A DNA stretch of 63,654 nucleotides from a bacterium. Its GTDB lineage: Bacteria > Desulfobacterota > Deferrisomatia > Deferrisomatales > Deferrisomataceae. The stretch is from positions 1 to 63,654 of the forward strand of contig JALUTY010000015.1 of assembly GCA_027021615.1 (NCBI GenBank). The letters run 5' to 3'. Below the pieces are notes generated by a model that did not search any database, had not been told where the DNA came from, and worked only from the letters and a program-made list of their open reading frames with translations. Positions 1 to 63,654 of the stretch are shown here, piece by piece. How positions within the stretch are numbered: position 1 is the stretch's first letter; every line of letters begins with the position of its first letter. The translations under genes were made by a program, and so were the position numbers.

Positions 1-210
1 CTCGGTCTCCAGGGGCACCGTGACCGAGGTCTCGATGTCGGTGGGGTTGGCCCCGTCGAGCACGGTGGTCACCGTGATCACGGGCACCTTGACGTCGGGA
101 AAGGCCTCCCGGGGCATCGAGAGGTACGCCGCCGTACCCAGCACCACGATGCCCACGCACGCCACCAGCACCGCCATGAAGTGGCGGACCGAGAACCGGG
201 TGAGGATCAC
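1..210 (-). CDS. RND efflux permease, N-terminal fragment (runs off the window)
   Basis: Only the first 70 codons are present. The GTG start at 210 overlaps the stop of the upstream membrane-fusion gene in a GTGA arrangement. The fragment reads as an N-terminal cytoplasmic stretch, a first transmembrane helix (about residues 11-30), then a periplasmic segment with the FPDVKVPVITVTT pattern typical of AcrB/MexB-type permeases just after helix 1. Such proteins are inner-membrane proton antiporters that drive tripartite efflux. Coupling to the HlyD-type gene fits. Substrate cannot be inferred. The family is well supported, but completeness cannot be judged. Confidence 0.85.
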   Translation of the reverse strand, partial: MILTRFSVRHFMAVLVACVGIVVLGTAAYLSMPREAFPDVKVPVITVTTVLDGANPTDIETSVTVPLETE

Positions 211-1685
211 TCGGCCTTCCCTCCCCCGTCCGAGGCCACCACCGCCCCGTCCTCTACCACGATCCGCACGGCCTGGCCGGAGACCACCCCCTTCCAGCCG
301 GCCACGATCAGCCGGTCCCCCACCGCGAGGCCCGAGAGCACCAGCACCTCGTCGCCCCGGATCGAGGCCGGCACGATGTCGCGCACCCGGGCCACGGGCC
401 GGCCTCCCTCCTCTTCGACCACCAGCACCCGGGGGCCCTGCTCCGTGACCTGGATCGCGGACGAAGGGATCACGATCGCCTCCGGATAGCTCAGGTACTC
501 GATCTCGGCCCGGGCGATCAGGCCCTGCCGCAGGGTGTCCGAGGGGTTGGGCACCCGCAGCTCCACCGGAAACGTGTTGCTGACCGGGTCGGCCGCCTGG
601 CCCACCCGCACGATCTCGGCGGCCAGCGCGAGCCCCTCCTCCTCCCCGCCGGTGAGCTTGGGAAGCCCCGGCACCACCACCCGGGCCCGGACCACCGCTA
701 CCGCGCCCGGCCGGGCCGACGAGACATAGGCAGCCAGGGCCGGGTTGGCCGGGTCCAGGAACGCCACGTACCGCTCGGGCACGTCCACCACGGCCTTCAG
801 GGACGAGAGGTCGTAGATCCGGGCGATCTCTTGCCCCGACCCGATCACCTCGCCCGGCTCGACCAGGTGGGCGTCGAGCCGGCCCGGGATCGGGGCCCGG
901 ATCCGGGTCTTGTCGAGCCGCACCCGGACCGAGTCCAGCGCCCGGTCCGCCTCCACCACGCCGGCCCGGGCCGCCTCCAGGGCCTTCTGGGCCTCGGCGA
1001 TCGCGGCCTCGGCCCGGGCCACGTCGAGCCAGGCCGAGGCCGAGGCCTGCTCGGCCTGATCCACCGCCACCCGGGCCTGGGTGCGGGCGTTCTCCGCCTG
1101 GTCGAGCCGGGCCTGGTCCAGGACTCCGGCCCGGACGAGCTGGTCAGCCCGGGTCCACTCCTTGTCGGCCAGGTCTGCCGCCGACCGGGCCGCCTCCACC
1201 GCCAGCCTTGCCTGGGCCGCCTGGCGCCCGGCCTGGTCCCGAGCCACCCGGGCGACCTTCAGGGCGGATGCGGCCCGGGCCACGGTGGCCTCGGCCGTGG
1301 CCCGCCGAGCCTCCAGCTCGGCCCGCTGGGCCTCCAGGGCCTTGGTGTCCAGCTCGGCCACCACCTGGCCCTGGGCCACCTGGGCGCCCTCGGCCACCAG
1401 CCAACGCCGGAGACGACCGCGGAGCTCAGACGCCACCGCGGCCTCCCGTCGGGCCATCAGCCGGGCGGGCAGGTTCAGCCGCTCCCGGTAGGGCTGCGGC
1501 CGGACGGTGCGCACCTCCACGTTGGTCACTTGGGCCACGGGCTTGGGCGCGGGCGGCTTGGGCCGGGTCACCCCGTACACCACCACCAGCGCGACCAACC
1601 CCACCAGGAACAGGGTCACGGCCCACGAGACCACGCTCGCCACCCGGTTCCTGTGGTTGTGGTTCGGAACTTCGGATTCGCTCAC
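207..1685 (-). CDS. RND efflux periplasmic adaptor (HlyD/membrane fusion protein family)
   Basis: The adaptor links the inner-membrane RND pump to an outer-membrane channel. The 492-residue protein has a short basic N-terminus, one transmembrane anchor (about 16-38), a biotinyl-lipoyl half, a long Ala/Arg/Gln-rich coiled coil (about 120-250), the second lipoyl half with the IRAPIPGRL pattern (usual family form IRAPF.G), then beta-barrel and membrane-proximal domains. The GTG at 1685 is preferred to the in-frame start at 1739 because GGAG lies just upstream and the extra residues do not resemble the family. It is the first gene of the operon, and its GTGA overlap couples it to the permease. 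Confidence 0.88.
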   Translation of the reverse strand: MSESEVPNHNHRNRVASVVSWAVTLFLVGLVALVVVYGVTRPKPPAPKPVAQVTNVEVRTVRPQPYRERLNLPARLMARREAAVASELRGRLRRWLVAEGAQVAQGQVVAELDTKALEAQRAELEARRATAEATVARAASALKVARVARDQAGRQAAQARLAVEAARSAADLADKEWTRADQLVRAGVLDQARLDQAENARTQARVAVDQAEQASASAWLDVARAEAAIAEAQKALEAARAGVVEADRALDSVRVRLDKTRIRAPIPGRLDAHLVEPGEVIGSGQEIARIYDLSSLKAVVDVPERYVAFLDPANPALAAYVSSARPGAVAVVRARVVVPGLPKLTGGEEEGLALAAEIVRVGQAADPVSNTFPVELRVPNPSDTLRQGLIARAEIEYLSYPEAIVIPSSAIQVTEQGPRVLVVEEEGGRPVARVRDIVPASIRGDEVLVLSGLAVGDRLIVAGWKGVVSGQAVRIVVEDGAVVASDGGGKAE

Positions 1686-1818
1686 CCGCGTTCTCCGGTG
1701 ATGGGGTTCACAAGGAGGGCCCTGGAGGAAAACGGCCACTCCGCGCCCGGGAGCGCCTTGGGTGGCCGTTACGGTTCCGTCCCGTCCCGTGAAGCGACAT
1801 CGGTTCCCTCCCCCTCTC

Positions 1819-1863
1819 TGAACGATGGTTCACGATGATACGGGAACCGATATCGACGGACAA
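1819..1863 (-). promoter_or_regulatory. Promoter with overlapping operator-like dyads for the RND operon
   Basis: On the minus strand TTGTCC (1863-1858) and TATCAT (1840-1835) are separated by 17 bp. Immediately downstream of the -10 is a perfect dyad TGAAC-N4-GTTCA (1819-1832). A second pair of arms, ATCGGTTCCC and its complement (1799-1808 and 1842-1851), brackets it. Dyads of this kind over the start site are typical of TetR-type repressor control of efflux operons. The repressor itself is not in the window, so regulation is inferred. Confidence 0.5.
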
Positions 1864-1955
1864 CCAGACTCCGGGCGGCCGGAACACCTAGGACAGGCTC
1901 CAGGAGCAAACGGGTCAGGGCCGGTCGCACAAGCCGGGCGAACCCCGCCGACGGC

Positions 1956-2327
1956 CTACTCCTTCCCCACCGGCCACCGCCCCCCTGGCACTACGGGGTG
2001 GCCCCCGGTAGGGCCCAGGTAGCGGTAGGCCCAGGCGTCCACGGGTCCGTCCGCCGTCTCCACCCGCACCCGTACGCGCTCATAGAGGTTCTGCGGGTGA
2101 CCCGGGCCGTGGTAGTCCTCCAGGTCGTCCAGCTCGGCCAGGGCCTCGTCCACGCGGTCCAGCCCAAACACCTCGCCCCACACCCGGCCCGGGCCGGGCA
2201 CCCAGCCGGGGTAGGCGTCCAGGTCCACGAGAACGCCGGGCACCCACCCTTCCCACACCTCGAGCACGTGGGGAGCGATGAGGGAGTGGTAGATCCCCCC
2301 CTGCTTCAGAGTGCCGTACACGAACAC
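1956..2327 (-). CDS. Gamma-glutamylcyclotransferase-like (GGCT/AIG2) protein
   Basis: A small, probably cytoplasmic protein of the GGCT-like fold. It opens with the VYGTLK signature that forms the substrate loop and has the LDDLEDY segment carrying the usual catalytic glutamate. The length, about 123 residues, fits the family. The start is uncertain: the GTG at 2327 places the YGTLK motif at the very N-terminus. A TTG at 2375 would add residues encoded by a degenerate GGCTGGAA-type repeat tract, which makes it less likely. It lies about 80 bp downstream of fxsA on the same strand. The specific substrate is unknown. Confidence 0.75.
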   Translation of the reverse strand: MFVYGTLKQGGIYHSLIAPHVLEVWEGWVPGVLVDLDAYPGWVPGPGRVWGEVFGLDRVDEALAELDDLEDYHGPGHPQNLYERVRVRVETADGPVDAWAYRYLGPTGGHPVVPGGRWPVGKE

Positions 2328-2335
2328 GCGGTCGC

Positions 2336-2373
2336 AACGGCTGGAACGCTGGGAGGCTGGAAGGCTGAAAGGC
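2336..2373. repeat. Degenerate GGCTGGAA repeat tract
   Basis: A short run of variants of GGCTGGAA/GGCTGGGA. The same kind of tract recurs near 18595-18636, 27358-27382, 44434-44461, 45043-45079, 57719-57749, 59798-59830 and 63451-63472, almost always at gene borders and next to the long palindromes. Confidence 0.6.
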
Positions 2374-2405
2374 AAAAGACTTGACTCCCGGATCGGTCGA
2401 AATCC

Positions 2406-2822
2406 TCACGGGCCCCCGTCCCACGGACCCCGACGGCGCACGATCACGATCTCGCCGCGCTCCAGCCTCTGGCGAAGCCACTCCACCAAGCGCCGACGCC
2501 ACCACTCCCGAGTGAGAGGAAACACCAGGCTGAACCCTGCGATATCGGTGAGGAACCCGGGGGTGATGAGGAGCGCGCCCCCGACGAGCAGCATAGCCCC
2601 GTCCAGAATCTCGGCCGTGGGCAGCCGGCCCCCGGCCAGGCTGGCCTCCAGCCGGCGCAGCACGTAGAGCCCCTGAAGCCGGGCATAGTGGGCCCCCACC
2701 ACCCCGGTGGCGATGATCAGGAGAATCGTATTCATGGCCCCGATCCCTGCACCCACCTTGATCAGCAGGTAGATCTCGAGGGCCGGCACGAATGTGAACA
2801 AGAGAACGAGCCGGGCGAGCAT
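2406..2822 (-). CDS. fxsA: FxsA family inner-membrane protein
   Basis: The 138-residue protein starts MLARLVLLFTFVPALEIYLL, the characteristic FxsA opening. It has further hydrophobic segments around 27-45 and 70-95, including the LLVGGALLITPGFLTD stretch that is the family hallmark, and ends in a basic cytoplasmic tail. In E. coli FxsA influences F exclusion of phage T7, but its general role is unclear. It is divergent from the mla operon, with about 185 bp between the starts. Family assignment is firm; function is not. Confidence 0.88.
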   Translation of the reverse strand: MLARLVLLFTFVPALEIYLLIKVGAGIGAMNTILLIIATGVVGAHYARLQGLYVLRRLEASLAGGRLPTAEILDGAMLLVGGALLITPGFLTDIAGFSLVFPLTREWWRRRLVEWLRQRLERGEIVIVRRRGPWDGGP

Positions 2823-3008
2823 GGGAACTCCGGTGGTTGGATGTGGGTCGTCGGATCTTGGTTCGGACCTCGCTGCTTGTGCGTACCTGACACGGTGATT
2901 GTACACGGTTTCGGCCCCGCTGCGCGAAGCCTGGGCCCGCTCCCTTCTCAACCCCTGTCCGAGCCGTGGGTTTCTGCTACACTGCCAGGCCGACTGCGGA
3001 GACGACCC

Positions 3009-4130
3009 ATGGGCCGATTCGGCACCCCCACGGCGGTGCAAGGTGATGCCGCTCCCCTGGCAATCGAAGGCCGGCTCACGGCTGAGCGTGCGGCCGAGCT
3101 GCGCGCGGCGCTCATGGCACGGGTCCGAAAGGGCTCCGGCGACCTGCCCCTCGACCTGGCCGCCGTGACCCATCTGGGGACGGCAGCCCTGGCCGTGCTC
3201 GTGGAGGTGGACCGGGAGCTGCGGCCGCAGGGACGACGGCTCAGGATCACCGGAGCCCGGGGCCCTGTGGCCGCCATGGTCTCGGCCGTGGACTGGGAGG
3301 ACCTGGCCTGCCGCAGGCTGCCCGGCCGCCCCCCCCAGCCCGGGCTGGTGCTCCAGGTGGGCACAAACGCCCTGTACCTCCTGACAGAGATGCGCCGGCT
3401 GTTCTCCTTTGCCGGTGGGCTGTTCCTGTGCTCGTTCGCGTGCCTGCTGCGCTCGCGGCTTCGGCTCGCGGAGATGCTGCGGTTCGTGGACCGGGCCGGG
3501 GTGGACGCGGTGCCCATCGTGGCCCTGAGCGCCACCCTGCTCGGGTTGATCCTGGGGTTCCTGGGCTCGCTCCAGCTCAAGCCCTACGGAGCCCAGCTGC
3601 TGGTGGCCGACATGGTGGCCCTGGCCATCGTGCGGGAGCTGGGCCCGGTGATCACCTCGATCCTGGTGGCCGGCCGCTCCGGAAGCGGGTATGCGGCCGA
3701 GCTGGGAGCCATGGTGGTGGACGAGGAGGTGGACGCCCTGACCACCATGGGGTTCGACCCGGTGGAGTTTCTGGCGGTGCCTCGGGTGGCGGCCGTGGCG
3801 GTGTCGATGCCGGTGCTGATTCTGATCTCGGACCTGGCCGGGGTGCTCGGCGGGCTCGCCGTGGGGGTGCTCGCCATGGACCTCACGGCCGCCCAGTACC
3901 TGGAAGAGACCCGGGCCGTGCTGACCCTGCGGCACCTGATCGTCGGGGTGGGCAAAGGGTGCGTGTTCGGCACGGTGACAGCGGCCGTGGGCTGCTTCAA
4001 GGGGCTCGGGGTGCGTGGCGGTGCCAACGCGGTGGGCCGCGCCGCCACTTCGGCCGTGGTGACCGGCATCTTCCTGGTGATCCTCCTCGACTCCCTTTTC
4101 GCCGTGGTCCTGGCGTACCTTCCGTTCTAA
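3009..4130 (+). CDS. mlaE: MlaE-family ABC transporter permease with N-terminal STAS domain
   Basis: Inner-membrane permease of an Mla-type system that moves phospholipid between inner and outer membranes. Residues 1-100 form a STAS domain, here fused rather than a separate MlaB. About 125-373 is the MlaE permease, with five or six hydrophobic segments and the family patterns GLILGFLGSLQL and VAGRSGSGYAAELG. The ATG at 3009 follows CGGAGA. It is the first gene of a four-gene operon with the ATPase (2-bp gap), the MCE protein and a lipoprotein. Confidence 0.92.
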   Translation: MGRFGTPTAVQGDAAPLAIEGRLTAERAAELRAALMARVRKGSGDLPLDLAAVTHLGTAALAVLVEVDRELRPQGRRLRITGARGPVAAMVSAVDWEDLACRRLPGRPPQPGLVLQVGTNALYLLTEMRRLFSFAGGLFLCSFACLLRSRLRLAEMLRFVDRAGVDAVPIVALSATLLGLILGFLGSLQLKPYGAQLLVADMVALAIVRELGPVITSILVAGRSGSGYAAELGAMVVDEEVDALTTMGFDPVEFLAVPRVAAVAVSMPVLILISDLAGVLGGLAVGVLAMDLTAAQYLEETRAVLTLRHLIVGVGKGCVFGTVTAAVGCFKGLGVRGGANAVGRAATSAVVTGIFLVILLDSLFAVVLAYLPF

Positions 4131-4132
4131 CC

Positions 4133-4924
4133 ATGAAGCCGGCCCCGGTCCTGAAAGCGACGAACCTGAGCGTGGGGTACGACGGCGAGCCCGTGCTTCA
4201 CGGAGTCAGCTTCGAGGTGCGGCCCCGGGAGATCTTTGCGATCCTGGGGGGGAGTGGGTCCGGCAAGACCACGATCCTGAAGACCCTGATCGGCATCCTG
4301 CCGCCCCTAGCCGGCGAGCTGGAGATCGCGGGGGTGTCGATGACCCGCAGCTCAGCGGAGCGATGGGCCCAGGTGTCACGAAAACTCGGGGTCCTGTTCC
4401 AGACCGGGGCCCTGCTGGCCGACCTCACCCTGGCCGAGAACGTGATGCTGCCCGTCCGGGCCCAGACGGACCTGCCCGAGCCTACGGCCCGGATCCTGGC
4501 CTGCCTCAAGCTCTCGCAGGTGGGGCTGGCCGAGGCGGAGTCCCGGTTCCCCAACGAGATCTCGGGGGGCATGCGTAAGCGGGCCGGGGTGGCCCGGGCC
4601 ATGGCCCTGGACCCGCCGATCCTCGTGCTCGACGAGCCGTCCTCCGGGCTCGATCCCGTGACGGCAGCGGAGCTGGACGAGCTGGTGTTGGGCCTGCGGC
4701 GGGACCTGGGCATCACCGTGCTCCTGGTCACCCACGACCTGGCCAGCACCTTCGCGGTGGCGGACCGGTGCATCCTGATCGACCGCGAGGTGGCCGGCAT
4801 CCGGGCCGAAGGGGTTCCCGCCCGGCTGCGCGACGAGCACCCGGATCCCGCGGTGCGCGCCTTTTTCCGGCGGCAACCGCCCCGGCCCGACGGTCTGGAG
4901 AAAGGAGGCCCCGGTGGCCAGTGA
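4133..4924 (+). CDS. mlaF: MlaF-like ABC transporter ATP-binding protein
   Basis: A 263-residue cytosolic ATPase energising MlaE. Visible motifs are Walker A GGSGSGKTT (39-47), Q-loop LFQTG, signature ISGGMRKR, Walker B ILVLDEPSSGLDPV and the switch histidine in LLVTHDL. The signature ending in MRKR rather than QQQR is typical of Mla/Ttg2 ATPases. It starts 2 bp after mlaE and its last 11 bp overlap the MCE gene, so the two are translationally coupled. Confidence 0.93.
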   Translation: MKPAPVLKATNLSVGYDGEPVLHGVSFEVRPREIFAILGGSGSGKTTILKTLIGILPPLAGELEIAGVSMTRSSAERWAQVSRKLGVLFQTGALLADLTLAENVMLPVRAQTDLPEPTARILACLKLSQVGLAEAESRFPNEISGGMRKRAGVARAMALDPPILVLDEPSSGLDPVTAAELDELVLGLRRDLGITVLLVTHDLASTFAVADRCILIDREVAGIRAEGVPARLRDEHPDPAVRAFFRRQPPRPDGLEKGGPGGQ

Positions 4925-5951
4925 GTCCACCCGGTTCAAGGTGGGGCTGTTCCTGATCGTGGGGTTCCTGCTCCTGGCGGGTGCCCTGCTGTGGCTGGGC
5001 GCCACCCGGGTGTGGAAGGAGTACCGCACGTACGTGACCTACTTCGCCGAGAGCGTGCAGGGGCTCGACGTGGGCTCGCCGGTGAAGTTCCGGGGGGTCC
5101 CTTTGGGCCGTGTGAGCGCGATCCGGGTGGCCCCGGACGGAGAGCATGTGGAGGTGCGCTTGGAGATCAACCCCACCTTCCGGGTTCGCCCTGGCATGCG
5201 GGCCCGCCTGGGCACGGTAGGCATCACCGGCGCGGCGTTCGTGGACTTGGAGCTCCTGGACTCGCCGAAACCGCAGCTCCCGTTTTCTCCGCCGCCGGAC
5301 TACATCCCTTCGGCCCCGTCGTTCCTGACCCACCTGGCCTCGGACGTGGCCGGCCTGGTGGGGGACCTTCGTTCGGCAGACCTGCCGGGGCTGGCGACCG
5401 ATCTGCGGCGGCTGGTGAACGGATCGGGCATCCCCCAGGCCGCCCGGCAAGCGGCCGCCGCGGCCGCCGCCCTGGGGCGGGCGGCCGACCGCCTGGAGGG
5501 GGTGCTGGCCAGCCCCAGGGTCGACCGGATCCTGGCCGGCACGGAGCAAACCGTGGGCGCCTGGAAACGGGCGGCCGGGCGGGTGGACGCCCTGCTGGAC
5601 GACCCGGCCCTGCCCCAGACCATGGCGGACCTGTCCGAGGCGGCCCGGCAGGTGAGGCTCACCGCCCAGGCCCTGCAGGAGCAGGTGGCGGCGCTGGATC
5701 TGAAGGCCCGCCTCGGTCGGTTGGAGACCCGCCTGGCCGGGGCGACGGACCGGATGGGCAGGGCTGCGGACCAGGTCGCCGCGGCGGCCCGGACGGCCGA
5801 GGACGACGCCGGCCGAACCGCCGCGGCCGCCCTCCGGGCCCTGGCCCGGATCGAGGCCGCGGCCGGCCGGCTGGAGACCGTGGCCCGGGACCTGGGGGAG
5901 GATCCCTCCCGCATCGTGTGGGAGACCCCACTGGAGGAAGACCTGCCATGA
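4914..5951 (+). CDS. mlaD: MlaD-like MCE domain protein
   Basis: Membrane-anchored periplasmic lipid-binding subunit. It has a transmembrane helix at about 10-30 and an MCE domain at about 39-115 with VQGLDVGSPVKFRGVPLG and the GITGAAFVDLEL end. A long Ala/Arg-rich predicted helical tail (about 140-345) is much longer than in E. coli MlaD and resembles tube-forming MCE proteins. The GTG start at 4914 has a strong AAAGGAGG site and overlaps mlaF by 11 bp. The tail may form a needle across the periplasm, which is inference from its helical, low-complexity character. Confidence 0.9.
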   Translation: MASESTRFKVGLFLIVGFLLLAGALLWLGATRVWKEYRTYVTYFAESVQGLDVGSPVKFRGVPLGRVSAIRVAPDGEHVEVRLEINPTFRVRPGMRARLGTVGITGAAFVDLELLDSPKPQLPFSPPPDYIPSAPSFLTHLASDVAGLVGDLRSADLPGLATDLRRLVNGSGIPQAARQAAAAAAALGRAADRLEGVLASPRVDRILAGTEQTVGAWKRAAGRVDALLDDPALPQTMADLSEAARQVRLTAQALQEQVAALDLKARLGRLETRLAGATDRMGRAADQVAAAARTAEDDAGRTAAAALRALARIEAAAGRLETVARDLGEDPSRIVWETPLEEDLP

Positions 5952-6538
5952 GGGCCCTGCTCGCCTTGCCCCTGGCCCTGGCCGTCCTCGCGTCCGGCTG
6001 CGCCGGATGGCGTCGGCCGGCCGTGCCGGTGGTCCGCGTGGGGCTCTCGGCCGACGTGACCGTTCGGTCCCTGGCCCCGACGGACGCGGTGGTGGAGATC
6101 GCCGCGTTCGCCACGGCCCCGGCGTTCCGCACCGACCGGGTGGCCGTCGCCGAGGGCGGCGCCGGATACCGGTTCCTCACCCGGGTGCGGTGGGGGGCCG
6201 AGCCCGGATCCCTGGTGGCCGACGCCCTGCGCCGGGGGCTCATAGGCTCCGGCGCGGCCCAAGCCGCGTTCGCAGCCCCGGCCCCGGTTCCGCCGGACCT
6301 GCGGTGCACGGGGGTGGTGGATGCCCTGTACTGGGACCGGGGCCGGCGGGTGGCGGTCCTCGAGGCCACCTGGGGCCTGATCGGCCCCGACGGCGAACTC
6401 AGATCGTTTCGGTGGGGGCGGTGGGAGGTTCCGGTGGACCCGACCACGCTCCAGGGGTTCACGACCGCGGCAGACCGGGCCGCGGCCGGGCTCGTGGGGG
6501 CCGTGGCCGAGGATCTGGCCCGCTTCGCCCGCGAATGA
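5948..6538 (+). CDS. ABC-type transport auxiliary lipoprotein (PqiC/MlaEFD-associated)
   Basis: A 196-residue predicted outer-membrane lipoprotein with a signal peptide ending in the lipobox LASG-C18. The body follows the ABC_trans_aux pattern, with FATAPAFRTDRVAV and YRFLTRVRW segments. In this family such lipoproteins form the outer-membrane partner of the MCE tunnel. The ATG overlaps the MCE gene stop by 4 bp, completing the mla operon. Assignment rests on context and pattern rather than strong motifs. Confidence 0.75.
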   Translation: MRALLALPLALAVLASGCAGWRRPAVPVVRVGLSADVTVRSLAPTDAVVEIAAFATAPAFRTDRVAVAEGGAGYRFLTRVRWGAEPGSLVADALRRGLIGSGAAQAAFAAPAPVPPDLRCTGVVDALYWDRGRRVAVLEATWGLIGPDGELRSFRWGRWEVPVDPTTLQGFTTAADRAAAGLVGAVAEDLARFARE

Positions 6539-6628
6539 CCCGAAACGAGGCGCCCCAGCGCCCCGCCTTCCCCCAACCACGCCGCCCGATCACCGGGCTT
6601 CATTTTCCCAGGTTTTCCCGCCCCTTCG

Positions 6629-6658
6629 TTGACTTCTCCGAAATCGGTCCCCTATAAT
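6629..6658 (+). promoter_or_regulatory. Near-consensus sigma70 promoter for the MetF-MetV gene
   Basis: TTGACT (6629-6634) and a perfect TATAAT (6653-6658) are separated by 18 bp. Transcription would start near 6665, leaving a leader of about 58 nt with a long purine-rich GGAGGGGGAGGAGG ribosome site. This is one of the strongest-looking promoters in the window and suggests high constitutive expression. Confidence 0.75.
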
Positions 6659-6722
6659 CCGCGCCGCTTGTTTTCCCGTGTTTCGATCCCCATTTCCCCT
6701 GGGAGGGGGAGGAGGTAGACCG

Positions 6723-8285
6723 GTGGCCGAGTTCGTGAGCAGATTTCAGGAGTCCCTCCTCGACCAGAACACCTTCAGCGTAACCTGGGAGCTCGTTCCC
6801 GGCCGTGGGGCCTTCGAAAAGGCCCAGGAGGTGGTGATGGCATCCGCGGAGCAGGCCGCCAAGAGCGGCAAGGTCCACGCCCTCACCATCACCGACAACC
6901 CGGGCGGCAACCCCGCGATCTCGGCCGAGATGCTCGGGGCCGAGATCAACAAGCTCGGCATCGAGCCGCTGGTCCATTTCACCTGCAAGGACAAGAACCG
7001 CAATCAGCTCGAGGGGCTCCTCTACGGCCTGGAGCGGGAGAACGTCCGCAACCTGCTGATCATGACCGGCGACTACCCGGTCAGCGGGTTCGGAGGCCGC
7101 GCCAAGCCCGTGTTCGACCTGGACCCGGCCCAGCTCCTGGAGCTCATCTCGGACCTGAACCAGGGTTTGGAGATCCCCACCTTCAAGGGCTCCACCACCC
7201 TGAAGCCCACCCATTTCTTCGCCGGCGCCGCCGTGAGCCCCTTTAAGAAGATCGAGTCCGAGCAGATGGGCCAGTACTACAAGCTCAAGAAGAAACTGGA
7301 GTCCGGCGCCCAGTTCATCGTGACCCAGCTCGGATACGACGCCCGCAAGTTCCACGAGGCCCTGCTGATGGTCCGGCACCTGGGCTACGGCAACATCCCA
7401 GTGGTCGGCAACGTGTACGTGCTGCCCCTGGGTGCGGCGCGGCTGATGAACCGCAACGGCATCCCTGGGTGCGTGGTCACCGACAAGCTGGTCAAGGAGA
7501 TCGCGGCCGAGGTGGAGCGGTCCAAGGACAAGGGAAAGACCGAGCGGCTGCTGCGGGCCGCCAAGATGTATGCCTTCATGAAGGGCATGGGGTTCTCCGG
7601 CGTGCACATTGGTGGCCACGGCATGAAGTTCGAGGACGTGGAGTTCATCATTGAGAAGGGCGAGGAGCTCGCGCCCAACTGGCAGGACCTGGTGCGGGAG
7701 TTCGAGTTCCCCCAGCCCGGCGGCTGGTACTACTTCGAGAAGGACCCGGAGACCGGCCTCAACAAGGAGGAGCCAGCCGACCGCTCCAAGGACCGGCCCG
7801 CGGCGCCGGTGGGCTACAAGATGTTCCGGGTGCTCCACAACGCCATGTTCGAGACCAAGGGTTTCCTGTTCAAGCCCATGCGGTCCCTGGCCAAGGCCGT
7901 GGACGGCACCGGCATGGAGCACCTCTTCACTCGGGTCGAACACTTCATGAAGGTGATGACCAACGAGTGCATGCACTGCGGGGACTGCGCCCTGTTCGAC
8001 ATCGCGTACCTGTGCCCCATGAGCCAGTGCCCCAAGGGCCAGCGCAACGGCCCCTGCGGTGGCTCGTTCGAGGGGTGGTGCGAGGTATACCCCAACACGA
8101 AGCAGTGCATCTACGTGCGCGCCTATCCGCGGCTCAAGAGCCACGGGGCCGAGGACACCCTGGGCGCCTACATGGTTCCGCCCGTGAACTACGACCTGCG
8201 GTTCACCTCGTCGTGGCTGAACTTCTACCTGGGCCGGGACCACACGGCCAAACGCCTGGGCATCAAGCCCCCCGAAAGGAAGTAG
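6723..8285 (+). CDS. Methylenetetrahydrofolate reductase (MetF) fused to MetV-like C-terminal domain
   Basis: A 520-residue fusion. Residues about 1-300 are a MetF TIM barrel that reduces methylene-THF to methyl-THF, with WELVPGRG and TITDNPGGNP near the folate/FAD region and IMTGDYP. The C-terminal part ends in a cysteine-rich domain (about 415-462, pattern CMHCGDC...CPMSQCPKGQRNGPCGG...C), which matches the MTHFR C-terminal domain found as the separate MetV subunit in acetogens. The GTG at 6723 is chosen for its very strong ribosome site. It is a single-gene unit with its own promoter and terminator. A second, MetV-less MetF lies at 62448-63434. Confidence 0.85.
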   Translation: MAEFVSRFQESLLDQNTFSVTWELVPGRGAFEKAQEVVMASAEQAAKSGKVHALTITDNPGGNPAISAEMLGAEINKLGIEPLVHFTCKDKNRNQLEGLLYGLERENVRNLLIMTGDYPVSGFGGRAKPVFDLDPAQLLELISDLNQGLEIPTFKGSTTLKPTHFFAGAAVSPFKKIESEQMGQYYKLKKKLESGAQFIVTQLGYDARKFHEALLMVRHLGYGNIPVVGNVYVLPLGAARLMNRNGIPGCVVTDKLVKEIAAEVERSKDKGKTERLLRAAKMYAFMKGMGFSGVHIGGHGMKFEDVEFIIEKGEELAPNWQDLVREFEFPQPGGWYYFEKDPETGLNKEEPADRSKDRPAAPVGYKMFRVLHNAMFETKGFLFKPMRSLAKAVDGTGMEHLFTRVEHFMKVMTNECMHCGDCALFDIAYLCPMSQCPKGQRNGPCGGSFEGWCEVYPNTKQCIYVRAYPRLKSHGAEDTLGAYMVPPVNYDLRFTSSWLNFYLGRDHTAKRLGIKPPERK

Positions 8286-8292
8286 CCCCCAC

Positions 8293-8322
8293 CGTCGGGG
8301 AGGCCCTCGGGCCTCCCCGACG
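8293..8322 (+). terminator. Strong hairpin terminator after the MetF-MetV gene
   Basis: Perfect 14-bp arms CGTCGGGGAGGCCC / GGGCCTCCCCGACG with a TC apex begin 8 bp after the stop codon. No U-tract follows, which is common in very GC-rich genomes, so termination efficiency is inferred. Confidence 0.65.
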
Positions 8323-8642
8323 TGGTCTGAGGTCCTGGCGTGAACTTCCGTGGGCTCGCGCAACGAACGCAACGAGGGCCACGGGATCCTCAGGCCCCGA
8401 ACTTCGTTGCGCCGCTGCGGGCGTGGCTCCTACCGTCGCGAAGCCAGGCATTGAGCCCCCCCGCGCAGGCACGGGACAGAAGAGCAACTCCCGGAATCCG
8501 GACCCTTTCACGGCCCAAGCGTCAGAGGTGCTGCGTAGCGAGCCAAGGAGCCGCACCCGGCTCTCCGGCAGGTCCCCTGGTCTTCCGACAGGGGGCGACA
8601 GCGTCTGTTTCACCGTCGGGTTAATAAAAATTCATTTTCGGG
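8323..8642. other. Non-coding region with D-like palindrome fragments
   Basis: I see no gene. Arms GCGCAACGAA (8358-8367) and TTCGTTGCGC (8403-8412) form a stem. The stretch GCGGGCGTGGCTCCTAC near 8418 matches the D-family module seen at 50924-51201 and 59829-60029. The region ends in an AT-rich TTAATAAAAATTCATTTTC run just before repeat A1. Confidence 0.5.
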
Positions 8643-8825
8643 TTAGCCCGCATGATTCATGAGGCCTTCTGCTGCAACCGCCGATTGCACGCCATCTCGG
8701 GGCGTGCTCGCGCCTCGGGGCTCGACGTACCGTCCCGTACGCCTGCGCCCCTCGTTGCTGCGCTTGCCCCGATCTGACGCACACTCGACGGTTTCGCGAC
8801 GGACGCTCATGGATCATGCGGGTTA
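8643..8825. repeat. Repeat A1: 183-bp long palindromic element
   Basis: Copy 1 of family A. The terminal arms are TAGCCCGCATGATTCATGA and, as complement at the right end, TAACCCGCATGATCCATGA. The interior is nearly identical to the copies at 45339-45520 and 63471-63652 and folds on itself, with a central CGTAC...GTACG stem. At one arm position both the left and right bases differ from copies 3 and 4 in a pair-preserving way (T/A to G/C). Confidence 0.85.
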
Positions 8826-8904
8826 GGGGGCAGCTAAAATCGGAACGGAGGGCCAGACGTCGCGGTGGGGCTGGAGGCGGAGGGGTTGCAGCGTCCGGGT
8901 TCGT

Positions 8905-8931
8905 CCCAAAGGTCCGACGGCGGCCTTTGGG
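8905..8931 (+). other. Small hairpin upstream of tyrS
   Basis: CCCAAAGG and CCTTTGGG arms surround an 11-nt loop. It lies upstream of the predicted tyrS promoter, so it is more likely the end of an upstream transcript or part of a degraded repeat than an attenuator. No T-box features were recognised. Confidence 0.3.
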
Positions 8932-8977
8932 AGAGCTCCGGGAAACCGCTCAAAGCCGCCGCCCGTGGGGCCGCTCG

Positions 8978-9006
8978 TTGACCCGGGGTTGGGGCGTTGT
9001 TACCAT
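8978..9006 (+). promoter_or_regulatory. Predicted sigma70 promoter for tyrS
   Basis: TTGACC (8978-8983), a 17-bp spacer and TACCAT (9001-9006) lie 37 bp before the tyrS ATG. The -10 is imperfect. Confidence 0.5.
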
Positions 9007-9042
9007 CGCCGGCCTTTCCCCATGGAAGCGGAGGGAGCGGCG

Positions 9043-10272
9043 ATGATCCACGTGCTCGACGTGCTCAGGGATCGGGGGTTTGTGGAGCAGACCACCGACG
9101 AGGCGAATCTGCGGGAGCTCCTGCGAAGCCCCACCACCTGCTACATCGGGTTCGACCCCACGGCGTCCAGCTTCCACGTGGGGAGCTTGGTTCCGATCAT
9201 GGCCCTGGCCCACATGCAACGGGCCGGCCACCGGCCCATCGCCCTGGTGGGCGGAGGCACGGCCATGATCGGAGACCCGTCGGGCAAGACCGAGATGCGC
9301 AGGCTCTTGACCCGGGACCAGATCGAGGCCAACGCCCAGGGCCTCAAGGTCCAGCTCGCGCGGTTCCTCGACTTCGACGACGGCGCGTTGCTGCTCAACA
9401 ACGCCGATTGGCTGCTGGGGCTCAACTACATCGAGTTTCTGCGCGACGTGGGGGTCCACTTCTCGGTGAACCGGATGCTCGCGGCGGAGTCGTACCGCCA
9501 GCGTCTGGAAACGGGGCTCAACTTCATCGAGTTCAACTACATGCTGCTCCAGGCCTACGACTTTCTGCATCTGTTCCGCCACTTCGGCTGCCGGGTGCAG
9601 ATGGGCGGCAACGACCAGTGGGGCAACATCGTGGCCGGCGTGGAGCTGATCCGGCGCACCGAGGGCCAGGCCGCCCACGCGATCACGTTCCCGCTGATCA
9701 CGACCGCCTCGGGCGCCAAGATGGGCAAGACCGCTCAGGGGGCGATCTGGCTCGACCCCGCGCTCACCAGCCCGTACGACTTTTACCAGTACTGGATCAA
9801 CACCGAGGATCCGGATGTGGAGCGGTTTCTGGGCCTGTTCACGTTCCTCCCCATGGACCGGGTGCGGGAGCTGGGCCGGCTCGAAGGCGCGGCGATCCGC
9901 GAGGCCAAGGAGGTGCTTGCCTTCGAGGTCACCCGCTTGGTCCACGGGGAGGCCGAGGCCCGCAGGGCCCGCGACGCCAGTCTCGCCCTGTTCGGGGGGG
10001 GCGGCAGGCTGGACAAGGCGCCCACCCACGAGGTGGACCCGGCCCGGCTGGTGGAGGGGATCGAGGCGTTCGTCCTCCTTCACGAGGCCGGGCTGACCAA
10101 GAGCCGGGGGGAGGCCCGCCGGCTGATCGGCCAGGGCGGGGCCTACCTCCACGGCGAGCCGATCCGGTCGTTCGACCAGCGGATCACCGTCACGGACCTG
10201 AAGGACGGGGTGATCCTCCTGCGTGCGGGGAAGAAAAAGCACTGCGTGATCCGGCCCGCTCGGGAGGGGTAA
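9043..10272 (+). CDS. tyrS: Tyrosyl-tRNA synthetase
   Basis: Cytosolic class I synthetase charging tRNA-Tyr, 409 residues, full length for the longer bacterial type. It shows the HIGH-like motif HVGS (about 45-48), the tyrosine/ATP pocket region GGNDQWGNI, the KMSKS-like loop KMGKT (226-230) and a C-terminal S4 RNA-binding domain (about 340-409). The ATG at 9043 has a GGAGGGAG site. It is followed within 24 bp by an EamA transporter gene, probably cotranscribed. Confidence 0.95.
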   Translation: MIHVLDVLRDRGFVEQTTDEANLRELLRSPTTCYIGFDPTASSFHVGSLVPIMALAHMQRAGHRPIALVGGGTAMIGDPSGKTEMRRLLTRDQIEANAQGLKVQLARFLDFDDGALLLNNADWLLGLNYIEFLRDVGVHFSVNRMLAAESYRQRLETGLNFIEFNYMLLQAYDFLHLFRHFGCRVQMGGNDQWGNIVAGVELIRRTEGQAAHAITFPLITTASGAKMGKTAQGAIWLDPALTSPYDFYQYWINTEDPDVERFLGLFTFLPMDRVRELGRLEGAAIREAKEVLAFEVTRLVHGEAEARRARDASLALFGGGGRLDKAPTHEVDPARLVEGIEAFVLLHEAGLTKSRGEARRLIGQGGAYLHGEPIRSFDQRITVTDLKDGVILLRAGKKKHCVIRPAREG

Positions 10273-10295
10273 GGCCCCGGGGGGCAGAGGCTTCC

Positions 10296-11183
10296 ATGGG
10301 CCCGCATCCCAGGGGGCCGGCGTTCCTCCTCGCGGGGGGCGTGGCGGTCATCTCCAGCGCGGCCGTCCTGATCCGGCTGTGCCAAGCCCCAACCCTGGCC
10401 ATCGCGGCCTACCGGCTCGGGATCGCGGCCGCCCTGCTGGTGGGGTACGATCTCGCGCGCCGTCGGCGGCTTCCCCCGGTCCGGTCCTGGCCTTGGTTCG
10501 TCTCGGCCGGGCTGTTCCTGGCCCTCCATTTCGCCGCCTGGATCGCGAGCCTGCGCTACACCACCGTGGCCAGCTCGGTGGTGCTGGTGACCACCAACCC
10601 CCTGTTCGTGGCTCTGTTCGCCTGGTGCCTGGGCGAGCCCCCGGCCCGACGGACCCTGGCCGGGATCTCCCTGGGGCTGGGAGGCGCGGTGCTGATCGGG
10701 TGGGGGGACTTCGGGGGAGGACCGGCGCCGCTGTTGGGGGACGGGCTCGCCCTGATCGGGGCACTGGCCATGTCCGCCTACCTCACGGTGGGCCGCCGGG
10801 CCCGGGCAGGGCTGGACACCCGGACCTACTCCACCTGGGTGTACGCCGTGGCCGCAGTGCTGCTGGCCGCTGCCGTGGGGGTCACGGGCACGTCGGTGGG
10901 GCCGTACCCGGCCGCCACCTACGGCTGGCTGGTGCTTCTGGCCCTGGGGCCCCAGATCCTGGGCCACACGGCCATCAACGCGGCCCTGGCCCATCTGACG
11001 GCACCGGCCGTGGCCCTGGCCATCCTGGGCGAACCGGTGGGCTCGACCCTGCTGGCCTACCTCGTGCTGGACGAGGTACCCTCGGTCAGCACGGTGGCCG
11101 GCGGGGCGCTGATCCTGGGGGGCATCGCCCTGGGCCTGGGAGGGGCCGGGAAGCCGGTCACAGGTCGATCTCGTAGTCCTTGA
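10296..11183 (+). CDS. EamA/DMT family transporter
   Basis: A 295-residue inner-membrane protein with about ten hydrophobic helices in two EamA repeats. Family patterns include AYRLGIAA early in repeat 1, ALRYTT-type RYTTVASSVVLVTTNPLFVALF and PVGSTLLAYLVLDEVP near the end. Substrate is unknown; relatives export amino acids or metabolites. The 3' end overlaps the convergent regulator gene by 26 bp, so the last residues are read from both strands. Confidence 0.87.
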   Translation: MGPHPRGPAFLLAGGVAVISSAAVLIRLCQAPTLAIAAYRLGIAAALLVGYDLARRRRLPPVRSWPWFVSAGLFLALHFAAWIASLRYTTVASSVVLVTTNPLFVALFAWCLGEPPARRTLAGISLGLGGAVLIGWGDFGGGPAPLLGDGLALIGALAMSAYLTVGRRARAGLDTRTYSTWVYAVAAVLLAAAVGVTGTSVGPYPAATYGWLVLLALGPQILGHTAINAALAHLTAPAVALAILGEPVGSTLLAYLVLDEVPSVSTVAGGALILGGIALGLGGAGKPVTGRSRSP

Positions 11184-12534
11184 TCTTGTACAGGAGGGTC
11201 CGGTGGCTGATCTCCAGGAGCCGGCTCGCCCGGCTCCGGTTGCCCCGGGTCTTGCGCAGGGCCCGCCGGATCAGCTCCTCCTCCACCCGGGCCACCACCT
11301 TCTTGATGGAGTATTCGTCGGGACCGATGCCCGGGAACACCCCCTCCTGCCCCTCCTGGATCCAAGGGCTCAGGTGGCCCTCGTCGATCCCAGGCCCCTC
11401 GGCCATGACCACGGCCCGCTCGATCACGCTCTCCAGCTCCCGCACGTTGCCGGGCCACCCGTAGCGCAGGAGCATCTCCATACCCTCGGCGCTCACACCG
11501 GTCACCGGCTTGCTGGTCTCCCGGGAGAACCGATCCAGGAACCGGTTCACCAGCAGGGGAATGTCCTCCCGTCGCTCCCGGAGGGGCGGGACCAGCACCG
11601 GGATCACGCTGAGGCGGTAATACAGGTCCTCACGGAAGGCCCCCTCGGACACGGCTTTCTTAAGATCCACCCGGCACGAGCTGACCACCCGCACGTCCAC
11701 GGGCAGGTCGGCCGTGCCGCCGGCCCGGCGCACCACGCCCTCCTGGAGCACCCGCAGCAGCCGAACCTGAAGGAACGCCGGCAGGCCGTCCACGTCCTCC
11801 AGGAACACCGTGCCGCCCTGCGCCTGCTCGAACAGGCCGGCCCGCGCCCGTGGGGCGTCGGACACGGCCCCGGGCTCGTGACCGAACAGCTCGCTCTCCA
11901 GCACCGCGTCGGGCATGGCCCGGCAGTTCACCTTCAGCAACGGCCTGTCGCCGCGCCGGGAGCTGTAGTGGAGGGCCCGGGCCAGCATCTCCTTGCCGGT
12001 ACCCGCCTCCCCCACCAGGAGCACGCTGGTGCGGTAGTCGGCCACCTTGGTCAGAAGGTCCAGCACGGCCCGCATGCGGGCGCTACGGGCCACCAGGTTT
12101 TCGAACTGGTACTCCCGGCGAATCGCCTCGCGAAGGGCCCGGTTCTCTCGGATCAGACGCTCGCGCTCCTCGGCCTTGCGCAGGGTGAGAAGCACCTCGT
12201 CGGTCTTGAACGGCTTCGAGATGTAGTCGTAGGCACCCAGCTTCAGGGCCTCCAGGGCCGTGTCCACCGTGCCGTAGGCCGACATCATCACGATGGTGGC
12301 CGCGCATCCACGGGCCCGGGCCTTCCGGAGGAACTCCAAGCCGTCCACCCGCGGCATCTTGATGTCGCACAGGATGAAGTCGAAGGCGTCACCCCCGTGC
12401 TCGTCCAGGAGATCCAGGGCCTCCTGCCCGTCGCTAGCCTCCGTGACCCGGTACCCCTCCTCGGCCAGGATCGAGGCCAGGGTCTCCCGTACAATCTCTT
12501 CGTCGTCCACGATCAGAAGGGAATGATCCTTCAC
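11158..12534 (-). CDS. NtrC-family response regulator with atypical sigma54 contact loop
   Basis: The 458-residue protein has a receiver domain (about 1-120, phospho-acceptor Asp in FILCDIKMP), an AAA+ domain (about 140-375) with Walker A GEAGTGKE, and a Fis-type helix-turn-helix (about 415-455, NRSRASRLLEISHRTLLYKI). The loop that normally reads GAFTGA or GAFTDA reads GAVSDA (222-227), and Walker B reads VFLEDVDG rather than LFLDEIG. It may therefore no longer open sigma54 promoters, or may act differently. It is followed after 67 bp by the prepilin peptidase gene on the same strand orientation (upstream). No cognate kinase is adjacent. Confidence 0.9.
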   Translation of the reverse strand: MKDHSLLIVDDEEIVRETLASILAEEGYRVTEASDGQEALDLLDEHGGDAFDFILCDIKMPRVDGLEFLRKARARGCAATIVMMSAYGTVDTALEALKLGAYDYISKPFKTDEVLLTLRKAEERERLIRENRALREAIRREYQFENLVARSARMRAVLDLLTKVADYRTSVLLVGEAGTGKEMLARALHYSSRRGDRPLLKVNCRAMPDAVLESELFGHEPGAVSDAPRARAGLFEQAQGGTVFLEDVDGLPAFLQVRLLRVLQEGVVRRAGGTADLPVDVRVVSSCRVDLKKAVSEGAFREDLYYRLSVIPVLVPPLRERREDIPLLVNRFLDRFSRETSKPVTGVSAEGMEMLLRYGWPGNVRELESVIERAVVMAEGPGIDEGHLSPWIQEGQEGVFPGIGPDEYSIKKVVARVEEELIRRALRKTRGNRSRASRLLEISHRTLLYKIKDYEIDL

Positions 12535-12601
12535 GCGGTCACCTCCGTTTTTGCGGCCGGGGCCCGAGCGCGGTCGGTCGGCTTCAGCCCCTACCCTCCC
12601 C

Positions 12602-13378
12602 TTATCCCAACAGCCCCAGGTACCAGGTCACGAGCTGGGGTCCGGCGTACACGTACAGCGCCGCGCCCAGGGCCAGGAACGGGCCGTAGGGCACCTCGAG
12701 CCGTAGCCCCCCGCCCTTGGCGATCCCCCAGGCCACCCCCACGGCCGCCCCAACCAGCGACGAGACGAACACCGTGAACAGCACGGCCTGCCATCCCAGG
12801 AAGGCTCCCACCGCCCCCAGCAGCTTGACGTCGCCCAGCCCCATGCCCTCTCGGCCGGTCACGGCCCGGTAGCCCAGGGCTACGGCCAACAAGAGGCCCG
12901 ACCCCAGGGCGATCCCCACCAGGCTCTGCACGGGCCCCAACCCGGTCAGGAACGAGGCGGCCAACCCGGCCGGCATCCCCCCCAGGCTCAGGGAGTCGGG
13001 GATGATCCGGTGGTCCAGGTCGATGAAGGTCACCGCCACCAGCCCGGCCACGAACACCAGGTAGACGACGAATGCGGGCGAGGGCCCAAACCGGGCCCAC
13101 AGCAGGCCGCTCAACGCCGCGGTGAGCGCCTCGACCAGGGGGTATCGCAGGGGGATGCGCATCCCGCAGTCCCGGCACCGGCCCCGGAGCAACAGGTAGC
13201 TCACCACCGGCACGTTGTCCCAGGGCCGCACCGGCCGGCCGCACCCCGGGCAGTGGCTCGGAGGCCGCACCAGCGACTCGCCGCGGGGGAGGCGGTGGAT
13301 CACCACATTGAGGAAGCTGCCCACCACGGCCCCCAGCACGGCCGCCGCGGACAGTCCGATCCCGTACCACGGTTCCAA
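12602..13378 (-). CDS. pilD: Prepilin peptidase / N-methyltransferase (A24)
   Basis: A 258-residue inner-membrane aspartyl protease that cleaves and methylates type IV prepilins and pseudopilins. The N-terminal cytoplasmic domain has the paired zinc cysteines C43-PG-C46 and C68-RD-C71. The catalytic aspartates are in FIDLDHRIIPD and GLGDVK (the GxGD motif). Eight hydrophobic segments are visible. The TTG start at 13378 is supported by a GAGGAGA site. No pilus genes are nearby, so its substrates are encoded elsewhere. Confidence 0.94.
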   Translation of the reverse strand: MEPWYGIGLSAAAVLGAVVGSFLNVVIHRLPRGESLVRPPSHCPGCGRPVRPWDNVPVVSYLLLRGRCRDCGMRIPLRYPLVEALTAALSGLLWARFGPSPAFVVYLVFVAGLVAVTFIDLDHRIIPDSLSLGGMPAGLAASFLTGLGPVQSLVGIALGSGLLLAVALGYRAVTGREGMGLGDVKLLGAVGAFLGWQAVLFTVFVSSLVGAAVGVAWGIAKGGGLRLEVPYGPFLALGAALYVYAGPQLVTWYLGLLG

Positions 13379-13451
13379 GGTTCTCCTCTTCGGTTTTCGC
13401 CCTCGGTCGCCGGTCGAAAGCCCACTGAGCCCCGCGCAGACGCCGAAGTCT

Positions 13452-13621
13452 CGGGGGGGGCATGGGTTTCAGGGGCCAGAATTCAGAAATCGGAGGACAG
13501 GGGGAAGCCTCCTCGGCGTTTCGGGCGCGTCCCTTCCCGCGGGCAATCCGACAAACCGCCTTAATCCAGGATCTCCTGTCTTCTGTCCTCTGAAATCCGA
13601 CCTCTGAGACCCAGCCCCCCG
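13452..13621. repeat. Repeat E1: palindromic element between pilD and tolQ
   Basis: The left arm reads GGCATGGGTTTCAG and the right arm CTGAGACCCAGCCCCCC. Internal modules include CGGAGGACAGG on the left and CTGTCTTCTGTCCTCTG on the right. The same modules recur at 37149-37302 and 44573-44937. The rest of the 13379-13814 gap holds no gene, only the tolQ promoter. Confidence 0.65.
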
Positions 13622-13736
13622 CCGTTCGTCCGACGCAGGCCCCTCCCGGACCCGTAGGCCAGCGTTCACGCGGGCACCTACTAGTACCACGGACCCGCCC
13701 CCCGTTCCCAGGGCCCCGGGGCCTGACCAGGCCGCG

Positions 13737-13766
13737 TTGACACCCCATGCCCCAGGCGCCTATCTT
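13737..13766 (+). promoter_or_regulatory. Predicted promoter of the tolQRA-rlpA operon
   Basis: A perfect TTGACA (13737-13742) and TATCTT (13761-13766) with an 18-bp spacer lie 48 bp upstream of the tolQ GTG start. Confidence 0.6.
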
Positions 13767-13814
13767 CATCGTTTCCACATCCCCGTCTCCCACCAACGCG
13801 AAGGACGAACGACG

Positions 13815-14528
13815 GTGCATCCCTGGAACGGTTCCTCCAGCATCTTGGCCATGGCCTTCGGCTCCGGGCCCGTGGTGGGGGGCGTGCTCCTCCTGCTCGT
13901 GTTCGCCTCGGTGCTGTGCTGGGGCATCATCCTCTACAAGTTCTGGGTGATCCGCCAGGCCGCCCGTCAGAGCCGGGACTTCCTCGAGGTGTTCTGGGGC
14001 GGCAACCGGTTCGAGGCCATCCTGGCGGCGTCCCAAGACCTGACGGAGAGCCCCCTCGCCCAACTGTTCCGGGCGGGGTACCGGGAGTGGCGCTGCCGAC
14101 GCGCCCGTCCCACAGGCCAGGAGGACGCCGAGGACCTGTCCCCCCAGCTGGGGCGGGTCGAGGCGGTCCAACGTACCCTCCGGCTGGTGGCCGACGCCGA
14201 GATCACCCGCCTGGAACGGATGCTGGTGTTCCTGGCCACGGTGGCCAGCGCCGGCCCGTTCGTGGGTCTGTTCGGTACGGTGTGGGGCATCATGGACTCG
14301 TTCCGCCAGATCGGTGCCATGGGCACGGCCAATCTGGCGGTCGTGGCCCCCGGCATCTCCGAGGCCCTGATCGCCACGGCCACCGGTCTGGCCGCGGCCA
14401 TCCCGGCCGTGGTGGCGTACAACTACTTCAACAACGCCATTAAGGTGCTCGCCACCGAGATGGAGGCGTTCTCGAGCGAGTTCCTGAACATCGTGACCCA
14501 CCACGACGCCACGAGGCGTGCCCCATGA
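13815..14528 (+). CDS. tolQ: TolQ/ExbB-family proton channel protein
   Basis: A 237-residue inner-membrane subunit of the Tol energising complex. It has a first helix at about 15-40, a cytoplasmic loop, then two helices with the family patterns [23 protein letters not shown] and [28 protein letters not shown] at 13815 is preferred over an upstream in-frame start because the preceding codons lie inside the promoter region and AAGGA is appropriately placed. It overlaps tolR by ATGA. Tol powers outer-membrane constriction at division. Confidence 0.92.
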
Positions 14529-14950
14529 ACGCACCGGGCCCGGCGGGCGGCCGCACGGCCCGCACCCATCTGGCCGAGATCAACGTCACGCCCTTGGTGG
14601 ACGTGATGCTCGTGCTCCTGATCATCTTCATGGTGGCGGCCCCCATGATCCAGCAGGGTGTCGATGTGAACCTGCCTGAGGTGGTGGCTACCGAGCTGCC
14701 CGCCCAGACCGATCTGATGGTCATCTCGGTGGACCGTTCCGGCAGGGTGTTCCTGGGCAACACCCCCATCCCCATGAGAGCCTTGGCCGAGAAGCTCAGC
14801 GCGATCTACCGCCGCAAGGGGGCCAAGGAGGCGTTCCTTCGGGCCGACCGGGACGTCCCTTACGGGGTGGTCGTGCGGGTCATGGCCGAGGCCAAACGTG
14901 CTGGCATCGAACGGCTCGGCATGATCACCGAGCCCCCTGAGGAGCCGTGA
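14525..14950 (+). CDS. tolR: TolR/ExbD-family protein
   Basis: A 141-residue inner-membrane protein with one transmembrane helix carrying the proton-path aspartate in TPLVDVMLVLLIIFMV and a periplasmic domain. It partners TolQ in the stator. It overlaps tolQ and the TolA-like gene by 4 bp each. Confidence 0.93.
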   Translation: MNAPGPAGGRTARTHLAEINVTPLVDVMLVLLIIFMVAAPMIQQGVDVNLPEVVATELPAQTDLMVISVDRSGRVFLGNTPIPMRALAEKLSAIYRRKGAKEAFLRADRDVPYGVVVRVMAEAKRAGIERLGMITEPPEEP

Positions 14951-15873
14951 GAGTCGACCGATACCACGGTCTGTACGGCGACCGCCGCGACCACCGCGTC
15001 TGGAAGGCCCTGGGGTTTTCCGCGGTGCTCCACGCGGCCCTGTTCCTGGCGTTCGGGCGGTTCCACATCCGCCCCGTCGATCGTACCTTCTATGCCCCGA
15101 TCCAGGTGGTGAACCTGGTGCCGCCCTCCGGCCGGCCCAAACCGGAGGGCGTCGCGGGCAAGCCCCACCGGGCCTCCCCCCCGGCCCCGAAGGTGAAGCC
15201 CAAGGCGAAGAGCAAGCCCAAGGCGAAGGCCGCCTCCCGCCCTCCCAAGCCGAAACCCAAGGCACCCCCCCCCCGCCCCACCGCGATCCGACCCAAACCC
15301 GCACCGGATCGGGCGGCCCCCACCCAGGGCTCCGCCGCACCGACCCCAGCGCCGGAACCCAGCCCCGAGGCGCTGGAACGAAAGGTCGCCGAGCGAATCG
15401 CGGCGCTACGCGCCAAGCACGCAAAGCCCCCCGGGCCGGGCCCTGCGTCGGCCGGTGACCGATCGGACCTGGGTGCGCGGCGGGTGGGACAGGCCATCGA
15501 GGCGATCCGCCGCCGCATCGACCAGGCATCGGCTGGCGGCCCTGGCGGGTCGGGCGCCGCTGGCATCTCGGGCAGCCGCTCGGCCATCGAGGAGGTGCGG
15601 CTCCGTGCCTACTACAACCGCCTGTGGGAACGCGTCAAGAACCACTGGTCCATCCCCCCCGGCCTGAAGGGCCGGGACCTGTCTGTGATCGTCTCCGTGG
15701 TTCTCGACCGGCAGGGGAGGATCCTGCGCCGGTTGGTGGAGGAGCCCTCGGGCAGCGAGGCGTTCGACACCGCCGCTCTGATGGCCCTGGAAAGGGCCCA
15801 GCCCCTGCCCCCCTTTCCGGACGAGGTGCGCGATGAGACCCTCGAGGTGGGTTTCCGGTTCCACGGCGAGTAG
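14947..15873 (+). CDS. tolA: TolA-like protein with TonB C-terminal domain
   Basis: A 308-residue inner-membrane protein spanning the periplasm. It has an N-terminal signal-anchor (about 20-38), a long Pro/Lys-rich stretch (about 60-140) in place of the alanine-rich TolA helix, and a TonB/TolA C-terminal domain (about 215-305) with the YYNRLWERVKNHWSIPPG pattern. It transmits TolQR energy to the outer membrane. The GTG start overlaps tolR in GTGA. No tolB or pal follows, unlike the classical operon; rlpA takes that place. Confidence 0.88.
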   Translation: MRVDRYHGLYGDRRDHRVWKALGFSAVLHAALFLAFGRFHIRPVDRTFYAPIQVVNLVPPSGRPKPEGVAGKPHRASPPAPKVKPKAKSKPKAKAASRPPKPKPKAPPPRPTAIRPKPAPDRAAPTQGSAAPTPAPEPSPEALERKVAERIAALRAKHAKPPGPGPASAGDRSDLGARRVGQAIEAIRRRIDQASAGGPGGSGAAGISGSRSAIEEVRLRAYYNRLWERVKNHWSIPPGLKGRDLSVIVSVVLDRQGRILRRLVEEPSGSEAFDTAALMALERAQPLPPFPDEVRDETLEVGFRFHGE

Positions 15874-16525
15874 GGGGCTCGTGCTCCTGCTCGCCCTCGT
15901 GGCCGCCTGTGCCGGCCCTCCGCCGCCAGGAACGTACCGGGTCAAGGGCCGGATCTACCGGCCGTTACCCTCGGCCCGGGGCTACGTGGCCGAGGGGCTG
16001 GCCTCGTGGTATGGTCCTGGATTCCACGGCCGCCCCACGGCCAGCGGCGAACCCTTTGACATGCACGCCGACACTGCGGCCCACCGAACCCTGCCCCTGG
16101 GGACCCGGGTCCGGGTCACCAACCTGGAGAACGGCCGGTCGGCCGTGGCCCGGATCAACGATCGGGGGCCGTTCGTGGAGGGCCGGATCCTTGACCTTTC
16201 GTACGGTCTGGCCCGGAAGCTGGGCATGGTCGAGGCGGGGTTGGCCCGGGTGCGGGTCGAGGCACTGGACGGGGTGACCGATGAGACCGGCCCCTTCGCT
16301 TGGCAGGTCGGGGCGTTCACCGTGGGCGAGAACGCCGAACGGGTTCGGGCGCGTCTCGACAGGCGGTTTGGAAGGGCCTGGATCGAGCGGTTCGATCGGG
16401 GGGATGTGGTGTTCCTGAGGGTGCGGGTGGGCCCGTTCCCCGACCGAAGGGCGGCCCGAAAGGCCCTGGCGCGGCTTCGGAAGCTGGGCCTTCGTCCCTT
16501 CCTCGTGCGGATCGACGAGCCATGA
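15833..16525 (+). CDS. rlpA: RlpA: septal lipoprotein with double-psi beta-barrel and SPOR domain
   Basis: A 230-residue predicted lipoprotein with lipobox LVAA-C and a DPBB domain (about 45-130) with GLASWYGPGFHGRPTASGE and INDRGPF. A C-terminal SPOR domain (about 155-228) binds denuded septal peptidoglycan. In Pseudomonas RlpA is a lytic transglycosylase, and the glycosidase-relevant segments look intact here. It overlaps tolA by 41 bp and the kinase gene by 4 bp, suggesting that septal cell-wall remodelling is co-expressed with Tol. Confidence 0.9.
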   Translation: MRPSRWVSGSTASRGLVLLLALVAACAGPPPPGTYRVKGRIYRPLPSARGYVAEGLASWYGPGFHGRPTASGEPFDMHADTAAHRTLPLGTRVRVTNLENGRSAVARINDRGPFVEGRILDLSYGLARKLGMVEAGLARVRVEALDGVTDETGPFAWQVGAFTVGENAERVRARLDRRFGRAWIERFDRGDVVFLRVRVGPFPDRRAARKALARLRKLGLRPFLVRIDEP

Positions 16526-18396
16526 GTAAGACTCTGTGCGTGCTTCTGGTCGACGACCAGGTCGACCACCGGCTGCTCCTGTCGGCCAACCTCCAGGATC
16601 AGGACCCCGAGCTTCGGGTGGACGAGGCTCAGGGGGTGGACGAGGCGCGGGAACGGCTTCGGGCCGGCGGGATCGACGTGGTCCTGTGCGACTTCTGGCT
16701 CGGTGGCGAGACGGGGCTGGACCTCCTGCGCCGGGCCCGAGACGAGGGCTGCCCCGTGCCGTTCGTTTTGGTCACGAATCACGGCAGCGAGGAGCTCGCC
16801 CGGCAGTCGTTCATGGAAGGGGTGGCCGACTACACCACCAAGGAGGTGGCACTCCGCAACCCCGCCGATCTGGTGCGCCGGATCCGCCGGGCCGCCGACA
16901 AAGCCCGTCTGGCCGAGGAGCGACACCGAGCCGAGGTGCTCCTGGAGAGCTTTCTCGCCAACAACCCCTTTGCCATCCTGATCCTGGACGAGGCCGGGCG
17001 ACCCGTGCGCTGGAACCGCGCCCTGGAGCGCATGGAGGCCCAACCGGGGAATCTGAAGCGCTTCCAGGAGTATCGGCCGTTCGAGGATCCTCAGCTGCAG
17101 GAGGCCGGCGTGATCGCCCTGTTGGAGCGCGCCCGGGCCGGAGAGTGGGTGGAGCTCCCGCCGTTCCCTTGGGACCCGGCCCGGGTCGGGCTGGAAGGGC
17201 CCGCGCGGATACTGAGCGGGGTGGCGTTCCCGGCCACGGTCGGCCCTGACGAGTCGTACCTGTGCGTGATGATTCAGGACGTCACCCAGGCCGAGACGGC
17301 CCGGAGGGAGCGGGACGAGTACGCTGCGGTGCTGGCGAGCTTGCTGAACGCGTCACCGGCCGGGATCGTGTTCGTGGACGTGGAAGGCCGGGTCCGGTTC
17401 GCAAACCGCTGGATCGAGACCTTTTTCGGGGTGGATCCCCGGCAGTTCGTCGGCCGGGCCTACGCCGAGCTCGCCCGGGAGATGACCGTCGCCTTGGCTG
17501 ACCCTGCGGGGCTGCTGGAGCACCCTGCCGATCCCGAGGCCTGTGCGGTGGAGACCTGGGAGCAGACCATGGAGGTCCGGCATCCCCAGCCCCGGCACCT
17601 GATGCGGGTGGTCGGGCCGGTGCGGGGCCCTGGGGGCCGATACTTGGGGTGTATCGAGGTGTACATCGACGAGACCGGAGCGGTGGAGCGCCAGAGGCTG
17701 CTGGAGGAGAGCAACCGGGAACTCGACGCGTTCGCCTCGCGCCTCGCCCACGACCTCAAAACCCCCCTGGTCAGCCTGAAGGGCTTTGCCGACCTGCTGA
17801 CCCGCACGGCCGGCCCGGACCTGGACGAGCGCAACCGTATGTTTTTGGAGAGGATCCGCACCTCGGCCGATCTTCTCAACGAGATGGTGGACGGTCTCAG
17901 GGAGCTGTCCCAGGCGAGCCGGCCGGTGGCCGAGCTCCACGAAATGGACCCGATTCCGGTGGTACGGTTGGCTGCCGAGAACCTGGCAGAGAGGGCGGTC
18001 CAGGCCGGGGTGAAGCTGGAGCTCCCGTCCGACGCGCCCCGGCTGCTGTGCGCCCGGGCCAAGCTGTTTCAGATCGTCCAGAACCTGCTCTCCAACGGGA
18101 TCCGGTACGCCGACCCGTCCAAGGACGACCGGTGGGTGCGGCTGGAGTTCCGGCACGCCAACGATCGGGTGGTGCTGCGGGTGAGCGACAACGGCCTGGG
18201 GATCGAGCCGGAGGACCTGCCCCACCTGTTCGAGCCGTTTCGCCGGGGCAAGGCCGCGGCCAGGACGCCGGGGATGGGTCTGGGCCTGGCCCTGACTCAC
18301 CGACTGGCCCAGGCCTGCGGCGCCCGGGTGGAGGTACGATCCGCGCCCGGCTTGGGCACCGCGTTCGAGGTGTGGTTCCAGTCCGCCAGGGGATGA
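16522..18396 (+). CDS. Hybrid sensor: receiver-PAS-PAS-histidine kinase
   Basis: A 624-residue protein. It has a receiver domain (about 1-125, LLVDDQ and phospho-Asp in VVLCDFWLGG), two PAS-like domains (about 145-265 and 275-395), HisKA with the phospho-His in SRLAHDLKTPLVSLKGF (about 415) and a HATPase domain with NLLSNGIRYA, DNGLGIEPEDL and GMGLGLALTHRL. No transmembrane helix is evident, so it is probably cytosolic. It overlaps rlpA by ATGA, which is unusual for a kinase and implies cotranscription with Tol/RlpA. No output regulator is adjacent. Confidence 0.9.
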   Translation: MSKTLCVLLVDDQVDHRLLLSANLQDQDPELRVDEAQGVDEARERLRAGGIDVVLCDFWLGGETGLDLLRRARDEGCPVPFVLVTNHGSEELARQSFMEGVADYTTKEVALRNPADLVRRIRRAADKARLAEERHRAEVLLESFLANNPFAILILDEAGRPVRWNRALERMEAQPGNLKRFQEYRPFEDPQLQEAGVIALLERARAGEWVELPPFPWDPARVGLEGPARILSGVAFPATVGPDESYLCVMIQDVTQAETARRERDEYAAVLASLLNASPAGIVFVDVEGRVRFANRWIETFFGVDPRQFVGRAYAELAREMTVALADPAGLLEHPADPEACAVETWEQTMEVRHPQPRHLMRVVGPVRGPGGRYLGCIEVYIDETGAVERQRLLEESNRELDAFASRLAHDLKTPLVSLKGFADLLTRTAGPDLDERNRMFLERIRTSADLLNEMVDGLRELSQASRPVAELHEMDPIPVVRLAAENLAERAVQAGVKLELPSDAPRLLCARAKLFQIVQNLLSNGIRYADPSKDDRWVRLEFRHANDRVVLRVSDNGLGIEPEDLPHLFEPFRRGKAAARTPGMGLGLALTHRLAQACGARVEVRSAPGLGTAFEVWFQSARG

Positions 18397-18659
18397 TGCC
18401 CCGGTCTTCCCGTCTCCTCCCCCTCTCCGGTCACCCCAGGCCCTTCCTCCAAGGGAGAAGGGCCGGGCAAGGGGGGGAGGGAACGGGTCGGACCCGGGGC
18501 CATCGGCCGTGGCGGACAGGGGGCGCTTGAGCGCCCCGAACCCCCGGATGCTGGCCGGGTGTCGTTGCAACCGACGGGGGCGAAAAGGTCTTTAGCTTTC
18601 CAGCGTTCCAGCCTTCTAGCTTCCCGGCCTTCCAGCGGGAATCACCGGCAAGGTGGGGC
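18397..18659. other. Intergenic region with degenerate repeat tract
   Basis: No gene is visible. CCTTCCTCCAAGGGAGAAGG makes a small stem near 18441. From 18595 to 18636 the sequence is a run of CTAGCTTTCCAGC-type units, the complement of the GGCTGGAA tract seen elsewhere. Confidence 0.45.
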
Positions 18660-19484
18660 ATGAGCGACCCCAGCACCGAACCCCTTGTGGACCTTTCGGC
18701 CCCCCGGAGCGTACGGGACCTGTGGGATGCCGGGCCACCCGTACGTCATCGGCTCCTGGCCCGCTTGATCCCGGTGCCGCTCCTGGAGCACTACGGCCTG
18801 GGCCCGCCCCGATCATGGTCCGAAGGGGCGCAGGGGGTATTCCGCTGCCTCGAGGTTCCGGGCGAGGACGCCGTTCGCTTGGAGGTGTGGCCCGACCCGG
18901 CCGGCGAGGACCCGGCCCTGGTGCTGGAGATCACCGATACCTACCTGGGCCACTTGGAGGCGTCGTGGATCGTGATCAACGACATCCACGGCCCCCGGTT
19001 CCACGTGGACCGGGACCCCCAGGGCAACCCCATCCCCTTGGGCTCGACCGTGCGCAACCTGCGCGAGGAGATCCGGGCCCTGGCCGCGGGGCTGGCCCCC
19101 AACCAGGTTCGGCCGGGGCTGCGCATGTTCCGCCCCCTGATCCGGGGGGTGGAGGCGTTCGCCCGGACCCTGGGCGTGGAGATCCTGTACGTGGCGCCCC
19201 TGGCCTACCACAACGCCATCAAGTACGAGCAGTACGGGTTCACGTACTCGTCCGGCCAGGAGCAGATGGAGTGGATCCATCGCGAGTTCCAGCCCGGCGG
19301 GGTGCTGCGGGCACGCATGGACGGGTCGCGGCCGTTCCGCATGCCCTGGATGTCCGACACCGTGCGCGGCCGCTCTTGGGCCATCCACGACGCCGTGTTG
19401 GGACGACGGTGGATGGCTCCCCAGATGTACAAGTTCGTGGGCCGCGACTTCCGCACCCGCACCTTTCCCAACGCCGTGTGGTGA
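18660..19484 (+). CDS. Unrecognised 274-residue protein (possible GNAT-like C-terminal half)
   Basis: I do not recognise this protein. It has no signal peptide or membrane helix. Tryptophan- and charge-rich segments suggest a folded cytosolic enzyme. The stretch YHNAIKYEQYGFTY (about 184-197) resembles the acetyl-CoA/substrate region of N-acetyltransferases (N...YE..GF), but no clear phosphate-binding loop is seen. The C-terminus (MYKFVGRDFRTRTFPN) looks conserved in style. The ATG at 18660 follows AAGGTGGGG. A small FlaG-like gene starts 5 bp after its stop. Calling it GNAT-like is only a suggestion. Confidence 0.6.
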   Translation: MSDPSTEPLVDLSAPRSVRDLWDAGPPVRHRLLARLIPVPLLEHYGLGPPRSWSEGAQGVFRCLEVPGEDAVRLEVWPDPAGEDPALVLEITDTYLGHLEASWIVINDIHGPRFHVDRDPQGNPIPLGSTVRNLREEIRALAAGLAPNQVRPGLRMFRPLIRGVEAFARTLGVEILYVAPLAYHNAIKYEQYGFTYSSGQEQMEWIHREFQPGGVLRARMDGSRPFRMPWMSDTVRGRSWAIHDAVLGRRWMAPQMYKFVGRDFRTRTFPNAVW

Positions 19485-19488
19485 CCCC

Positions 19489-19878
19489 ATGCCCGACTAC
19501 CCTTATGTGTACGGTGCGGCCGGCCCGCGGCCGGTGGAGCCGGGCGGCACCCGGATCCGGGTGTTCCGACGCCGTCCCCGGCGGGGCGAAGAAGGGGGCG
19601 AGCAAGAGGACCGGGGATCTGCCGAGGACCGATGGGCCGCCTGGCGGGAAGCCCTGGCCGTGGCTGTGGAGGAGCTGAACCGGGCCCTCGAGGCGGAAGG
19701 ACTGGCCACCCGGTTCCGCTTGGTGGAGGAGGAGGCAGGCCTGGGCCTCGAGGTGACCGGGCTCCCGCCCGGGGCGAACCTCCCCCCCCTGCCCGAGGCC
19801 CTGGACCCGGGTGACCTGCCCGCCTGGTTCGCCCGGCTGCGCACCCGGCTGGGCCTTCTGCTGGACCGACGCGCGTAA
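19489..19878 (+). CDS. Small FlaG-like protein
   Basis: A 129-residue protein with a disordered, Arg/Gly/Glu-rich N-terminal half (about 1-50) and a C-terminal part with a helix VEELNRALEAEG followed by two short beta-like segments and the end GLLLDRRA. The order helix, strand, strand, helix and the closing GLLLD(E/R)(K/R)A are like FlaG, a flagellar filament-length-associated protein. No other flagellar structural gene is nearby. It is cotranscribed with the preceding unknown gene and precedes a chemoreceptor. Confidence 0.45.
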   Translation: MPDYPYVYGAAGPRPVEPGGTRIRVFRRRPRRGEEGGEQEDRGSAEDRWAAWREALAVAVEELNRALEAEGLATRFRLVEEEAGLGLEVTGLPPGANLPPLPEALDPGDLPAWFARLRTRLGLLLDRRA

Positions 19879-19993
19879 ACCTCCTCGTTCTTTTTTTCTC
19901 AAGTCTCCCCCAATATCGGCCGATCCGTGGTGCCCGGGGCGACGGACCGGTGTATCGACCCCTCAACCCCCTACAGCCGGGAATCTTCCTGCC

Positions 19994-22126
19994 TTGATCG
20001 ACCGACCGACCCAAGCATTTCGAAGCCTTCGCCGGGCCCTGGTCGTGGGTCTGCTGTGCCTGCTCGCCCTGGGAGCCGCCGCCCTCTGGGGGCTCGACCG
20101 CCATACCCACATCATCCGGTCCCTGCGGGAGGTGGCCGTGGAGGACCTCTCGGCCATGGCCGCGCTCCAGGAGGCGGTGGCCGAGTTCGAGATCGCGATC
20201 CTCCGGTTCATGGAGTACATTGACCCCGACCTCTCCCGGGCCGAGAAGGCCCTGGATGCGGCCGAAGCGGCCCTGGAGCGCCTGCCCGAACCCCGCCGGG
20301 CCCGGCTGGCCCCGGCCCTGGCGCAGCTGCGCGACGGGGCCAGCGTTCTGGTGGACATGGCGGAGGACCCGGAGGTGTTCGAGGAGCTCGACCGCCAGTT
20401 CCAGGCCCTCGCCGCCCGGGCCGACGCAGTGAAGCAGGAGGTGGGCCGCGGCCTGGAGAAGCTCCGCCGGGCCTCCGCGGCCCGGGCCGAGACCGCGGTG
20501 GGCGAGTCCGCCTCGCTCCGGTTGTTCATCGGGGCCACGGCCGCGGCCGGATGGCTCGTGCTCCTTGCCGCGGCCGTGGTGAGCATCCGGTCGATCCAGG
20601 CCCCGTTCCGCCAGGTTCTGGCATTCCTCCAGGGTGCATCCCAACGGGACCTGACCGTGCCCCTGGAGGTGGGCGAGCGAAACGAACTGGGAGAGCTGGC
20701 CCGCGCCGCGGCAACCCTGCGGCAGAACCTGGTGGCCGGTCTGAGCCGGCTGAGGCAGGCGGCCGCCTCGCTGGCGGCCCAGAGCCACGCCCTGGAGGAG
20801 GAGGCCCAGGCGGGCCGGGCCCGGGCCGAGGAGACCCTGGGGCGGGTGCGCGAAGGCGGCGCCGCGGCCGGCAGGGTGGCCGGCGAGACCCGGGCACTGC
20901 GCCAGGCGGCCGAGAGCCTGCGGAAGCGGGCCGAGGAGACCGCGTCGGGGGTCCAGCAGATCCTGGCCATGACCGAGGAGGTGCGGGCCGAGATGGAGGG
21001 CCTGTGCCAGAGGGCCGAGGAGTCGGACCGGGCCGTCGAGGAGCTGGGTCGGGCGGCCTCCCAGGTGGCCGCGTTCGCCGAGCAGGTGGGCGCTGCGGCC
21101 CAGACCGTGGGCGCCTCGGCCGCCTCCATCGAGAACGTCGCCGCCACCCTGCGGCAGGGCGCGGTCGAGGGCCGCTCCCTCACGGCGGCCGTGCTGGACC
21201 GGGCCGACGAGGGGCTGGTGGCCATGGAGGAGGCCCGGGCCGCCATGGACCGGATCGGCCAGGCCGTGGCCGCAGCCGTGGACCGGTTCGACCGCCTCGA
21301 CGCCGGCCTGGCCCGGGTGGGGCGGGTGCTCCAGGTGATCGACGAGGTGGCCGGCCGCACCAACCTGCTCTCGCTCAACGCGGCCATCATCGCGGCCCAG
21401 GCCGGTGAGAAGGGCCGCTCGTTCGGCGTGGTGGCCGGCGAGATCCGGGCCCTGGCCGAGCAGGTGAGCGTGGGCACCCGGGAGATCCGAGGCATCGTGG
21501 ACGGGCTGGTGGCCAGCGGCCGCGACACGGCCGAGGCGATCGCCCGGGGGTCCGAGCGGGTGGCCGAGGGCCAGCAGCGGGTGCTCGCCACGGCCCGGGT
21601 CCTGGACGCCATCCACGAGGCGGCCCGCCTGGCCGCGGAGCACCTGGCCGCCATCGAGGAGGCCGGCACCGCCCAGGCCCGCGAGGCGGAACAGGTGGCC
21701 CGGGAGATCCTGCAGGTGATCCAGGGGGTCGAGGGCATCGTGGAGGCGGTGCGCACCCAGGAGCGCGAGGTGCACGCCGTGCACGAGCACATCGAGGCCA
21801 TGGTGCGGGTGGCCCGCCAGACGGTCCGCGCCGCGGACGAGCAGACCCAGGGTACCGAGCTGATCACCCGGGGGGCCATGGAGGTGACCCGGGTGGGCGA
21901 GGAACTGGAGGCGGGCGCCGGCCGGTTGGACGAGTCGGCCGAGGCCCTGGCGGAGAACCTGGCCGCCCTGTCGGAGCGGGCGGCCGAGGATCTGGAGCGG
22001 GCCGGCAACCTGGAGGCGGCCGGCGAGACGCTGGCAGCCACGGCCAATCAACTGTCCCGACAGGTGGGTGCCTACCAGCTTCCCGACGAACCGACCGAGA
22101 TCGCCCCTCCAAAGGGCAGCGCGTAG
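19994..22126 (+). CDS. Methyl-accepting chemotaxis protein (receptor 1)
   Basis: About 710 residues. It has transmembrane helix 1 (about 15-33), a small helical periplasmic sensor (about 35-170), helix 2, a HAMP-like stretch and a long alanine/glutamate-rich coiled coil. The signalling tip GRTNLLSLNAAIIAAQAGE...FGVVAGEIRALAEQ differs from the standard [13 protein letters not shown] at three positions. No C-terminal CheR pentapeptide is seen. The start is uncertain: TTG at 19994 gives a normal N-terminus, but its ribosome site is weak. A second receptor follows at 24088, after two cytochrome-like genes. Confidence 0.87.
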   Translation: MIDRPTQAFRSLRRALVVGLLCLLALGAAALWGLDRHTHIIRSLREVAVEDLSAMAALQEAVAEFEIAILRFMEYIDPDLSRAEKALDAAEAALERLPEPRRARLAPALAQLRDGASVLVDMAEDPEVFEELDRQFQALAARADAVKQEVGRGLEKLRRASAARAETAVGESASLRLFIGATAAAGWLVLLAAAVVSIRSIQAPFRQVLAFLQGASQRDLTVPLEVGERNELGELARAAATLRQNLVAGLSRLRQAAASLAAQSHALEEEAQAGRARAEETLGRVREGGAAAGRVAGETRALRQAAESLRKRAEETASGVQQILAMTEEVRAEMEGLCQRAEESDRAVEELGRAASQVAAFAEQVGAAAQTVGASAASIENVAATLRQGAVEGRSLTAAVLDRADEGLVAMEEARAAMDRIGQAVAAAVDRFDRLDAGLARVGRVLQVIDEVAGRTNLLSLNAAIIAAQAGEKGRSFGVVAGEIRALAEQVSVGTREIRGIVDGLVASGRDTAEAIARGSERVAEGQQRVLATARVLDAIHEAARLAAEHLAAIEEAGTAQAREAEQVAREILQVIQGVEGIVEAVRTQEREVHAVHEHIEAMVRVARQTVRAADEQTQGTELITRGAMEVTRVGEELEAGAGRLDESAEALAENLAALSERAAEDLERAGNLEAAGETLAATANQLSRQVGAYQLPDEPTEIAPPKGSA

Positions 22127-22272
22127 GGACCGCCCTCCCTCCCGCTCTTCGCCCCCATGCCAGCGCCCCGCTTTCCCGACTCATCCGCTCAAGTCCTTCG
22201 CTCCACAGGCCGATGCGAAAGCCGCACCGGCGGGGGCGAACATTCGTTCCCTTTTGCCTAGGAGGAAGTCCC

Positions 22273-23460
22273 ATGAACAAGGTAATGTCCGTGGTAACGC
22301 TCCTTGGGCTGGCAACGTTCGCCGTGCCCCGCGCCCAAGCCATCCCGGCTTTCAGCCGAACCTACAAGACCGAGTGCGCCACCTGCCACACGGTGATCCC
22401 CCACCGCAACGCCTTTGGGGAGGCGTTCCGGCGCAACGGCTACGTGTGGCCCGGGGCCGAGGGCGCTCGCAAGCCTGCCAAGGGGATGGAAGCCCTGTGG
22501 AGATCCGGGGCTTTGGAGGCCGTGCCCGTCTCCCTGCTCGGCATGCACGACGCCCGGTACGACCGCGAGGCCGAAAGCGGGGACAAGCTGGACCTGGAGC
22601 CACACGAGTTCGAGCTCATGGCAGGGGGAAGCCTTCGTGACCGGGTGACTTTCTGGATGGAGTACCGGCTGGAAGAGGTGGAGGACAACGAACGCGAGGG
22701 CACCGAGATGGAGGAGGCGTTCGTGATGTTCCGCCGCGTGCTCGGCACCCCGCTCAACGTGAAGTACGGCCTCTTCCGGCCCGACCTCACCCTGTGGAAG
22801 CACAACGACCGCCTAACCGCGGCCACCTGGGCGCCCTTGGACAAGATCCACGGCGAAAAGCTCAAGAGCGCCAGGGACGGGGTCGAGATGAACGGCGTGT
22901 TCGGCGGCCGACTGTTCGCCGCCGTCGGCGCGGTGGACCGGGAGGAACAGGACGGGTACGAGTTCTACGGCCACGTGGCCTACAAGTTCGGCGGCACCGA
23001 CCTCGACGGCAACGAACCCGAGATCGACCTGGAGGCGGATCCGAGCGTCTGGGACGACCTGGCCGTAACCCTCAGCGCCTACGGATACGTCGGCCGGCGC
23101 GGGGACACCGACACCCAGAGCTGGTCCCGGGTCGGGGCCGAGGCCGAGGTGGTGTACAAGGGGGTCACCCTGCTGGTGTCCGGGCTCAACGGCAGGGACG
23201 AGGTCGCCGGCGCGGACGACGCCGACACCTGGGTGTACGCGGCCGAGGCCCAGTACGTGTGCCGGGGCAAATACTTCATCCTGGCCCGGTACGAGTACAA
23301 GGACGAAGAGGGAGACGGGAGCGGGGTGATCAATCGGTTCATCCCGGCCGTGGGATGGACACCGGTTCCCAGCGTCCGTCTGAGCCTGGAGCACCGCTGG
23401 GAGAAGGCCGCCCCCGAGGTGGACAACACGACCCTGATGCGGCTCCTGTACAGCTTCTGA
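22273..23460 (+). CDS. Monoheme c-type cytochrome fused to a predicted outer-membrane beta-barrel
   Basis: A 395-residue exported protein. The signal peptide (about 1-23, cleavage after AQA) is followed by a single haem motif CATCH in TECATCHTVIPHRNAFGEAF (about 34-38). The remaining 350 residues alternate in beta-strand style with aromatic girdles (FWMEYRLEEVED, YEFYGHVAYKF, YFILARYEYK) and end LLYSF, the terminal phenylalanine of outer-membrane barrels. It probably sits in the outer membrane as a porin with a haem plug or collar and may take part in extracellular electron transfer, which is inference. The ribosome site AGGAGG is strong. Confidence 0.8.
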   Translation: MNKVMSVVTLLGLATFAVPRAQAIPAFSRTYKTECATCHTVIPHRNAFGEAFRRNGYVWPGAEGARKPAKGMEALWRSGALEAVPVSLLGMHDARYDREAESGDKLDLEPHEFELMAGGSLRDRVTFWMEYRLEEVEDNEREGTEMEEAFVMFRRVLGTPLNVKYGLFRPDLTLWKHNDRLTAATWAPLDKIHGEKLKSARDGVEMNGVFGGRLFAAVGAVDREEQDGYEFYGHVAYKFGGTDLDGNEPEIDLEADPSVWDDLAVTLSAYGYVGRRGDTDTQSWSRVGAEAEVVYKGVTLLVSGLNGRDEVAGADDADTWVYAAEAQYVCRGKYFILARYEYKDEEGDGSGVINRFIPAVGWTPVPSVRLSLEHRWEKAAPEVDNTTLMRLLYSF

Positions 23461-23681
23461 TACCAAGTCGCATTCGAAGCCAGCGATTTGGGGGCCGTTG
23501 GCCCGGAGCGCTACGGCCGAGCCGTTCAAGCCGCTCGGCGCAGGGGAGCGCCCGCGGCGCGTGGTCTCACGCGCCGCAGCAGACCGAGCCGTAGCGGCTT
23601 CGGCGAGGCCGTCTTTTCCGGCGGAGGACCGACGGCCCTCAAATCGCCCCTCTATGAGCTCACCTGGATCGCAAATTGGTA
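23461..23681. repeat. Repeat B1: 221-bp palindromic element
   Basis: It starts directly after the TGA of the porin-cytochrome. Terminal arms are TACCAAGTCGC and GCAAATTGGTA. Inner arms are GATTTGGGGGCCGTTGG and the near-complement CCGACGGCCCTCAAATC. The core hairpin is GCGGCGCGTG-GTCT-CACGCGCCGC. It is highly similar over its full length to 41198-41415. Confidence 0.85.
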
Positions 23682-23698
23682 TGAGTGGGAGGCTCCCC

Positions 23699-24070
23699 AT
23701 GATCCGCAAGATGGTTTTGGCCGCATGCCTGTGCAGTCTTCCCGCCGCGGCCCTCGCAGGGCTGGCCGTAGTCGGTCAGGGAGAGGCCCGGCGGTTCGAC
23801 CCCTCGGGGTTCCCACCCGATATGCAGAAACGCTACGCACTCATGGAGGTCAAGTGCGCCAACCCGGCCGAAGGCTGCCATAGCCTGGGCAGGGTGGTCG
23901 AGGCCGTCACCACAGGCATCGCTCCGATCTCCCACACCCCCTTCGACAAGAAGGCCGCCAAAATGTACGGCATCAAGATGATGCGCAAGCCCGACTCCGG
24001 CATCGACAAGAAGACGGCCCGGGAGCTCGTCCGGCTCCTCTACTTCCTGCTGGAGCAGGCGCGCCCGTAG
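23699..24070 (+). CDS. Small cytochrome c-like exported protein with CX6CH motif
   Basis: A 123-residue protein with a signal peptide (about 1-21, ending ALA). The mature part has the layout of a small cytochrome c: [10 protein letters not shown], then CH at the haem position, SLGR, a distal region and [13 protein letters not shown], which would supply the methionine ligand. The expected CXXCH is instead C-ANPAEG-CH, six residues between the cysteines. Whether it binds haem is uncertain. It sits between repeat B1 and a chemoreceptor 17 bp downstream, and may act with that receptor or the upstream porin. Confidence 0.65.
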
Positions 24071-24087
24071 GGCCAGAGGCCAACCCT

Positions 24088-26082
24088 GTGCTCCCCAACG
24101 TCGGCCTCCGGGTCAAACTATTCGCCATCGGGCTCGCAGCGGTGGCCGCCGCAGCCGCGGTGACAGGGGGGTACGCCCTTCGCCGAGGCAGGGACGCCAT
24201 CCTCGCAGAGGTGGAGGCGCGGATTTTGCGGGAGGCCGCGGCCGCGGCCCGGCGGGTAGCCGAGGTGCTGGAGGACTCCTGGGCCGACCTGGCCGTGTGG
24301 TCCAGCCTGGACGCGGCCCCCATGAGCCTGGACAACGGGGACCCGAAGTTCTTCGCCCAGTTCGCGGATGCGGCTGTCGCCCGAAAACCCGCCTACGCCC
24401 TCCAAGCCCTCATTCGGCCCGACGGCGCCGTGTTCGCCGTGAACGAGACCGGTCCGGGTGGGACGTCCTGGGCCTCCCACCCCCTTCCCCGGGCCTCGGT
24501 GGCACGGAGCCGGTGGTTTCGGGCCGTGGCGGGGGGTGCGGCAGGAGCCTTTGCCGGCCCCCTGGTCCCCGGGGAGCTCCTGCGGGCGGTCCCCGGGGCT
24601 CCACGGGGGATGCGGGTGGTCCTGCTCGCCCGGCCCGTGCTCGACCTGATGGACGACCTGGCCGGGGTGTGGGTATCGTGTCTGGACTGGGGCTGGTTCG
24701 AGGCGTACCTGGAACGGCTGGCCCTCCGCACCGAAGAGGGCGGCCTTCGAGGGTTTGCTGCGGTGATCGGCCCGGACGGCAAGGTGATTGGCCTCCCAGC
24801 CGGAGGGCCCCCCCCCCCGGACCTTTCCGCCTTGGGAGAGGTCGGCACGGACGGTGCCGGGGTTCAGACCATCGTTTTGGAGGGCGCTCCCCACCTGGCG
24901 GCGGCGGCCCCGGTGCTGGCCGAGGGCGTGCCCGGGGGCGGCGAGTGGAGGGTCGTCGTGGTCCGGGACCGGAAGGCCGCCCTTGCGCCGGTGCGGCAGT
25001 TCCGGCGCCGGCTGGCCGTGGTGGTGCTCGGGGCCTCGGCCGCGGTGGCGGCTCTGCTCCTCCTGGCGCTCCAGGCGACGGCATCCCAGATGACCGCGCC
25101 CTTGCGCCGGCTCGCCAGGGCTGTGGAGGTGCTGGGGCAAGGCACCCTGCCCGCGTCTCTCCCCCCGCCCCGGGATCCCACCCTCGCCGGGGTGTTCGAC
25201 GCGTTCAACCACACTGTGGAGACCCTGCGCCGAGTGTTGCCGCGGGCGGGCCGCACCGCCGAGGCCGTGGCAGCGGCCAGTTCATCGGTGAACGAGGCGT
25301 TTCACGCCTACGATCGCCGCCAGGGCCGCCTCGCCGAGGCGAGCCGGTCGGCGTCCGAGGCAAGCCAGAACATGGCCGCCACCCTTCGCCGGTTGGCGGC
25401 CCATTGCGAGGACTTGGAACGATTGGCCGCGGACACCCGCTCCGCCGCCGAAGACGGCCGATCCCAGGTGGAGGCCACCCTGGAAACCGCTGCCGAGGGG
25501 GCCAAGGCCACGGGCGCGGTCACCGAGGCCCTCGGGGCCTTACGCCAGCCCCTCGAAAAGATCTCCGAGGTGGCGGGCACCGTGGAAGACGTCGCGGACC
25601 GAACCAACCTCCTTGCCCTGAACGCGGCTATCGAGGCCGCCCGGGCAGGGGAACATGGCCGGGGGTTCGCGGTGGTGGCGTCTGAGGTCAAGAAACTGGC
25701 CGACCAGACCGGCAAGGCAACCCGGGAGATCCAGACCTTGGCAGCAACGGTCCGGTCCGCGTTCGCCGAGGTGACCCGAAGGGCCGAGCAGGCCCGCCTC
25801 CGGGCGGCCGCCTCCATCGAGACGTCCCGGCAGACCGAGGTCGCCCTGGGCCGGATCCTGGAGGCCGCAGGGGCCAGCGCCGGGAGGCTGTTGGAGATCT
25901 CCCGGGCGATCGATGAACAGAGCCGCGCCGCTCCCCAGATCCCCCAACTGCTGGACTCGCTCGCCGAGGCCCTAGAGGCAACCCGAGGCGACCTGACCGC
26001 AGCCCGCGCCCAGGTGGAGGGGCTTCGGGACGCGGCCGACGAACTCCAGGCCGAGCTCTCCGGGTTCCGCACCGGGGGGTGA
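24088..26082 (+). CDS. Methyl-accepting chemotaxis protein (receptor 2, Cache-like sensor)
   Basis: The 664-residue protein has helix 1 (about 8-28), a large periplasmic sensor (about 30-305) with dCACHE-like features ([36 protein letters not shown]), helix 2 (about 312-335), HAMP, and a signalling hairpin with [37 protein letters not shown], close to consensus. The GTG start at 24088 is 17 bp after the CX6CH gene. The Cache sensor suggests a small-molecule ligand, but the neighbours suggest redox or energy taxis. No CheR pentapeptide is seen. Confidence 0.9.
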
Positions 26083-26092
26083 TCCGGCCGGC

Positions 26093-27310
26093 TCAGCCCT
26101 CCCAGTCCGCCTCCACCGCGGCCCGCAGGGCCTCGCCCGCGTCCGGGTCGGCCGCGAGCACCTCGGCCCACGACGGGATCGGAGGGGTACCCCCCGGGTC
26201 CTCGCGGAACGCCTCGGCCGCCCCGGCCAGGGCCTGCGCGAACGTCTCGACCAGCCCCAGCTCGCCCCCGAGATCGTGGCCCAGGCCGTTGGCCGCGGCC
26301 AGGTGGCCATAGCGCCGCACCGCCTCCCGGGCCTCCCGCCGGTAGGCCACCGGCAGGGTCTGCAGCAGGTCCCGATCGAGCACCGCCCCCTCCTCGGCCA
26401 GGGCCCGGAACAGGGCCAGGGCGATCTCCCGGGCCATCCGCACCAGGCCCCGGGGCTCCCCTGCCCCTTCTCCCGTGGCCTGGTGCTTGTGGTCGTAGGC
26501 CACGGCCAGGTCCACCTGGCACACGGCCCGGGGGCTGCAGATCCGCCAGGCCTCGACCAGGGTGCCGATCTCCAGGCCCCAGTCGGCCGGGATCCGGGCC
26601 TCCCGGGCCAGCCGGGCTCCCATGGCGAACTCCCCGGCCAGGGGGTACCGGAACGAGGACAGATAGCCGAGCAGCGGGTGGGGCCCCAGGCACCGCGCCA
26701 GGGCCTCGAGCACCGGCCCCACGAACAGGCGACACACCCGGCCATGGAGCCGGTCGGTGACCCGTGCGTAGTACCCCTTGGCGAACCCGTACCCCAGGCC
26801 GGGGTGCACCACCGGCAGCACGAGCCGGTCGAGCAGCTCCCGCTCGTAGGTCACGATGTCAGTGTCGTGAAGCGCGATCGCTGCCGGAGGCCGGTCGGAG
26901 ACCAGCAGGTACCCGTAGGCCATCCAGGCGGCCAAGCCCTTGCCCGGCTCCCCCAGGGCGAACCCGGCCGCCCGGATCCGGTCCTTCACCGCCGAGATCC
27001 TCGGCCCGTCGTTCCACACCACGCGAACCCGCCCTGGCAGCCGGCCGAACACCTCCCGGGCGTGTCGGAACTCGGCCTCGCCCGCTACCCCCAGGGTGAC
27101 CACGGTCTCGGCCAGGTATCCCACCGACGCCAGCCGGTCCAGGATGCGGGGCAGGGCCGGACCAGCCAGCTCGGAGTACAGGCACGGCAGCACGAGCGCC
27201 AGCGGTGCCTCGGTCACGGCCTGCCCCACCCGGCGCTCCCACTCGGCCGGGTCGTGGCCGGTGAGCGCCTGGATCGTGGTGATGGGCCCGGTCTGCGAAA
27301 AGTCCGCCAT
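26093..27310 (-). CDS. Family GT81 glycosyltransferase (glucosyl-3-phosphoglycerate synthase-like)
   Basis: A 405-residue cytosolic GT-A glycosyltransferase with PCLYSELAGPALPRI near the nucleotide site, the metal-binding LHDTDIVTY (DxD-type), and FRYPLAGEFAMG with WGLEIGTLVEA, patterns that I associate with GpgS/MpgS-like enzymes making glucosyl- or mannosyl-3-phosphoglycerate, compatible solutes or methylglucose-polymer precursors. No matching phosphatase gene is adjacent. It converges on the chemoreceptor gene with an 11-bp gap and is divergent from mazG. Confidence 0.8.
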   Translation of the reverse strand: MADFSQTGPITTIQALTGHDPAEWERRVGQAVTEAPLALVLPCLYSELAGPALPRILDRLASVGYLAETVVTLGVAGEAEFRHAREVFGRLPGRVRVVWNDGPRISAVKDRIRAAGFALGEPGKGLAAWMAYGYLLVSDRPPAAIALHDTDIVTYERELLDRLVLPVVHPGLGYGFAKGYYARVTDRLHGRVCRLFVGPVLEALARCLGPHPLLGYLSSFRYPLAGEFAMGARLAREARIPADWGLEIGTLVEAWRICSPRAVCQVDLAVAYDHKHQATGEGAGEPRGLVRMAREIALALFRALAEEGAVLDRDLLQTLPVAYRREAREAVRRYGHLAAANGLGHDLGGELGLVETFAQALAGAAEAFREDPGGTPPIPSWAEVLAADPDAGEALRAAVEADWEG

Positions 27311-27421
27311 ATTCCAGTCCTCCGAGGATACATTGGGACCTTGGGACGGGAGACGGCCTCCTGGCCTCCCAGCCTCCCAGCCGTTACACTACGGCTCCAC
27401 TTTACCTCATGGAGGGCCACG

Positions 27422-28333
27422 ATGTCCCTACCCTTGCCCGAGGAGACGGCCAGCCTGTTCGTGCGGCTCCTGGAGATCGTGGAACGGCTGCGGGGGCCCG
27501 ACGGGTGCCCTTGGGACCGGGAGCAGACCCCGGCAACCATCGCCCCCTATCTGGTGGAGGAGGCCTACGAGGTCCAGGAGGCCGTGGAGCGGGGCGAGCC
27601 GGCCGAGCTGCGCGAGGAGCTGGGCGATGTGCTGCTGGAGGTGGTGCTGCTGGCCCAGATGGCCCGGGAGCAGGGGGCGTTCACCGTGACCGACAGCCTT
27701 CGGGACATCTGCGACAAGCTGGTGCGGCGTCACCCCCACGTGTTCGGCGATGCCCGGGCCGACACCCCGGACGAGGTGGCCGTCTCCTGGGCCCAGATCA
27801 AGGCCCGGGAGAAGGAGGGCCGGGGTGTCGTCGAAGGGGTGCCCCGCCGCCTGCCGGCGCTGCACCGGGCCCGACGGGTCTCGGAGAAGGCGGCCGGGGT
27901 GGGGTTCGACTGGGATCGGGCCGAGGCGGTGCTCGAGAAGGTGGATGAGGAGCTCTCCGAGCTGCGCGCCGCCGTGCGCCGAGGCGACCAGGAGGGGGCG
28001 TCCGAGGAGCTGGGAGACCTCCTGTTCGCCCTGGTCAACCTGGGCCGCCACCTGGGGGTGGACGCCGAGCAGGCCCTGCACGGCACGGTGGAGAAGTTCC
28101 TGCGGCGGTTCGCCCGAGTCGAGACGGCCCTGGCCGGCCGTGGTCTCCGACCGGACCAGGTGGGGCTGGACGAGCTTGAAGCCCTGTGGCAGGCGGCCAA
28201 AAGCGGCTCAACCGCGGCCGAGACGCCGGCTCGCCACGGCGAGCAGCTGCCCGACCTCCCGGGCCCCGAGCACCCGGGCCAAACCGACATACAGCACTGC
28301 CCCGGCGGCCACGAGCCCCAGCACGGCCAGTAG
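27422..28333 (+). CDS. mazG: MazG nucleoside triphosphate pyrophosphohydrolase
   Basis: The 303-residue protein hydrolyses NTPs to NMPs, cleaning nucleotide pools. Two MazG repeats are visible, each with the metal-binding EEAYEVQEAV...ELREELGDVLLEV and VDEELSELRAAV...EELGDLLFALVNL patterns, plus CPWDREQT at the N-terminus. The family length is about 260-275. The last roughly 35 residues are unusual and are encoded inside a 126-bp overlap with the convergent murJ gene. Confidence 0.93.
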   Translation: MSLPLPEETASLFVRLLEIVERLRGPDGCPWDREQTPATIAPYLVEEAYEVQEAVERGEPAELREELGDVLLEVVLLAQMAREQGAFTVTDSLRDICDKLVRRHPHVFGDARADTPDEVAVSWAQIKAREKEGRGVVEGVPRRLPALHRARRVSEKAAGVGFDWDRAEAVLEKVDEELSELRAAVRRGDQEGASEELGDLLFALVNLGRHLGVDAEQALHGTVEKFLRRFARVETALAGRGLRPDQVGLDELEALWQAAKSGSTAAETPARHGEQLPDLPGPEHPGQTDIQHCPGGHEPQHGQ

Positions 28334-29791
28334 GGCCCCCACCCCGCCCCCGCCGGGGAGCCAGGGCCGGGCGGCCGCCACGGCCGCGGCCATACCGACC
28401 GACCCTGCTGCCATGGGAGCCAACCGCCGGCCCAGGGCCCGCAGCCGGAGGGACTCACCCCGCCGGCCCAGGGCCCAGGCCAAGTAGGCCAGATTGAACG
28501 CGCTGGAGACCCCCGTGGCCAGGGCCAGCCCCACATGCTTCAGGGGTACCATCAGGGCCAGGCTCGCCCCCAGGTTCACCCAGAACGCCCACCACGAGGC
28601 CTTCACCGGGGTGCGGGTGTCGCCCAGGCTGTAGAACGCCGGAGCCAGCACCCGCACCCCGGCCACCGGGGCCAGGGCCCCAGCGTAGGCGACCAGGGCC
28701 CGGGCCGTGGCGTCCACGGCGGCCGGCCCGAAGGCACCCCGCCCGAACAGGGCGCCCACGACGGGCCCGGCCAGCACGGCCAGCCCGGCCGCAGCCGGCA
28801 GCACCACCAGTCCAGTCATGGCCAGGGCGTCCTCCAGGGTGCGGCGAAACCCCTCGTGATCCCCCCGGGCCCTCAGCCGACTCAGGCTCGGTAGCGCAGC
28901 CGTGCCCACGGCCACCGCGAACAGCCCGAGGGGCAGCTGGAACAGGCGCTCGGCGTAGTACAGGTACGACACGCTTCCGTCCGGGAGCCACGAGGCCAGG
29001 AACGTGCTCACCAGGATGTTCACCTGGTACACCGCCACACCGAACACTGCCGGCCCCATGAGACCGAGGATCCTCCGGATGTACCGATCTGCCGGGGCCC
29101 AGTCGGGCCGAAACCGGAACCCCAAGGCTCCCAGCGCCCGGATCTGAAGGGCCAGCTGCCACACCCCGCCGGCCAGGACACCGGCAGCCAGCGCCAGGAT
29201 CGGGGGATCCACGAAGGGAGCCAGTCCCAAGGCGGCGACGATGAGGCACACGTTCAGCACCACCGGCGCGAGCGCGGGCGGCCCGAACACGTTCCAGGCG
29301 TTCAACATGCCGCCAGCCAGCGCCGTGAGACCGATCAGAGCGATGTAGGGGAACACCCATCGGGTGAGCTCCACGGTCAGGGCGAACTTGGCCGGGTCCC
29401 GGCCGAAGCCGGCCGCAATGGCCCGCACGATCCACGGGGCCCCGACCACGCCCAGGGCACTCACCCCCGTGAGCACCGCGGCCAGCAGGGTCAGCACCCG
29501 CCGTCCCAACCGCATGGCCGAGCCCCGGCCCTCTCGCTCGGTGACCTCCACGAACACCGGCACAAACGCCACGGTGAGGCTGCCTTCGGCGAACAGCCGA
29601 CGCAGGGTGTTGGGAAGCCGAAACGCCACGAAGAAGGCGTCCAACGCGCCCCCGGCTCCGAACGCCCAGGCCAGGACCACGTCGCGTACCACCCCCAGCA
29701 CCCGAGACAGGCCCGTGGCTGCCGAGACCACACCGGCAGCCCGAGCGATGCGGTGTCCTTCGCCTGCGGCCGGTTCGTTCGTGCCGCCCAT
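28208..29791 (-). CDS. murJ: MurJ lipid II flippase (MviN family)
   Basis: A 527-residue inner-membrane protein with about 14 hydrophobic helices that flips lipid II for peptidoglycan synthesis. The N-terminal half carries the family hallmarks: SRVLGVVRDVVLAWAFG, LDAFFVAFRLPNTLRRLFAEGSLTVAFVPVF, then MNAW-type GMLNAWNVFGPPA. Catalytically important arginines of helix 1 and 2 are present. The 3' end overlaps mazG on the opposite strand by 126 bp. The TIGR04282 gene lies upstream and divergent. Confidence 0.95.
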   Translation of the reverse strand: MGGTNEPAAGEGHRIARAAGVVSAATGLSRVLGVVRDVVLAWAFGAGGALDAFFVAFRLPNTLRRLFAEGSLTVAFVPVFVEVTEREGRGSAMRLGRRVLTLLAAVLTGVSALGVVGAPWIVRAIAAGFGRDPAKFALTVELTRWVFPYIALIGLTALAGGMLNAWNVFGPPALAPVVLNVCLIVAALGLAPFVDPPILALAAGVLAGGVWQLALQIRALGALGFRFRPDWAPADRYIRRILGLMGPAVFGVAVYQVNILVSTFLASWLPDGSVSYLYYAERLFQLPLGLFAVAVGTAALPSLSRLRARGDHEGFRRTLEDALAMTGLVVLPAAAGLAVLAGPVVGALFGRGAFGPAAVDATARALVAYAGALAPVAGVRVLAPAFYSLGDTRTPVKASWWAFWVNLGASLALMVPLKHVGLALATGVSSAFNLAYLAWALGRRGESLRLRALGRRLAPMAAGSVGMAAAVAAARPWLPGGGGVGALLAVLGLVAAGAVLYVGLARVLGAREVGQLLAVASRRLGRG

Positions 29792-29859
29792 GGCTCCTCC
29801 TGCTGGCGGGTCTGGGAGAGAGCGGGTAGGATACCACTACGGCTCCTCCGATTGGCCAC

Positions 29860-29902
29860 CCGACCGAAGAGCGTTGACCGACGACCGAAGACCGACGACT
29901 GA
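29860..29902. repeat. Degenerate GACCGACGACCGA tract
   Basis: A run of GACCGA/GACCGAC/GACTGAC variants. Similar tracts (either strand) occur near 48031-48078, 57684-57703 and 60059-60093. This one covers the likely 5' end of the DUF2064 gene. Confidence 0.5.
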
Positions 29903-30611
29903 CTCTCCCCATCTTCTGGTGTTCGCCAAGGAGCCCGTGGCCGGCAGGGTGAAGACCCGGCTCATCCCGGTCCTGGGTGCGGTCGGGGCGGCCCGGCTCT
30001 ACGAGGCGTTCCTGGAGGATCTGGGGGTCATGCTCGACCGCTGGGGCGGGGGCCGGGTCACCTGGCTCGTGGACGGAGACCCGGCCCACCCCTCGTTCCG
30101 GGGCCGCGAGGTCCGGGCTCAAGCCGAGGGCGACCTGGGGCACCGGCTGGAAGAGGCCTTCGCCTGGGCCTTCTCCGAAGGCCTGGGCCCCGTGGCGGTG
30201 GTCGGGTCGGACAGCCCCCTGCTGGTCCCCGGGCACCTGGACGCGCTTCTGGGGGCGGTGGGCGGCCCGGCTGAGGCGGCGGTGATCCCGGCCGACGACG
30301 GCGGTTACACAGGCCTTGCCCTGGGCGCCCCCTGCCCGGCCGCGTTTCGGGGGGTCCCGTGGTCCACCGGGGGGGTGCTCGTTCACACCCTGGGGGCCCT
30401 CGAGGCGGCCGGGTCCCGGGTGCAGGTGCTGCCGGCCGTTCCCGACGTGGACGAACCGGCCGACCTCCGGCGCCTGGTCGGCCGCCTGGGGAAGCGGCCC
30501 GGCCTCGCGCCCCACACGGCCCGGGCCCTGGGGCTCCGCGTGAGCGAAAGGTCCCACTCTTCCGCGCCGACGGCAGGGTCACCCCGCCGCGATCCGGCGA
30601 AAACCCGTTGA
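29874..30611 (+). CDS. DUF2064/TIGR04282-family glycosyltransferase-like protein
   Basis: About 245 residues. It has the family N-terminus LLVFAKEPVAGRVKTRL, similar to nucleotidyltransferase/GT-A cores, then VVGSDSPLLVPGHLDALL, the metal-binding IPADDGGYTGLAL and DVDEPADLRRL near the end. TIGR04282 members are annotated as glycosyltransferases in arsenosugar or radical-SAM contexts, but no such partners are nearby. The start is unclear because a repeat tract covers it; the TTG at 29874 is tentative and the folded part begins near 29909. It is close to and in line with ptsP. Confidence 0.72.
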   Translation: MTDDRRPTTDSPHLLVFAKEPVAGRVKTRLIPVLGAVGAARLYEAFLEDLGVMLDRWGGGRVTWLVDGDPAHPSFRGREVRAQAEGDLGHRLEEAFAWAFSEGLGPVAVVGSDSPLLVPGHLDALLGAVGGPAEAAVIPADDGGYTGLALGAPCPAAFRGVPWSTGGVLVHTLGALEAAGSRVQVLPAVPDVDEPADLRRLVGRLGKRPGLAPHTARALGLRVSERSHSSAPTAGSPRRDPAKTR

Positions 30612-30711
30612 CGTGCCGCCCGAAATTCGAAGGCCCCGGGCTGCCGGGGCGGGCGGGCCCGATGTTGCGGGGGCGCAGCCCCAACGACCACCCGAGAGAC
30701 GAGCGAACGCC

Positions 30712-33057
30712 GTGGCATCCGAAAGCGAGAAGCTGATCCTCCTGGAAGACATCTCCCGGATCGTGGTCTCCTCCCACAACCTGGGGGAGACCCTCAACCA
30801 GATCACCGGGCTGCTGCGGGAGCGCCTGGGAGTGGAGGTGTGCTCGGTCTACCTGCACGAGGGGGGGGACCTGGTGCTCCGGGCCACCCGGGGGCTGAAC
30901 GCCGAGGCCGTGGGCCGCATCCGTATGGCTCCGTCCGAGGGGCTGACCGGTCTGGCGTTCACGACGGGCGAGCCCGTCAACGAGGAGCGGGCCGACGCGC
31001 ACCCGCGGTTCAAGTTCTTCCCGGGCATCGGCGAGGAGCGGTTCCGGTCGTACTTGGGGGTGCCCCTGATCCACCGCCGGCGACCCATCGGCGTGCTGGC
31101 GGTCCAGACCACCGAGGCCCGGCGGTTCACTCCGGATGAGGTTCGGCTGCTGGTCACCGCGGCCAGCCAGGTGGCTCCCCTGATCGCTCAGGCGCGGCTG
31201 CTGGACGCCCAGGCACGGACTGAAGAGCCCGAGCCGCCCCATCCCCCCGCACCGGCGTTCCTGCGCGGCATGGCGGTGTCATCCGGGTTCGCGCGGGGGC
31301 GTGCCTACCCCCTAACCGAGGAGCTGGGGCTGGAGCCACCGGCCGAGCCGGCGCCCGAGGATCCCCGGGCCGAGCTGGACCGCCTGGAGGCCGCGGTGGA
31401 GGCCAGCGTGGCCGACGTGGAAGGGCTGCGGGACCAGGTGACCCAGGCCCTGTCCCCCGAGGAGGGGGCGATCTTCCACGCCCACCTGCTGATCCTGGAG
31501 GACCGGTCGCTCCGGGCCAAGATCCGCGAGCGTGTCCTGGCCGGCGCGTCGGCCGGCCAGGCCGTGGTGGCCGTCGCCCGGGAGTACATCGGTGCGTTCC
31601 TGCGGGTCGAGGACCCCTACCTGCGGGAGCGGGCCGCCGACGTGCGCGACGTGGCCCTGAGGGTTCTGGACCACCTGCGGGAGGGCCAGCCCTCGGGCAG
31701 GGCCATCCGGTTTTCCCGAGCCACGGTGGTGGTCGCCGAGGACCTCACCCCGTCCCGGTTCGTCCAGCTTCTCCAGCCCAATCTGGCCGGGGTGGTGCTG
31801 GCCAAGGGCGGCCGCAACTCCCACACCGCCATCCTGTGCCGCTCGGCCGGGATCCCAGCCGTGATGGGGATGGGGGACCTGCCCCACGTGGAGCCCGGAG
31901 CCGAGACCATTGTGGACGGGAACGCGGGCGTGGTCTACTTCGAGCCCCCCGGGCCGGTGGTGCAGGAGTACGCTCGGCTCGAGGCCGACGCCGCGGCCGT
32001 GGAGTCGGACCTCCGGGCCCACCTGGCCGAGCCCTCGGTCACCCGCGACGGGGCGCGGGTGAGGCTGCTGGGGAACGCGGCGCTTCTGAGCGACGTACCC
32101 CGCATCCTCGATGCCGGCGGCGAGGGGGTGGGGCTGTACCGCACCGAGTTCCCGTTCCTGGTACGGGACCGGTTCCCTGACGAGGACGAGCAGGTGGAGA
32201 TCTACCGCCGCATCCTTGAGGCCCTGGACGGCCGGGCGGCCACCCTGCGCACGCTCGATGTCGGCGGGGACAAGAGCCTCCCGTACCTGCGCCTGCCCCG
32301 GGAGGAGAACCCCCACCTGGGGTGGCGGTCGATCCGGGTCAGCCTCGAGATGGACGAGCCGTTCCGGATCCAGATCCGGGCCCTTCTGCGGGCCAGTCTC
32401 CACGGCCCCCTGCGGATCGTGTTTCCCATGATCTCCACGGTGGAGGAGCTCACCCAGGCACGCGCCATTGTGGAGAACGAGCGCGCCAGGCTGGCTCGCC
32501 GGGGGATCGAGGTGCCGGCGGTGGCCGTGGGTATTATGGTGGAGGTGCCCTCGGCCGCGCTGTCCCTGGACCGGCTGGCACCCTTGGCGGACTTCTTCTC
32601 GGTGGGCACCAACGACCTCGTGCAGTACGTGCTGGCGGTGGACCGGGCCAACCCCAGGGTGGCCCACCTGTACACCCCCCTACACCCGGCCGTTCTCGAG
32701 CTGCTCCACCGGGTGGCCCAGGTGGGCCGACGAGAGGGCAAGCCCGTGTCGGTATGCGGGGAGATGGCAAGCCGCCCCCTGGGCGCGGCCGCCCTGCTCG
32801 CCCTGGGGATCGAGGAGCTGTCGGTCAGCCCCGGATCGCTGCCGCGGGTCCGTCGGCTCATCCAGACCGTGCACAAAGAAGGTCTTCGGGCGCTGGCCCC
32901 TTCCCTGCTTGCAGCACAAGGGGCGGCAGAGGTGGAGGAGCGTCTCGCCACCGAGCTCCGGCGCCAGAGCGTGCCCGACGGCCTGCTGCGGCCCCCGGGT
33001 CGCGAAAACGCTGTTTTTACCAGCAACCCCCTTGAGTTCCGACACCAACGCGGGTAA
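30712..33057 (+). CDS. ptsP: GAF-domain phosphoenolpyruvate-protein phosphotransferase (PtsP, EI-Ntr)
   Basis: The 781-residue protein transfers phosphate from PEP to an HPr-like protein, starting the nitrogen PTS regulatory relay. It has an N-terminal GAF domain (about 10-160), then enzyme I: active-site His371 in GGRNSHTAILCR, GVGLYRTEFPFL, LRTLDVGGDKSLPYL, and the PEP site VGTNDLVQYVLAVDR with VCGEMA near the end. The GTG at 30712 is chosen because upstream in-frame codons encode an unlikely Arg/Pro-rich leader. No HPr or EIIA gene is adjacent. hup follows. Confidence 0.92.
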   Translation: MASESEKLILLEDISRIVVSSHNLGETLNQITGLLRERLGVEVCSVYLHEGGDLVLRATRGLNAEAVGRIRMAPSEGLTGLAFTTGEPVNEERADAHPRFKFFPGIGEERFRSYLGVPLIHRRRPIGVLAVQTTEARRFTPDEVRLLVTAASQVAPLIAQARLLDAQARTEEPEPPHPPAPAFLRGMAVSSGFARGRAYPLTEELGLEPPAEPAPEDPRAELDRLEAAVEASVADVEGLRDQVTQALSPEEGAIFHAHLLILEDRSLRAKIRERVLAGASAGQAVVAVAREYIGAFLRVEDPYLRERAADVRDVALRVLDHLREGQPSGRAIRFSRATVVVAEDLTPSRFVQLLQPNLAGVVLAKGGRNSHTAILCRSAGIPAVMGMGDLPHVEPGAETIVDGNAGVVYFEPPGPVVQEYARLEADAAAVESDLRAHLAEPSVTRDGARVRLLGNAALLSDVPRILDAGGEGVGLYRTEFPFLVRDRFPDEDEQVEIYRRILEALDGRAATLRTLDVGGDKSLPYLRLPREENPHLGWRSIRVSLEMDEPFRIQIRALLRASLHGPLRIVFPMISTVEELTQARAIVENERARLARRGIEVPAVAVGIMVEVPSAALSLDRLAPLADFFSVGTNDLVQYVLAVDRANPRVAHLYTPLHPAVLELLHRVAQVGRREGKPVSVCGEMASRPLGAAALLALGIEELSVSPGSLPRVRRLIQTVHKEGLRALAPSLLAAQGAAEVEERLATELRRQSVPDGLLRPPGRENAVFTSNPLEFRHQRG

Positions 33058-33060
33058 AGT
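33032..33060 (+). promoter_or_regulatory. Predicted promoter for hup
   Basis: TTGAGT (33032-33037) and TAAAGT (33055-33060) with a 17-bp spacer overlap the 3' end of ptsP, 62 bp before the HU start. HU is normally expressed at high levels, so an own promoter is expected. Confidence 0.45.
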
Positions 33061-33121
33061 CGGCGCGTTGCGGCTTCCGAAGGGTGTGCGCCCCCCTTTT
33101 CCCGAAAACAAGGAGGATCTC

Positions 33122-33394
33122 ATGAACAAAGCCGAACTGCTCCAGGAAATCAGCGTCAAGGCGGGACTCCGGGCAAAGGAGGCCGAGGCCCTGCTTGAGG
33201 CGTTCATCGCCACCACCGAAGAGACCCTGGCCAAGGGCGACAAGGTCTCAATCACCGGGTTCGGCACCTTTGCGGTGACCGAACGGGCGGCCCGCAAGGG
33301 CCGCAACCCCCAGACCGGTCAGACGATCGACATCCCCGCGAGCAAGACCCCTCGGTTCACGGCCGGCAAGAGCTTCAAGGACGCCGTGAGGTAG
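33122..33394 (+). CDS. hup: HU-family DNA-binding protein
   Basis: A 90-residue nucleoid protein with the MNKAELLQEI start, a helical dimerisation domain (about 1-45), the VSITGFGTFAVTERAARKGRNPQTG beta-arm region and the DNA-intercalating proline context IDIPASKTPRFTAGKSFKDAV. The strong AAGGAGG ribosome site fits abundant expression. It is followed by a perfect hairpin terminator. Confidence 0.97.
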   Translation: MNKAELLQEISVKAGLRAKEAEALLEAFIATTEETLAKGDKVSITGFGTFAVTERAARKGRNPQTGQTIDIPASKTPRFTAGKSFKDAVR

Positions 33395-33420
33395 CTTGTG
33401 GGATCCTTCCGGCCTCCCAC

Positions 33421-33460
33421 GCACAAATCGGGCGGCCCCTCGGGGCCGCCCGATTTGTGC
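33421..33460. terminator. Bidirectional hairpin terminator between hup and ppiC
   Basis: A perfect 40-bp palindrome, arms GCACAAATCGGGCGGCCCC and complement with a TC apex. Convergent transcripts (hup and the ppiC/lipA unit) could both end here, although repeat A2 lies between it and ppiC. No long T-run follows. Confidence 0.65.
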
Positions 33461-33482
33461 GTCCAGGGCCGGGGACCACGCC

Positions 33483-33673
33483 TAGCCCGCACTATTCATG
33501 AAGTCATGAAGCCTTCTACTACAACCGCCGATTGCACGCCATCTCGGGGCGTGCTCGCGCCTCGGGGCTCGACGTACCGTCCAGCACGCCTGCACCCCTC
33601 GTGCGCTCGTGCTTGCCCCGATCTGACGCACACTCGGCGGTTTCGCGACGGACGCCCATGAACCGTACGGGTT
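33483..33673. repeat. Repeat A2: family A palindrome with degenerate right end
   Basis: The left arm TAGCCCGCACTATTCATGA is followed by a small TCATGAA duplication. The interior matches A1, A3 and A4 apart from scattered changes and a short insertion near the right centre. The right arm is diverged (CCCATGAACCGTACGGGTTT). It abuts the ppiC stop codon at 33677. Confidence 0.8.
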
Positions 33674-33676
33674 TCT

Positions 33677-34696
33677 CTAAGGGTTGGGGGCCACCACGTC
33701 TACCTTGGCCGACTTTCGCAGCTCCGCCAGCTTGGCCTGCACCGCCTGGTCTAACGCCCGGGCCTGGAGGTACTGGGCGATGGAGTCCTTCACCTCGTCG
33801 AACTTCTTCTCGGCGGCATCCTTGCGGTCGGTCACCTTGATCACGTGGTACCCGAACCGGGTCTCCACCACGTCGCTCACCTTGCCTTTCTCCAGGGCAA
33901 AGGCCGCGTCCGCGAACGGCTTGACCATGCGGTCCCGGGTGAAGAACCCCAGATCCCCTCCGTTGGAGGCGCTACCCGGGTCCTCCGAGTTCTCCTTGGC
34001 CAGCGTGGCGAAGTCCTCACCTGCAGCGGCCCGCTTCTGGAGGGCCTCGGCCTTCTCCCGGGCGGCTTTCCGGTCGGCCTCGGAGGCTGAGGGATCGGTG
34101 CGGATCAGGATGTGGCTCGCCCGCACCTGCTCGGGCGTGGCGAACTTGTCCTGGTTGTCGTCGTAAAACTTTTTCACCTCGTCGTCCGAGACCTTCACGT
34201 TCGGCTGGATCTCGGTCTCCACGTAGTGACGCACCAGCACCTGCTGAGCGATCAGGTCCTTCAGGCTGTCCTCGGTGAGCTGCTCGCCCGCCAAGGCCTT
34301 CTGGTAGGTGGCCTCGTCCGGGAACCGGCCCTTGATGCCCTTGAGCTCCTCGTCCACCTTGGCCTCCAGGCCGTCCACCGGCTTCTTCTTGGCCTCCTGG
34401 TACAGGAGCGTGCGGTCCACCAGCTGACGCAGAACGTCCTCCTTCATCTTGGCGTTGGGCTGGCTCACTCCGCCGTGCATACCGCCGGTGAGCTGCTGGA
34501 ACCGCCGCAGGTAGGCCGCCATGGCCCGGTCGAACTCGGCCTTGGTCACGGCTTGACCGTTCACCACCGCGACGGGCGCGTCGGGGGACAGGGCGGCCCC
34601 CTTCTCGGCTCTCGGTTTCGCTGCATCGTCCCCCGCCAAGGCAGGGCCGCCCAAGGCGAGGCCCGCCAAGACCAGTCCGGCTACCACTCGCTTCAT
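33677..34696 (-). CDS. PpiC/SurA-type periplasmic peptidyl-prolyl isomerase
   Basis: A 339-residue exported chaperone with a signal peptide (about 1-21, GPALA cleavage) and a SurA-N-like helical domain (about 40-180). A parvulin rotamase domain (about 195-290) has ASHILIRTDPSASEADR, GEDFATLAKENSEDPGSASNGGDLGFF and FGYHVIKV, and a C-terminal helix follows. It assists folding of outer-membrane and exported proteins. The AAGGAG site precedes the ATG, which shares one base with the lipA stop (TGATG), so it is the downstream gene of lipA. Confidence 0.92.
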   Translation of the reverse strand: MKRVVAGLVLAGLALGGPALAGDDAAKPRAEKGAALSPDAPVAVVNGQAVTKAEFDRAMAAYLRRFQQLTGGMHGGVSQPNAKMKEDVLRQLVDRTLLYQEAKKKPVDGLEAKVDEELKGIKGRFPDEATYQKALAGEQLTEDSLKDLIAQQVLVRHYVETEIQPNVKVSDDEVKKFYDDNQDKFATPEQVRASHILIRTDPSASEADRKAAREKAEALQKRAAAGEDFATLAKENSEDPGSASNGGDLGFFTRDRMVKPFADAAFALEKGKVSDVVETRFGYHVIKVTDRKDAAEKKFDEVKDSIAQYLQARALDQAVQAKLAELRKSAKVDVVAPNP

Positions 34697-35580
34697 CACA
34701 TGCTCCTTCTTCGTTGGGTTTCGGGCGCCCCAGGGCACCCTCGGGATGACACACGGTACGAACTGCGAACCCGGGGTCCGCTCGAAACGGCTGCGAACCC
34801 AAGCGTCCGGGCCACGTCGGCCCAGCGGTCGAACTCGGTCTCGTCCAGGTAGCGAGCCACCGGCACCCGGCCCGGGCCCGGGCGGAGATACTGACCCAGG
34901 CACACGGCGTCCACTCCGGCGTCCCGCAGGTCGGCCAGCACCCGTCGCACCTCGCCGGCGGTCTCGCCCAACCCGAGCATGAGCCCGCTCTTCACGGTTC
35001 GGCCGCGGGCGAGCCCCGCCAGCGTCCGCAGCACACCCAGGCTCCGGGCGTAGTCGGCCCCCGGCCGCACCCACGGGTACAGCCGGGGCACGGTCTCCAG
35101 GTTATGGGCCAGCACCTGGTACGGGGCGCCGGCCACAGCGGCCAGGGCCTGCGGGTCCCCCTTGAAATCGGGCACCAGGGCCTCGGCCGTGACCGGCCTA
35201 GGCAGGGCTGCCACGGCCCGAGCCACGGCCGCGTACTGGCCGGCCCCACCGTCCGGAAGATCGTCGCGGGTGACGCTGGTGACCACCACGTGGTCCATGC
35301 CCAGCCGTGCGGCCAGCTCCGCCACCCGGGCCGGCTCGTCCGGGTCCACCGGCTCCGGCTCCCCGGGCTCCACGGCGCAGAAGCCGCAGGCCCGGGTGCA
35401 GCGCCGGCCCAGGATCAGCACGGTGACATGGCCGGCATCGTAGCACTCGGGCCGGTTGGGGCACAGGGCCCCCTCGCACACCGTGGGGATGCCGAGGTCC
35501 TCGAGCACGCGCCGCGTGCGGCGCAGACCGCTCGGGCGAACGCGGATCCGGGGAAGTGACAGGGGGGGGGAGACAGACAA
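34696..35580 (-). CDS. lipA: Lipoyl synthase (radical SAM)
   Basis: It inserts two sulfurs into protein-bound octanoyl groups to make lipoate for pyruvate or glycine-cleavage complexes. The auxiliary cluster cysteines are in VCEGALCPNRPEC, the radical-SAM cluster in CTRACGFC, and the terminal serine ligand in RSSY near the end. About 294 residues from TTG at 35580. An upstream GTG at 35688 is possible but would add 36 residues and nearly reach the divergent methyltransferase gene. It is coupled to ppiC by TGATG. No lipB is nearby. Confidence 0.92.
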   Translation of the reverse strand: MSVSPPLSLPRIRVRPSGLRRTRRVLEDLGIPTVCEGALCPNRPECYDAGHVTVLILGRRCTRACGFCAVEPGEPEPVDPDEPARVAELAARLGMDHVVVTSVTRDDLPDGGAGQYAAVARAVAALPRPVTAEALVPDFKGDPQALAAVAGAPYQVLAHNLETVPRLYPWVRPGADYARSLGVLRTLAGLARGRTVKSGLMLGLGETAGEVRRVLADLRDAGVDAVCLGQYLRPGPGRVPVARYLDETEFDRWADVARTLGFAAVSSGPRVRSSYRVSSRGCPGAPETQRRRSM

Positions 35581-35717
35581 TCCAGAAGCGTTCCGTTTCA
35601 GCCCGGAAGGCCCATGCGCCTCTCCGGGCCCGGCGGCGTGGACCCGCCGGGGGACCGGGGTGTAGGCTAGCGCGCCACGAGACAACACCAGCCGAGTTCG
35701 TGGGAGACGAGTCTACC

Positions 35718-37064
35718 ATGCCCTCCCCCAGCACACCACCCGAAACCCCCCGGCCCCGCCGCCAGGTCCGGGTCTTCGCCCTGGCCGACCGGGGCATGGG
35801 CATGGCCCACCTGGACGGCAAGGTGGCGTTCGTGCCCCGGGCCGCCCCGGGCGACACTGTGGAGGTGGAGGTGGTCCGGGAGAAGCGCCGATACGTCACG
35901 TGTCGGCTCGTGCGGGTGGTGGCCCCCTCTCCCCTTCGGCGCCCCCCTGCTTGTCCCCACTTCGGCCGGTGCGGCGGGTGCCACTGGCAGCACCTGCCCT
36001 ACCCCGAGCAGCTGGCGGCCAAGGCCCGCAGCTTCCAGGGGTTTGTTCGGAGCCGGCTCGGTGTGGGGGCCACGGGCCGGTTTCGGGACCCCATCGCCTC
36101 CCCAAAGGAGCTCGGGTACCGAAACCGGGTGGGCTGGAAGGTGCGCCAGCTGGGGGAGCGCGTCGGGGTAGGGTACTTCGGGGAGGGCACCCACCGGCTC
36201 GTGCCGGTATCGGAATGCCCCGTGGCCCATCCCGCTCTGGAGGGCCTTCTGGAGCCCCTGACCCGGTTCCTGCAGGGGTTCCGGCCGGCCCGGGGGCATC
36301 TCCCCCAAGTGGACCTCCAGGTGGACGGGGAGGGCGGGGTGTGGGCGGTGTTCCACACGCTGCGCGCCCTGGAGCCGGCCGAGCGGCGCGAGCTCCTCGA
36401 GTTCTGCGGCCGGGCGGGGCTCCGGGGGGCGGCGGTGCAGGCCGGTCGCAAGCACACCCTCGAGCCCCTGGCCCAGGACCTCGGACCGATGCCGTTCTCG
36501 GTACGGGCCGCCGGCCGCGACCTGCCGGTGGGCGTGAGACCCGGGGGCTTCGTGCAGGCCAACCCCTGGGTGAACCAGACCCTGGTGGACGAGGTGGCGG
36601 CCTTGGCGGCCCTGTACCGGGGGGGTGAGGTGCTGGAGCTCTACGCCGGCGCGGGCAACTTCACCCTGGCCTTGGGGCTCGAGGCCCGGCGGGTGGTGGC
36701 TGTGGAGGGGTATCCGCCGGCCGCAGAGGACCTGGCCCGAAACACCCAGGCCCTCCTGGGATGGACCCATGTGGAGGCCCGGCCCGAGTCGGCCGCTCGA
36801 GCCCTCGACCGCCTGGCCCGCCAGGGGTTCCGGCCCCAGTTCGCCCTGCTGGACCCCCCGCGGGAGGGCGCCTCGGAGGCGATGGAGGGCCTGGCCAGCC
36901 TGGCGCCGGAGCACATCCTGTACGTGTCGTGCTCGCCGTCCACCCTGGTGCGGGACCTGGGAATCCTGCTCGGCCGGGGGTACCAAATCGAATGGATCCG
37001 GGCCGCGGACATGTTCCCCCAGACGGCCCATCTGGAGAGCCTCACCCTGCTGCGGAGGCTTTGA
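35718..37064 (+). CDS. RlmD/TrmA-family class I 23S rRNA (uracil-C5)-methyltransferase
   Basis: A 448-residue RNA methyltransferase with an N-terminal TRAM domain (about 15-70) and a 4Fe-4S site with cysteines in CPHFGRCGGC (about 78-87). A Rossmann methyltransferase domain shows ELYAGAGNFTLAL (SAM binding), LLDPPREGA and the catalytic cysteine in YVSCSPSTLVRDL. It methylates uracil C5 in rRNA or tRNA; RlmD (U1939) or RlmC-like specificity cannot be separated from sequence alone. It is divergent from lipA. Confidence 0.88.
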   Translation: MPSPSTPPETPRPRRQVRVFALADRGMGMAHLDGKVAFVPRAAPGDTVEVEVVREKRRYVTCRLVRVVAPSPLRRPPACPHFGRCGGCHWQHLPYPEQLAAKARSFQGFVRSRLGVGATGRFRDPIASPKELGYRNRVGWKVRQLGERVGVGYFGEGTHRLVPVSECPVAHPALEGLLEPLTRFLQGFRPARGHLPQVDLQVDGEGGVWAVFHTLRALEPAERRELLEFCGRAGLRGAAVQAGRKHTLEPLAQDLGPMPFSVRAAGRDLPVGVRPGGFVQANPWVNQTLVDEVAALAALYRGGEVLELYAGAGNFTLALGLEARRVVAVEGYPPAAEDLARNTQALLGWTHVEARPESAARALDRLARQGFRPQFALLDPPREGASEAMEGLASLAPEHILYVSCSPSTLVRDLGILLGRGYQIEWIRAADMFPQTAHLESLTLLRRL

Positions 37065-37397
37065 CTCCCCGGAGCGGGGGTGCGTAAAATGCCGCAGCTT
37101 CGTCTCGGACGACAAAGTGAGTTGCACCGATTCCCAAGCTGTTTCGGTGGCAGGGGCACGGGTTTCAGGAACCGGAGTTCAGCGGACAGAAGACAGGGAG
37201 GGAAGGAACGACAGGCTTGATCCGGTGTCCGACAGCGTGCGGTCACAACCTGTCCACTGAAATCTGTCTTCTGCCCCCTGATTCGCAGACCCCATGCCCC
37301 CGAAGCGTGGATGACGGCCCAGAAGCTGCCCAGCTGTCTGGCCGTCTATCGCGGGCCGAAGGCCCGAAGCAACTGCCCCAGGGCCGCGGAAGAGACC
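37065..37397. other. Intergenic region holding repeat E2 upstream of the NtrC-type gene
   Basis: No gene is seen. The middle is repeat E2 (37149-37302); the remainder includes the ribosome site for the regulator gene. I found no convincing sigma54 promoter. Confidence 0.45.
37149..37302. repeat. Repeat E2: palindromic element
   Basis: The left arm GGCACGGGTTTCAGGAACC and module GCGGACAGAAGACAGG face a right arm with CTGTCTTCTGCCCCCTGA and CAGACCCCATGCCCCCG. It shares modules with E1 (13452-13621) and E3 (44573-44937). Confidence 0.65.
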
Positions 37398-38789
37398 ATG
37401 CCCAAGCCGAAGATCCTGATCGTGGACGACGAGTATCTGATCCGGTGGTCCCTGTCGGAGAACCTCCAGAAGGAGGGGTATCGGTGCGTGTCCGCCGAGA
37501 CCGGGGAGGAGGCGCTCGACCTGTTCCGGGCCGAGGCGCCGGACCTTGTCCTGCTCGACATCAAGCTGCCGGGCATCGACGGGATCCAGGTGCTCCAGCA
37601 GATCAAGGAGGCCGACCCGGACACCCCGGTCATGATGATCACGGCCACGACCCAGGTGGAGGTGGCGGTCAAGGCCATGAAGCTCGGGGCCTACGACTAC
37701 GTGGCCAAGCCCTTCGACCTCACCGAGATCCAGACCAAGGTCCAGCACGCCCTCGAGACCACCCAGCTGCGGCAGGAGGTGGCCTACTTCCGCAGCCAGC
37801 AGGCCCACCGCCAGGGGTTCGACGGGATCATCGCGGGCTGCCCCCGGATGCAGGAGGTGCTGTCCGTGGCACGCCGGGTGGCCCGGTCATCGTCCACCAC
37901 CGTGCTGCTCACGGGGGAGAGCGGCACGGGCAAGGACGTGCTCGCCCGAGCCATCCACTGCGAGAGCCCCCGGGCCGAGCGGCCGTTCATGCCCATCAAC
38001 TGCACGGCCCTGCCCGAGGAGCTGCTCGAGAGCGAGCTCATGGGCTACGAGAAGGGGGCCTTCACGGATGCCAAGAAGACCAAAAAGGGCCTGTTCGAGC
38101 TGGCCGACGGCGGCACCATCTTCCTGGACGAGATCGGGGATATGAAGCCGGGCCTCCAGTCCAAGCTGCTGCGGTTCCTGGAGGACCGGTCGTTCAAGAG
38201 GATCGGCGGCAAGGAGGACATCGAGGTGGACGTGCGGATCATCGCCGCCACCAACGCCGACCTGGAGCGGGCCATCGAGGAGAAGCGGTTCCGGGAGGAC
38301 CTGTTCTACCGGTTGAGCGTGGTTCCGATCGTGCTCCCCCCCCTTCGGGAGCGCCAGGAGGACATCCTGCCCCTGGCCTACCACTTCCTCGATATTTACA
38401 ACCGGGAGTTCAAGACCTCGTTCCGGGGGTTTACGGCCGAGGTCGAGGCGTTCCTGACCCGCTACGACTGGCCCGGCAACATCCGAGAGCTACGCAACGC
38501 GGTGGAGCGGGCCGTGATCCTCTCGACCGGCGACGAGATCGGGGTGGAGGCCCTGCCGTGGAAGATCAGGGGCGGCGAGCGGGCACGCGGCCCCGGGGGC
38601 CCCGACCGGGGGCCGCCACCGGGTGTGGTGGTTCTCCCCGATCACGGGGTGGACATCGAGGAGGTCGAGCGGGAGCTGATCGTTCAGGCCCTGGAGAAGA
38701 CCGGCAACAACCAGACCCGTGCCGCCAAGATGCTGGGGCTCACCCGCGACGCCCTGCGCTACCGGATGAAGAAGTACGATCTTCTGTAG
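37398..38789 (+). CDS. Sigma54-dependent response regulator (NtrC/AtoC type)
   Basis: The 463-residue protein has a receiver domain (about 1-120, phospho-Asp in LVLLDIKLPG), an AAA+ domain with Walker A GESGTGKD, the sigma54 contact loop GAFTDA (a common functional variant), Walker B TIFLDEIGD, and a Fis-type helix-turn-helix at the C-terminus (NNQTRAAKMLGLTRDALRYRM). Unlike the regulator at 11158-12534, all core motifs are intact. No kinase is adjacent, and the next gene is an AEC transporter 39 bp away. Confidence 0.94.
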   Translation: MPKPKILIVDDEYLIRWSLSENLQKEGYRCVSAETGEEALDLFRAEAPDLVLLDIKLPGIDGIQVLQQIKEADPDTPVMMITATTQVEVAVKAMKLGAYDYVAKPFDLTEIQTKVQHALETTQLRQEVAYFRSQQAHRQGFDGIIAGCPRMQEVLSVARRVARSSSTTVLLTGESGTGKDVLARAIHCESPRAERPFMPINCTALPEELLESELMGYEKGAFTDAKKTKKGLFELADGGTIFLDEIGDMKPGLQSKLLRFLEDRSFKRIGGKEDIEVDVRIIAATNADLERAIEEKRFREDLFYRLSVVPIVLPPLRERQEDILPLAYHFLDIYNREFKTSFRGFTAEVEAFLTRYDWPGNIRELRNAVERAVILSTGDEIGVEALPWKIRGGERARGPGGPDRGPPPGVVVLPDHGVDIEEVERELIVQALEKTGNNQTRAAKMLGLTRDALRYRMKKYDLL

Positions 38790-38828
38790 GCCGAAGGCCC
38801 ACAGCCAACCACCAACAACCGTATCCAC

Positions 38829-39737
38829 GTGGAACCACTCGTCCGCGTCGTTCCCGTCTTTCTCGTGATCCTGGTGGGCTGGGTCGGCCGCCGGGTGGGG
38901 CTGATCCCTCCGGGGTTCCAGGCTCCGGCCAACCGGGTGGCCTACTACCTGGCCGTGCCGTGCCTCATCTTCCTCAAGATCTCTGCGGCCCCCTTCCGCG
39001 AGGTGTTCCGGCCGGGGGGGATCCTGGCGGCTCTGGCGGCCGTGGTGACGGTGTGGGTGGCGGCCCAGGCCGCAGCCCGGGCGTTGGGGCTCAAAGGGGG
39101 GACCCAGGGCACGTTCGTTCAGGCGTCGGTCCACGCGAACCTGGGCTACATCGGCCTTGCCGTCGCCTACTACGCCTTGGGGGACCGGGGTCTTCAGTTC
39201 GCCGGGGTGTACGCCGCCTTCTTCATGCTAGCCAACAACTTCCTGTCGGTCGTGGCCCTCACGGCGGCCTCGGGCCGACGCCCCGGCGTGGCGCGGCTCA
39301 CAGCCCGGATCGGGCTCCAGCCGGTGATCGTGGGAAGCCTGTTGGGGTTGGTCTGGAGCTTCTTCCAGCTGCCCCTGCCCGGCCTGGCTCGGGAGACCAT
39401 CCGGATCCTCGGCAGCATGGGCCTCCCCCTGGCCCTGTTGCTGATCGGCGCCGACCTGGGGCTGGACGCCCTGCGCAGGCCCTTGCCGGCCGCGGCCTCC
39501 CTTGGCCTCAAAAACCTCCTCCTCCCCGCCCTGGGTATGGTGCTCCTGGGGCTGGCCGGGGCCGGCACCACGGAGCGAGCCGCGGCTGTGGTGCTTCTGG
39601 CCGCGCCCACTGCCACCCTAACCCTGGTGATGGCCCGGGAGCTCGGGGGCGACCCGGCGTTCGCCTCCACCGCCATCAGCCTGAGCACCCTGGCGAGTGC
39701 CGCCACCCTGCCCCTCTGGCTTGCCCTGGCCCATTGA
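38829..39737 (+). CDS. AEC (auxin efflux carrier) family transporter
   Basis: A 302-residue inner-membrane protein with ten predicted helices in two halves. Family patterns include FQAPANRVAYYLAVPCLIF, the ASVHANLGYIGLAVAYYALG segment (the conserved N.GY/F.G.P region) and GSMGLPLALLLIGADL. Relatives export organic acids or amino acids. The GTG start at 38829 is adopted; no strong ribosome site is visible. It may be cotranscribed with the upstream regulator. Confidence 0.87.
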   Translation: MEPLVRVVPVFLVILVGWVGRRVGLIPPGFQAPANRVAYYLAVPCLIFLKISAAPFREVFRPGGILAALAAVVTVWVAAQAAARALGLKGGTQGTFVQASVHANLGYIGLAVAYYALGDRGLQFAGVYAAFFMLANNFLSVVALTAASGRRPGVARLTARIGLQPVIVGSLLGLVWSFFQLPLPGLARETIRILGSMGLPLALLLIGADLGLDALRRPLPAAASLGLKNLLLPALGMVLLGLAGAGTTERAAAVVLLAAPTATLTLVMARELGGDPAFASTAISLSTLASAATLPLWLALAH

Positions 39738-39900
39738 CCCCACGACCGGTTGACCGGCACCCAGAGGTTCCCGTACAAGTACCGGAGGGTGGTCGTCCGG
39801 CTCGAACGAACGCGTCGCGAGACCCCCTGTCTTGGCCGTACAACACCGCAGGCGATCATCACCGACCCAAACCCGTTCTCTCAGCACGGAGGGGTACCCT

Positions 39901-41196
39901 ATGAGCCAGATCGTGTCGTCCCAGTCCCAGCAGTTCGACAAAGCCCTCGAGCTGGGCCGCCCGCCCAACGTCCGCAGGCTGTTCCCCCACTCCCGGGCCC
40001 TGATCGTGAGCGGAAAGGTGATCGACCGGGCCATGCTGGCCAAGGGCGGGGCCATGGCCATCGCGGCCAACGCCCGGAACCGATTCGTGATCCACGGGGT
40101 GCTCCGGGCGGCCCAGAGGGCCAACGCCGCGGTGATCATCGAGATCGCGAAGAGCGAAGGAGGTGCGGACGCCTACTGCGCTGTGAACTACTGGAACATG
40201 GCCACCTACGTGGACCAGGCGGCCAACGAGCTGGGGCTCACCGTCCCGGTGGCGGTCCACGCCGACCACTACACCCTCAAGGAGCCTCGAGACATCGAGG
40301 CGGCCCGCACCCAGATTCCCAGCATGTTCGATGCGGGCATCACATCGATCGCCATCGACGCATCCCATCTTCCCGACGACGAGAACCTGCTGGCGAACCT
40401 GGACCTGTACCGGTACGTGCCGGCCTGGGCGGGGCTTGAGACCGAGGTGGGCGAGATCAAGGGTGCGGCAGGTCTGTCCACTGTGGATGAGGCCCGCTTC
40501 CTGATCCAGGGGCTTAACGCGAACGGGGTGTTCCCCGACTGGATCGCCCTGAACAACGGCACCACCCACGGCATCCAGGCCTCGGACGCCGGCATCCAGG
40601 TGGAGCTCACCGCCGAGATCCACGAGGCCCTCGAGCCTTACGGCGTGTCCGGGGCCCAGCACGGAACCTCGGGGAACAGCTTCGACAGGCTGCGGCGCAT
40701 CGCGGCCGAGACCCGCACCACCAAGGCCAACGTGGCCACGGCCCTGCAGATGATCTCTTGGGGGGTGAAGGTGAACGAGTACGGCAACGCCATTTTGGAC
40801 GACCGGGGACGGTTTGTGCGTGAGCCCGGGGCCGGGGTCTCCGACGAGCTGTGGGCCGAGATGGTGGCCTACGCCGACGAGCGGGGCTGGAAGAAGGGCG
40901 ACTACAAGAAGCTCAACCTACCCTTCGAGAACAAGCTCTGGGCCCAGCCAGCCGAGATCCGCGAGCGCATGGTGCGGGGGGTGGAGGAGTTCGTGTACCA
41001 CCTGCTCACGCGCGTGTTCAACACGGCCGACACCGCACCCTTGGCCATCGAGGCGATCCTTCGGGCCGAGTCCCACGACCTGGGCCCCAAGGCGGAGCGT
41101 CTGGAGAACCCGGCCGAATGGACCGAAGAGAAGGTCCGCGAACGGGCCAAGGCCCTTCAGAAGGAGGAGGGCCCGGGGGGGGACTTCGACGACTGA
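39901..41196 (+). CDS. Class II fructose-bisphosphate aldolase
   Basis: A 431-residue zinc aldolase for glycolysis/gluconeogenesis. Zinc ligand histidines are visible in VHADHYT, NNGTTHGI and SGAQHGTSG. The barrel core and an extended C-terminal helical region (about 330-431) match the long class II subtype seen in deltaproteobacteria rather than the E. coli FbaA length of about 359. The ATG at 39901 has a GGAGGGG site. The stop codon is followed within 2 bp by repeat B2. Confidence 0.88.
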   Translation: MSQIVSSQSQQFDKALELGRPPNVRRLFPHSRALIVSGKVIDRAMLAKGGAMAIAANARNRFVIHGVLRAAQRANAAVIIEIAKSEGGADAYCAVNYWNMATYVDQAANELGLTVPVAVHADHYTLKEPRDIEAARTQIPSMFDAGITSIAIDASHLPDDENLLANLDLYRYVPAWAGLETEVGEIKGAAGLSTVDEARFLIQGLNANGVFPDWIALNNGTTHGIQASDAGIQVELTAEIHEALEPYGVSGAQHGTSGNSFDRLRRIAAETRTTKANVATALQMISWGVKVNEYGNAILDDRGRFVREPGAGVSDELWAEMVAYADERGWKKGDYKKLNLPFENKLWAQPAEIRERMVRGVEEFVYHLLTRVFNTADTAPLAIEAILRAESHDLGPKAERLENPAEWTEEKVRERAKALQKEEGPGGDFDD

Positions 41197-41197
41197 G

Positions 41198-41415
41198 ACC
41201 AAGTTGCGTTCGAAGCCAGCGATTTGGGGGCCGTTGGCCCGGAGCGTTACGGCCGGGCCGTTCCAGCCGCTCGGCGCAGGGGAGCGCCCGCGGCGCGTGC
41301 TCTCACGCGCCGCAGCGGACCGAGCCGTAGTGGCTTCGGCGCGGTCGTCTTTTCCGGCGGAGGACCAACGGCCCCCAAATCGCCCCTCTATGAGCTCATC
41401 TTGATCGCAAATTGG
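41198..41415. repeat. Repeat B2: 218-bp palindromic element
   Basis: It begins two bases after the aldolase stop and ends 49 bp before the TPR lipoprotein start. Compared with B1 (23461-23681) it differs at scattered positions. Several changes fall in stems, for example the TTGCG/CGCAA ends. The core hairpin is GCGGCGCGTG-CTCT-CACGCGCCGC. Confidence 0.85.
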
Positions 41416-41464
41416 CATGAGAGTGAGACTCTGTCCCACCCACACCCTGAGAAGGGGGAAATCC

Positions 41465-43642
41465 ATGCGTGTTCGCCTTGCCGTGCTCGTCCCGGTCCTC
41501 ACGGCCCTGGTGCTCCTCGGTGCCTGCTCCAAGAGTCCCGAGGAGAAGTTCGCCCTCCACAAGGCCCGGGGCCACGCCTTCCTGGAGGAAGGCAAGACTG
41601 ACGAGGCGGTCCTGGAGCTCCGGGGCGCCCTGCAGATCAAGCCCGACTCGCCCGAGGTGCTGTTCGACCTCGGCGAGGCGCTCCTGAAGAAAGGACGGAT
41701 CCGCGAGGCCTACCAGACGTTTCGTAAAGTCTCGGAGCTGGAGCCCGACAACCTCGACGTGCAGATCCGGCTCGGCAACCTGGAGCTGCTGGCCAACATG
41801 GCCGCCGAGTCCCGGAGCCGCGCCGAGAAGGTTCTGGCCGACGCGCCGAACCGGGCCGACGCTCACATCCTGCTCGGCAAGGCGTACCTGCGCGAGCGCA
41901 AGCTGGAGGAGGCCCTGGCCCAGTTCGACAAGGCCATCGAGCTCGAGCCGCAGAAGGTCGAGTACCGCCTGGTCAAGGCCACGGTGCTCCTGGGAGTCAA
42001 GCGGCTGGAGGAAGCCCGCAACGAGATCGACCGGGCCCTGGAGATCAAGCCCGACAGCCGGGACGGCCTGCTGCTGCTCGCCCAGGTGGCCGATCTCCAG
42101 AAGGACCCTGAGGCCGTGGACCGGGCCTTCACCAAGGCGCTCAACACCTCGCCCGACGACCCTGCCGTGTGGTTGAGCTACGGCAACTACTGGATGACCA
42201 AAGGCGATGTGGACAAGGCGGTGGACGCCTTTCGCAAGGCCGGCGAGAAGGAGAAGCGCACCACCCGGGGATGGGAGAAGGTGGCCGAGGTCGCCTTGGC
42301 CCGCCGGGACCTGGACCTGGCCCGGGAGGCCGTGGCCAAGATCCGGGAGAAGAACCCCAAGAGCGCGGTGGCCCTGTACTACGAGGGCCGGATCTTTCTC
42401 CAGCAGCGCAAGTTCGACGAGGCCTCCGCCCGGCTCGCCCAGGTGCTCCAGCAGTACCCAGAGCACCCCGAGGCCCACTACTTCCAGGGCCTGGCCCGGT
42501 ACGGGAGCGGCAGCCTGGAGCTGGCCCAGGCCGAGCTGGAGAAGGCCGTGCAGGTCAACCCCGGCTTTTACAAGGCCCGGATGCTCCTGGCCCAGGTGCT
42601 CCTGGACCGCCGGGACTTCGAAGGCGCGCTCAAGGCCACCGATCCCCTGGTCTCGACGCCTAAGGTCCACACCGAAGCGGTGCTGATCCGGGCCACCGCC
42701 CTCATGGGCCTCGACAAGCCAAAGGAGGCCCGGAAGCTCCTGGAGGCCCTGGTCGAGGCCGTGCCCGGCCACGGCCGGGCGTGGGAGCGGCTCGGAGTGT
42801 GCTACGTCACTCTCAAGAAGCCCGACCAGGCCCTCAAGGCGTTCCGCAAGGCCATGGAGACCGATCCAACGAACCTGCGGCCGGTGATCCTGGCCACGGC
42901 CCTGCTCACGGCCCAGAAGAAGACCGGCGACGCCGTGAAGCTGGTTGAGGGTCACGTCCGGGCCGGCAACGACTCGGCCCCCGCCCGGATCCTGCTGGCA
43001 AAGGCTCGGCTCGCCGCCAAAGACAAGGACGGGGCCCGCAAGGACCTGGAGAAGGCCATCGAGCTCGACGAGAACGCGGCCGAGGCCTACCTCCTGCTGG
43101 CCCGGCTCCAAAGCGGGCCGGACGCCGGTGACAAGGCCCTGGCCGATCTGGAGAAGGCCGTGGAGAAGCGGCCCGACTACCTGCCCGCCTGGGTGCTCAA
43201 GGGCTCGCTCCACGACCTTCGGGGCGAGTACGACGCGGCCAACGAGGCCTACCGCAAGGTGCTCGACCGCAACCCTGATTTCATCCCCGCGCTCAACAAC
43301 CTGGCCTGGAACCTCTCGGAGCACGGGGGCAACATCGACGAGGCCCTGAAGTTCGCCGAGCGCGCCGTGGAGCTGGCCCCGGACTCCCCGCCCCTGAACG
43401 ACACCCTGGGTTGGATCTACGTGAAGAAGGGGGTGCCCCTGAAGGGAGCGCGGCACCTGGAGGCCGCGGCCGAGGGCCTGCCCGACAACCCGGTGGTCCA
43501 GTACCACCTGGGGGTGGCCTACGCCCGCCTGGGCGAGAAGAAAAAAGCCCGGTCCGCCCTGAAGAAAGCCCTGAAGCTCGCCAAGAACTTCCCCGGCGTC
43601 GACGAGGCCCGCAAGGAGCTGGAGGCCTTGGGGGCGGACTGA
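41465..43642 (+). CDS. TPR-repeat lipoprotein (PrsT-like)
   Basis: A 725-residue predicted outer-membrane lipoprotein with a signal peptide and lipobox VLLGA-C. The rest is a near-continuous array of about 18-20 tetratricopeptide repeats (e.g. AYLRERKLEEALAQFDKAIELEP, DAAYLLLARLQ-type units), closest in style to PEP-CTERM/exopolysaccharide-associated TPR proteins such as PrsT. No exosortase or polysaccharide genes are nearby, so a scaffold role is all that can be said. The ATG at 41465 follows GAGAAGGGGG. Confidence 0.85.
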   Translation: MRVRLAVLVPVLTALVLLGACSKSPEEKFALHKARGHAFLEEGKTDEAVLELRGALQIKPDSPEVLFDLGEALLKKGRIREAYQTFRKVSELEPDNLDVQIRLGNLELLANMAAESRSRAEKVLADAPNRADAHILLGKAYLRERKLEEALAQFDKAIELEPQKVEYRLVKATVLLGVKRLEEARNEIDRALEIKPDSRDGLLLLAQVADLQKDPEAVDRAFTKALNTSPDDPAVWLSYGNYWMTKGDVDKAVDAFRKAGEKEKRTTRGWEKVAEVALARRDLDLAREAVAKIREKNPKSAVALYYEGRIFLQQRKFDEASARLAQVLQQYPEHPEAHYFQGLARYGSGSLELAQAELEKAVQVNPGFYKARMLLAQVLLDRRDFEGALKATDPLVSTPKVHTEAVLIRATALMGLDKPKEARKLLEALVEAVPGHGRAWERLGVCYVTLKKPDQALKAFRKAMETDPTNLRPVILATALLTAQKKTGDAVKLVEGHVRAGNDSAPARILLAKARLAAKDKDGARKDLEKAIELDENAAEAYLLLARLQSGPDAGDKALADLEKAVEKRPDYLPAWVLKGSLHDLRGEYDAANEAYRKVLDRNPDFIPALNNLAWNLSEHGGNIDEALKFAERAVELAPDSPPLNDTLGWIYVKKGVPLKGARHLEAAAEGLPDNPVVQYHLGVAYARLGEKKKARSALKKALKLAKNFPGVDEARKELEALGAD

Positions 43643-43649
43643 TACTGCG

Positions 43650-44411
43650 GTGACCGACAACCGCATTCTCCACCCCACCATCGTCCTCGTCGAGCCCCTG
43701 TACGGCGGAAACCTGGGTAGCGTGGCCCGGGTCATGGCCAACTTCGGGCTCTGGGATCTGGTGCTCGTGAACCCGGCCCCGGACGTCCTGGAGGATCCGC
43801 GCCTGGAGCCCATGGCGAGAAAGGCCGTGGCTCTGGTGCGGGGCGCGAGGATCGTGGGCACCCTGGCCGAGGCCCTGGCCGAGGCGGAGCTGGCGCTGGG
43901 GTTCACCACCCGGCTGGGCCGCCGCCGCAACGACGGCCTCGGGCTCCGGCAGGCCGTGGAGCAGGCGGCCCGGGAGCTTGCGCCTGACGCCCGCGTCGCG
44001 GCCGTGTTCGGCCGGGAGGACGCGGGCCTCACCACGGCCGAGATGGACCTGTGCCACTGGCTGGTGCGGATCCCCACGGACCGGGGGCTGCCCAGCCTCA
44101 ACCTGGCCCAGGCCGTGGGCCTGTTCTGCTACGAGGTGCGCATGGCCCGGTTGGCCGTAGCGCCCGAGTCGGTGCCGTACCGGCCGGCCACGGTGGCCGA
44201 GATGGAGGGCATGTACGCCCACTTCGAGCGGGTGCTGTGGGAGATCGGGTTCATCGAGGAGGAGAGCCCGGAGCGCATGATGAACCAGATCCGCCGGATC
44301 TTTTCCCGGCGGCTCCCGAGCCCCCGGGACGTGCGGATCCTCCGGGGCATCCTGTCGAAGGTGGAGCTGGCCCTGCGCCGGCCGGAGCTGCGGAAAGCGC
44401 CCCCGGAATGA
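43650..44411 (+). CDS. TrmJ-like SPOUT RNA 2'-O-methyltransferase
   Basis: A 253-residue SPOUT-fold enzyme with VLVEPLYGGNLGSVARVMANFG at the start, AAVFGREDAGLTTAEMDLCHW (SAM knot) and IPTDRGLPSLNLAQAVGLFCYEV, the TrmH/TrmJ motifs. A helical C-terminal extension (about 185-253) is typical of TrmJ, which methylates position 32 of tRNAs. The GTG start at 43650 is 8 bp after the TPR gene stop. Specificity is inferred from family layout. Confidence 0.88.
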   Translation: MTDNRILHPTIVLVEPLYGGNLGSVARVMANFGLWDLVLVNPAPDVLEDPRLEPMARKAVALVRGARIVGTLAEALAEAELALGFTTRLGRRRNDGLGLRQAVEQAARELAPDARVAAVFGREDAGLTTAEMDLCHWLVRIPTDRGLPSLNLAQAVGLFCYEVRMARLAVAPESVPYRPATVAEMEGMYAHFERVLWEIGFIEEESPERMMNQIRRIFSRRLPSPRDVRILRGILSKVELALRRPELRKAPPE

Positions 44412-44572
44412 GAGAGTTCGGGCCTTCGGCCTGCTAGGAGGCTGGAAGGCTAGGAGAGGCTATTAACCCGGCGGATAAACAGGCGCTATCGCTCCCTGCT
44501 CGGAGGGACGTCGGTCTGCCACGCCCTACCGAGATAACAAAATTAACCATTGGGGCCCTTATACAAGGGACC

Positions 44573-44937
44573 TGCATCTCAGGAACCGGGAGTCGGTGGA
44601 CAGAAGACAGGGGAGAACCGCTCCTGCAGTTCTCCTGTCTATTATTAATACCAACGGAAGTATTGCCAGATCCCTGGCGCTCACAAGGGAACCAGCGGGT
44701 GGGGGCTGGTGGAGAGCCGGGCGCGGCCCCTCACGTCGCCGCGCCCTCACCAAGCCTGAATCGCCTTGGAAGTTCCGGAACTTCCGCCACCGGCGCCCCG
44801 GCCTACCGGGCTGACAACGGCATGCGAAGGCGCAGCGAAGAGGGTGCCGCACTCGCGCCCGGCCGGAGCCAGCCCCCCACCCGCGTCCGGCAATACCTTC
44901 GTAGGCCTTAGTATCCTCTGAACTCTGCCCCCTGATA
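44573..44937. repeat. Repeat E3, interrupted by nested repeat D3
   Basis: The left half has CTCAGGAACCGGGAGTC and GGTGGACAGAAGACAGGGG as in E2. The right half has CCTCTGAACTCTGCCCCCTGA. Between them lies the D-type palindrome at 44695-44884, so E3 appears split by D3. Confidence 0.6.
44695..44884. repeat. Repeat D3: 190-bp D-family palindrome
   Basis: Arms GCGGGTGGGGGCTGG and CCAGCCCCCCACCCGC enclose the D module GGTGGAGAGCCGGGCG on the left and GCCCGGCCGGAGCC on the right, as in D1 and D2. Confidence 0.7.
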
Positions 44938-45111
44938 CGGCCACGCCCGGCGCTCCGGCAGGTCCCTCGCCCCCCGAAATCGTGAAGAGGAGGCGGAGGG
45001 GCGTAGTAATGAGTAGAACGCGTGGGAATCCGGGAGGTTTTCAAGCCTCCTAGCATTCCAGCTTTCTAGCTTTCCAGCCACTTGGGGGACCGATGGCCTG
45101 ACCGATGCGTG

Positions 45112-45331
45112 TTCCGTTTCGCAAAAAATATGCGGATTACGGCGGTGGGGCTGGGGGCTCCGACGAAGCGCGACGGCCGAGCAGCCCGGGCCGCCCGGCG
45201 CCAGGGGAGCGGCCGCGGCGCGTGCTCTCACGCGCCGCAGCGGACCGCGCCGAGGCGGCCCCTGCGAGGCCGTTCAGCGAAGGAGGGGCCCCCAGCCCCA
45301 CCCCCTGGGAACACCGCGAAATTTCCGAAAC
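45112..45331. repeat. Repeat C1: 220-bp palindromic element containing the B/C core
   Basis: Outer arms GTTTCG/CGAAAC, then perfect 15-bp arms GGTGGGGCTGGGGGC (45144-45158) and complement (45288-45302). The core hairpin is GCGGCGCGTG-CTCT-CACGCGCCGC (45216-45239), identical to B2. It ends 7 bp before repeat A3. Confidence 0.8.
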
Positions 45332-45338
45332 CCGACGC

Positions 45339-45520
45339 TAGCCCGCATTATTCATGAAGCCTTCTGCTGCAACCGCCGATTGCACACCATCTCGGGGCGT
45401 GCTCGCGCATCGGGGCTCGACGTACCGTCCAGTACGCCTGCGCCCCTCGGCGCTGCGCTTGCCCCGATCTGACGCACACTCGACGGTTTCGCGACGAACG
45501 CTCATGAATAATGCGGGCTA
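45339..45520. repeat. Repeat A3: 182-bp family A palindrome with perfect 19-bp ends
   Basis: Terminal inverted repeats TAGCCCGCATTATTCATGA are perfect over 19 bp. By eye it differs from A4 (63471-63652) at three positions. Its last three bases (complement TAG) form the stop codon of the minus-strand gene at 45518-46279. Confidence 0.88.
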
Positions 45521-46279
45521 GCCGGGGATCTCCGGGGACCACAGGAGCCGGTCGGCCCCCAGCCGGACCAGGTACCGGGCCGTGGGCTCGTCGTCCCGGC
45601 GAAGGAACAGGGCGTTGCCCCGGGACCACAGGGGGGTGGGCTCCTCCTCGTTGCGCAGGCGGGCCTCGGGGTGGTCGAGGCAGGGCCGGCCGCACCGCAC
45701 CGGGTCCTCGGTCCAGGGGCAGGCCAGGCTCACGGTCACCGGCACCCAGGGCGCGTGCACCCGCAGGGTCACCCCCTCGGGCAGGTCGGGCACCTGGATC
45801 CCGGCCGGCGTGAGGTCCAGCTCCACCCCCACGGCCCCGTGCTCCGAGAGCAAGGCCAGGCCCACGGGCCCGTCCCACAGGCTCGCCCGGAGTTCCTCCG
45901 CCCCGGACGCCGAGGCCGAGTCCAGCATCGCGGCCACCCGGGGCCCCCGGCGCTGGCGGGAGAGGAGCCGCCCGGCCACCCCCCGCAGCGGCAGGCCGGC
46001 CTCCCGGGCCCGAGCCCACAGGCCCCAGTCGTTGAAGGTCACCTCCGCCCCGGGCGAGGACTCCAGCGCGGCCACGAGCCACGCCCATGCGGCGTCGGCC
46101 GTGCCCTCCCGAACCGCCGGGGTCACGAGCTGGAGCCCAGCGCCCTGGGACCGGCACAGCCCGGCCGCCTCGTCCACGGCCCCCCGGGGAGGCAGCCGGT
46201 GAACGCAGAACTCGGCACCCAGGGCCAGCCCGTCGTAGCCCCAGAGCTCCTCGGCTCTGGGGAGCCGGTCGGTCCTCAG
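45518..46279 (-). CDS. U32 peptidase/UbiV-like protein in a molybdenum-cofactor operon
   Basis: About 253 residues. Segments LALGAEFCVHRLP, GLQLVTPAVREG, VTFNDWGLWARAREAG and GRLLSRQRRGPRV follow the pattern of U32-type (UbiU/UbiV-like) barrel proteins. Four or more cysteines (FCVH, GLC, ACPW, RCGRPC) could bind an iron-sulfur cluster. No ATG, GTG or TTG lies near the expected start. A CTG at 46279 overlaps the mobB stop as CTGA and is in frame; the next upstream ATG (46408) would overlap mobB by about 130 bp. The stop codon is contributed by repeat A3, so the C-terminus may be truncated. Confidence 0.6.
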   Translation of the reverse strand: MRTDRLPRAEELWGYDGLALGAEFCVHRLPPRGAVDEAAGLCRSQGAGLQLVTPAVREGTADAAWAWLVAALESSPGAEVTFNDWGLWARAREAGLPLRGVAGRLLSRQRRGPRVAAMLDSASASGAEELRASLWDGPVGLALLSEHGAVGVELDLTPAGIQVPDLPEGVTLRVHAPWVPVTVSLACPWTEDPVRCGRPCLDHPEARLRNEEEPTPLWSRGNALFLRRDDEPTARYLVRLGADRLLWSPEIPG

Positions 46280-46779
46280 GTACCGACGGACAACAGCCGT
46301 CGCTCCAAGAGGTCGGCCACGGCGCCGGCGTCCCCCAGGGGGAGCACCGGGCAGGGAGCCTCGAAATCGCCGAGATCGGTGACGACGCAGAGCACGTCCT
46401 CGGTCCATGGAACCTCCCGCTCGAGCCCCCGCCGCACCACCTCGATCCTCGGATACCCCCCCAACCCCTTGAACCCCTCGACCAGCACCAGATCGGTGCC
46501 CGGAGGGCACCACCTGGCCAAGGTGCCGGGCGAGACGTCCGGCGGCCGGTCCCGGAACACCACCACCTCGTCCGCGGTGACGAAGAAGGTGGCCACGGCC
46601 CCGGCCCGACGGTGACGCCACGTGTCCTTGCCGGGCCGATCCACCTCGACCCGGCCCCGGTGGTGCTTCACCGTGGCCACCCGCCGGCCCCGAGCCGTGA
46701 GCTCGCGCACCAGGGACTCGAGCAGGGTGGTCTTGCCGCTGCCCGATGGGCCGACCACGAGGCACACGGGTGGGGTCAC
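46276..46779 (-). CDS. mobB: MobB: molybdopterin-guanine dinucleotide biosynthesis GTPase
   Basis: A 167-residue P-loop protein with VVGPSGSGKTTLLESLV, VATVKHHRG and DLVLVEGFKGLGGYPRIEVVRR, the canonical MobB motifs. It helps deliver or modify molybdopterin for MGD-type enzymes. The GTG start overlaps the moeA stop in GTGA. Confidence 0.93.
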   Translation of the reverse strand: MTPPVCLVVGPSGSGKTTLLESLVRELTARGRRVATVKHHRGRVEVDRPGKDTWRHRRAGAVATFFVTADEVVVFRDRPPDVSPGTLARWCPPGTDLVLVEGFKGLGGYPRIEVVRRGLEREVPWTEDVLCVVTDLGDFEAPCPVLPLGDAGAVADLLERRLLSVGT

Positions 46780-48014
46780 GGGCCGATCCCTGGCTCGTCC
46801 TGGTCCAGGATGCCCGGGTCGTAGATCTGCACCCGAACGCGGCCCCCCGGGTCCACCCCCCTGGACTCCGCCGGGATCACCAGCAACCCGTTCGCCTGGA
46901 CCAGGGTGCTCAGAACGCCGGAACCCCTCTTCTTGACGCTCACCACCCGGAAGCCTTCCGGGCCTCGCTCAACCCGGCACCGCACGAAATCGGTCCGACC
47001 CGCCTTGGTCCTCACCGAGCCGGCCTCCTCGCCGAGGACGGCCTCAACCACGGGCCGGAACAGGTCCCGGTGCCCCAGCATCTTGCGCAGGGCCGGCCGC
47101 ACGAACTGCTCGAACGCCACCATGGCCGAGACCGGGTTTCCCGGAAGCCCGAACACCGGAACCCGACCCTTCATGCCGAACACCACGGGCTTTCCGGGCT
47201 TCATGGCCACCTTCCAGAACTGGACCGCCACCCCTGCCCGGGCCAGCACCGGCCGCACGAAGTCATAGTCCCCCATCGACACCCCGCCGGTGGTGATGAC
47301 CGCGTCGCACGTCGCGGCCCGTTCGAACATCTCCAGCAGACCCTCGGGGTCGTCCCGGCCGATGCCCAGCACCATCGGGACCCCCCCGGCCTCGGCCACC
47401 TGGGCGGCCACCCCGTACGAGTTGGAGTTGATGATCTTGGACCCCTGGGCCGGGGAGTCCAGGTCCACGATCTCGTCGCCGGTGGCCAGCACCGCCACCC
47501 GGGGCCGCTGGTGGACCAGCACGAACGCCCGACCCAGGCTGGCCATCATGCCCACCTCGGCCGGCCGAACCCGGGTGCCCCGGGGCAGCACCCGGGTTCC
47601 CTGCCGCACGTCCTCGCCCTGGGGCCGGATGTTGGCCCCGGCGGCCGGCACCGACACGATCTCCACCCCGCCGTCCACTTCCCGGGTGTCCTCCACCGGC
47701 ACCACGGTGTCGGCGCCGGCCGGGATGGGAGCGCCCGTCATGATCTTGGCCGCCTGGCCCGGCTCCAGGCCCCGGCTCGGGTCGGTGCCGGCCGGAATCG
47801 CCTCGACCACCCGGAGCACGGCCCCGGGCCACAGGTCGGCGTGGCGCACGGCGTAGCCGTCCATGGCCGAGTTGTCGTGGGGCGGAAGGTCCCGGGGCGC
47901 CGTGAGCTCCTCGGCCAGCACCCGCCCGTGGGCCTCGAGGATCGAGACCTTCTCCGGGGGCATGGGCCCCACCGCGCCCAAAATGATCTCCACCGCGTCG
48001 AGCACCGGTATCAT
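46776..48014 (-). CDS. moeA: MoeA: molybdopterin molybdenumtransferase
   Basis: The 412-residue protein inserts molybdate into adenylylated molybdopterin. Motifs include DNSAMDGYAVR, GEDVRQGTRVLPRGTRV, VLATGDEIV, NSNSYGVAAQV, ITTGGVSMGDYDFV and FGLPGNPVSAMVAFEQFVRP. It is first in the moeA-mobB-U32-like operon, so molybdenum (or tungsten) enzymes are expected elsewhere in the genome. Confidence 0.96.
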   Translation of the reverse strand: MIPVLDAVEIILGAVGPMPPEKVSILEAHGRVLAEELTAPRDLPPHDNSAMDGYAVRHADLWPGAVLRVVEAIPAGTDPSRGLEPGQAAKIMTGAPIPAGADTVVPVEDTREVDGGVEIVSVPAAGANIRPQGEDVRQGTRVLPRGTRVRPAEVGMMASLGRAFVLVHQRPRVAVLATGDEIVDLDSPAQGSKIINSNSYGVAAQVAEAGGVPMVLGIGRDDPEGLLEMFERAATCDAVITTGGVSMGDYDFVRPVLARAGVAVQFWKVAMKPGKPVVFGMKGRVPVFGLPGNPVSAMVAFEQFVRPALRKMLGHRDLFRPVVEAVLGEEAGSVRTKAGRTDFVRCRVERGPEGFRVVSVKKRGSGVLSTLVQANGLLVIPAESRGVDPGGRVRVQIYDPGILDQDEPGIGP

Positions 48015-48333
48015 GGCACGAGGCTCCTTCCCACTAACTTCGGTCGTTGGTCTACGGTCAACGGTCGTCGGTCTGGGGCCTTCGGCCCCCTGGGCGGCTA
48101 GGCAGCCGGGCGGCTCTCGAACCGCGCCAAAGCTCTGGGGCAAGGCACCTGCTGGAGCGCCCACCCGTCTAACGGGCCGAGCTAGCCGGAATCCCTCTAG
48201 TTTCTAGTCTCTGGTTTCTGGTCTCTGGCCTGGCCGGAAGCAGGCCCCGTGCCCTCCGCCGAAACGGCTGGCTCGGGGGGGCCCGGAATCGCGCCAAGGA
48301 TCGAGAGATCCTAGCAACGGCCGCGAAAAACGG
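48015..48333. other. Intergenic region with repeat tracts and a degenerate D-like palindrome
   Basis: No gene is seen. It contains a GGTCGTTGGTCTACGGTC-type tract (48031-48078), a GGCCTTCGGCC stem, a weak D-like pair GGCAAGGCACCTGCTGGAGC versus GGAAGCAGGCCCCGTGCC (about 48133-48253) and a TCTAGTTTCTAGTCTCTGG run. Confidence 0.45.
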
Positions 48334-49344
48334 TCAACTCGGCCCCGGCTCCCGAGGCTCCCACACGTCCCACCACTCGACCGCCTGGCCCGGAGCCACC
48401 CCGGGCCAGCCCTGCGGTCTCGCCCACCGGTAGCACACCCGCCTGCGCCGGCCCCTGCGCTCCTCCGCCACCGGTGCCAAGCCGGACACCGGCACCTTGC
48501 CGTGGCCGGTGGGCAGGTCCACCACGTACCGGATCGCTCGGCCCGCGAGTGCCTCGGCCTCCCGGACCACCCCCAGGCCCTCCCGCAGGCTCACCCAGAA
48601 CCGGCCCGTGCCCGGAGCCCGGTCGGGGTGGTGGAGATAACGCAGCCCGACCCCGATCCCCTCCAACCGCCGTACCAGGTCGGCCAGGACCGGAGCCGAG
48701 GCATTGACCCTCCGCAGGAGCACGGCCTGGTTCTCCACGGGCACGCCGGCGGTCCGGAGCCGTTCCACCGCCCCCTCCAGGGCGGGACGGACCTCGGCCG
48801 GGTGGTTCGCGTGGATCACCACCCGGCACGGCGGCCCCGACGCCAGGGCCTCCACGAACCTGGCCCCCACCCGCCGGGGCACCACCACCGGCGCCCGGGT
48901 GTGGACCCGCCACTGCCGAACGTGCGGGATCCGGCCCAGCCGCCGGCCGATCCCGGCCAGCACCCGGTCGGGCAGGGTGAGGGGGTCCCCCCCGGACAGG
49001 ATCACCTCCCCAACCTCGGGGTGGCGTTCCAGCCAGTCGTAGATCCGGCCCCAGTCCTCCGGCCCCGGCCCGCCCCGGTGCGCCTCCCCCCCCCGCCGGA
49101 AGCAGAACCGGCAGTACAAGAAGCACCGGGACGCCGCCAGCACCACCACCCGGTCGGGATGCTTGCGCACCAGGAACGGCACCGGCATGAGTCCCTGCTC
49201 GCCGGTGGGGTCGGCCAGGGCGTCGGGATCGGGGCCCTCGCCGGCCGGATCCGGCTCGCCCATGGCCAGCAGCGGGCTCCCCCGGCCCAGGGCCTCGGCC
49301 AGCCTGCGGTATTCCCTGGGCCAGCGCACGGGAAACGTGTTCAG
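48334..49344 (-). CDS. epmB: EpmB-like EF-P (R)-beta-lysine 2,3-aminomutase (KamA family radical SAM)
   Basis: It converts lysine to beta-lysine for EF-P modification. The radical-SAM cluster is in CFLYCRFCF, followed by GGEVILSGGDPL-type EVILSGGDPLTLPD, the PLP-binding region near RYLHHPDRAPGTGRFWV and the expected KamA length of about 336 residues. The best ribosome site, AAAGGAG, is 6 bp before a CTG codon at 49344, which would start LNTFPVRWP. TTG at 49371 is the nearest standard start but lacks a site. It is divergent from efp. Confidence 0.85.
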   Translation of the reverse strand: MNTFPVRWPREYRRLAEALGRGSPLLAMGEPDPAGEGPDPDALADPTGEQGLMPVPFLVRKHPDRVVVLAASRCFLYCRFCFRRGGEAHRGGPGPEDWGRIYDWLERHPEVGEVILSGGDPLTLPDRVLAGIGRRLGRIPHVRQWRVHTRAPVVVPRRVGARFVEALASGPPCRVVIHANHPAEVRPALEGAVERLRTAGVPVENQAVLLRRVNASAPVLADLVRRLEGIGVGLRYLHHPDRAPGTGRFWVSLREGLGVVREAEALAGRAIRYVVDLPTGHGKVPVSGLAPVAEERRGRRRRVCYRWARPQGWPGVAPGQAVEWWDVWEPREPGPS

Positions 49345-49362
49345 CTCGGGCTCCTTTCGGCT

Positions 49363-49392
49363 TTGACACAAGCCCCCCGGGGGCGGTAAAAA
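49363..49392 (+). promoter_or_regulatory. Predicted promoter for efp-epmA
   Basis: A perfect TTGACA (49363-49368) and TAAAAA (49387-49392) with an 18-bp GC-rich spacer lie 37 bp before the efp ATG. Confidence 0.6.
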
Positions 49393-49429
49393 TACGCGCT
49401 TTCCAACCCCCGGCCAAGGAGCTTTCGCG

Positions 49430-49993
49430 ATGTACAAGGCGGGTGACCTGCGCAAAGGCCTCAAACTGGAACTGGACGGCGAGCCGTACGTCATCGTGGA
49501 TTTCGAGTTCTCGAAACCCGGTAAGGGCCAGGCCCTGTACCGGTGCCGGCTCAAGAACATGCTCACCGGCATCCAGTTCGACCGGACCTACCGCTCGGGC
49601 GACACCTTCAAGCCGGCCGACGTGGAGGAGCGCAAGATGACCTACCTCTACACGGACGGCCAGTTCTACACCTTCATGGACCAGAAGACCTACGAGCAGT
49701 ACCAGGTGTCGGCCGAGCAGCTGGGCGACAGCCGGTACTTCCTCACCGACAACCTGGAGGTGGACGTGGTGCTGTGGCAGGACAAGGCCATCGGCGTGAC
49801 CCTGCCCAACTTCGTGGTGCTCACCGTGACCCGGGCCGATCCGGCCGCCCGGGGCGACACCGCCACCAACGTGACCAAGCCCGTGCTGGTGGAGACCGGG
49901 TACGAGCTCCAGGCCCCGGCCTTCGTGGAGGAAGGGGACAGGATCCAGATCGACACCCGGACCGGCCAGTACGTGACCCGGGTGAAGGAGTAG
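49430..49993 (+). CDS. efp: Elongation factor P
   Basis: A 187-residue translation factor that relieves ribosome stalling at polyproline. It has three beta-barrel domains. The modified residue is Lys32 in the loop SKPGKGQALYR, matching the EpmA/EpmB-type (lysine) EF-P rather than the arginine type. Its neighbours supply the modification enzymes. The AAGGAG site is well placed. Confidence 0.97.
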   Translation: MYKAGDLRKGLKLELDGEPYVIVDFEFSKPGKGQALYRCRLKNMLTGIQFDRTYRSGDTFKPADVEERKMTYLYTDGQFYTFMDQKTYEQYQVSAEQLGDSRYFLTDNLEVDVVLWQDKAIGVTLPNFVVLTVTRADPAARGDTATNVTKPVLVETGYELQAPAFVEEGDRIQIDTRTGQYVTRVKE

Positions 49994-49995
49994 GC

Positions 49996-50910
49996 GTGCC
50001 CGATCCCAGGGAGCCGGTTCTGCGGGCCCGGGCCCGGATCGTCGCAGCGGTCCGGGCCTTTTTCGTGGACCGGGGGTACGTGGAGGTGGAGACCCCCCAC
50101 CGGATCCCCGCCCCCCTGCCCGAGGCCCACATCGATCCGGTCCGGGCCGACGGAGGGGTGCTCCACCCGAGCCCCGAGCTGTGCATGAAGCGGCTCCTGG
50201 CCCGGGGGTGGGACCGGATCTTCCAGATCTGCCGGTGCTGGAGGGCGGGGGAACGGGGCCGGCTCCACCTGCCCGAGTTCACCCTGCTGGAGTGGTACCG
50301 GACCGGCGTGGACTACACGGCCCTCATGACCGAGTGCGAGGAGCTCCTCCTGCACGCCGCCCGGGCCGCGGGCAGGGGGCCCGAGGTCCACCGCCAGGGG
50401 ATCCGCGTGGACCTGCGCCCGCCCTGGCCCCGGATCTCGGTGGACGAGGCGTTCGAGCGGTGGGCCGGCACCGATCCGGACCGCGCCCTGGCCGACGGCT
50501 CGTTCGACGAGCTGGTGGTGACCCGGATCGAGCCCGCCCTGGCCCGCCTGGGCAAGCCCGCGTTCCTGTACGACTACCCCCTGGGCCAGGCCGCCCTTGC
50601 GCGCCGCCGGCCCGACCGACCGGACCGGGCCGAGAGGTTCGAGCTCTACGCCGGCGGGCTGGAGCTGGCCAACGCCTTCACCGAGCTGACCGACCCGGTC
50701 GAGCAGCGCGCCCGGTTCGAAGCGGAGCAGGAGGCCCGCCGCCGCCGGGGCGCCCGGACCGACCCCATGCCCGAGCGGTTTCTGCAGGACCTCTCCCGGC
50801 TCCCCCCCTGCGCCGGCATCGCCCTGGGCGTGGACCGGCTGGTCATGCTGCTCACCGAGGCCGAGAGCATCGACGAGGTGGTGACGTTCACCCCCGAGGA
50901 GCTGGGCTGA
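49996..50910 (+). CDS. epmA: EpmA: EF-P lysine ligase (LysS-like)
   Basis: A 304-residue class II synthetase core without anticodon-binding domain. Motif 2 is seen in RIFQICRCWRAGERGRLHLPEFTLLEWYR and motif 3 in GIALGVDRLVML, and the region ELYAGGLELANAFTEL fits the EpmA/PoxA type. It attaches beta-lysine to EF-P Lys32. GTG start 3 bp after the efp stop. Confidence 0.94.
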   Translation: MPDPREPVLRARARIVAAVRAFFVDRGYVEVETPHRIPAPLPEAHIDPVRADGGVLHPSPELCMKRLLARGWDRIFQICRCWRAGERGRLHLPEFTLLEWYRTGVDYTALMTECEELLLHAARAAGRGPEVHRQGIRVDLRPPWPRISVDEAFERWAGTDPDRALADGSFDELVVTRIEPALARLGKPAFLYDYPLGQAALARRRPDRPDRAERFELYAGGLELANAFTELTDPVEQRARFEAEQEARRRRGARTDPMPERFLQDLSRLPPCAGIALGVDRLVMLLTEAESIDEVVTFTPEELG

Positions 50911-51334
50911 CCCGGCTCCCACGCAAGTCGCGTTCAAAGCTATCGGACCCCCTGAACCGGCGGGGCAAGGGGCCTGGTGGAGAGCCGGGCGTGGCTCCTA
51001 CAGTCGCTGCCTCCGGCACTCAGCCGATGCCCGTTCTGCCGGTGACCCTAAATGCGTTGTCAACGTTCGCTTTTCCAGCGTTCATGGAGCATCCGGGCTG
51101 AGTGCCGGGGGCAGCGTGAGTCGGATGCTGCACTCACGCACGGCCGGAACCAGGCCCCTTGCCCCGCCCCCCGGAGGGATCTCTGGTCGAACGCGACTTG
51201 GTATCGCTCCTGCCGCACGGGCCGCTACCCGCCCGCCTCCTGGCCCCAGGGCTCTCCCCCCCGAAAGCCACCACCTCAAGTCCACATTCCAACCGTCCGA
51301 AACGAAAGGAGAACCCTGTCGCGGAGGCCCGACG
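50911..51334. other. Intergenic region dominated by repeat D1
   Basis: No gene is seen. D1 fills 50924-51201. The remaining 130 bp contain the ribosome site of the next small gene. Confidence 0.5.
50924..51201. repeat. Repeat D1: 278-bp D-family palindrome
   Basis: Outer arms CAAGTCGCGTTC and complement are perfect over 12 bp. The inner arms GGCGGGGCAAGGGGCCTGGT (50959-50978) and complement (51149-51168) are perfect over 20 bp. The internal module GTGGAGAGCCGGGCGTGGCT recurs, inverted, in D2. Confidence 0.85.
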
Positions 51335-51649
51335 ATGCCCGACGGCGTGCGCATGATGGACCTGGCGGCGCTGAGCCGGGGCCTGGAGGAGTTCAAACGC
51401 CTCGACCCCGAGCAGAAGGTGCTCGCCAACCGGCTGGCCACCCAGGCCGCGGTGCACCGGGTGAAGGAGGTCCACCGGGACGTGACCGCGGCGGATCGGG
51501 CCGACGAGACCCGGGTTCGGAACGACGCCCGTGAGGGGCGTCGCCACCCCCACCGACAGCCCGAGCGCCGGCCTCCTCCCGAGGAAGAAGAGACGGCCGA
51601 CCCTCCCCCCGAGGTGACCGAGGGCCACGTGCTCGACCTCAAGGCGTGA
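51335..51649 (+). CDS. Small charged hypothetical protein
   Basis: A 104-residue protein with no signal or membrane segment. The N-terminal half is helical (LSRGLEEFKRLDPEQKVLAN), the middle is Arg/Asp-rich, then a Pro/Glu-rich stretch and a hydrophobic closing GHVLDLKA. The GCGGAGG site before ATG 51335 supports translation. The helix-linker-short strand form suggests a small adaptor, but I do not recognise a family. Confidence 0.5.
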   Translation: MPDGVRMMDLAALSRGLEEFKRLDPEQKVLANRLATQAAVHRVKEVHRDVTAADRADETRVRNDAREGRRHPHRQPERRPPPEEEETADPPPEVTEGHVLDLKA

Positions 51650-51720
51650 GAGGTCTCCCGGCTGGGTGGAACGGTTGGCCCCGCAGAGGAGGCTGGGAGA
51701 CGAAAGGCCTCTCTGCCCCC

Positions 51721-51890
51721 AGAGCCGGCACCAAGACGGGCGCGGTTCATCGGGAGCCGAGGCAAGGGCCCTGCCTCTGGCCGGGCGCGAGCCCCGCATC
51801 CGATCGTCGCCCCACGACGAACACGGGCAGAGGCCCCGGGCTTGCTCGGCCCTGGGGCCCCTGCCCCGAGGATGCTGCGTCACCGGCTCT
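51721..51890. repeat. 170-bp palindrome beside the small exported peptide gene
   Basis: Outer arms AGAGCCGG and complement. The inner segments GCCGAGGCAAGGGCC and GGCCCCGGGCTTGCTCGGC pair imperfectly. It starts about 70 bp after the charged-protein stop and ends 8 bp before the minus-strand peptide stop. It may act as a bidirectional terminator. Confidence 0.5.
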
Positions 51891-51898
51891 GTTGTCCG

Positions 51899-52057
51899 TT
51901 ACCGAACGATGTCAATGAGCTCCAGACCGGGGACGCAGACCTGGCACGCGGGCGCGCGGACCTCCGTCTTCTGGGAGGGCTTCGTGGTGCCCGCAAAGGC
52001 CGCCACACCCGAGATCACGAAGGCAGCGGTCAGCATAGAAATCACGGCGCGGTTCAT
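51899..52057 (-). CDS. 52-residue predicted exported peptide with CxxC
   Basis: The tiny gene has a strong AGAGGAGGTGTGCC ribosome site. The product has a signal peptide (about 1-22, ending AFAG) and a mature part of about 30 residues containing ACQVC and ending LELIDIVR. The two cysteines could form a disulfide or metal site. I do not recognise a family. It has no same-strand neighbour closer than moeA to the left and is flanked by a palindrome. Confidence 0.5.
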   Translation of the reverse strand: MNRAVISMLTAAFVISGVAAFAGTTKPSQKTEVRAPACQVCVPGLELIDIVR

Positions 52058-52360
52058 GGCACACCTCCTCTCCAAGTCCAAGATTGCGGATGGGAGACGG
52101 AAGCGCTTCCGTTGTTCTTTTGTTTAGATGCCCCCCACGGCGGGGGGTTACCCTGATTTCTCTCTTTTTTTGGGTTTTTCACAAAAAGGCCCCCTGTTCC
52201 CCTCCTGCCGCTCGAAGGACCCGCTCCCTTTCGCCGTGCCCGATGCCCCCTCGGGGTGCCCCTAGCGGGGTGTGCCGTCCCCGGCCCCTGCTTGGCCGTG
52301 GCGCGGCGTCGCACTGAGCCCCGTTCCTCGGCCGCCCCCGTTCTGCTATCCTCGGGGCCC
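52058..52360. other. Divergent intergenic region between the small peptide and mrfA
   Basis: No gene is seen. CCCCCCACGGCGGGGGG (52131-52147) is a small hairpin, followed on the plus strand by a T-run near 52164-52171. The AT-rich patch on either side could hold the minus-strand promoter of the exported peptide; no clear -35/-10 pair stands out. Confidence 0.4.
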
Positions 52361-54691
52361 ATGCGAGCCGACGTGGAGCAGATCGTCCAGGCCATGCTGC
52401 GGGACCGGAACCTGGGGCCGTGCGTCACCCACCACCAGGTGATCGAGCCGGCGCCGGCCCGCACCGAGCCGTTCCCCGACGGCGTGCACCCGGATCTCGT
52501 GCAGGCCCTCGGCACCCGGGGCATCGAGCGCCCCTACACCCACCAGGCCCGGGCCGCCGAGGCCGCCCTGGGGGGCCGGGCCTTCGTGGCCGTGACCCCC
52601 ACCGCATCGGGCAAGACCCTGTGCTACAACCTGCCGGTGTTGACCACCCTGCTCCAGGAGCCGGAAGCCCGGGCCCTGTACCTGTTCCCCACCAAGGCCC
52701 TGGCCCAGGACCAGCTGGCCGAGCTCCAGGAGCTGGCCCGGGCCATGGGCCGGGACCTTCCGGCGTTCACCTACGACGGCGACACCCCCCAGGACGTCCG
52801 GCGGCGCGTGCGCAACCAGGCCCGGATCGTGCTCACCAACCCCGACATGCTCCACCAGGGCATCCTGCCCCACCACCCCCGCTGGGCCCGGTTCTTCGGG
52901 AGCCTCCGGTACGTGGTGATCGACGAGATGCACGTGTACCGGGGCATCTTCGGCTCCCACGTGGCCAACGTGCTGCGCCGGTTGCGGCGGGTGTGCCGGT
53001 TCCACGGGTCCGAGCCCGTGTTCCTCCTCTCCTCCGCCACCATCCGCAACCCGGGGGACCTGGCCCGACGGCTCACCGGCGTGGAGGACCTCGTCGAGAT
53101 CACCGACTCCGGCGCTCCGCGCGCGAGGAAACACCTGCTGTTCGTGAACCCGCCGGTGATCGACCCGGCGCTGGGGCTGCGGGCCTCGGCCGTGGGCGTG
53201 GCCCGGAGGATCGCCACCCGGTTCCTGCGGGAGGGGGTGTCCACCATCGCGTTCGTGCGCACCCGGCTCCAGGTGGAGATTCTCACCCGGTACCTCAAGG
53301 ACCGGTTCGAGCGCCGGCCGGACCGCAGGGGCTGGGTGCGCGGGTACCGGGGCGGGTACCTGCCGGACCTGCGGCGTCAGATCGAGCGGGGGCTGAGGGA
53401 CGGCACCATCCGGGGCGTGGTGGCCACCAACGCCCTGGAGCTGGGCATCGACATCGGCCAGCTCCAGGCGGCCGTGCTCACCGGGTACCCGGGCAGCGTG
53501 GCGAGCACCTGGCAGCAAGCGGGCCGGGCCGGCCGGCGCACCGGGGTGAGCGCCGCCGTGCTGGTGGCCTCGAGCCAGCCCCTGGACCAGTACGTGATCA
53601 CCCACCCCGAAACGGTGGTGGGCACCCCGCCGGAGCTCGGGCTGATCGACCCCGACAACCTCCACGTGCTGGTCAGCCACATCCGGTGCGCCGCCTTCGA
53701 GCTGCCGTTCGAGGAGGGAGAGGAGTTCGGGTCCGAACCCCTCGAGGAGATCCTGGCCTTCCTCGAGGAGAAGGGGGTGCTGCGCCGGTCCGGCCGGCGA
53801 TGGCACTGGATCGAGGACGCCTACCCGGCCGAGCAGGTGGCCCTGCGCACGGCCGACCCCGACAACTTCGCGGTGATCGACACCTCGGGGCCCCGGCCCC
53901 GGGTTCTCGCCCAGGTGGACCTGGAGAGCGCGCCCACCACCATCCACCCCGGTGCCGTCTACATGGTGGAGGGCCAGGCCCACCAGGTGGAGCGCCTGGA
54001 CTGGGACGGCCGCAAGGCCTACGTGCGGCCGGTGGACCCCGACTACTACACCCAGGCCATCTCCTACGCCAAGGTGCGCATCCTCGACGCGTTCGCCGGC
54101 CACGACCTGGGCCGAGGGCGGGCCGAGTGGGGCGAGGTGCACGTGCTCGCCCGGGTGCCGGGCTACAAAAAGATCAAGTTCTACACCTCGGAGAACGTGG
54201 GCTACGGCGAGGTGGACCTGCCCGACCAGGAGATGCACACCACCGCGGTCTGGTGGGTGTTCCCCCTGATCCTGGCCGAGGCCCTGGGGCTCACCGACGC
54301 CGCGTTCCTGGACGGCATCGCCGGGCTGGGCCACGCGCTCCACCACCTGGCCTCGCTCCACTGCCTGTGCGACCCCTCCGACCTGGGACGGGCCCTGGGC
54401 GACCGGGAGGGCCGGTGGGACGCGGGCCCCGGCCCGGTGGACCCGGCCGCCGCCCCGCCGGGGATCGAGCCCACCCTGTTCCTGTACGAGCGGTACCCGG
54501 GCGGGTGCGGCCTGGCCGAGGGGATCCACGGCCGCACCCGCGAGCTCCTGGAGGGCGCCCTGGAGCTCCTGGCCGCCTGCCGGTGCGAGAGCGGCTGCCC
54601 CTCGTGCGTGGGCCCGCCCGGCGACGTGGGCCCCGAGGCCAAGGCGGCGGCCCAGCGCCTGTTGGGCCTGCTGCTGCTGCGGGCGGCATGA
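52361..54691 (+). CDS. mrfA: MrfA-like superfamily 2 DNA helicase (DUF1998)
   Basis: A 776-residue helicase with Walker A TPTASGKT (about 80), DEMH box, ALELGIDIGQLQAAVLTGYPG and QQAGRAGRR in RecA domain 2. A C-terminal DUF1998-type region ends in a four-cysteine site CRCESGCPSC. This matches MrfA, which with MrfB repairs mitomycin C-type DNA crosslinks in Bacillus independently of UvrABC. The gene overlaps mrfB by ATGA. The pairing is strong support. Confidence 0.88.
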   Translation: MRADVEQIVQAMLRDRNLGPCVTHHQVIEPAPARTEPFPDGVHPDLVQALGTRGIERPYTHQARAAEAALGGRAFVAVTPTASGKTLCYNLPVLTTLLQEPEARALYLFPTKALAQDQLAELQELARAMGRDLPAFTYDGDTPQDVRRRVRNQARIVLTNPDMLHQGILPHHPRWARFFGSLRYVVIDEMHVYRGIFGSHVANVLRRLRRVCRFHGSEPVFLLSSATIRNPGDLARRLTGVEDLVEITDSGAPRARKHLLFVNPPVIDPALGLRASAVGVARRIATRFLREGVSTIAFVRTRLQVEILTRYLKDRFERRPDRRGWVRGYRGGYLPDLRRQIERGLRDGTIRGVVATNALELGIDIGQLQAAVLTGYPGSVASTWQQAGRAGRRTGVSAAVLVASSQPLDQYVITHPETVVGTPPELGLIDPDNLHVLVSHIRCAAFELPFEEGEEFGSEPLEEILAFLEEKGVLRRSGRRWHWIEDAYPAEQVALRTADPDNFAVIDTSGPRPRVLAQVDLESAPTTIHPGAVYMVEGQAHQVERLDWDGRKAYVRPVDPDYYTQAISYAKVRILDAFAGHDLGRGRAEWGEVHVLARVPGYKKIKFYTSENVGYGEVDLPDQEMHTTAVWWVFPLILAEALGLTDAAFLDGIAGLGHALHHLASLHCLCDPSDLGRALGDREGRWDAGPGPVDPAAAPPGIEPTLFLYERYPGGCGLAEGIHGRTRELLEGALELLAACRCESGCPSCVGPPGDVGPEAKAAAQRLLGLLLLRAA

Positions 54692-55929
54692 TGAAGGGGC
54701 TCGCCGCACGGCTGCGCCGCCTGGACCGGAGCCGGCCCCCGGCCGGCTCGGCCCTGCGGGAGCGGCTCGAGCGGATGGATCGGGCCGCCTCCTCCTCCCG
54801 CCGGGCCCCCATCGACCGGTTCGTGGTCGGCGACCGGGTGGACACCCCGGCCGGGCCGGTGTTCCGGGTAGTGCGCACCGCGCCGGCATCCAAGGCCCAC
54901 GGCCGCCTGCCCGTGGGCGAGCTGGGCCGGCTGCCCTGCGAGGGGCTCCGGGACCTCTTCCCCCGGGAGCTCGGTCGCGTGGGAGCCCCCCCGGAGATCG
55001 CGTTCCTCGACACCGAGACCACGGGCCTGGCCGGCGGCGCGGGCACGGTGGCGTTCCTGGTGGGGGTGGGGCGGTGGGATCCCGGAGGCCGGGGGTTCCG
55101 GGTGGTGCAGCTCTTTCTGGAGGACCTGGACCGGGAACCCGCCCTGCTCCACGCCCTGGCCCGGGAGCTCGAAGGGGTGTCGTGCCTCGTCACCTTCAAC
55201 GGCCACCGGTTCGACGTGCCGCTCCTGGAGAACCGCCACGTGCTGAACCGCATGGCCTGGCCCCTGGAGGGGGCGCCCCACCTGGACCTGCTGCCGCCGG
55301 CGCGGGCGCTGTGGCGGCCCACCCTCTCCAACTGCCGCCTCGTCACCCTGGAGGCCGGGGTGCTGGCGGTCCGGCGCACCGGCGACGTGCCCGGGGCCGA
55401 GATCCCGGCCCTATACGGCCGCTACCTGCGCCACGGCGCCGAGGAGCGGCTGGGACGGGTGTTCTCCCACAACCGCATCGACATTCTGAGCCTGGCCGGG
55501 CTCCTCTGGGCCGCGGGCCGGGCCGCCCGCCGGCCCGTAGGGCCCCAGGCCCTGGGCGTGGGGCTGCTGCACGCCCAGGCACGGCGGCCGGACCGGGCCC
55601 ACCGGGCCCTCGCGGCCGGGCTGGACCACGCCCCCAGCCGAGGGGACCGGATCCGGGCCCTGCGGGAGCTGGGCCGGGCCCACAAGGCCCGGGGCGACTG
55701 GCACGCGGCCCTCGCGGTCTGGCAGGAATGGGCGGGGCTCGAGCCCCACCGGCTCGAGCCGGTGGAGGAGGCGGCCAAGGCCCTGGAGCACCGGCTCCGG
55801 GATCCGGGCCGGGCCCTGGCGTGGGTCGAGAGAGCCCTGGGCCTGCCCCACTGGCCCCCGGCGGACCGGGCGGCCCTGGAGCACCGCCGGGATCGGCTGA
55901 GGAGGAAGGCGGGAGACCGCGGGGTGTGA
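54688..55929 (+). CDS. mrfB: MrfB-like 3'-5' exonuclease with TPR region
   Basis: A 413-residue protein with a DnaQ/YprB-type RNase H fold: FLDTETTGL (first acidic pair), VTFNGHRFDVPLLENR, and SHNRIDILSLAGLL supplying the remaining DEDD-type residues. The C-terminal third (about 295-400) has TPR-like helices. It is the exonuclease partner of MrfA. It converges on the ABC-class ATPase gene with a 17-bp gap. Confidence 0.87.
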   Translation: MMKGLAARLRRLDRSRPPAGSALRERLERMDRAASSSRRAPIDRFVVGDRVDTPAGPVFRVVRTAPASKAHGRLPVGELGRLPCEGLRDLFPRELGRVGAPPEIAFLDTETTGLAGGAGTVAFLVGVGRWDPGGRGFRVVQLFLEDLDREPALLHALARELEGVSCLVTFNGHRFDVPLLENRHVLNRMAWPLEGAPHLDLLPPARALWRPTLSNCRLVTLEAGVLAVRRTGDVPGAEIPALYGRYLRHGAEERLGRVFSHNRIDILSLAGLLWAAGRAARRPVGPQALGVGLLHAQARRPDRAHRALAAGLDHAPSRGDRIRALRELGRAHKARGDWHAALAVWQEWAGLEPHRLEPVEEAAKALEHRLRDPGRALAWVERALGLPHWPPADRAALEHRRDRLRRKAGDRGV

Positions 55930-55946
55930 GGTAGAGGCGGGGCGGG

Positions 55947-57665
55947 TCAGTCCCGCCCGGCTTCGCTTCGGACCCGCAGGGTGCGCAGCCGGTTCAGGGC
56001 CGCGGCCAGCTCGAAGCGCCGGAACCCGGCCAGGTCGCCCACGGGGCGGTCGGTGAGGGCGTCGAGGCCCCCCTGCCGGACCTCCTCTTCGATCCGGTCC
56101 AGGATCTCGGCCAGGGTGCGGCGGCCGTCGGCCAGGGCCCGCACCCGCAGGAGCGCCGCGCCCACGGCCCGGAGCTGCCCCGGGTGGACGATCTGCTCCA
56201 CGGCCGACACGTCGATCTCCTCGGTGCCGAACAGCACGGTCTTCACCCCCCGGCTCCTCACGCTCTCCTCGCGCCGGCCCCGGCGCGGGTCCAGGCTCCC
56301 GCCCAGGGGCCGGCGGGGCGTCACCGCTCCGAAGGCCGGTCCCCCTTCGGGCCGGCGCTCGGCCCGGTACCGCTCGGCGATCGCCTTGGCCTGCCGGGTC
56401 ACGTCCCTCGGCCGAAACGCATCCATGGCGATCACGGTGTCGGCCACGTCGAAGTAGTCGCCGCTGCCGCCCATCACCAGCACCGTGGACACCCCGCGCT
56501 CCTCCCAGAGCTGGCGCACCTTGTCCACGAACGGGGTGATCGGCTCCTTGTCCTTGGCGATCAGCTCCTGCATCCGGTGGTCGCGGATCATGAAGTTGGT
56601 GGCCGAGGTGTCCTCGTCCACCAGCAGAACCCGGCTCCCCGCCTCCAGGGCCTCCACGATGTTCGACGCCTGGGAGGTGGAACCCGATGCGTCCTGGGTG
56701 GAGAACGCGGCCGTGTCCACCCCGCCGGGCAGGTTCGAGATGAACGGACGGATGTCTACGCCGGCCACGGCCCGGCCGTCCTCGGACCGGATCTTCACGG
56801 CCGTGGGGTCGGTGACCACCAGCTCCCTTCCGTCGGCCGGCCGGTGGTTGTACACCCCCAGCTCCAACGCCTCGAGCAGCGTGGACTTGCCGTGGAACCC
56901 TCCGCCCACGATCAGGGTGATGCCCCGGGGGATTCCCATGCCCGCGACCCGGCCCCGGTTGGGGAGGTCCACCTCCACCCGCAGGCTCGGGGGGCTCTCG
57001 AACGGCACGGCCCCGGCCCCCAGGGGCCGGGGATCCACGCCGCTCAGCCGGGGAAGGACGGCGCCGTCGGCCACGAACGCCACCAGGCCCAGCTCCGGGA
57101 GCCGGGACCGAAGGGCCTCGGCGTCCTCGTTGGTCTCGGCCGCGGCCCGCACCTCGGCCGGGTTCAGGTTCCGGTAGCGGAGCGCGCGCGAGACCAGCTC
57201 GGGCACCCGATCGCACAGGATCTCGGCGGCGGCCCGGCCCAGGATGCGCCGGCCGCGGGCCGGGAGCCCCACGGTGAACCGGAGCTCCACGGCCCCCTCC
57301 CGCACCAGGGCGGCGGTGGTGGGCAGCACCTCCTGCCCGGGCGCATCGATGTCGATCCGACCGCTCTTGCCCGACCCCGACGGCCGGGACGCCCGCCGGG
57401 CCTCCCGGTGGAACCGCCGCGCCAGGAACGAGCACACCCCCACCACGCGGGCCTCGCCGGCCAGCAGGTCGGGGGGAAACCCGGCCACGTCCAGGGGCAC
57501 GCGCACCCGCATCCGGCTGGGGGCGGCGAACGGGTCGCCCTGCACGTGGTCCACGATCAGTCGGAAGCCGGGGAAGTCGTAGGAACCCTTGATGTCCTTG
57601 TAGGCGGGGTACGGCCCGTTGTCGAGCCGCAGCAGCATCCTTCGCAGGTCCTCCTGGCTCGGCAT
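55947..57665 (-). CDS. Predicted ABC-class ATPase (PF09818-type)
   Basis: A 572-residue protein. It has an N-terminal region (about 1-240) with RRMLLRLDNGPYPAYKDIKGSYDF, a nucleotide-binding core with GGGFHGKSTLLEALELGVYNH (Walker A type), RPFISNLPGG, ASGSTSQASNIVEALEAG, VLLVDEDTSATNFMIRD (Walker B) and STVLVMGGSGDYFDVAD. This family is widespread but of unknown role; nucleic acid or RNA metabolism has been suggested. It converges on mrfAB. Confidence 0.88.
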   Translation of the reverse strand: MPSQEDLRRMLLRLDNGPYPAYKDIKGSYDFPGFRLIVDHVQGDPFAAPSRMRVRVPLDVAGFPPDLLAGEARVVGVCSFLARRFHREARRASRPSGSGKSGRIDIDAPGQEVLPTTAALVREGAVELRFTVGLPARGRRILGRAAAEILCDRVPELVSRALRYRNLNPAEVRAAAETNEDAEALRSRLPELGLVAFVADGAVLPRLSGVDPRPLGAGAVPFESPPSLRVEVDLPNRGRVAGMGIPRGITLIVGGGFHGKSTLLEALELGVYNHRPADGRELVVTDPTAVKIRSEDGRAVAGVDIRPFISNLPGGVDTAAFSTQDASGSTSQASNIVEALEAGSRVLLVDEDTSATNFMIRDHRMQELIAKDKEPITPFVDKVRQLWEERGVSTVLVMGGSGDYFDVADTVIAMDAFRPRDVTRQAKAIAERYRAERRPEGGPAFGAVTPRRPLGGSLDPRRGRREESVRSRGVKTVLFGTEEIDVSAVEQIVHPGQLRAVGAALLRVRALADGRRTLAEILDRIEEEVRQGGLDALTDRPVGDLAGFRRFELAAALNRLRTLRVRSEAGRD

Positions 57666-58025
57666 CTGGAACGGATCCTCCTCGTGACTTCGGTCGGTGG
57701 TCAGGGCCTTCGGCCCGCTCGAAGGCTGGAAAGCTAGAAAGCTGGAAGGACGGTAGGCCAGAAAAACCTTCTTTCTCTCCTAGCGTTTCACCCAGTGTTC
57801 CGTTTCGCAAGAAAGCATGCGGATTGCGGCGGTGGGGCTGGGGGCTCCGACGGACCGCGCCGAGGCGGCCCCTGCGCGGCCGTTCGGCGAAGGAGGGCCC
57901 CCCAGCCCCACCGCCTGGAAAAACCGCGAAATTTCGAAACACGACCCGCGTTGGCCTCACCGCCTTTTGCAGACCCGAGGCATGGGGCCTGCTGGAGGGC
58001 CGGTCCGGCCCGGGGGGCGGGGGGA
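57666..58025. other. Intergenic region with repeat C2 and tracts
   Basis: No gene is seen. It contains GACTTCGGTCGGTGGTC (57684-57703), a GGCTGGAAAGCTAGAA tract (57719-57749), repeat C2 (57798-57950) and a half-D fragment GGGGCCTGCTGGAGGGCC near 57983. Confidence 0.5.
57798..57950. repeat. Repeat C2: shortened C-family palindrome lacking the core
   Basis: It is near-identical to both ends of C1 (45112-45331) but lacks about 80 bp in the middle, including the GCGGCGCGTG core hairpin. The outer GTTTCG/CGAAAC and GGTGGGGCTGGGGGC arms remain. Confidence 0.78.
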
Positions 58026-58532
58026 TCAGTCCAGCGTGAACTCTCGCACGCCCAGGAAGTGACCGGTTCCGGTCAGGTAGTCCAGCTCGGCGCGGACCAG
58101 GGCGGTGTGGCCGTCCTCGATCTCGAGGAACCGCCGGAACAGGGCCTTGGCCTCGGGGTGGTCCACGGCGTCCACCAGCGTCCGGTAGTGGGCGCTCACC
58201 TCCTCCTCCAGGTGGAGCGCGGTCTCCAGATGGGCGAACCCGTAGGCCCGGTCACCGGCCCGGCCCTCCCCTTCCATCTTGCGCTCCCCCTCCTCCATCC
58301 ATCCCTTCTGGGGAATCGCCGTGGCGATCTCGGCCGGACCGAGCACCCCCTGGGAGCGCCACTGCTCCAGTTTGTGCTCCAGGTACTCCACGTGGCGGCC
58401 CTCTTCCCGGGCCATCAGCCCGAAGAACTCCCGGGCCGCGTCCTCCCGGGCCGCCTCGGCGGCCTCGGCGTAGTGGGCCTGCACCTTTCGCTCGAACGCG
58501 AGCGCCGTGGTCAACGCTTCTTCGATCTTCAT
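58026..58532 (-). CDS. Ferritin-like diiron protein (rubrerythrin domain)
   Basis: A 168-residue four-helix-bundle protein with two EXXH-type half-sites: AREEGRHVEYLEHKLEQW and LEIEDGHTALVRAELDYL, plus glutamates in FERKVQAHYAEAAE and LEEEVSAHYRTL, the expected diiron ligands. No rubredoxin-type CxxC is present. It probably handles peroxide or iron in an anaerobe. The ATG at 58532 follows GGAGGCC. Confidence 0.85.
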   Translation of the reverse strand: MKIEEALTTALAFERKVQAHYAEAAEAAREDAAREFFGLMAREEGRHVEYLEHKLEQWRSQGVLGPAEIATAIPQKGWMEEGERKMEGEGRAGDRAYGFAHLETALHLEEEVSAHYRTLVDAVDHPEAKALFRRFLEIEDGHTALVRAELDYLTGTGHFLGVREFTLD

Positions 58533-58676
58533 GCTCGGCCTCCATGTGGTGAACGGCATCACCGCCGAACCGAACGGTAGCCGCGGTGCAGGGCGCCGTC
58601 AAGCGCTGCCGTTTGCCCGGGCGACGCTGGGCTGGTACCGTTCGTTCCCGTGCTCTTCGGACCCGAGGTTTGCCGG

Positions 58677-59810
58677 ATGGCCCCCAACGCTCCTGTCTTT
58701 CGCCCCACCGAGGCCCGTATCGACCTCTCTGCCGCGGCCCACAACGTGCGGGCGCTGGGCTCCCTCACGCCCGTGGCCACGGCGTTCATGGCCGTGGTCA
58801 AGGCCGACGCGTACGGCCACGGGGCCGTGGCCGTGGCCCGGGCGGCGCGGGAGGCGGGCGCGTCGTGGTTCGGGGTGGCCCTGGTGGAGGAGGCGCTGGA
58901 GCTGCGGCAGGCAGGGCTCTCGGAGCCGATCCTGGTGCTCGGGCCCACGGACCCGGCCGCGGCCCGGGCCGCGGTGGCGGCGGACGTGCGGCTCGCCCTG
59001 TTCGACCCCGACCTGGCGCAAGCCCTGGACACGGCCGCCCGGGACCTGGGCCAGACGGCCCGGGTCCATCTCAAGATCGACACCGGAATGGGCCGGGTGG
59101 GGGTGCGGCCGGATCGGCTCGCCGAGTTCGTGGAAGGGGTGGCGGGCCTGCAGGGGATCGAGGTGGAGGGCGCGTTCACCCACCTCGCCACGGCCGACGA
59201 GGCCGACCTGGGGTTCGCGCGGGAGCAGCTCGGCCGGTTCCGGGAGTGCCTGCCGGTGCTGACCGACCGGGGGCTGCGGCCGCGGCTCGTCCACGCCGCG
59301 AACACCGCGGGCATCCTGGCCCTGCCCGAGTCCCACCTGGACCTGGTCCGGGCCGGCATCGGTCTCTACGGCATCTACCCCTCGGACGAGGTGGCCCGGC
59401 CCGTGCGGCTGGAGCCCGTGCTCACCTGGGCGACCCGGATCGCGTTCGTGAAGACCGTGCCCGGCGGTACCCCCCTTTCGTACGGCCGCACCTACGTGAC
59501 CCCAGGCCCCCGCCGGATCGCCACCCTACCGGTCGGCTACGGCGACGGATACCCCCGGCTCCTGTCGAACCGGGGCTCGGTGCTGGTGCGGGGCCGACGG
59601 GCGCCGGTGAAGGGCCGGGTGTGCATGGACATGACCCTGGTGGACGTGACCCACGTGCCGGAGGCGGATGTCGGCGACGAGGTCGTACTTCTGGGCCGCC
59701 AGGCGGGCGAGGAGATCCCGGCCGACGAGCTCGCCCGGCTCACCGGCACCATCCCCTACGAGATCACCTGCAACGTGGGAAAGCGGGTGCCGAGGAGGCT
59801 GGAAGGCTAG
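58677..59810 (+). CDS. alr: Alanine racemase
   Basis: A 377-residue PLP enzyme making D-alanine for peptidoglycan. The PLP lysine is in MAVVKADAYGHG, and further motifs are LKIDTGMGRVG, HAANTAG, RAGIGLYG (catalytic tyrosine region), LSYGRTYV, and VGYGDGYPR with RVCMDMTLVDV. The ATG at 58677 is preferred over GTG at 58650. The last codons (RRLEG) and the stop lie within a GGCTGGAA repeat tract, so the extreme C-terminus is repeat-derived. Confidence 0.95.
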   Translation: MAPNAPVFRPTEARIDLSAAAHNVRALGSLTPVATAFMAVVKADAYGHGAVAVARAAREAGASWFGVALVEEALELRQAGLSEPILVLGPTDPAAARAAVAADVRLALFDPDLAQALDTAARDLGQTARVHLKIDTGMGRVGVRPDRLAEFVEGVAGLQGIEVEGAFTHLATADEADLGFAREQLGRFRECLPVLTDRGLRPRLVHAANTAGILALPESHLDLVRAGIGLYGIYPSDEVARPVRLEPVLTWATRIAFVKTVPGGTPLSYGRTYVTPGPRRIATLPVGYGDGYPRLLSNRGSVLVRGRRAPVKGRVCMDMTLVDVTHVPEADVGDEVVLLGRQAGEEIPADELARLTGTIPYEITCNVGKRVPRRLEG

Positions 59811-60108
59811 GAGGCTGGAAGGCCGGAAGGCGAGGGGCCTGGCTCCGGCCGTGCGTGAGTGCAGTATCCGACCCACGCTGCATCCGGCGCCCAGCCCGGG
59901 TTGCAAAGGTTCGGTGGCGGATGGATCCACGAGAACGTTTTCCGGGGTTCTCGGGGAAACGAACATCGGCTGAGCACCGGATGCAGCGACTGTAGGAGCC
60001 ACGCCCGGCGCTCCACCAGGCCCCTCGCCCCTCGACTCCGATGTCGAGGCGAGCTTTCGACCGAGGACCAACGACTGACAACCAACGACCGAAGTTCCAT
60101 GGAGGCTG
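59811..60108. other. Intergenic region holding repeat D2
   Basis: No gene is seen. It contains the end of the GGCTGGAA tract, repeat D2 (59829-60029) and a GACCGAGGACCAACGACTGAC tract (60059-60093) before the terminator. Confidence 0.5.
59829..60029. repeat. Repeat D2: 201-bp D-family palindrome, inverted relative to D1
   Basis: Perfect 14-bp ends GGCGAGGGGCCTGG and complement. Read on the minus strand it aligns with D1: GGTGGAG.GCCGGGCGTGGCTCC, then TACAGTCGCTGC. The centre has GAGAACG..CGGGGTTCTC. Confidence 0.82.
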
Positions 60109-60144
60109 GGCCCGGATGCCCCGGACGGCATCCGGGCCGTTTTC
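60109..60144 (+). terminator. Rho-independent terminator
   Basis: Perfect 12-bp arms GGCCCGGATGCC / GGCATCCGGGCC with a 6-nt loop, then GTTTTCGTT. It would end the alr transcript and lies directly after the convergent OB-lipoprotein stop. Confidence 0.75.
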
Positions 60145-60145
60145 G

Positions 60146-60928
60146 TTACTCCTTCGTCACCTGGGCGTCCTCCAGGAGCAGGGCGTAGCGGTAGCCGAAC
60201 CCGAAGTCCTTGTCGGTGACCACCTTGCCCCGGACGAGCACCGTGTCGCCCACGCCCACCTGGGCCTGGGTGGTCACGGTGAGGTCGTTGGTGCCCTCGG
60301 CGCCGGTGCCGTCCCGGAGGTGGACCCAGTTGCGGCCCATGATGCCGGCGTTGAACTTGACCACCCGGCCCCGCACCACCACCTCCTGGCCGGCCAGGTC
60401 TGCCTTCTTGGCGAACAGCTCCTCCACGGTGTGGCCCCCCTCGGCCTTCTGGATGCCGCTCAGGTCCACCTGGGCCGCGGCCCGGTTCCGGGAGGCCGCG
60501 CCCGTCGGGGGGGTCTCCCCTTTGACAGCGGTGGGGGCGGCGGCCGCCTGGTCGGCCGGCAGGATGGCCGTGGCGAAGTAGAGCATCTCGAAGGTGCGGT
60601 CCAGGGTCTTGCTGTGGTAGCCGGGCATGGGCATGGGGTTCTGCACCACCACCTCGTCGCCCACCTTCACCGTCACCTTGGGCGCGGCAGCCCAGGTCTC
60701 GCCCTGGGCCGTTTTCACCTTGACGTAGGTGTAGCCGCCGGCGTCCATGGTCTCGAGCACCGGTCCGGCCATGGGGCCGGCCGGGGCGGGCGCGGTGGCC
60801 GGTTCCGGCTGGGGTTCGGCCTGGGGCGCGGGCGCGCTGGCAGGCTCCTGGGTGGCAACGGGTTGGGACTGGGTGCAGCCGACGAGGAGGGCGAGGCCCG
60901 CGGCCAGGAAGAGTCGGGGCGTGTTCAC
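60146..60928 (-). CDS. Lipoprotein with C-terminal OB-fold (tRNA-anti-like) domain
   Basis: A 260-residue predicted lipoprotein (lipobox ALLVG-C). A Pro/Ala/Glu linker follows (about 20-55), then a small beta domain (MDAGGYTYVKVKTAQGETWAAA, about 60-120), and an OB-fold (VVVRGRVVKFNAGIMGRNWVHLRDGTG, VGVGDTVLVRGKVVTDKDFG). Related proteins are frequent in deltaproteobacteria, with no defined role; nucleotide or ligand binding in the envelope is possible. GTG start with GGGAGA site. It is downstream, on the same strand, of the HdrCB/MetF pair. Confidence 0.7.
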   Translation of the reverse strand: MNTPRLFLAAGLALLVGCTQSQPVATQEPASAPAPQAEPQPEPATAPAPAGPMAGPVLETMDAGGYTYVKVKTAQGETWAAAPKVTVKVGDEVVVQNPMPMPGYHSKTLDRTFEMLYFATAILPADQAAAAPTAVKGETPPTGAASRNRAAAQVDLSGIQKAEGGHTVEELFAKKADLAGQEVVVRGRVVKFNAGIMGRNWVHLRDGTGAEGTNDLTVTTQAQVGVGDTVLVRGKVVTDKDFGFGYRYALLLEDAQVTKE

Positions 60929-61038
60929 GGTGTTCTCCCGGGTTCGAGGAAACGAGACAGGTTCGGCCCGGGAGGGTACCACACCGGCCAGACAAACCGA
61001 ATAAGAGGGAGATTAAAAGGGGCCGAAGGCCCCCCCAG

Positions 61039-62418
61039 TCACGCGTGGCCCGCGCGGGCCAGGGCCGGCCGGGGATCCACCGCCGACTGGTCGAGGGCGG
61101 CCGCGGCCAGGGGCAGGCCCTGCGCCAGCGTGAGGAGCTGGGTCACGTACACCACCGGCAGGGTGGACCCCAGGTCCCCGGCCATCTCGGGCTGGCGTTC
61201 GTCCAGGTTCACCTGGCACAGGGGGCATGCCACGGCCACCACGTCCGCGCCCCGGGCCTTGGCGTCGGCCAGCACCTTGGCCGTCATCTCCTTGGCCCGC
61301 TCCACCTGGGGCACCGAGAGGCTGCCCCCGCAGCAGTCCGTCTTGCGGGACCAGTCCACGGGCTCGGCCCCCAGCGCCCGCACGATCCGCTCCATGGCGG
61401 TGGGGTTCTCGGGATCGGGAGCGCCGGTGATCCGGGCCGGGCGGGTGAGCAGGCACCCGTAGTAGCAGGCTACCTTGAGGCCGTGGAGCGGCCGGCGGGG
61501 CTCGAAGCCGTCGTCCGTGCACCGGCCCTCCAGCAGGTCCAGGGCGTTGGCCACGGTTACCGTGTCGCGGTACTCGTACCCCATCCAGTCGTCCACACGC
61601 ACGGCCAGCCCCCCGTCCCCCCGGTACTCGGCCAGGGCGGCCTTGAACCGGCCGTAGCAGGCCGCGCAGGGGGCCACCACCCGATCCAGGCCCATCCGCT
61701 CCACCAGGGCCAGGTTGCGCAGGGGCAGGCCCACCGCCAGGAACGCGTCCGTGCCGTGGGCCGGCGTGGTGCCGCAGCAGGTCCAGCCCTTCGGTTCCAC
61801 CAGGTCCACCCCCAGGGCCCCGGCTGCCGCCCGGAACGAAACGTCGTAGGCCCTGCCCGTGGCGTGGAGGGAGCACCCCGGGTAGTAGGCCACCCGGTTC
61901 GGGGCGGGTCCCACCCACGACACCCTCCGGGGCGGCCGGACCACCTCGGGCAGCAGCCGAATCTTGCCCTTGCGGATCATCCGCAACCCCATGGGGAGGT
62001 CGCGGAACGGCTGCCTCTCCCGCAGGTTCAGCTCGCCCATGAGCCCCAGCTCGTACACCCGGCCCAGCAGCTTCACCTGCCGCATGAACACCTTGTAGAA
62101 CCGGGCCACCTCGGGCACGGACGGGGAGTCCAGGGTTTCCTGCCGGAACCGGTCCAGGATGGCCGGCAGGTCGATGCCCTGGGGGCACCGGGTCACGCAG
62201 GTCTGGCACGAGGCGCACAGCCACACCGTGCGGCTGCGGGCCACCGAGGCGTCGCCGTCCTGGATGGCCCGGAGCACCTCGCTGGGCAGCAGGTCGAAGT
62301 GCTCGGCCATGGGGCACCCGGCCGAGCACCGCTGGCACTGATAGCACAGGTACGCGTTCTCTCCGGTGGTCTGCTCGACCCGGCGGGCCACGGACTCACG
62401 GGTTTGGGTCACGGTCAT
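61039..62418 (-). CDS. HdrC-HdrB fusion (heterodisulfide reductase-like iron-sulfur protein)
   Basis: A 459-residue protein. The N-terminal HdrC-like part (about 1-130) has two 4Fe-4S motifs, CYQCQRCSAGCP and CASCQTCVTRCP. The C-terminal HdrB-like part has two CCG-domain signatures (YYPGCSL...TCCGT...CAAC and CYYGCLL...DCCGG...CPLC), expected to hold non-cubane clusters. In acetogens MetF associates with HdrABC-MvhD modules for electron-bifurcating methylene-THF reduction. Here it follows MetF by 29 bp. No hdrA or mvhD is visible before the window ends. GGAG precedes the ATG at 62418. Confidence 0.9.
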   Translation of the reverse strand: MTVTQTRESVARRVEQTTGENAYLCYQCQRCSAGCPMAEHFDLLPSEVLRAIQDGDASVARSRTVWLCASCQTCVTRCPQGIDLPAILDRFRQETLDSPSVPEVARFYKVFMRQVKLLGRVYELGLMGELNLRERQPFRDLPMGLRMIRKGKIRLLPEVVRPPRRVSWVGPAPNRVAYYPGCSLHATGRAYDVSFRAAAGALGVDLVEPKGWTCCGTTPAHGTDAFLAVGLPLRNLALVERMGLDRVVAPCAACYGRFKAALAEYRGDGGLAVRVDDWMGYEYRDTVTVANALDLLEGRCTDDGFEPRRPLHGLKVACYYGCLLTRPARITGAPDPENPTAMERIVRALGAEPVDWSRKTDCCGGSLSVPQVERAKEMTAKVLADAKARGADVVAVACPLCQVNLDERQPEMAGDLGSTLPVVYVTQLLTLAQGLPLAAAALDQSAVDPRPALARAGHA

Positions 62419-62447
62419 GGGAACACTCCGGCTGCAGGCTTCGTTCC

Positions 62448-63434
62448 TCACCCCGCCTCGGCCGCGCCGGGCAGGGGTTGGGGCCGGGGCAGGAGGCCCG
62501 CGCCCTCCACGATGGGCCGCACCGCCTCCTCCCACTCGATGGCCATGATGTGCACCCCGGCCACGCCCGGGATCTCACGGACCTCCTGGATCTGCTCGAT
62601 GCAGATCCGGATGCCCTCGGCCCGGAACGCCTTGGACCGCTCGGCCTTGTCGTCGATACCCTTGCCCGCGGCCACCATGCGATCCACGATCTCGTCGGGC
62701 ACGTCCATGCCCGGCACCTGGTCGCGCATGTACTTGGCCATGCCCGGCCCCTTGAGGGGGCTCAGGCCGGCCAGCACGTACACCTTGTCCAGGAGCCCCA
62801 GGTCGCCCAGCCGGGCCATGAACTCCCGGAACCGGTCCATGTTGTAGATGCACTGGGTCTGGATGAACCGGGCCCCGGCCTTCACCTTCTTGGCCACCCG
62901 GAACGGGCGGTAGGGGTACGGCTCGGCGAACGGGTTCTCGGCCGCCCCCAGGAAGAACCGGGGGGGCTCGCCCTCCACATCCTCGCCGTTGGCGAACACT
63001 CCTCGGTCCCCCATGTCGGCCATGATCTTGAGCAGCTGGATCGAGTCGATGTCCCACACGTTCTTGGCGCCCGGGTGGTTGCCGAACGTCTGGTGGTCGC
63101 CCGACAGGCACAGCAGGTTCCGGAGCCCCAGGGCCCAGGCGCCCAGCAGATCCGCCTGGATCGCCAGGCGGTTCCGGTCGCGGCAGGTCATCTGCACCAC
63201 CGGCTCCACGCCGGCCTGCTGGGCCAGCAGGGCCGCGGCGATCGACGACATGCGCACCACCGCGGTCTGGTTGTCGGTGATGTTCACGGCGTCGGCTGCC
63301 CCCCGGAGGAGGTCGGCCTTGCGCCGGATCACGACCGGATCCGCCCCCTTGGGCGGCCCCAGCTCGGCCGTGACCGCGAACGATCCGGACTCGAGCACGC
63401 GTTCCAAATTGCTGCGGGTATCGGTCTGGGACAT
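62448..63434 (-). CDS. metF: Methylenetetrahydrofolate reductase (MetF type, stand-alone)
   Basis: A 328-residue TIM barrel. Motifs are TAELGPPKGADP, NITDNQTAVVRM, QMTCRDRNRLAIQ (folate/FAD), LCLSGDHQ, and GARFIQTQCIYNMDRF. It lacks the MetV-like cysteine domain present at 6723-8285. It is the first gene of a metF-hdrCB operon, so it probably receives electrons through the Hdr-like protein for the methyl branch of a Wood-Ljungdahl-type pathway. The AGGAG site is well placed. Repeat A4 lies 37 bp upstream, in its promoter region. Confidence 0.92.
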   Translation of the reverse strand: MSQTDTRSNLERVLESGSFAVTAELGPPKGADPVVIRRKADLLRGAADAVNITDNQTAVVRMSSIAAALLAQQAGVEPVVQMTCRDRNRLAIQADLLGAWALGLRNLLCLSGDHQTFGNHPGAKNVWDIDSIQLLKIMADMGDRGVFANGEDVEGEPPRFFLGAAENPFAEPYPYRPFRVAKKVKAGARFIQTQCIYNMDRFREFMARLGDLGLLDKVYVLAGLSPLKGPGMAKYMRDQVPGMDVPDEIVDRMVAAGKGIDDKAERSKAFRAEGIRICIEQIQEVREIPGVAGVHIMAIEWEEAVRPIVEGAGLLPRPQPLPGAAEAG

Positions 63435-63470
63435 GGCACGGCTCCTGGCGAGGCTGGAAGGCTGGAAAGC

Positions 63471-63652
63471 TAGCCCGCATTATTCATGAAGCCTTCTGCT
63501 GCAACCGCCGATTGCACGCCATCTCGGGGCGTGCTCGCGCCTCGGGGCTCGACGTACCGTCCCGTACGCCTGCGCCCCTCGGCGCTGCGCTTGCCCCGAT
63601 CTGACGCACACTCGACGGTTTCGCGACGAACGCTCATGAATAATGCGGGCTA
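63471..63652. repeat. Repeat A4: 182-bp family A palindrome with perfect ends
   Basis: Ends TAGCCCGCATTATTCATGA are perfect. It adjoins a GGCTGGAA tract (63451-63472) and sits upstream of metF, so the metF promoter must lie in or beyond it. It runs to within 2 bp of the window edge. Confidence 0.88.
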
Positions 63653-63654
63653 GG

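Follow-up and report, generated by a model that had tools for sequence, protein, structure and literature searches.

The palindromic repeat described here is very probably a non-autonomous MITE of 176 bp, moved in trans by a transposase of the IS1380 family into YTAR tetranucleotides. It occurs four times in the window, a stretch of 63,654 nucleotides that forms one contig (C15) of the 4.25-Mb, 134-contig genome of the host (G000). A sequence-only reading had offered three identities for the repeat: a MITE, a BIME-like element, or a structured RNA. The first of these is well supported by terminal repeats, 4-bp duplications, an empty site, dispersed copies, and a matching IS1380 element. Our literature searches found no description of this element. 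An IS1380-type MITE is a known kind of thing; the unusual part is the conserved core at the apex of its hairpin.

Copies, boundaries, and insertion sites

The sequence-only reading placed four copies of an element of about 182 bp at 8643-8825, 33483-33673, 45339-45520, and 63471-63652, with shared inverted ends (TAGCCCGCAT...ATGCGGGCTA) and a self-complementary interior. All four are present at positions within 1-4 bases of these, and they share such ends and such an interior (Table 1). The repeat stands, but its length does not: the mobile unit runs from CCCGCAT to ATGCGGG over 176 bp, and the outermost TAG/CTA belong to the target-site duplication. The terminal repeats, CCCGCATTATTCATGA/TCATGAATAATGCGGG, are roughly 16 bp long. 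A tetramer outside CCCGC...GCGGG is repeated on both sides, and the element is thus 176 bp within a 4-bp YTAR duplication, mostly CTAG. Copy A2 is decayed: its right end is degenerate, and it has a small internal insertion (a GAAGTCAT/TCATGAAG repeat).

Table 1. Positions of the element copies, their target-site duplications, and the apex core in the window.
Feature	Position	Strand	Remarks
Left target-site duplication of A1, TTAG	8643..8646	+	sequence; TTAG/TTAG pair
A1, 176-bp MITE copy	8647..8822	+	CCCGCATGATTC...GATCATGCGGG
Right target-site duplication of A1, TTAG	8823..8826	+	
Left duplication of A2, CTAG	33482..33485	+	right counterpart TTTC (33672-33675) degenerate
A2, decayed MITE copy	33486..33671	+	small internal insertion; orthologous G002 interval without a copy
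Left target-site duplication of A3, CTAG	45338..45341	+	
A3, 176-bp MITE copy	45342..45517	+	same site occupied in G002
Right target-site duplication of A3, CTAG	45518..45521	+	
Left target-site duplication of A4, CTAG	63470..63473	+	
A4, 176-bp MITE copy	63474..63649	+	clean empty site in G002, with a single CTAG
Hairpin-apex core of A4, CGACGTAC-N6-GTACGCCT	63550..63571	+	recurs in many other genomes, within palindromic repeats
Right target-site duplication of A4, CTAG	63650..63653	+	contig ends 1 base beyond

The duplication was assessed in a flank alignment of 59 copies with recognisable ends. The flanking tetramers are identical on both sides in 38 of them: CTAG in 30, CTAA in 5, TTAA in 2, and TTAG in 1. 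The dominance of CTAG makes a permutation test necessary. When right-hand tetramers are permuted, a mean of 27.0 copies have identical pairs and none of 20,000 trials reaches 38; it is the less common CTAA, TTAA, and TTAG copies that account for the excess over chance.

The sequence-only reading proposed a search for empty sites in relatives and for further copies in the genome, and both exist. The window is syntenic with 1.77-1.87 Mb of G002, a complete genome of the same genus. Copy A3 is present there at the identical site with the identical duplication, and the site of A4 is empty: G002 reads ...GGCTGGAAAGCTAGGAGG..., with a single CTAG (...GGAAAG-CTAG-GAGG...) where the window has CTAG-element-CTAG-G. 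Copy A2 is absent from G002, where its flanks have diverged, and A1 has no alignable left flank in that genome. Among six further copies compared, one (L072) has a near-clean empty site with one CTAG; the others are uninformative or one-sided. A TTAA site on contig C77 was not counted as an empty site, because a deletion between short repeats would explain its flank equally well.

By sequence search, the host genome has no fewer than 40 full-length copies, with identities of 93-100%. A scan for the terminal pattern, tolerating up to 3 mismatches, gave 46 matches per strand (92 in total), against 0/0 for the reversed pattern. Host contigs break inside or at element copies, at window position 63654 and at the ends of C7, C25, C59, C85, C118, and C123, so that the true copy number exceeds the count. 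We considered whether these contig-end copies are collapsed longer elements and rejected the idea; they are ordinary copies at assembly breaks. Many copies also occur in the same-genus genomes G001 and G002, and none was found in the other searched genomes of the family or order, outside the genus. Approximate gene prediction from codon usage puts 25 of 26 host copies between genes, and the neighbouring genes show every orientation. A1 is flanked by a methylene-tetrahydrofolate reductase-type gene and one for tyrosyl-tRNA synthetase; A2 follows a PEP-utilising-enzyme/GAF gene and adjoins a SurA-type gene.

A 415-aa reading frame without a Pfam match (45518-46765) stops inside the A3 duplication, at 45518-45520, and the duplications CTAG, TTAG, and TTAA include stop codons. 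An IS630-family element of 1.1 kb, encoding a 343-aa transposase (NF033545), sits at a TA within a MITE terminal repeat in G002 (L182:17984-19089; G002:C1, about 2572984-2574089); host copies L015, L097, and L100 end at the same point and have similar flanking sequence. Other repeat families of the window (D2, D3, D5) lie at 23457-23695, 41193-41431, 45202-45325, and 57851-57935, are 88-93% identical, and include one that ends immediately before A3. A second abundant dispersed repeat (GGGGCAAGGGACCTGCCTCCGGCCGGGCACGAAGCCGGGCATGAGATTCGCC...) occurs at about 30 places in G002, with 87-96% identity among copies, and similar sequence is present in locus L085 of the host.

A candidate transposase

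At 176 bp, the element offers at most 58 codons, too few for a transposase. A complete insertion sequence in G002 (3805520-3807207) has ends CCCGGATGATTCATGA / CCCGGATAATTCACGA (the right end also given as TCGTGAATTATCCGGG) with CTAG on both sides, and encodes one 459-aa IS1380-family transposase, with scores of 410 bits against NF033539 transpos_IS1380 (cut-off 180 bits) and 522 bits against PF13701. The MITE end is identical to its left end at 14 of 16 positions and to its right end at 13 of 16, and the similarity stops after about 16 bp. Since the two are alike in their ends only, the MITE interior is of another origin, and the MITE is not a simple deletion of the G002 element. A variant on host contig C102 carries an IS-type end, CCCGGATCATTCATGA; one IS-type-ended copy there (L085:1143-1600) is split by an inverted-repeat element with ends ACCAAGTTGC.../...GCAACTTGGT. 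Two more IS1380 elements of the phylum (L350, L365) are flanked by TTAA duplications. TTAA is the target of piggyBac transposons.

From these sequence matches, the IS1380-family element of G002 is the likely source of the transposase. An IS1380-family DDE transposase would recognise the terminal repeats of about 16 bp (CCCGCATTATTCATGA) in trans and insert the element at YTAR tetranucleotides, with CTAG preferred and the 4 bases duplicated. The mover would belong to the IS1380 lineage of G002, and movement would probably be by cut-and-paste. Several observations count against this reading, besides the likeness of the two elements in their ends only. What the host has is a partial IS1380 gene (47% identity) at the end of a 3.5-kb contig (C23), adjoining an end CCCGGATTATTCACGA, in a draft assembly with 3.9% contamination; element copies far outnumber IS1380 genes there; and no matching ends were found near the IS1380 gene of G142 in the sequence examined.

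The MITE could instead be moved by a different YTAR-using family of DDE transposases, a reading that we consider unlikely. Two observations suit it: the identity of the ends, at 13-14 of 16, is inexact, and the draft host assembly, with its 134 contigs, yielded no complete IS1380 element. Against this, the sole element found in the genus with both matching ends and the duplication is an IS1380, in a survey of transposase families that was unsystematic.

The BIME-like identity implies an element of the BIME/REPIN kind, spread by a RAYT (a Y1 single-strand transposase). The repeat is palindromic, intergenic, and multi-copy, as such an element would be, and PF01797 (Y1) matches are present in G000, G001, and G002. 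Yet PF01797 has no match in G142, with 90 core copies and IS1380-type ends, nor in G105, with 42 copies. Furthermore, the 4-bp duplications and the empty site indicate a double-strand DDE mechanism, and the length of 176 bp and the ends are unlike REP units. On the target duplications and the two genomes lacking a Y1 match, we rejected a RAYT as the driver, and find the BIME-like identity scarcely credible. With its target duplications, an empty site, and a candidate for the transposase, the IS1380-type MITE is well anchored, which makes trans-mobilisation in a piggyBac-related family directly testable.

Paired changes in the terminal repeats

The element folds very stably: its MFE is -100.5 kcal/mol, compared with -63.9 +/- 3.8 for shuffles (z = -9.7), and 95.5% of cells pair in an alignment of 30 copies in common orientation. 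The sequence-only reading saw base changes on both arms that keep pairing and suggested selection for the fold or conversion between the arms. The paired changes are real, but they do not spread through the arm. Of the 14 two-sided cells in the 30 copies, 13 belong to three neighbouring pairs of the terminal repeats (columns 7/172, 8/171, and 9/170), as changes from T-A to G-C and from T-A to C-G at positions 7-9 of the repeats; the same pattern is seen in 56 copies. Outside these three pairs there is one single two-sided cell, and interior stem variation is one-sided or pair-breaking. On a tree based on the interior, the change from T-A to C-G at 7/170 fits one clade, and 8/169 changed repeatedly.

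This distribution bears on the third identity, a structured RNA or RNA-level regulatory element whose long hairpin is kept by selection. The stability of the fold and the excess of two-sided cells (14 vs 6.2 in shuffles) speak in its favor, although a palindromic MITE is already expected to be self-complementary over a long stretch. The number of pairs with a two-sided change is no higher than in shuffles (79/500), and in 19 of the 54 main-helix pairs the only departures are unpaired cells. The two-sided changes fall in the terminal repeats, with almost none in the interior stem, and so give no support to selection for an RNA fold. Rfam gave no match for the element at the gathering threshold or at E up to 1, and the copies are not uniformly oriented with respect to the genes beside them. 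We therefore hold a structured RNA to be highly unlikely. The two-sided changes are best read as the ends of a MITE being kept alike, either because the transposase recognises them jointly or because the arms of the quasi-palindrome copy each other.

The hairpin core and known systems

Of 297 genomes searched in the phylum, 55 contain the apex core, CGACGTAC-N(2-10)-GTACGCCT, and a single genome can hold as many as 90; a reversed-core control gave five matches in all. A further scan also found the core in contigs that, among the matches listed, carry the names Geobacter, Nitrospira, Desulfobacterales, Clostridia, Planctomycetota, and others; some of these matches look like chance (e.g. in actinobacterial coding sequence). 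At least 25 cross-arm pairs within 50 bases on each side were found for 48 of 73 testable matches, compared with 8 of 73 with shuffled flanks. Rfam has no entry for the shared core, and literature searches with its letters returned unrelated papers only.

The surroundings of the core vary. IS1380-type ends, YTAR, and a sub-terminal CTGCTGCGACC...TCGCGAC, as in the window element, are found in Gammaproteobacteria (L222), Nitrospira (L261), Binatota (L254), Deltaproteobacteria (L223, L228, L240), and G142. Elsewhere the ends bear no relation to these: Geobacter-type genomes have AGGCTGNTGAAAAA, G105 has ATTCCATTTCTAAATC, and other genomes have GTTTCCATCCAGAAATGG. Multi-copy core palindromes with GATGGCGTCGCAAAAA... 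ends also occur. In another genus of the phylum (G268), core palindromes form short tandem arrays (C2:91598-91923, L374, and C25:5372-5738), with a spacing of about 152 and 172 bases.

The shared core may reflect either common descent, the ends having been swapped, or convergence; since the matches were selected by the core pattern itself, the conclusions that can be drawn are limited. Tentatively, and with more doubt than confidence, we suggest that the apex core might be a transferable palindromic module, kept across phyla, mismatches included, as functional, and with its ends swapped between transposon families. Such a module could, for instance, be read by a host factor or aid hairpin-mediated copying. 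A hairpin core that palindromic repeats with different ends have in common over several phyla might mark out a widespread class of such repeats in bacteria.

Several known systems come close to the element. REP/BIME sequences are likewise palindromic, intergenic, and present in many copies; unlike them, the window element has target duplications and is not tied to Y1 transposases. The Chunjie MITE of Geobacter uraniireducens (235 bp, about 38 copies, according to the passage of PMC10969869 that cites it) is also a multi-copy MITE in a deltaproteobacterium, a likeness of description rather than of compared core sequence. MITEs that derive from insertion sequences or depend on them form a general class (reviewed in PMC10969869), and share with our element small size, lack of coding sequence, terminal inverted repeats, a target duplication, dispersed intergenic copies, and, presumably, movement in trans. 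The window element differs in being nearly all one quasi-palindrome, and in that its apex core recurs with other ends. Another counterpart is the IS1380 family (NF033539 / PF13701), the prokaryotic outgroup used for piggyBac transposons (PMC10813416). Although the window element has no transposase gene and the similarity is limited to about 16 bp of the ends, its terminal repeats are near-identical to those of the IS1380 element in the sister genome, and the two share the same 4-bp YTAR duplication.

Follow-up and report, generated by a model that had tools for sequence, protein, structure and literature searches.

Palindromic MITEs concentrated in TGA stop codons in a genus of Deferrisomataceae

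Introduction

Prokaryotic MITEs such as Correia/NEMIS, RUP, ERIC and MITEAba12 are characterized, in the available extracts of the papers describing them, as short sequences with inverted repeats and a target duplication that can form hairpins and are mobilized in trans; the duplications given there are TA or 9 bp, and the same extracts contain no report of seating in stop codons (PMC2229807, PMC10969869, PMC6382973). The element studied here, family B, resembles them in its short length, inverted repeats, target duplication, hairpin-forming sequence and, presumably, mobilization in trans. The Chunjie MITE of Geobacter uraniireducens (178–235 bp) resembles family B in size. A related autonomous element is helpful for assigning a sequence to the MITEs, and is not required.

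Two further systems deserve comparison. Insertion sequences of the IS1031 group of the IS5 family make a TNA duplication and depend on a cognate transposase of the PF13340 type. Family B shares the 3-bp TNA duplication but differs in that a PF13340 (DUF4096-type) transposase was found in none of the six genomes searched for it. REP/BIME sequences associated with RAYT are, like family B, palindromic and located near gene ends; REP sequences are not known to have a target duplication and their palindromes flank the RAYT gene, whereas family B has real target duplications and two symmetrical ends. Six 16-base versions of the end had no match in the literature searched, and phrase searches found no title describing an element that inserts into stop codons, subscription papers being mostly outside the coverage of both searches. 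The kind of element is a known one (MITE), and what appears to be new is its genus-specific concentration in TGA stop codons.

Results and discussion

Two copies in the window lie between duplicated TGA codons

The window, i.e. the whole analysed stretch of 63,654 nucleotides, contains two copies of family B (B1 and B2; Table 1), which are 92% alike over 239 bp. The original prediction had described two palindromes placed directly after a stop codon in same-strand gene pairs, and both were present and placed in this way: they begin 0–1 bp past a TGA, leave 17 and 49 bp to the following start codon and are flanked by co-directional genes. B1 (TACC...GGTA) is separated by 17 bp from an ATG at 23699, and the ATG following B2, at 41465, lies 49 bp past the B2 end originally given (41415). 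The functional labels proposed for the neighbours held for B2, where Pfam identified a class-II aldolase upstream and a TPR protein downstream; the two neighbours of B1 had no Pfam match, and porin-cytochrome and CX6CH stay labels of the original prediction. What had been overlooked is that each copy has an identical TGA on both sides, i.e. a target-site duplication. The reported spacing of 0–2 bp after the stop is this duplication itself, and the stop codon is the insertion site.

Table 1 Position of the family B copies, their target duplications and related elements in the window
Feature	Position	Strand	Remarks
Left TGA of B1	23458..23460	+	Stop of a 415-aa ORF; left target-duplication copy
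B1	23461..23681	+	221-bp palindromic MITE; terminal inverted repeats TACCAAGTCGCATTC / TACCAATTTGCGATC
Right TGA of B1	23682..23684	+	Right target-duplication copy, 14 bp ahead of the next ATG
Left TGA of B2	41194..41196	+	Stop of an aldolase-family ORF (39832-41196); left target-duplication copy
B2	41197..41417	+	Second window copy of B; left terminal T changed to G, right end GGCA
Right TGA of B2	41418..41420	+	Right target-duplication copy
Family C MITE core	45164..45273	.	CTAG target; only stretch shared with B, corresponding to B positions 44-152
Further superfamily member	50922..51202	.	281 bp, different interior, ends and flanks imperfect; flanks have orthologues in the congener (L176)

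Family B is a subfamily within a larger set defined by shared ends

Copies were sought in the own genome of the window (G000, 134 contigs), a closed congeneric genome (G002) and a third congener (G001). G000 carried nine full-length copies with 92–100% identity and three places matching B in two separate parts only, where the central part is absent or interrupted (40 of 94 candidates scored); G002 carried 11 full-length copies (40 of 116 scored), G001 showed core matches only among the 13 scored, and the remaining 56 of the 59 genomes of the same search gave no match. Five sites were common to G000 and G002, with flanks 91–99% identical, leaving 15 non-redundant full-length sites (9 + 11 − 5). 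As is typical of a MITE, the copies are short (217–222 bp), multicopy and free of a transposase gene, and end in terminal inverted repeats of about 16 bp (TACCAAGTYGC...); mean column identity over 20 aligned copies was 95%. An equal TNA was found beside TACC...GGTA in 15 of the 19 full copies shown, one of them lacking a base at the element edge, and the flanks of the other four were unequal or decayed.

The end pattern ACCAADTYGCRWTCRA, with at most one mismatch, matched 98, 112 and 55 times in G000, G002 and G001, respectively, and the reversed pattern used as a control did not match in any of the three. Since the pattern is far commoner than B copies, B is one subfamily within a larger set having the same ends, hereafter the superfamily, whose other members have different interiors and are in many cases about 260 or 280 bp and in some 60–110 bp long. 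At one orthologous site (L006/L041; G000 C81:9040-9334 and G002 1385217-1385511), B stands in tandem with another superfamily element and the two share a TGA duplication, i.e. one was inserted into an existing duplication. At another (L141 217-1596, G000 C56; orthologous flanks in L288), two superfamily ends, 1380 bp apart and each with TGA on its outer side, enclose a beta-eliminating-lyase (threonine-aldolase-like) gene; the pair may be a transposon carrying a passenger gene or the remnants of two elements.

There is a second MITE, family C (~236 bp, about 30 loci per genome, e.g. L012-L030 and L053-L070). Of 32 copies inspected, 27 had good ends, and 14 of these 27 had CTAG on both sides. 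The centre of family C matches B positions 44-152 at 81–85%, but ends and targets differ. B resembles a chimera in which a C-type core is combined with superfamily ends.

Empty sites confirm mobility

For seven B sites without known sharing, the joined flanks were searched in both genomes. For four of them the other genome contained the flanks as a single unbroken match, which identifies species-specific insertions: the G000 copy at C97:14422 was empty at G002 605782 (99%), and the G002 copies at 1625293, 2014346 and 1611530 were empty at G000 C85 (95%), C67 (91%) and C33 (84%), respectively. The joined flanks of the other three (L003, L004 and L007) had no unbroken match in the other genome. 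When the first three pairs (99, 95 and 91%) were aligned, the empty allele showed a single TGA or TCA, and the element was bordered by two. Two other superfamily members also had empty sites, one with a single TCA and one with TGC instead of TGA. The target-site duplication is thus backed by empty sites, as expected of a MITE, and the conclusion that B1 and B2 belong to a non-autonomous mobile element of this kind, and are not static operon regulators, is well supported.

Insertions are concentrated in stop codons

Coding-like ORFs were called with a home-made codon log-odds score trained on 33 long window ORFs, on which the gene ends used below depend. Paired-end elements numbered 66 in G000 and 84 in G002, of which 31 and 42 had equal TNA flanks and entered the main count; the 35 of 66 and 42 of 84 left out because their flanks were unequal or not TNA, roughly half of all candidates, include stop-seated elements too (11 and 15). 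The duplication was the exact stop codon of a coding-like ORF in 49 of the 73 supported elements (21/31 in G000 and 28/42 in G002). At the same loci such stops made up 146 of all 4958 TNA and 146 of the 922 TNA that were non-coding or stops, and against the latter the excess had p values of 1e-10 (G000) and 2e-13 (G002). An expectation matched for the bases beside TNA was 15.1 of 73 (z 9.9). The two genomes share 15 of 58 sites and are not independent; with orthologous sites merged, 38 of 58 were stop-seated (p value 2.5e-17 against 146/922). It might be objected that any TNA is a stop when read on one of the two strands, which would make the effect trivial. This does not apply, because the test needs a stop in frame with a coding-like ORF and TNA is defined identically for the null. 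The concentration in stop codons is statistically strong.

For full-length B alone, the census that the original prediction had proposed showed that the copies are not randomly placed: nine of the 15 non-redundant sites have the stop of a coding-like ORF as duplication, eight of them with the next gene in the same direction. At one further site (L006/L041), B lies in tandem within the duplication of a different, stop-seated element.

Stop-seated insertions were preceded by C at −1 in 73% and followed by G at +3 in 63% of cases, compared to 28% and 36% at other TNA stops; the target preference is the palindromic CTNAG. The stops themselves were occupied by 49 elements against 129 null TNA, and positions +1..+100 by 13 against 141 (p value 8e-6), with 6 elements against 103 null TNA at +1..+60. 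In free 3′ space (convergent genes, or the next gene more than 150 bp away), there were 17 elements, including unmerged orthologues, for 47 null stop TNA and at most 6 for 69 downstream TNA (p value 0.005). Stops were therefore preferred roughly four-fold over equally free 3′ TNA, a remainder for which neither a CTGAG preference nor selection accounts.

Family C, with its CTAG target, served as a control: 4 of 27 copies were at TAG stops against a null of 4/72 (p value 0.06), and the superfamily differed from it in stop seating with a p value of 3e-6. As family C is not significantly enriched, the stop excess is not simply the effect of selection on every element in these genomes. Several superfamily elements outside stops are found 4–25 bp ahead of start codons, so insertion there is not fully precluded. 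In genomes from other parts of the phylum, most duplications were TAA/TTA, and only 6 of 33 supported elements ended an ORF of at least 100 codons (3/14, 0/6, 0/3, 1/5 and 2/5). Because of this difference (49/73 against 6/33, p value 3e-6, with differing gene criteria), stop-codon seating is a feature of the genus studied.

Origin of the stop-codon seating

At C97:14422 the empty allele has a stop-start overlap, GTGA. In the occupied allele, the upstream ORF still closes at TGA, and the last A of the element together with the second TGA forms an ATG, which starts the same 257-codon frame of a tRNA pseudouridine synthase family protein. The called downstream start was such an A+TGA in 5 of the 49 stop-seated cases.

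We consider it very probable that B1 and B2 represent a MITE with a C-TNA-G target; it would be moved by a transposase acting in trans, and a preference for CTGAG and purifying selection may together leave survivors in stop codons. The element enters a C-TNA-G type site and doubles the three bases TNA; where these are a stop codon, the upstream gene keeps its stop and the downstream 3′ sequence, including the ribosome site of the following gene, stays whole because the duplicated bases are the stop. A trans-acting transposase would recognise the ends and favour CTGAG. By codon score, 86% of the window is coding, and in a genome of such density purifying selection would purge insertions elsewhere and, together with the CTGAG preference, gather the survivors in stops.

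A purely passive filter, in which insertion occurs at any TNA and stop-seated copies survive best by leaving both genes whole in a compact genome, is a serious possibility, if somewhat short of an even chance. It agrees with the high coding density, with the sparing of the stop, the 3′ spacer and the next start by an insertion at a stop, and with the distant genomes that carry the same ends without stop seating. However, the roughly four-fold preference persists in convergent or long 3′ spacers, where a neighbouring TNA should be harmless, insertions shortly before starts are tolerated, and family C shows no significant stop enrichment under the same selection. A more speculative extension, which we hold to be rather unlikely, is that the transposition machinery of the genus senses gene ends through a TGA-centred target, perhaps coupled to translation or transcription termination. 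This would be active safe-harbour targeting, in which the terminal ...TA lets one insertion rebuild a stop and, in overlaps, an ATG.

The original prediction had read the placement as a sign of an intra-operonic role, with a hairpin past the stop that stabilises the upstream mRNA or uncouples translation and is held in position by selection. The co-directional gene following eight of the nine stop-seated B sites would fit this, as would the fold: single-strand folds of B1 and B2 beat 200 of 200 dinucleotide shuffles (z −5.5 and −8.4). Such a role as the reason for the placement is nevertheless improbable. The four species-specific insertions show that B is mobile, stop-seated copies occur in both orientations to the upstream gene (three left-end first, six right-end first), some copies lie between divergent genes (L003, L043) or at convergent ends, and elements with B ends and a different interior have the same stop placement. 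Furthermore, an mRNA-protecting hairpin has no need to touch the stop codon, and none of 70 consensus stem pairs in the 20 aligned copies had a compensatory (two-sided) change, a comparison of low power at 95% column identity. RNA stability or translation uncoupling could be a side effect of the element, and a palindrome after a stop codon should not be read as a regulator from position alone.

Candidates for the mobilizing enzyme

No autonomous partner with these ends was found in non-exhaustive searches (PF01609, PF13340 and long end pairs). The DDE_Tnp_1 (PF01609) genes had other ends, or no such ends within the locus; a seven-copy DDE_Tnp_1 element of G002 has CAATACTG ends and its own flanking repeats, and one copy of this insertion sequence has landed inside a superfamily element (L169/L173; G002 2264850-2266610). 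The only wider-spaced end pair of the own genome with TGA on both sides and good ends contains the beta-eliminating-lyase gene and no transposase. Far end pairs in the GTDB-contig loci enclose ORFs of the ATPase, membrane-protein, nucleotidyltransferase and prenyltransferase types, as labelled from reading the sequence, and a plasmid search with a 37-base end gave three weak matches, none at a transposase.

That the elements are REP-like and moved by a RAYT (Y1 tyrosine transposase) appears very improbable. Y1_Tnp genes are present in all three congeners (17 places), and a superfamily element is seated at the stop codon of one RAYT-like gene with Y1_Tnp and DnaA C-terminal domains (Pfam, G000 copy), found at L444 (G000 C83) and L451 (G002 about 2351742-2352800). 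Yet these two places, one gene in two species, were the only ones of the 17 where a perfect or almost perfect superfamily end coincided with the end of the gene, and target duplications and symmetrical ~16-bp ends are not known as REP features. An intrinsic terminator or attenuator, for which a stable hairpin immediately past the stop codon would speak, is scarcely credible for a palindrome of ~220 nt between close co-directional genes that has no T run at either end, in a window with no Rfam family at gathering threshold.

If a mobile element spreads by landing in stop codons, it would provide a natural safe-harbour system for insertion and an example of how a compact genome can absorb dozens of transposons without gene loss. 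The ends are shared across several phyla, and no transposase for them was found here, so that identification of the enzyme would give access to a widespread group of orphan MITEs.

Distribution of the ends and other repeats

Without mismatches, the end pattern occurred in 46 of 395 genomes of the phylum. The reversed control gave a single match in each of 8 of the 395, so some single matches are due to chance. One distant genome (G098) had 158 end matches; there, hairpins of ~41 bp consisting of two ends only (L198, L220-L249) often stand beside a second hairpin in units of 157–200 bp, the TNA being mostly TAA/TTA. At least 108 stretches of GTDB contigs carried the pattern and, among the matches listed, came from Desulfobacterota, cyanobacteria, Schekmanbacteria, Acidobacteria, Planctomycetes, Hydrogenedentota and Ignavibacteria; 44 of the 80 GTDB loci among the matches listed had a second end no more than 600 bp away and the same TNA on both sides.

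The window also contains a dispersed repeat of 185 nt (8642-8826, 33489-33673, 45337-45521 and 63469-63653), of which three copies are 94–100% and one is 62% identical to the reference, and one copy lies directly past a family C element.
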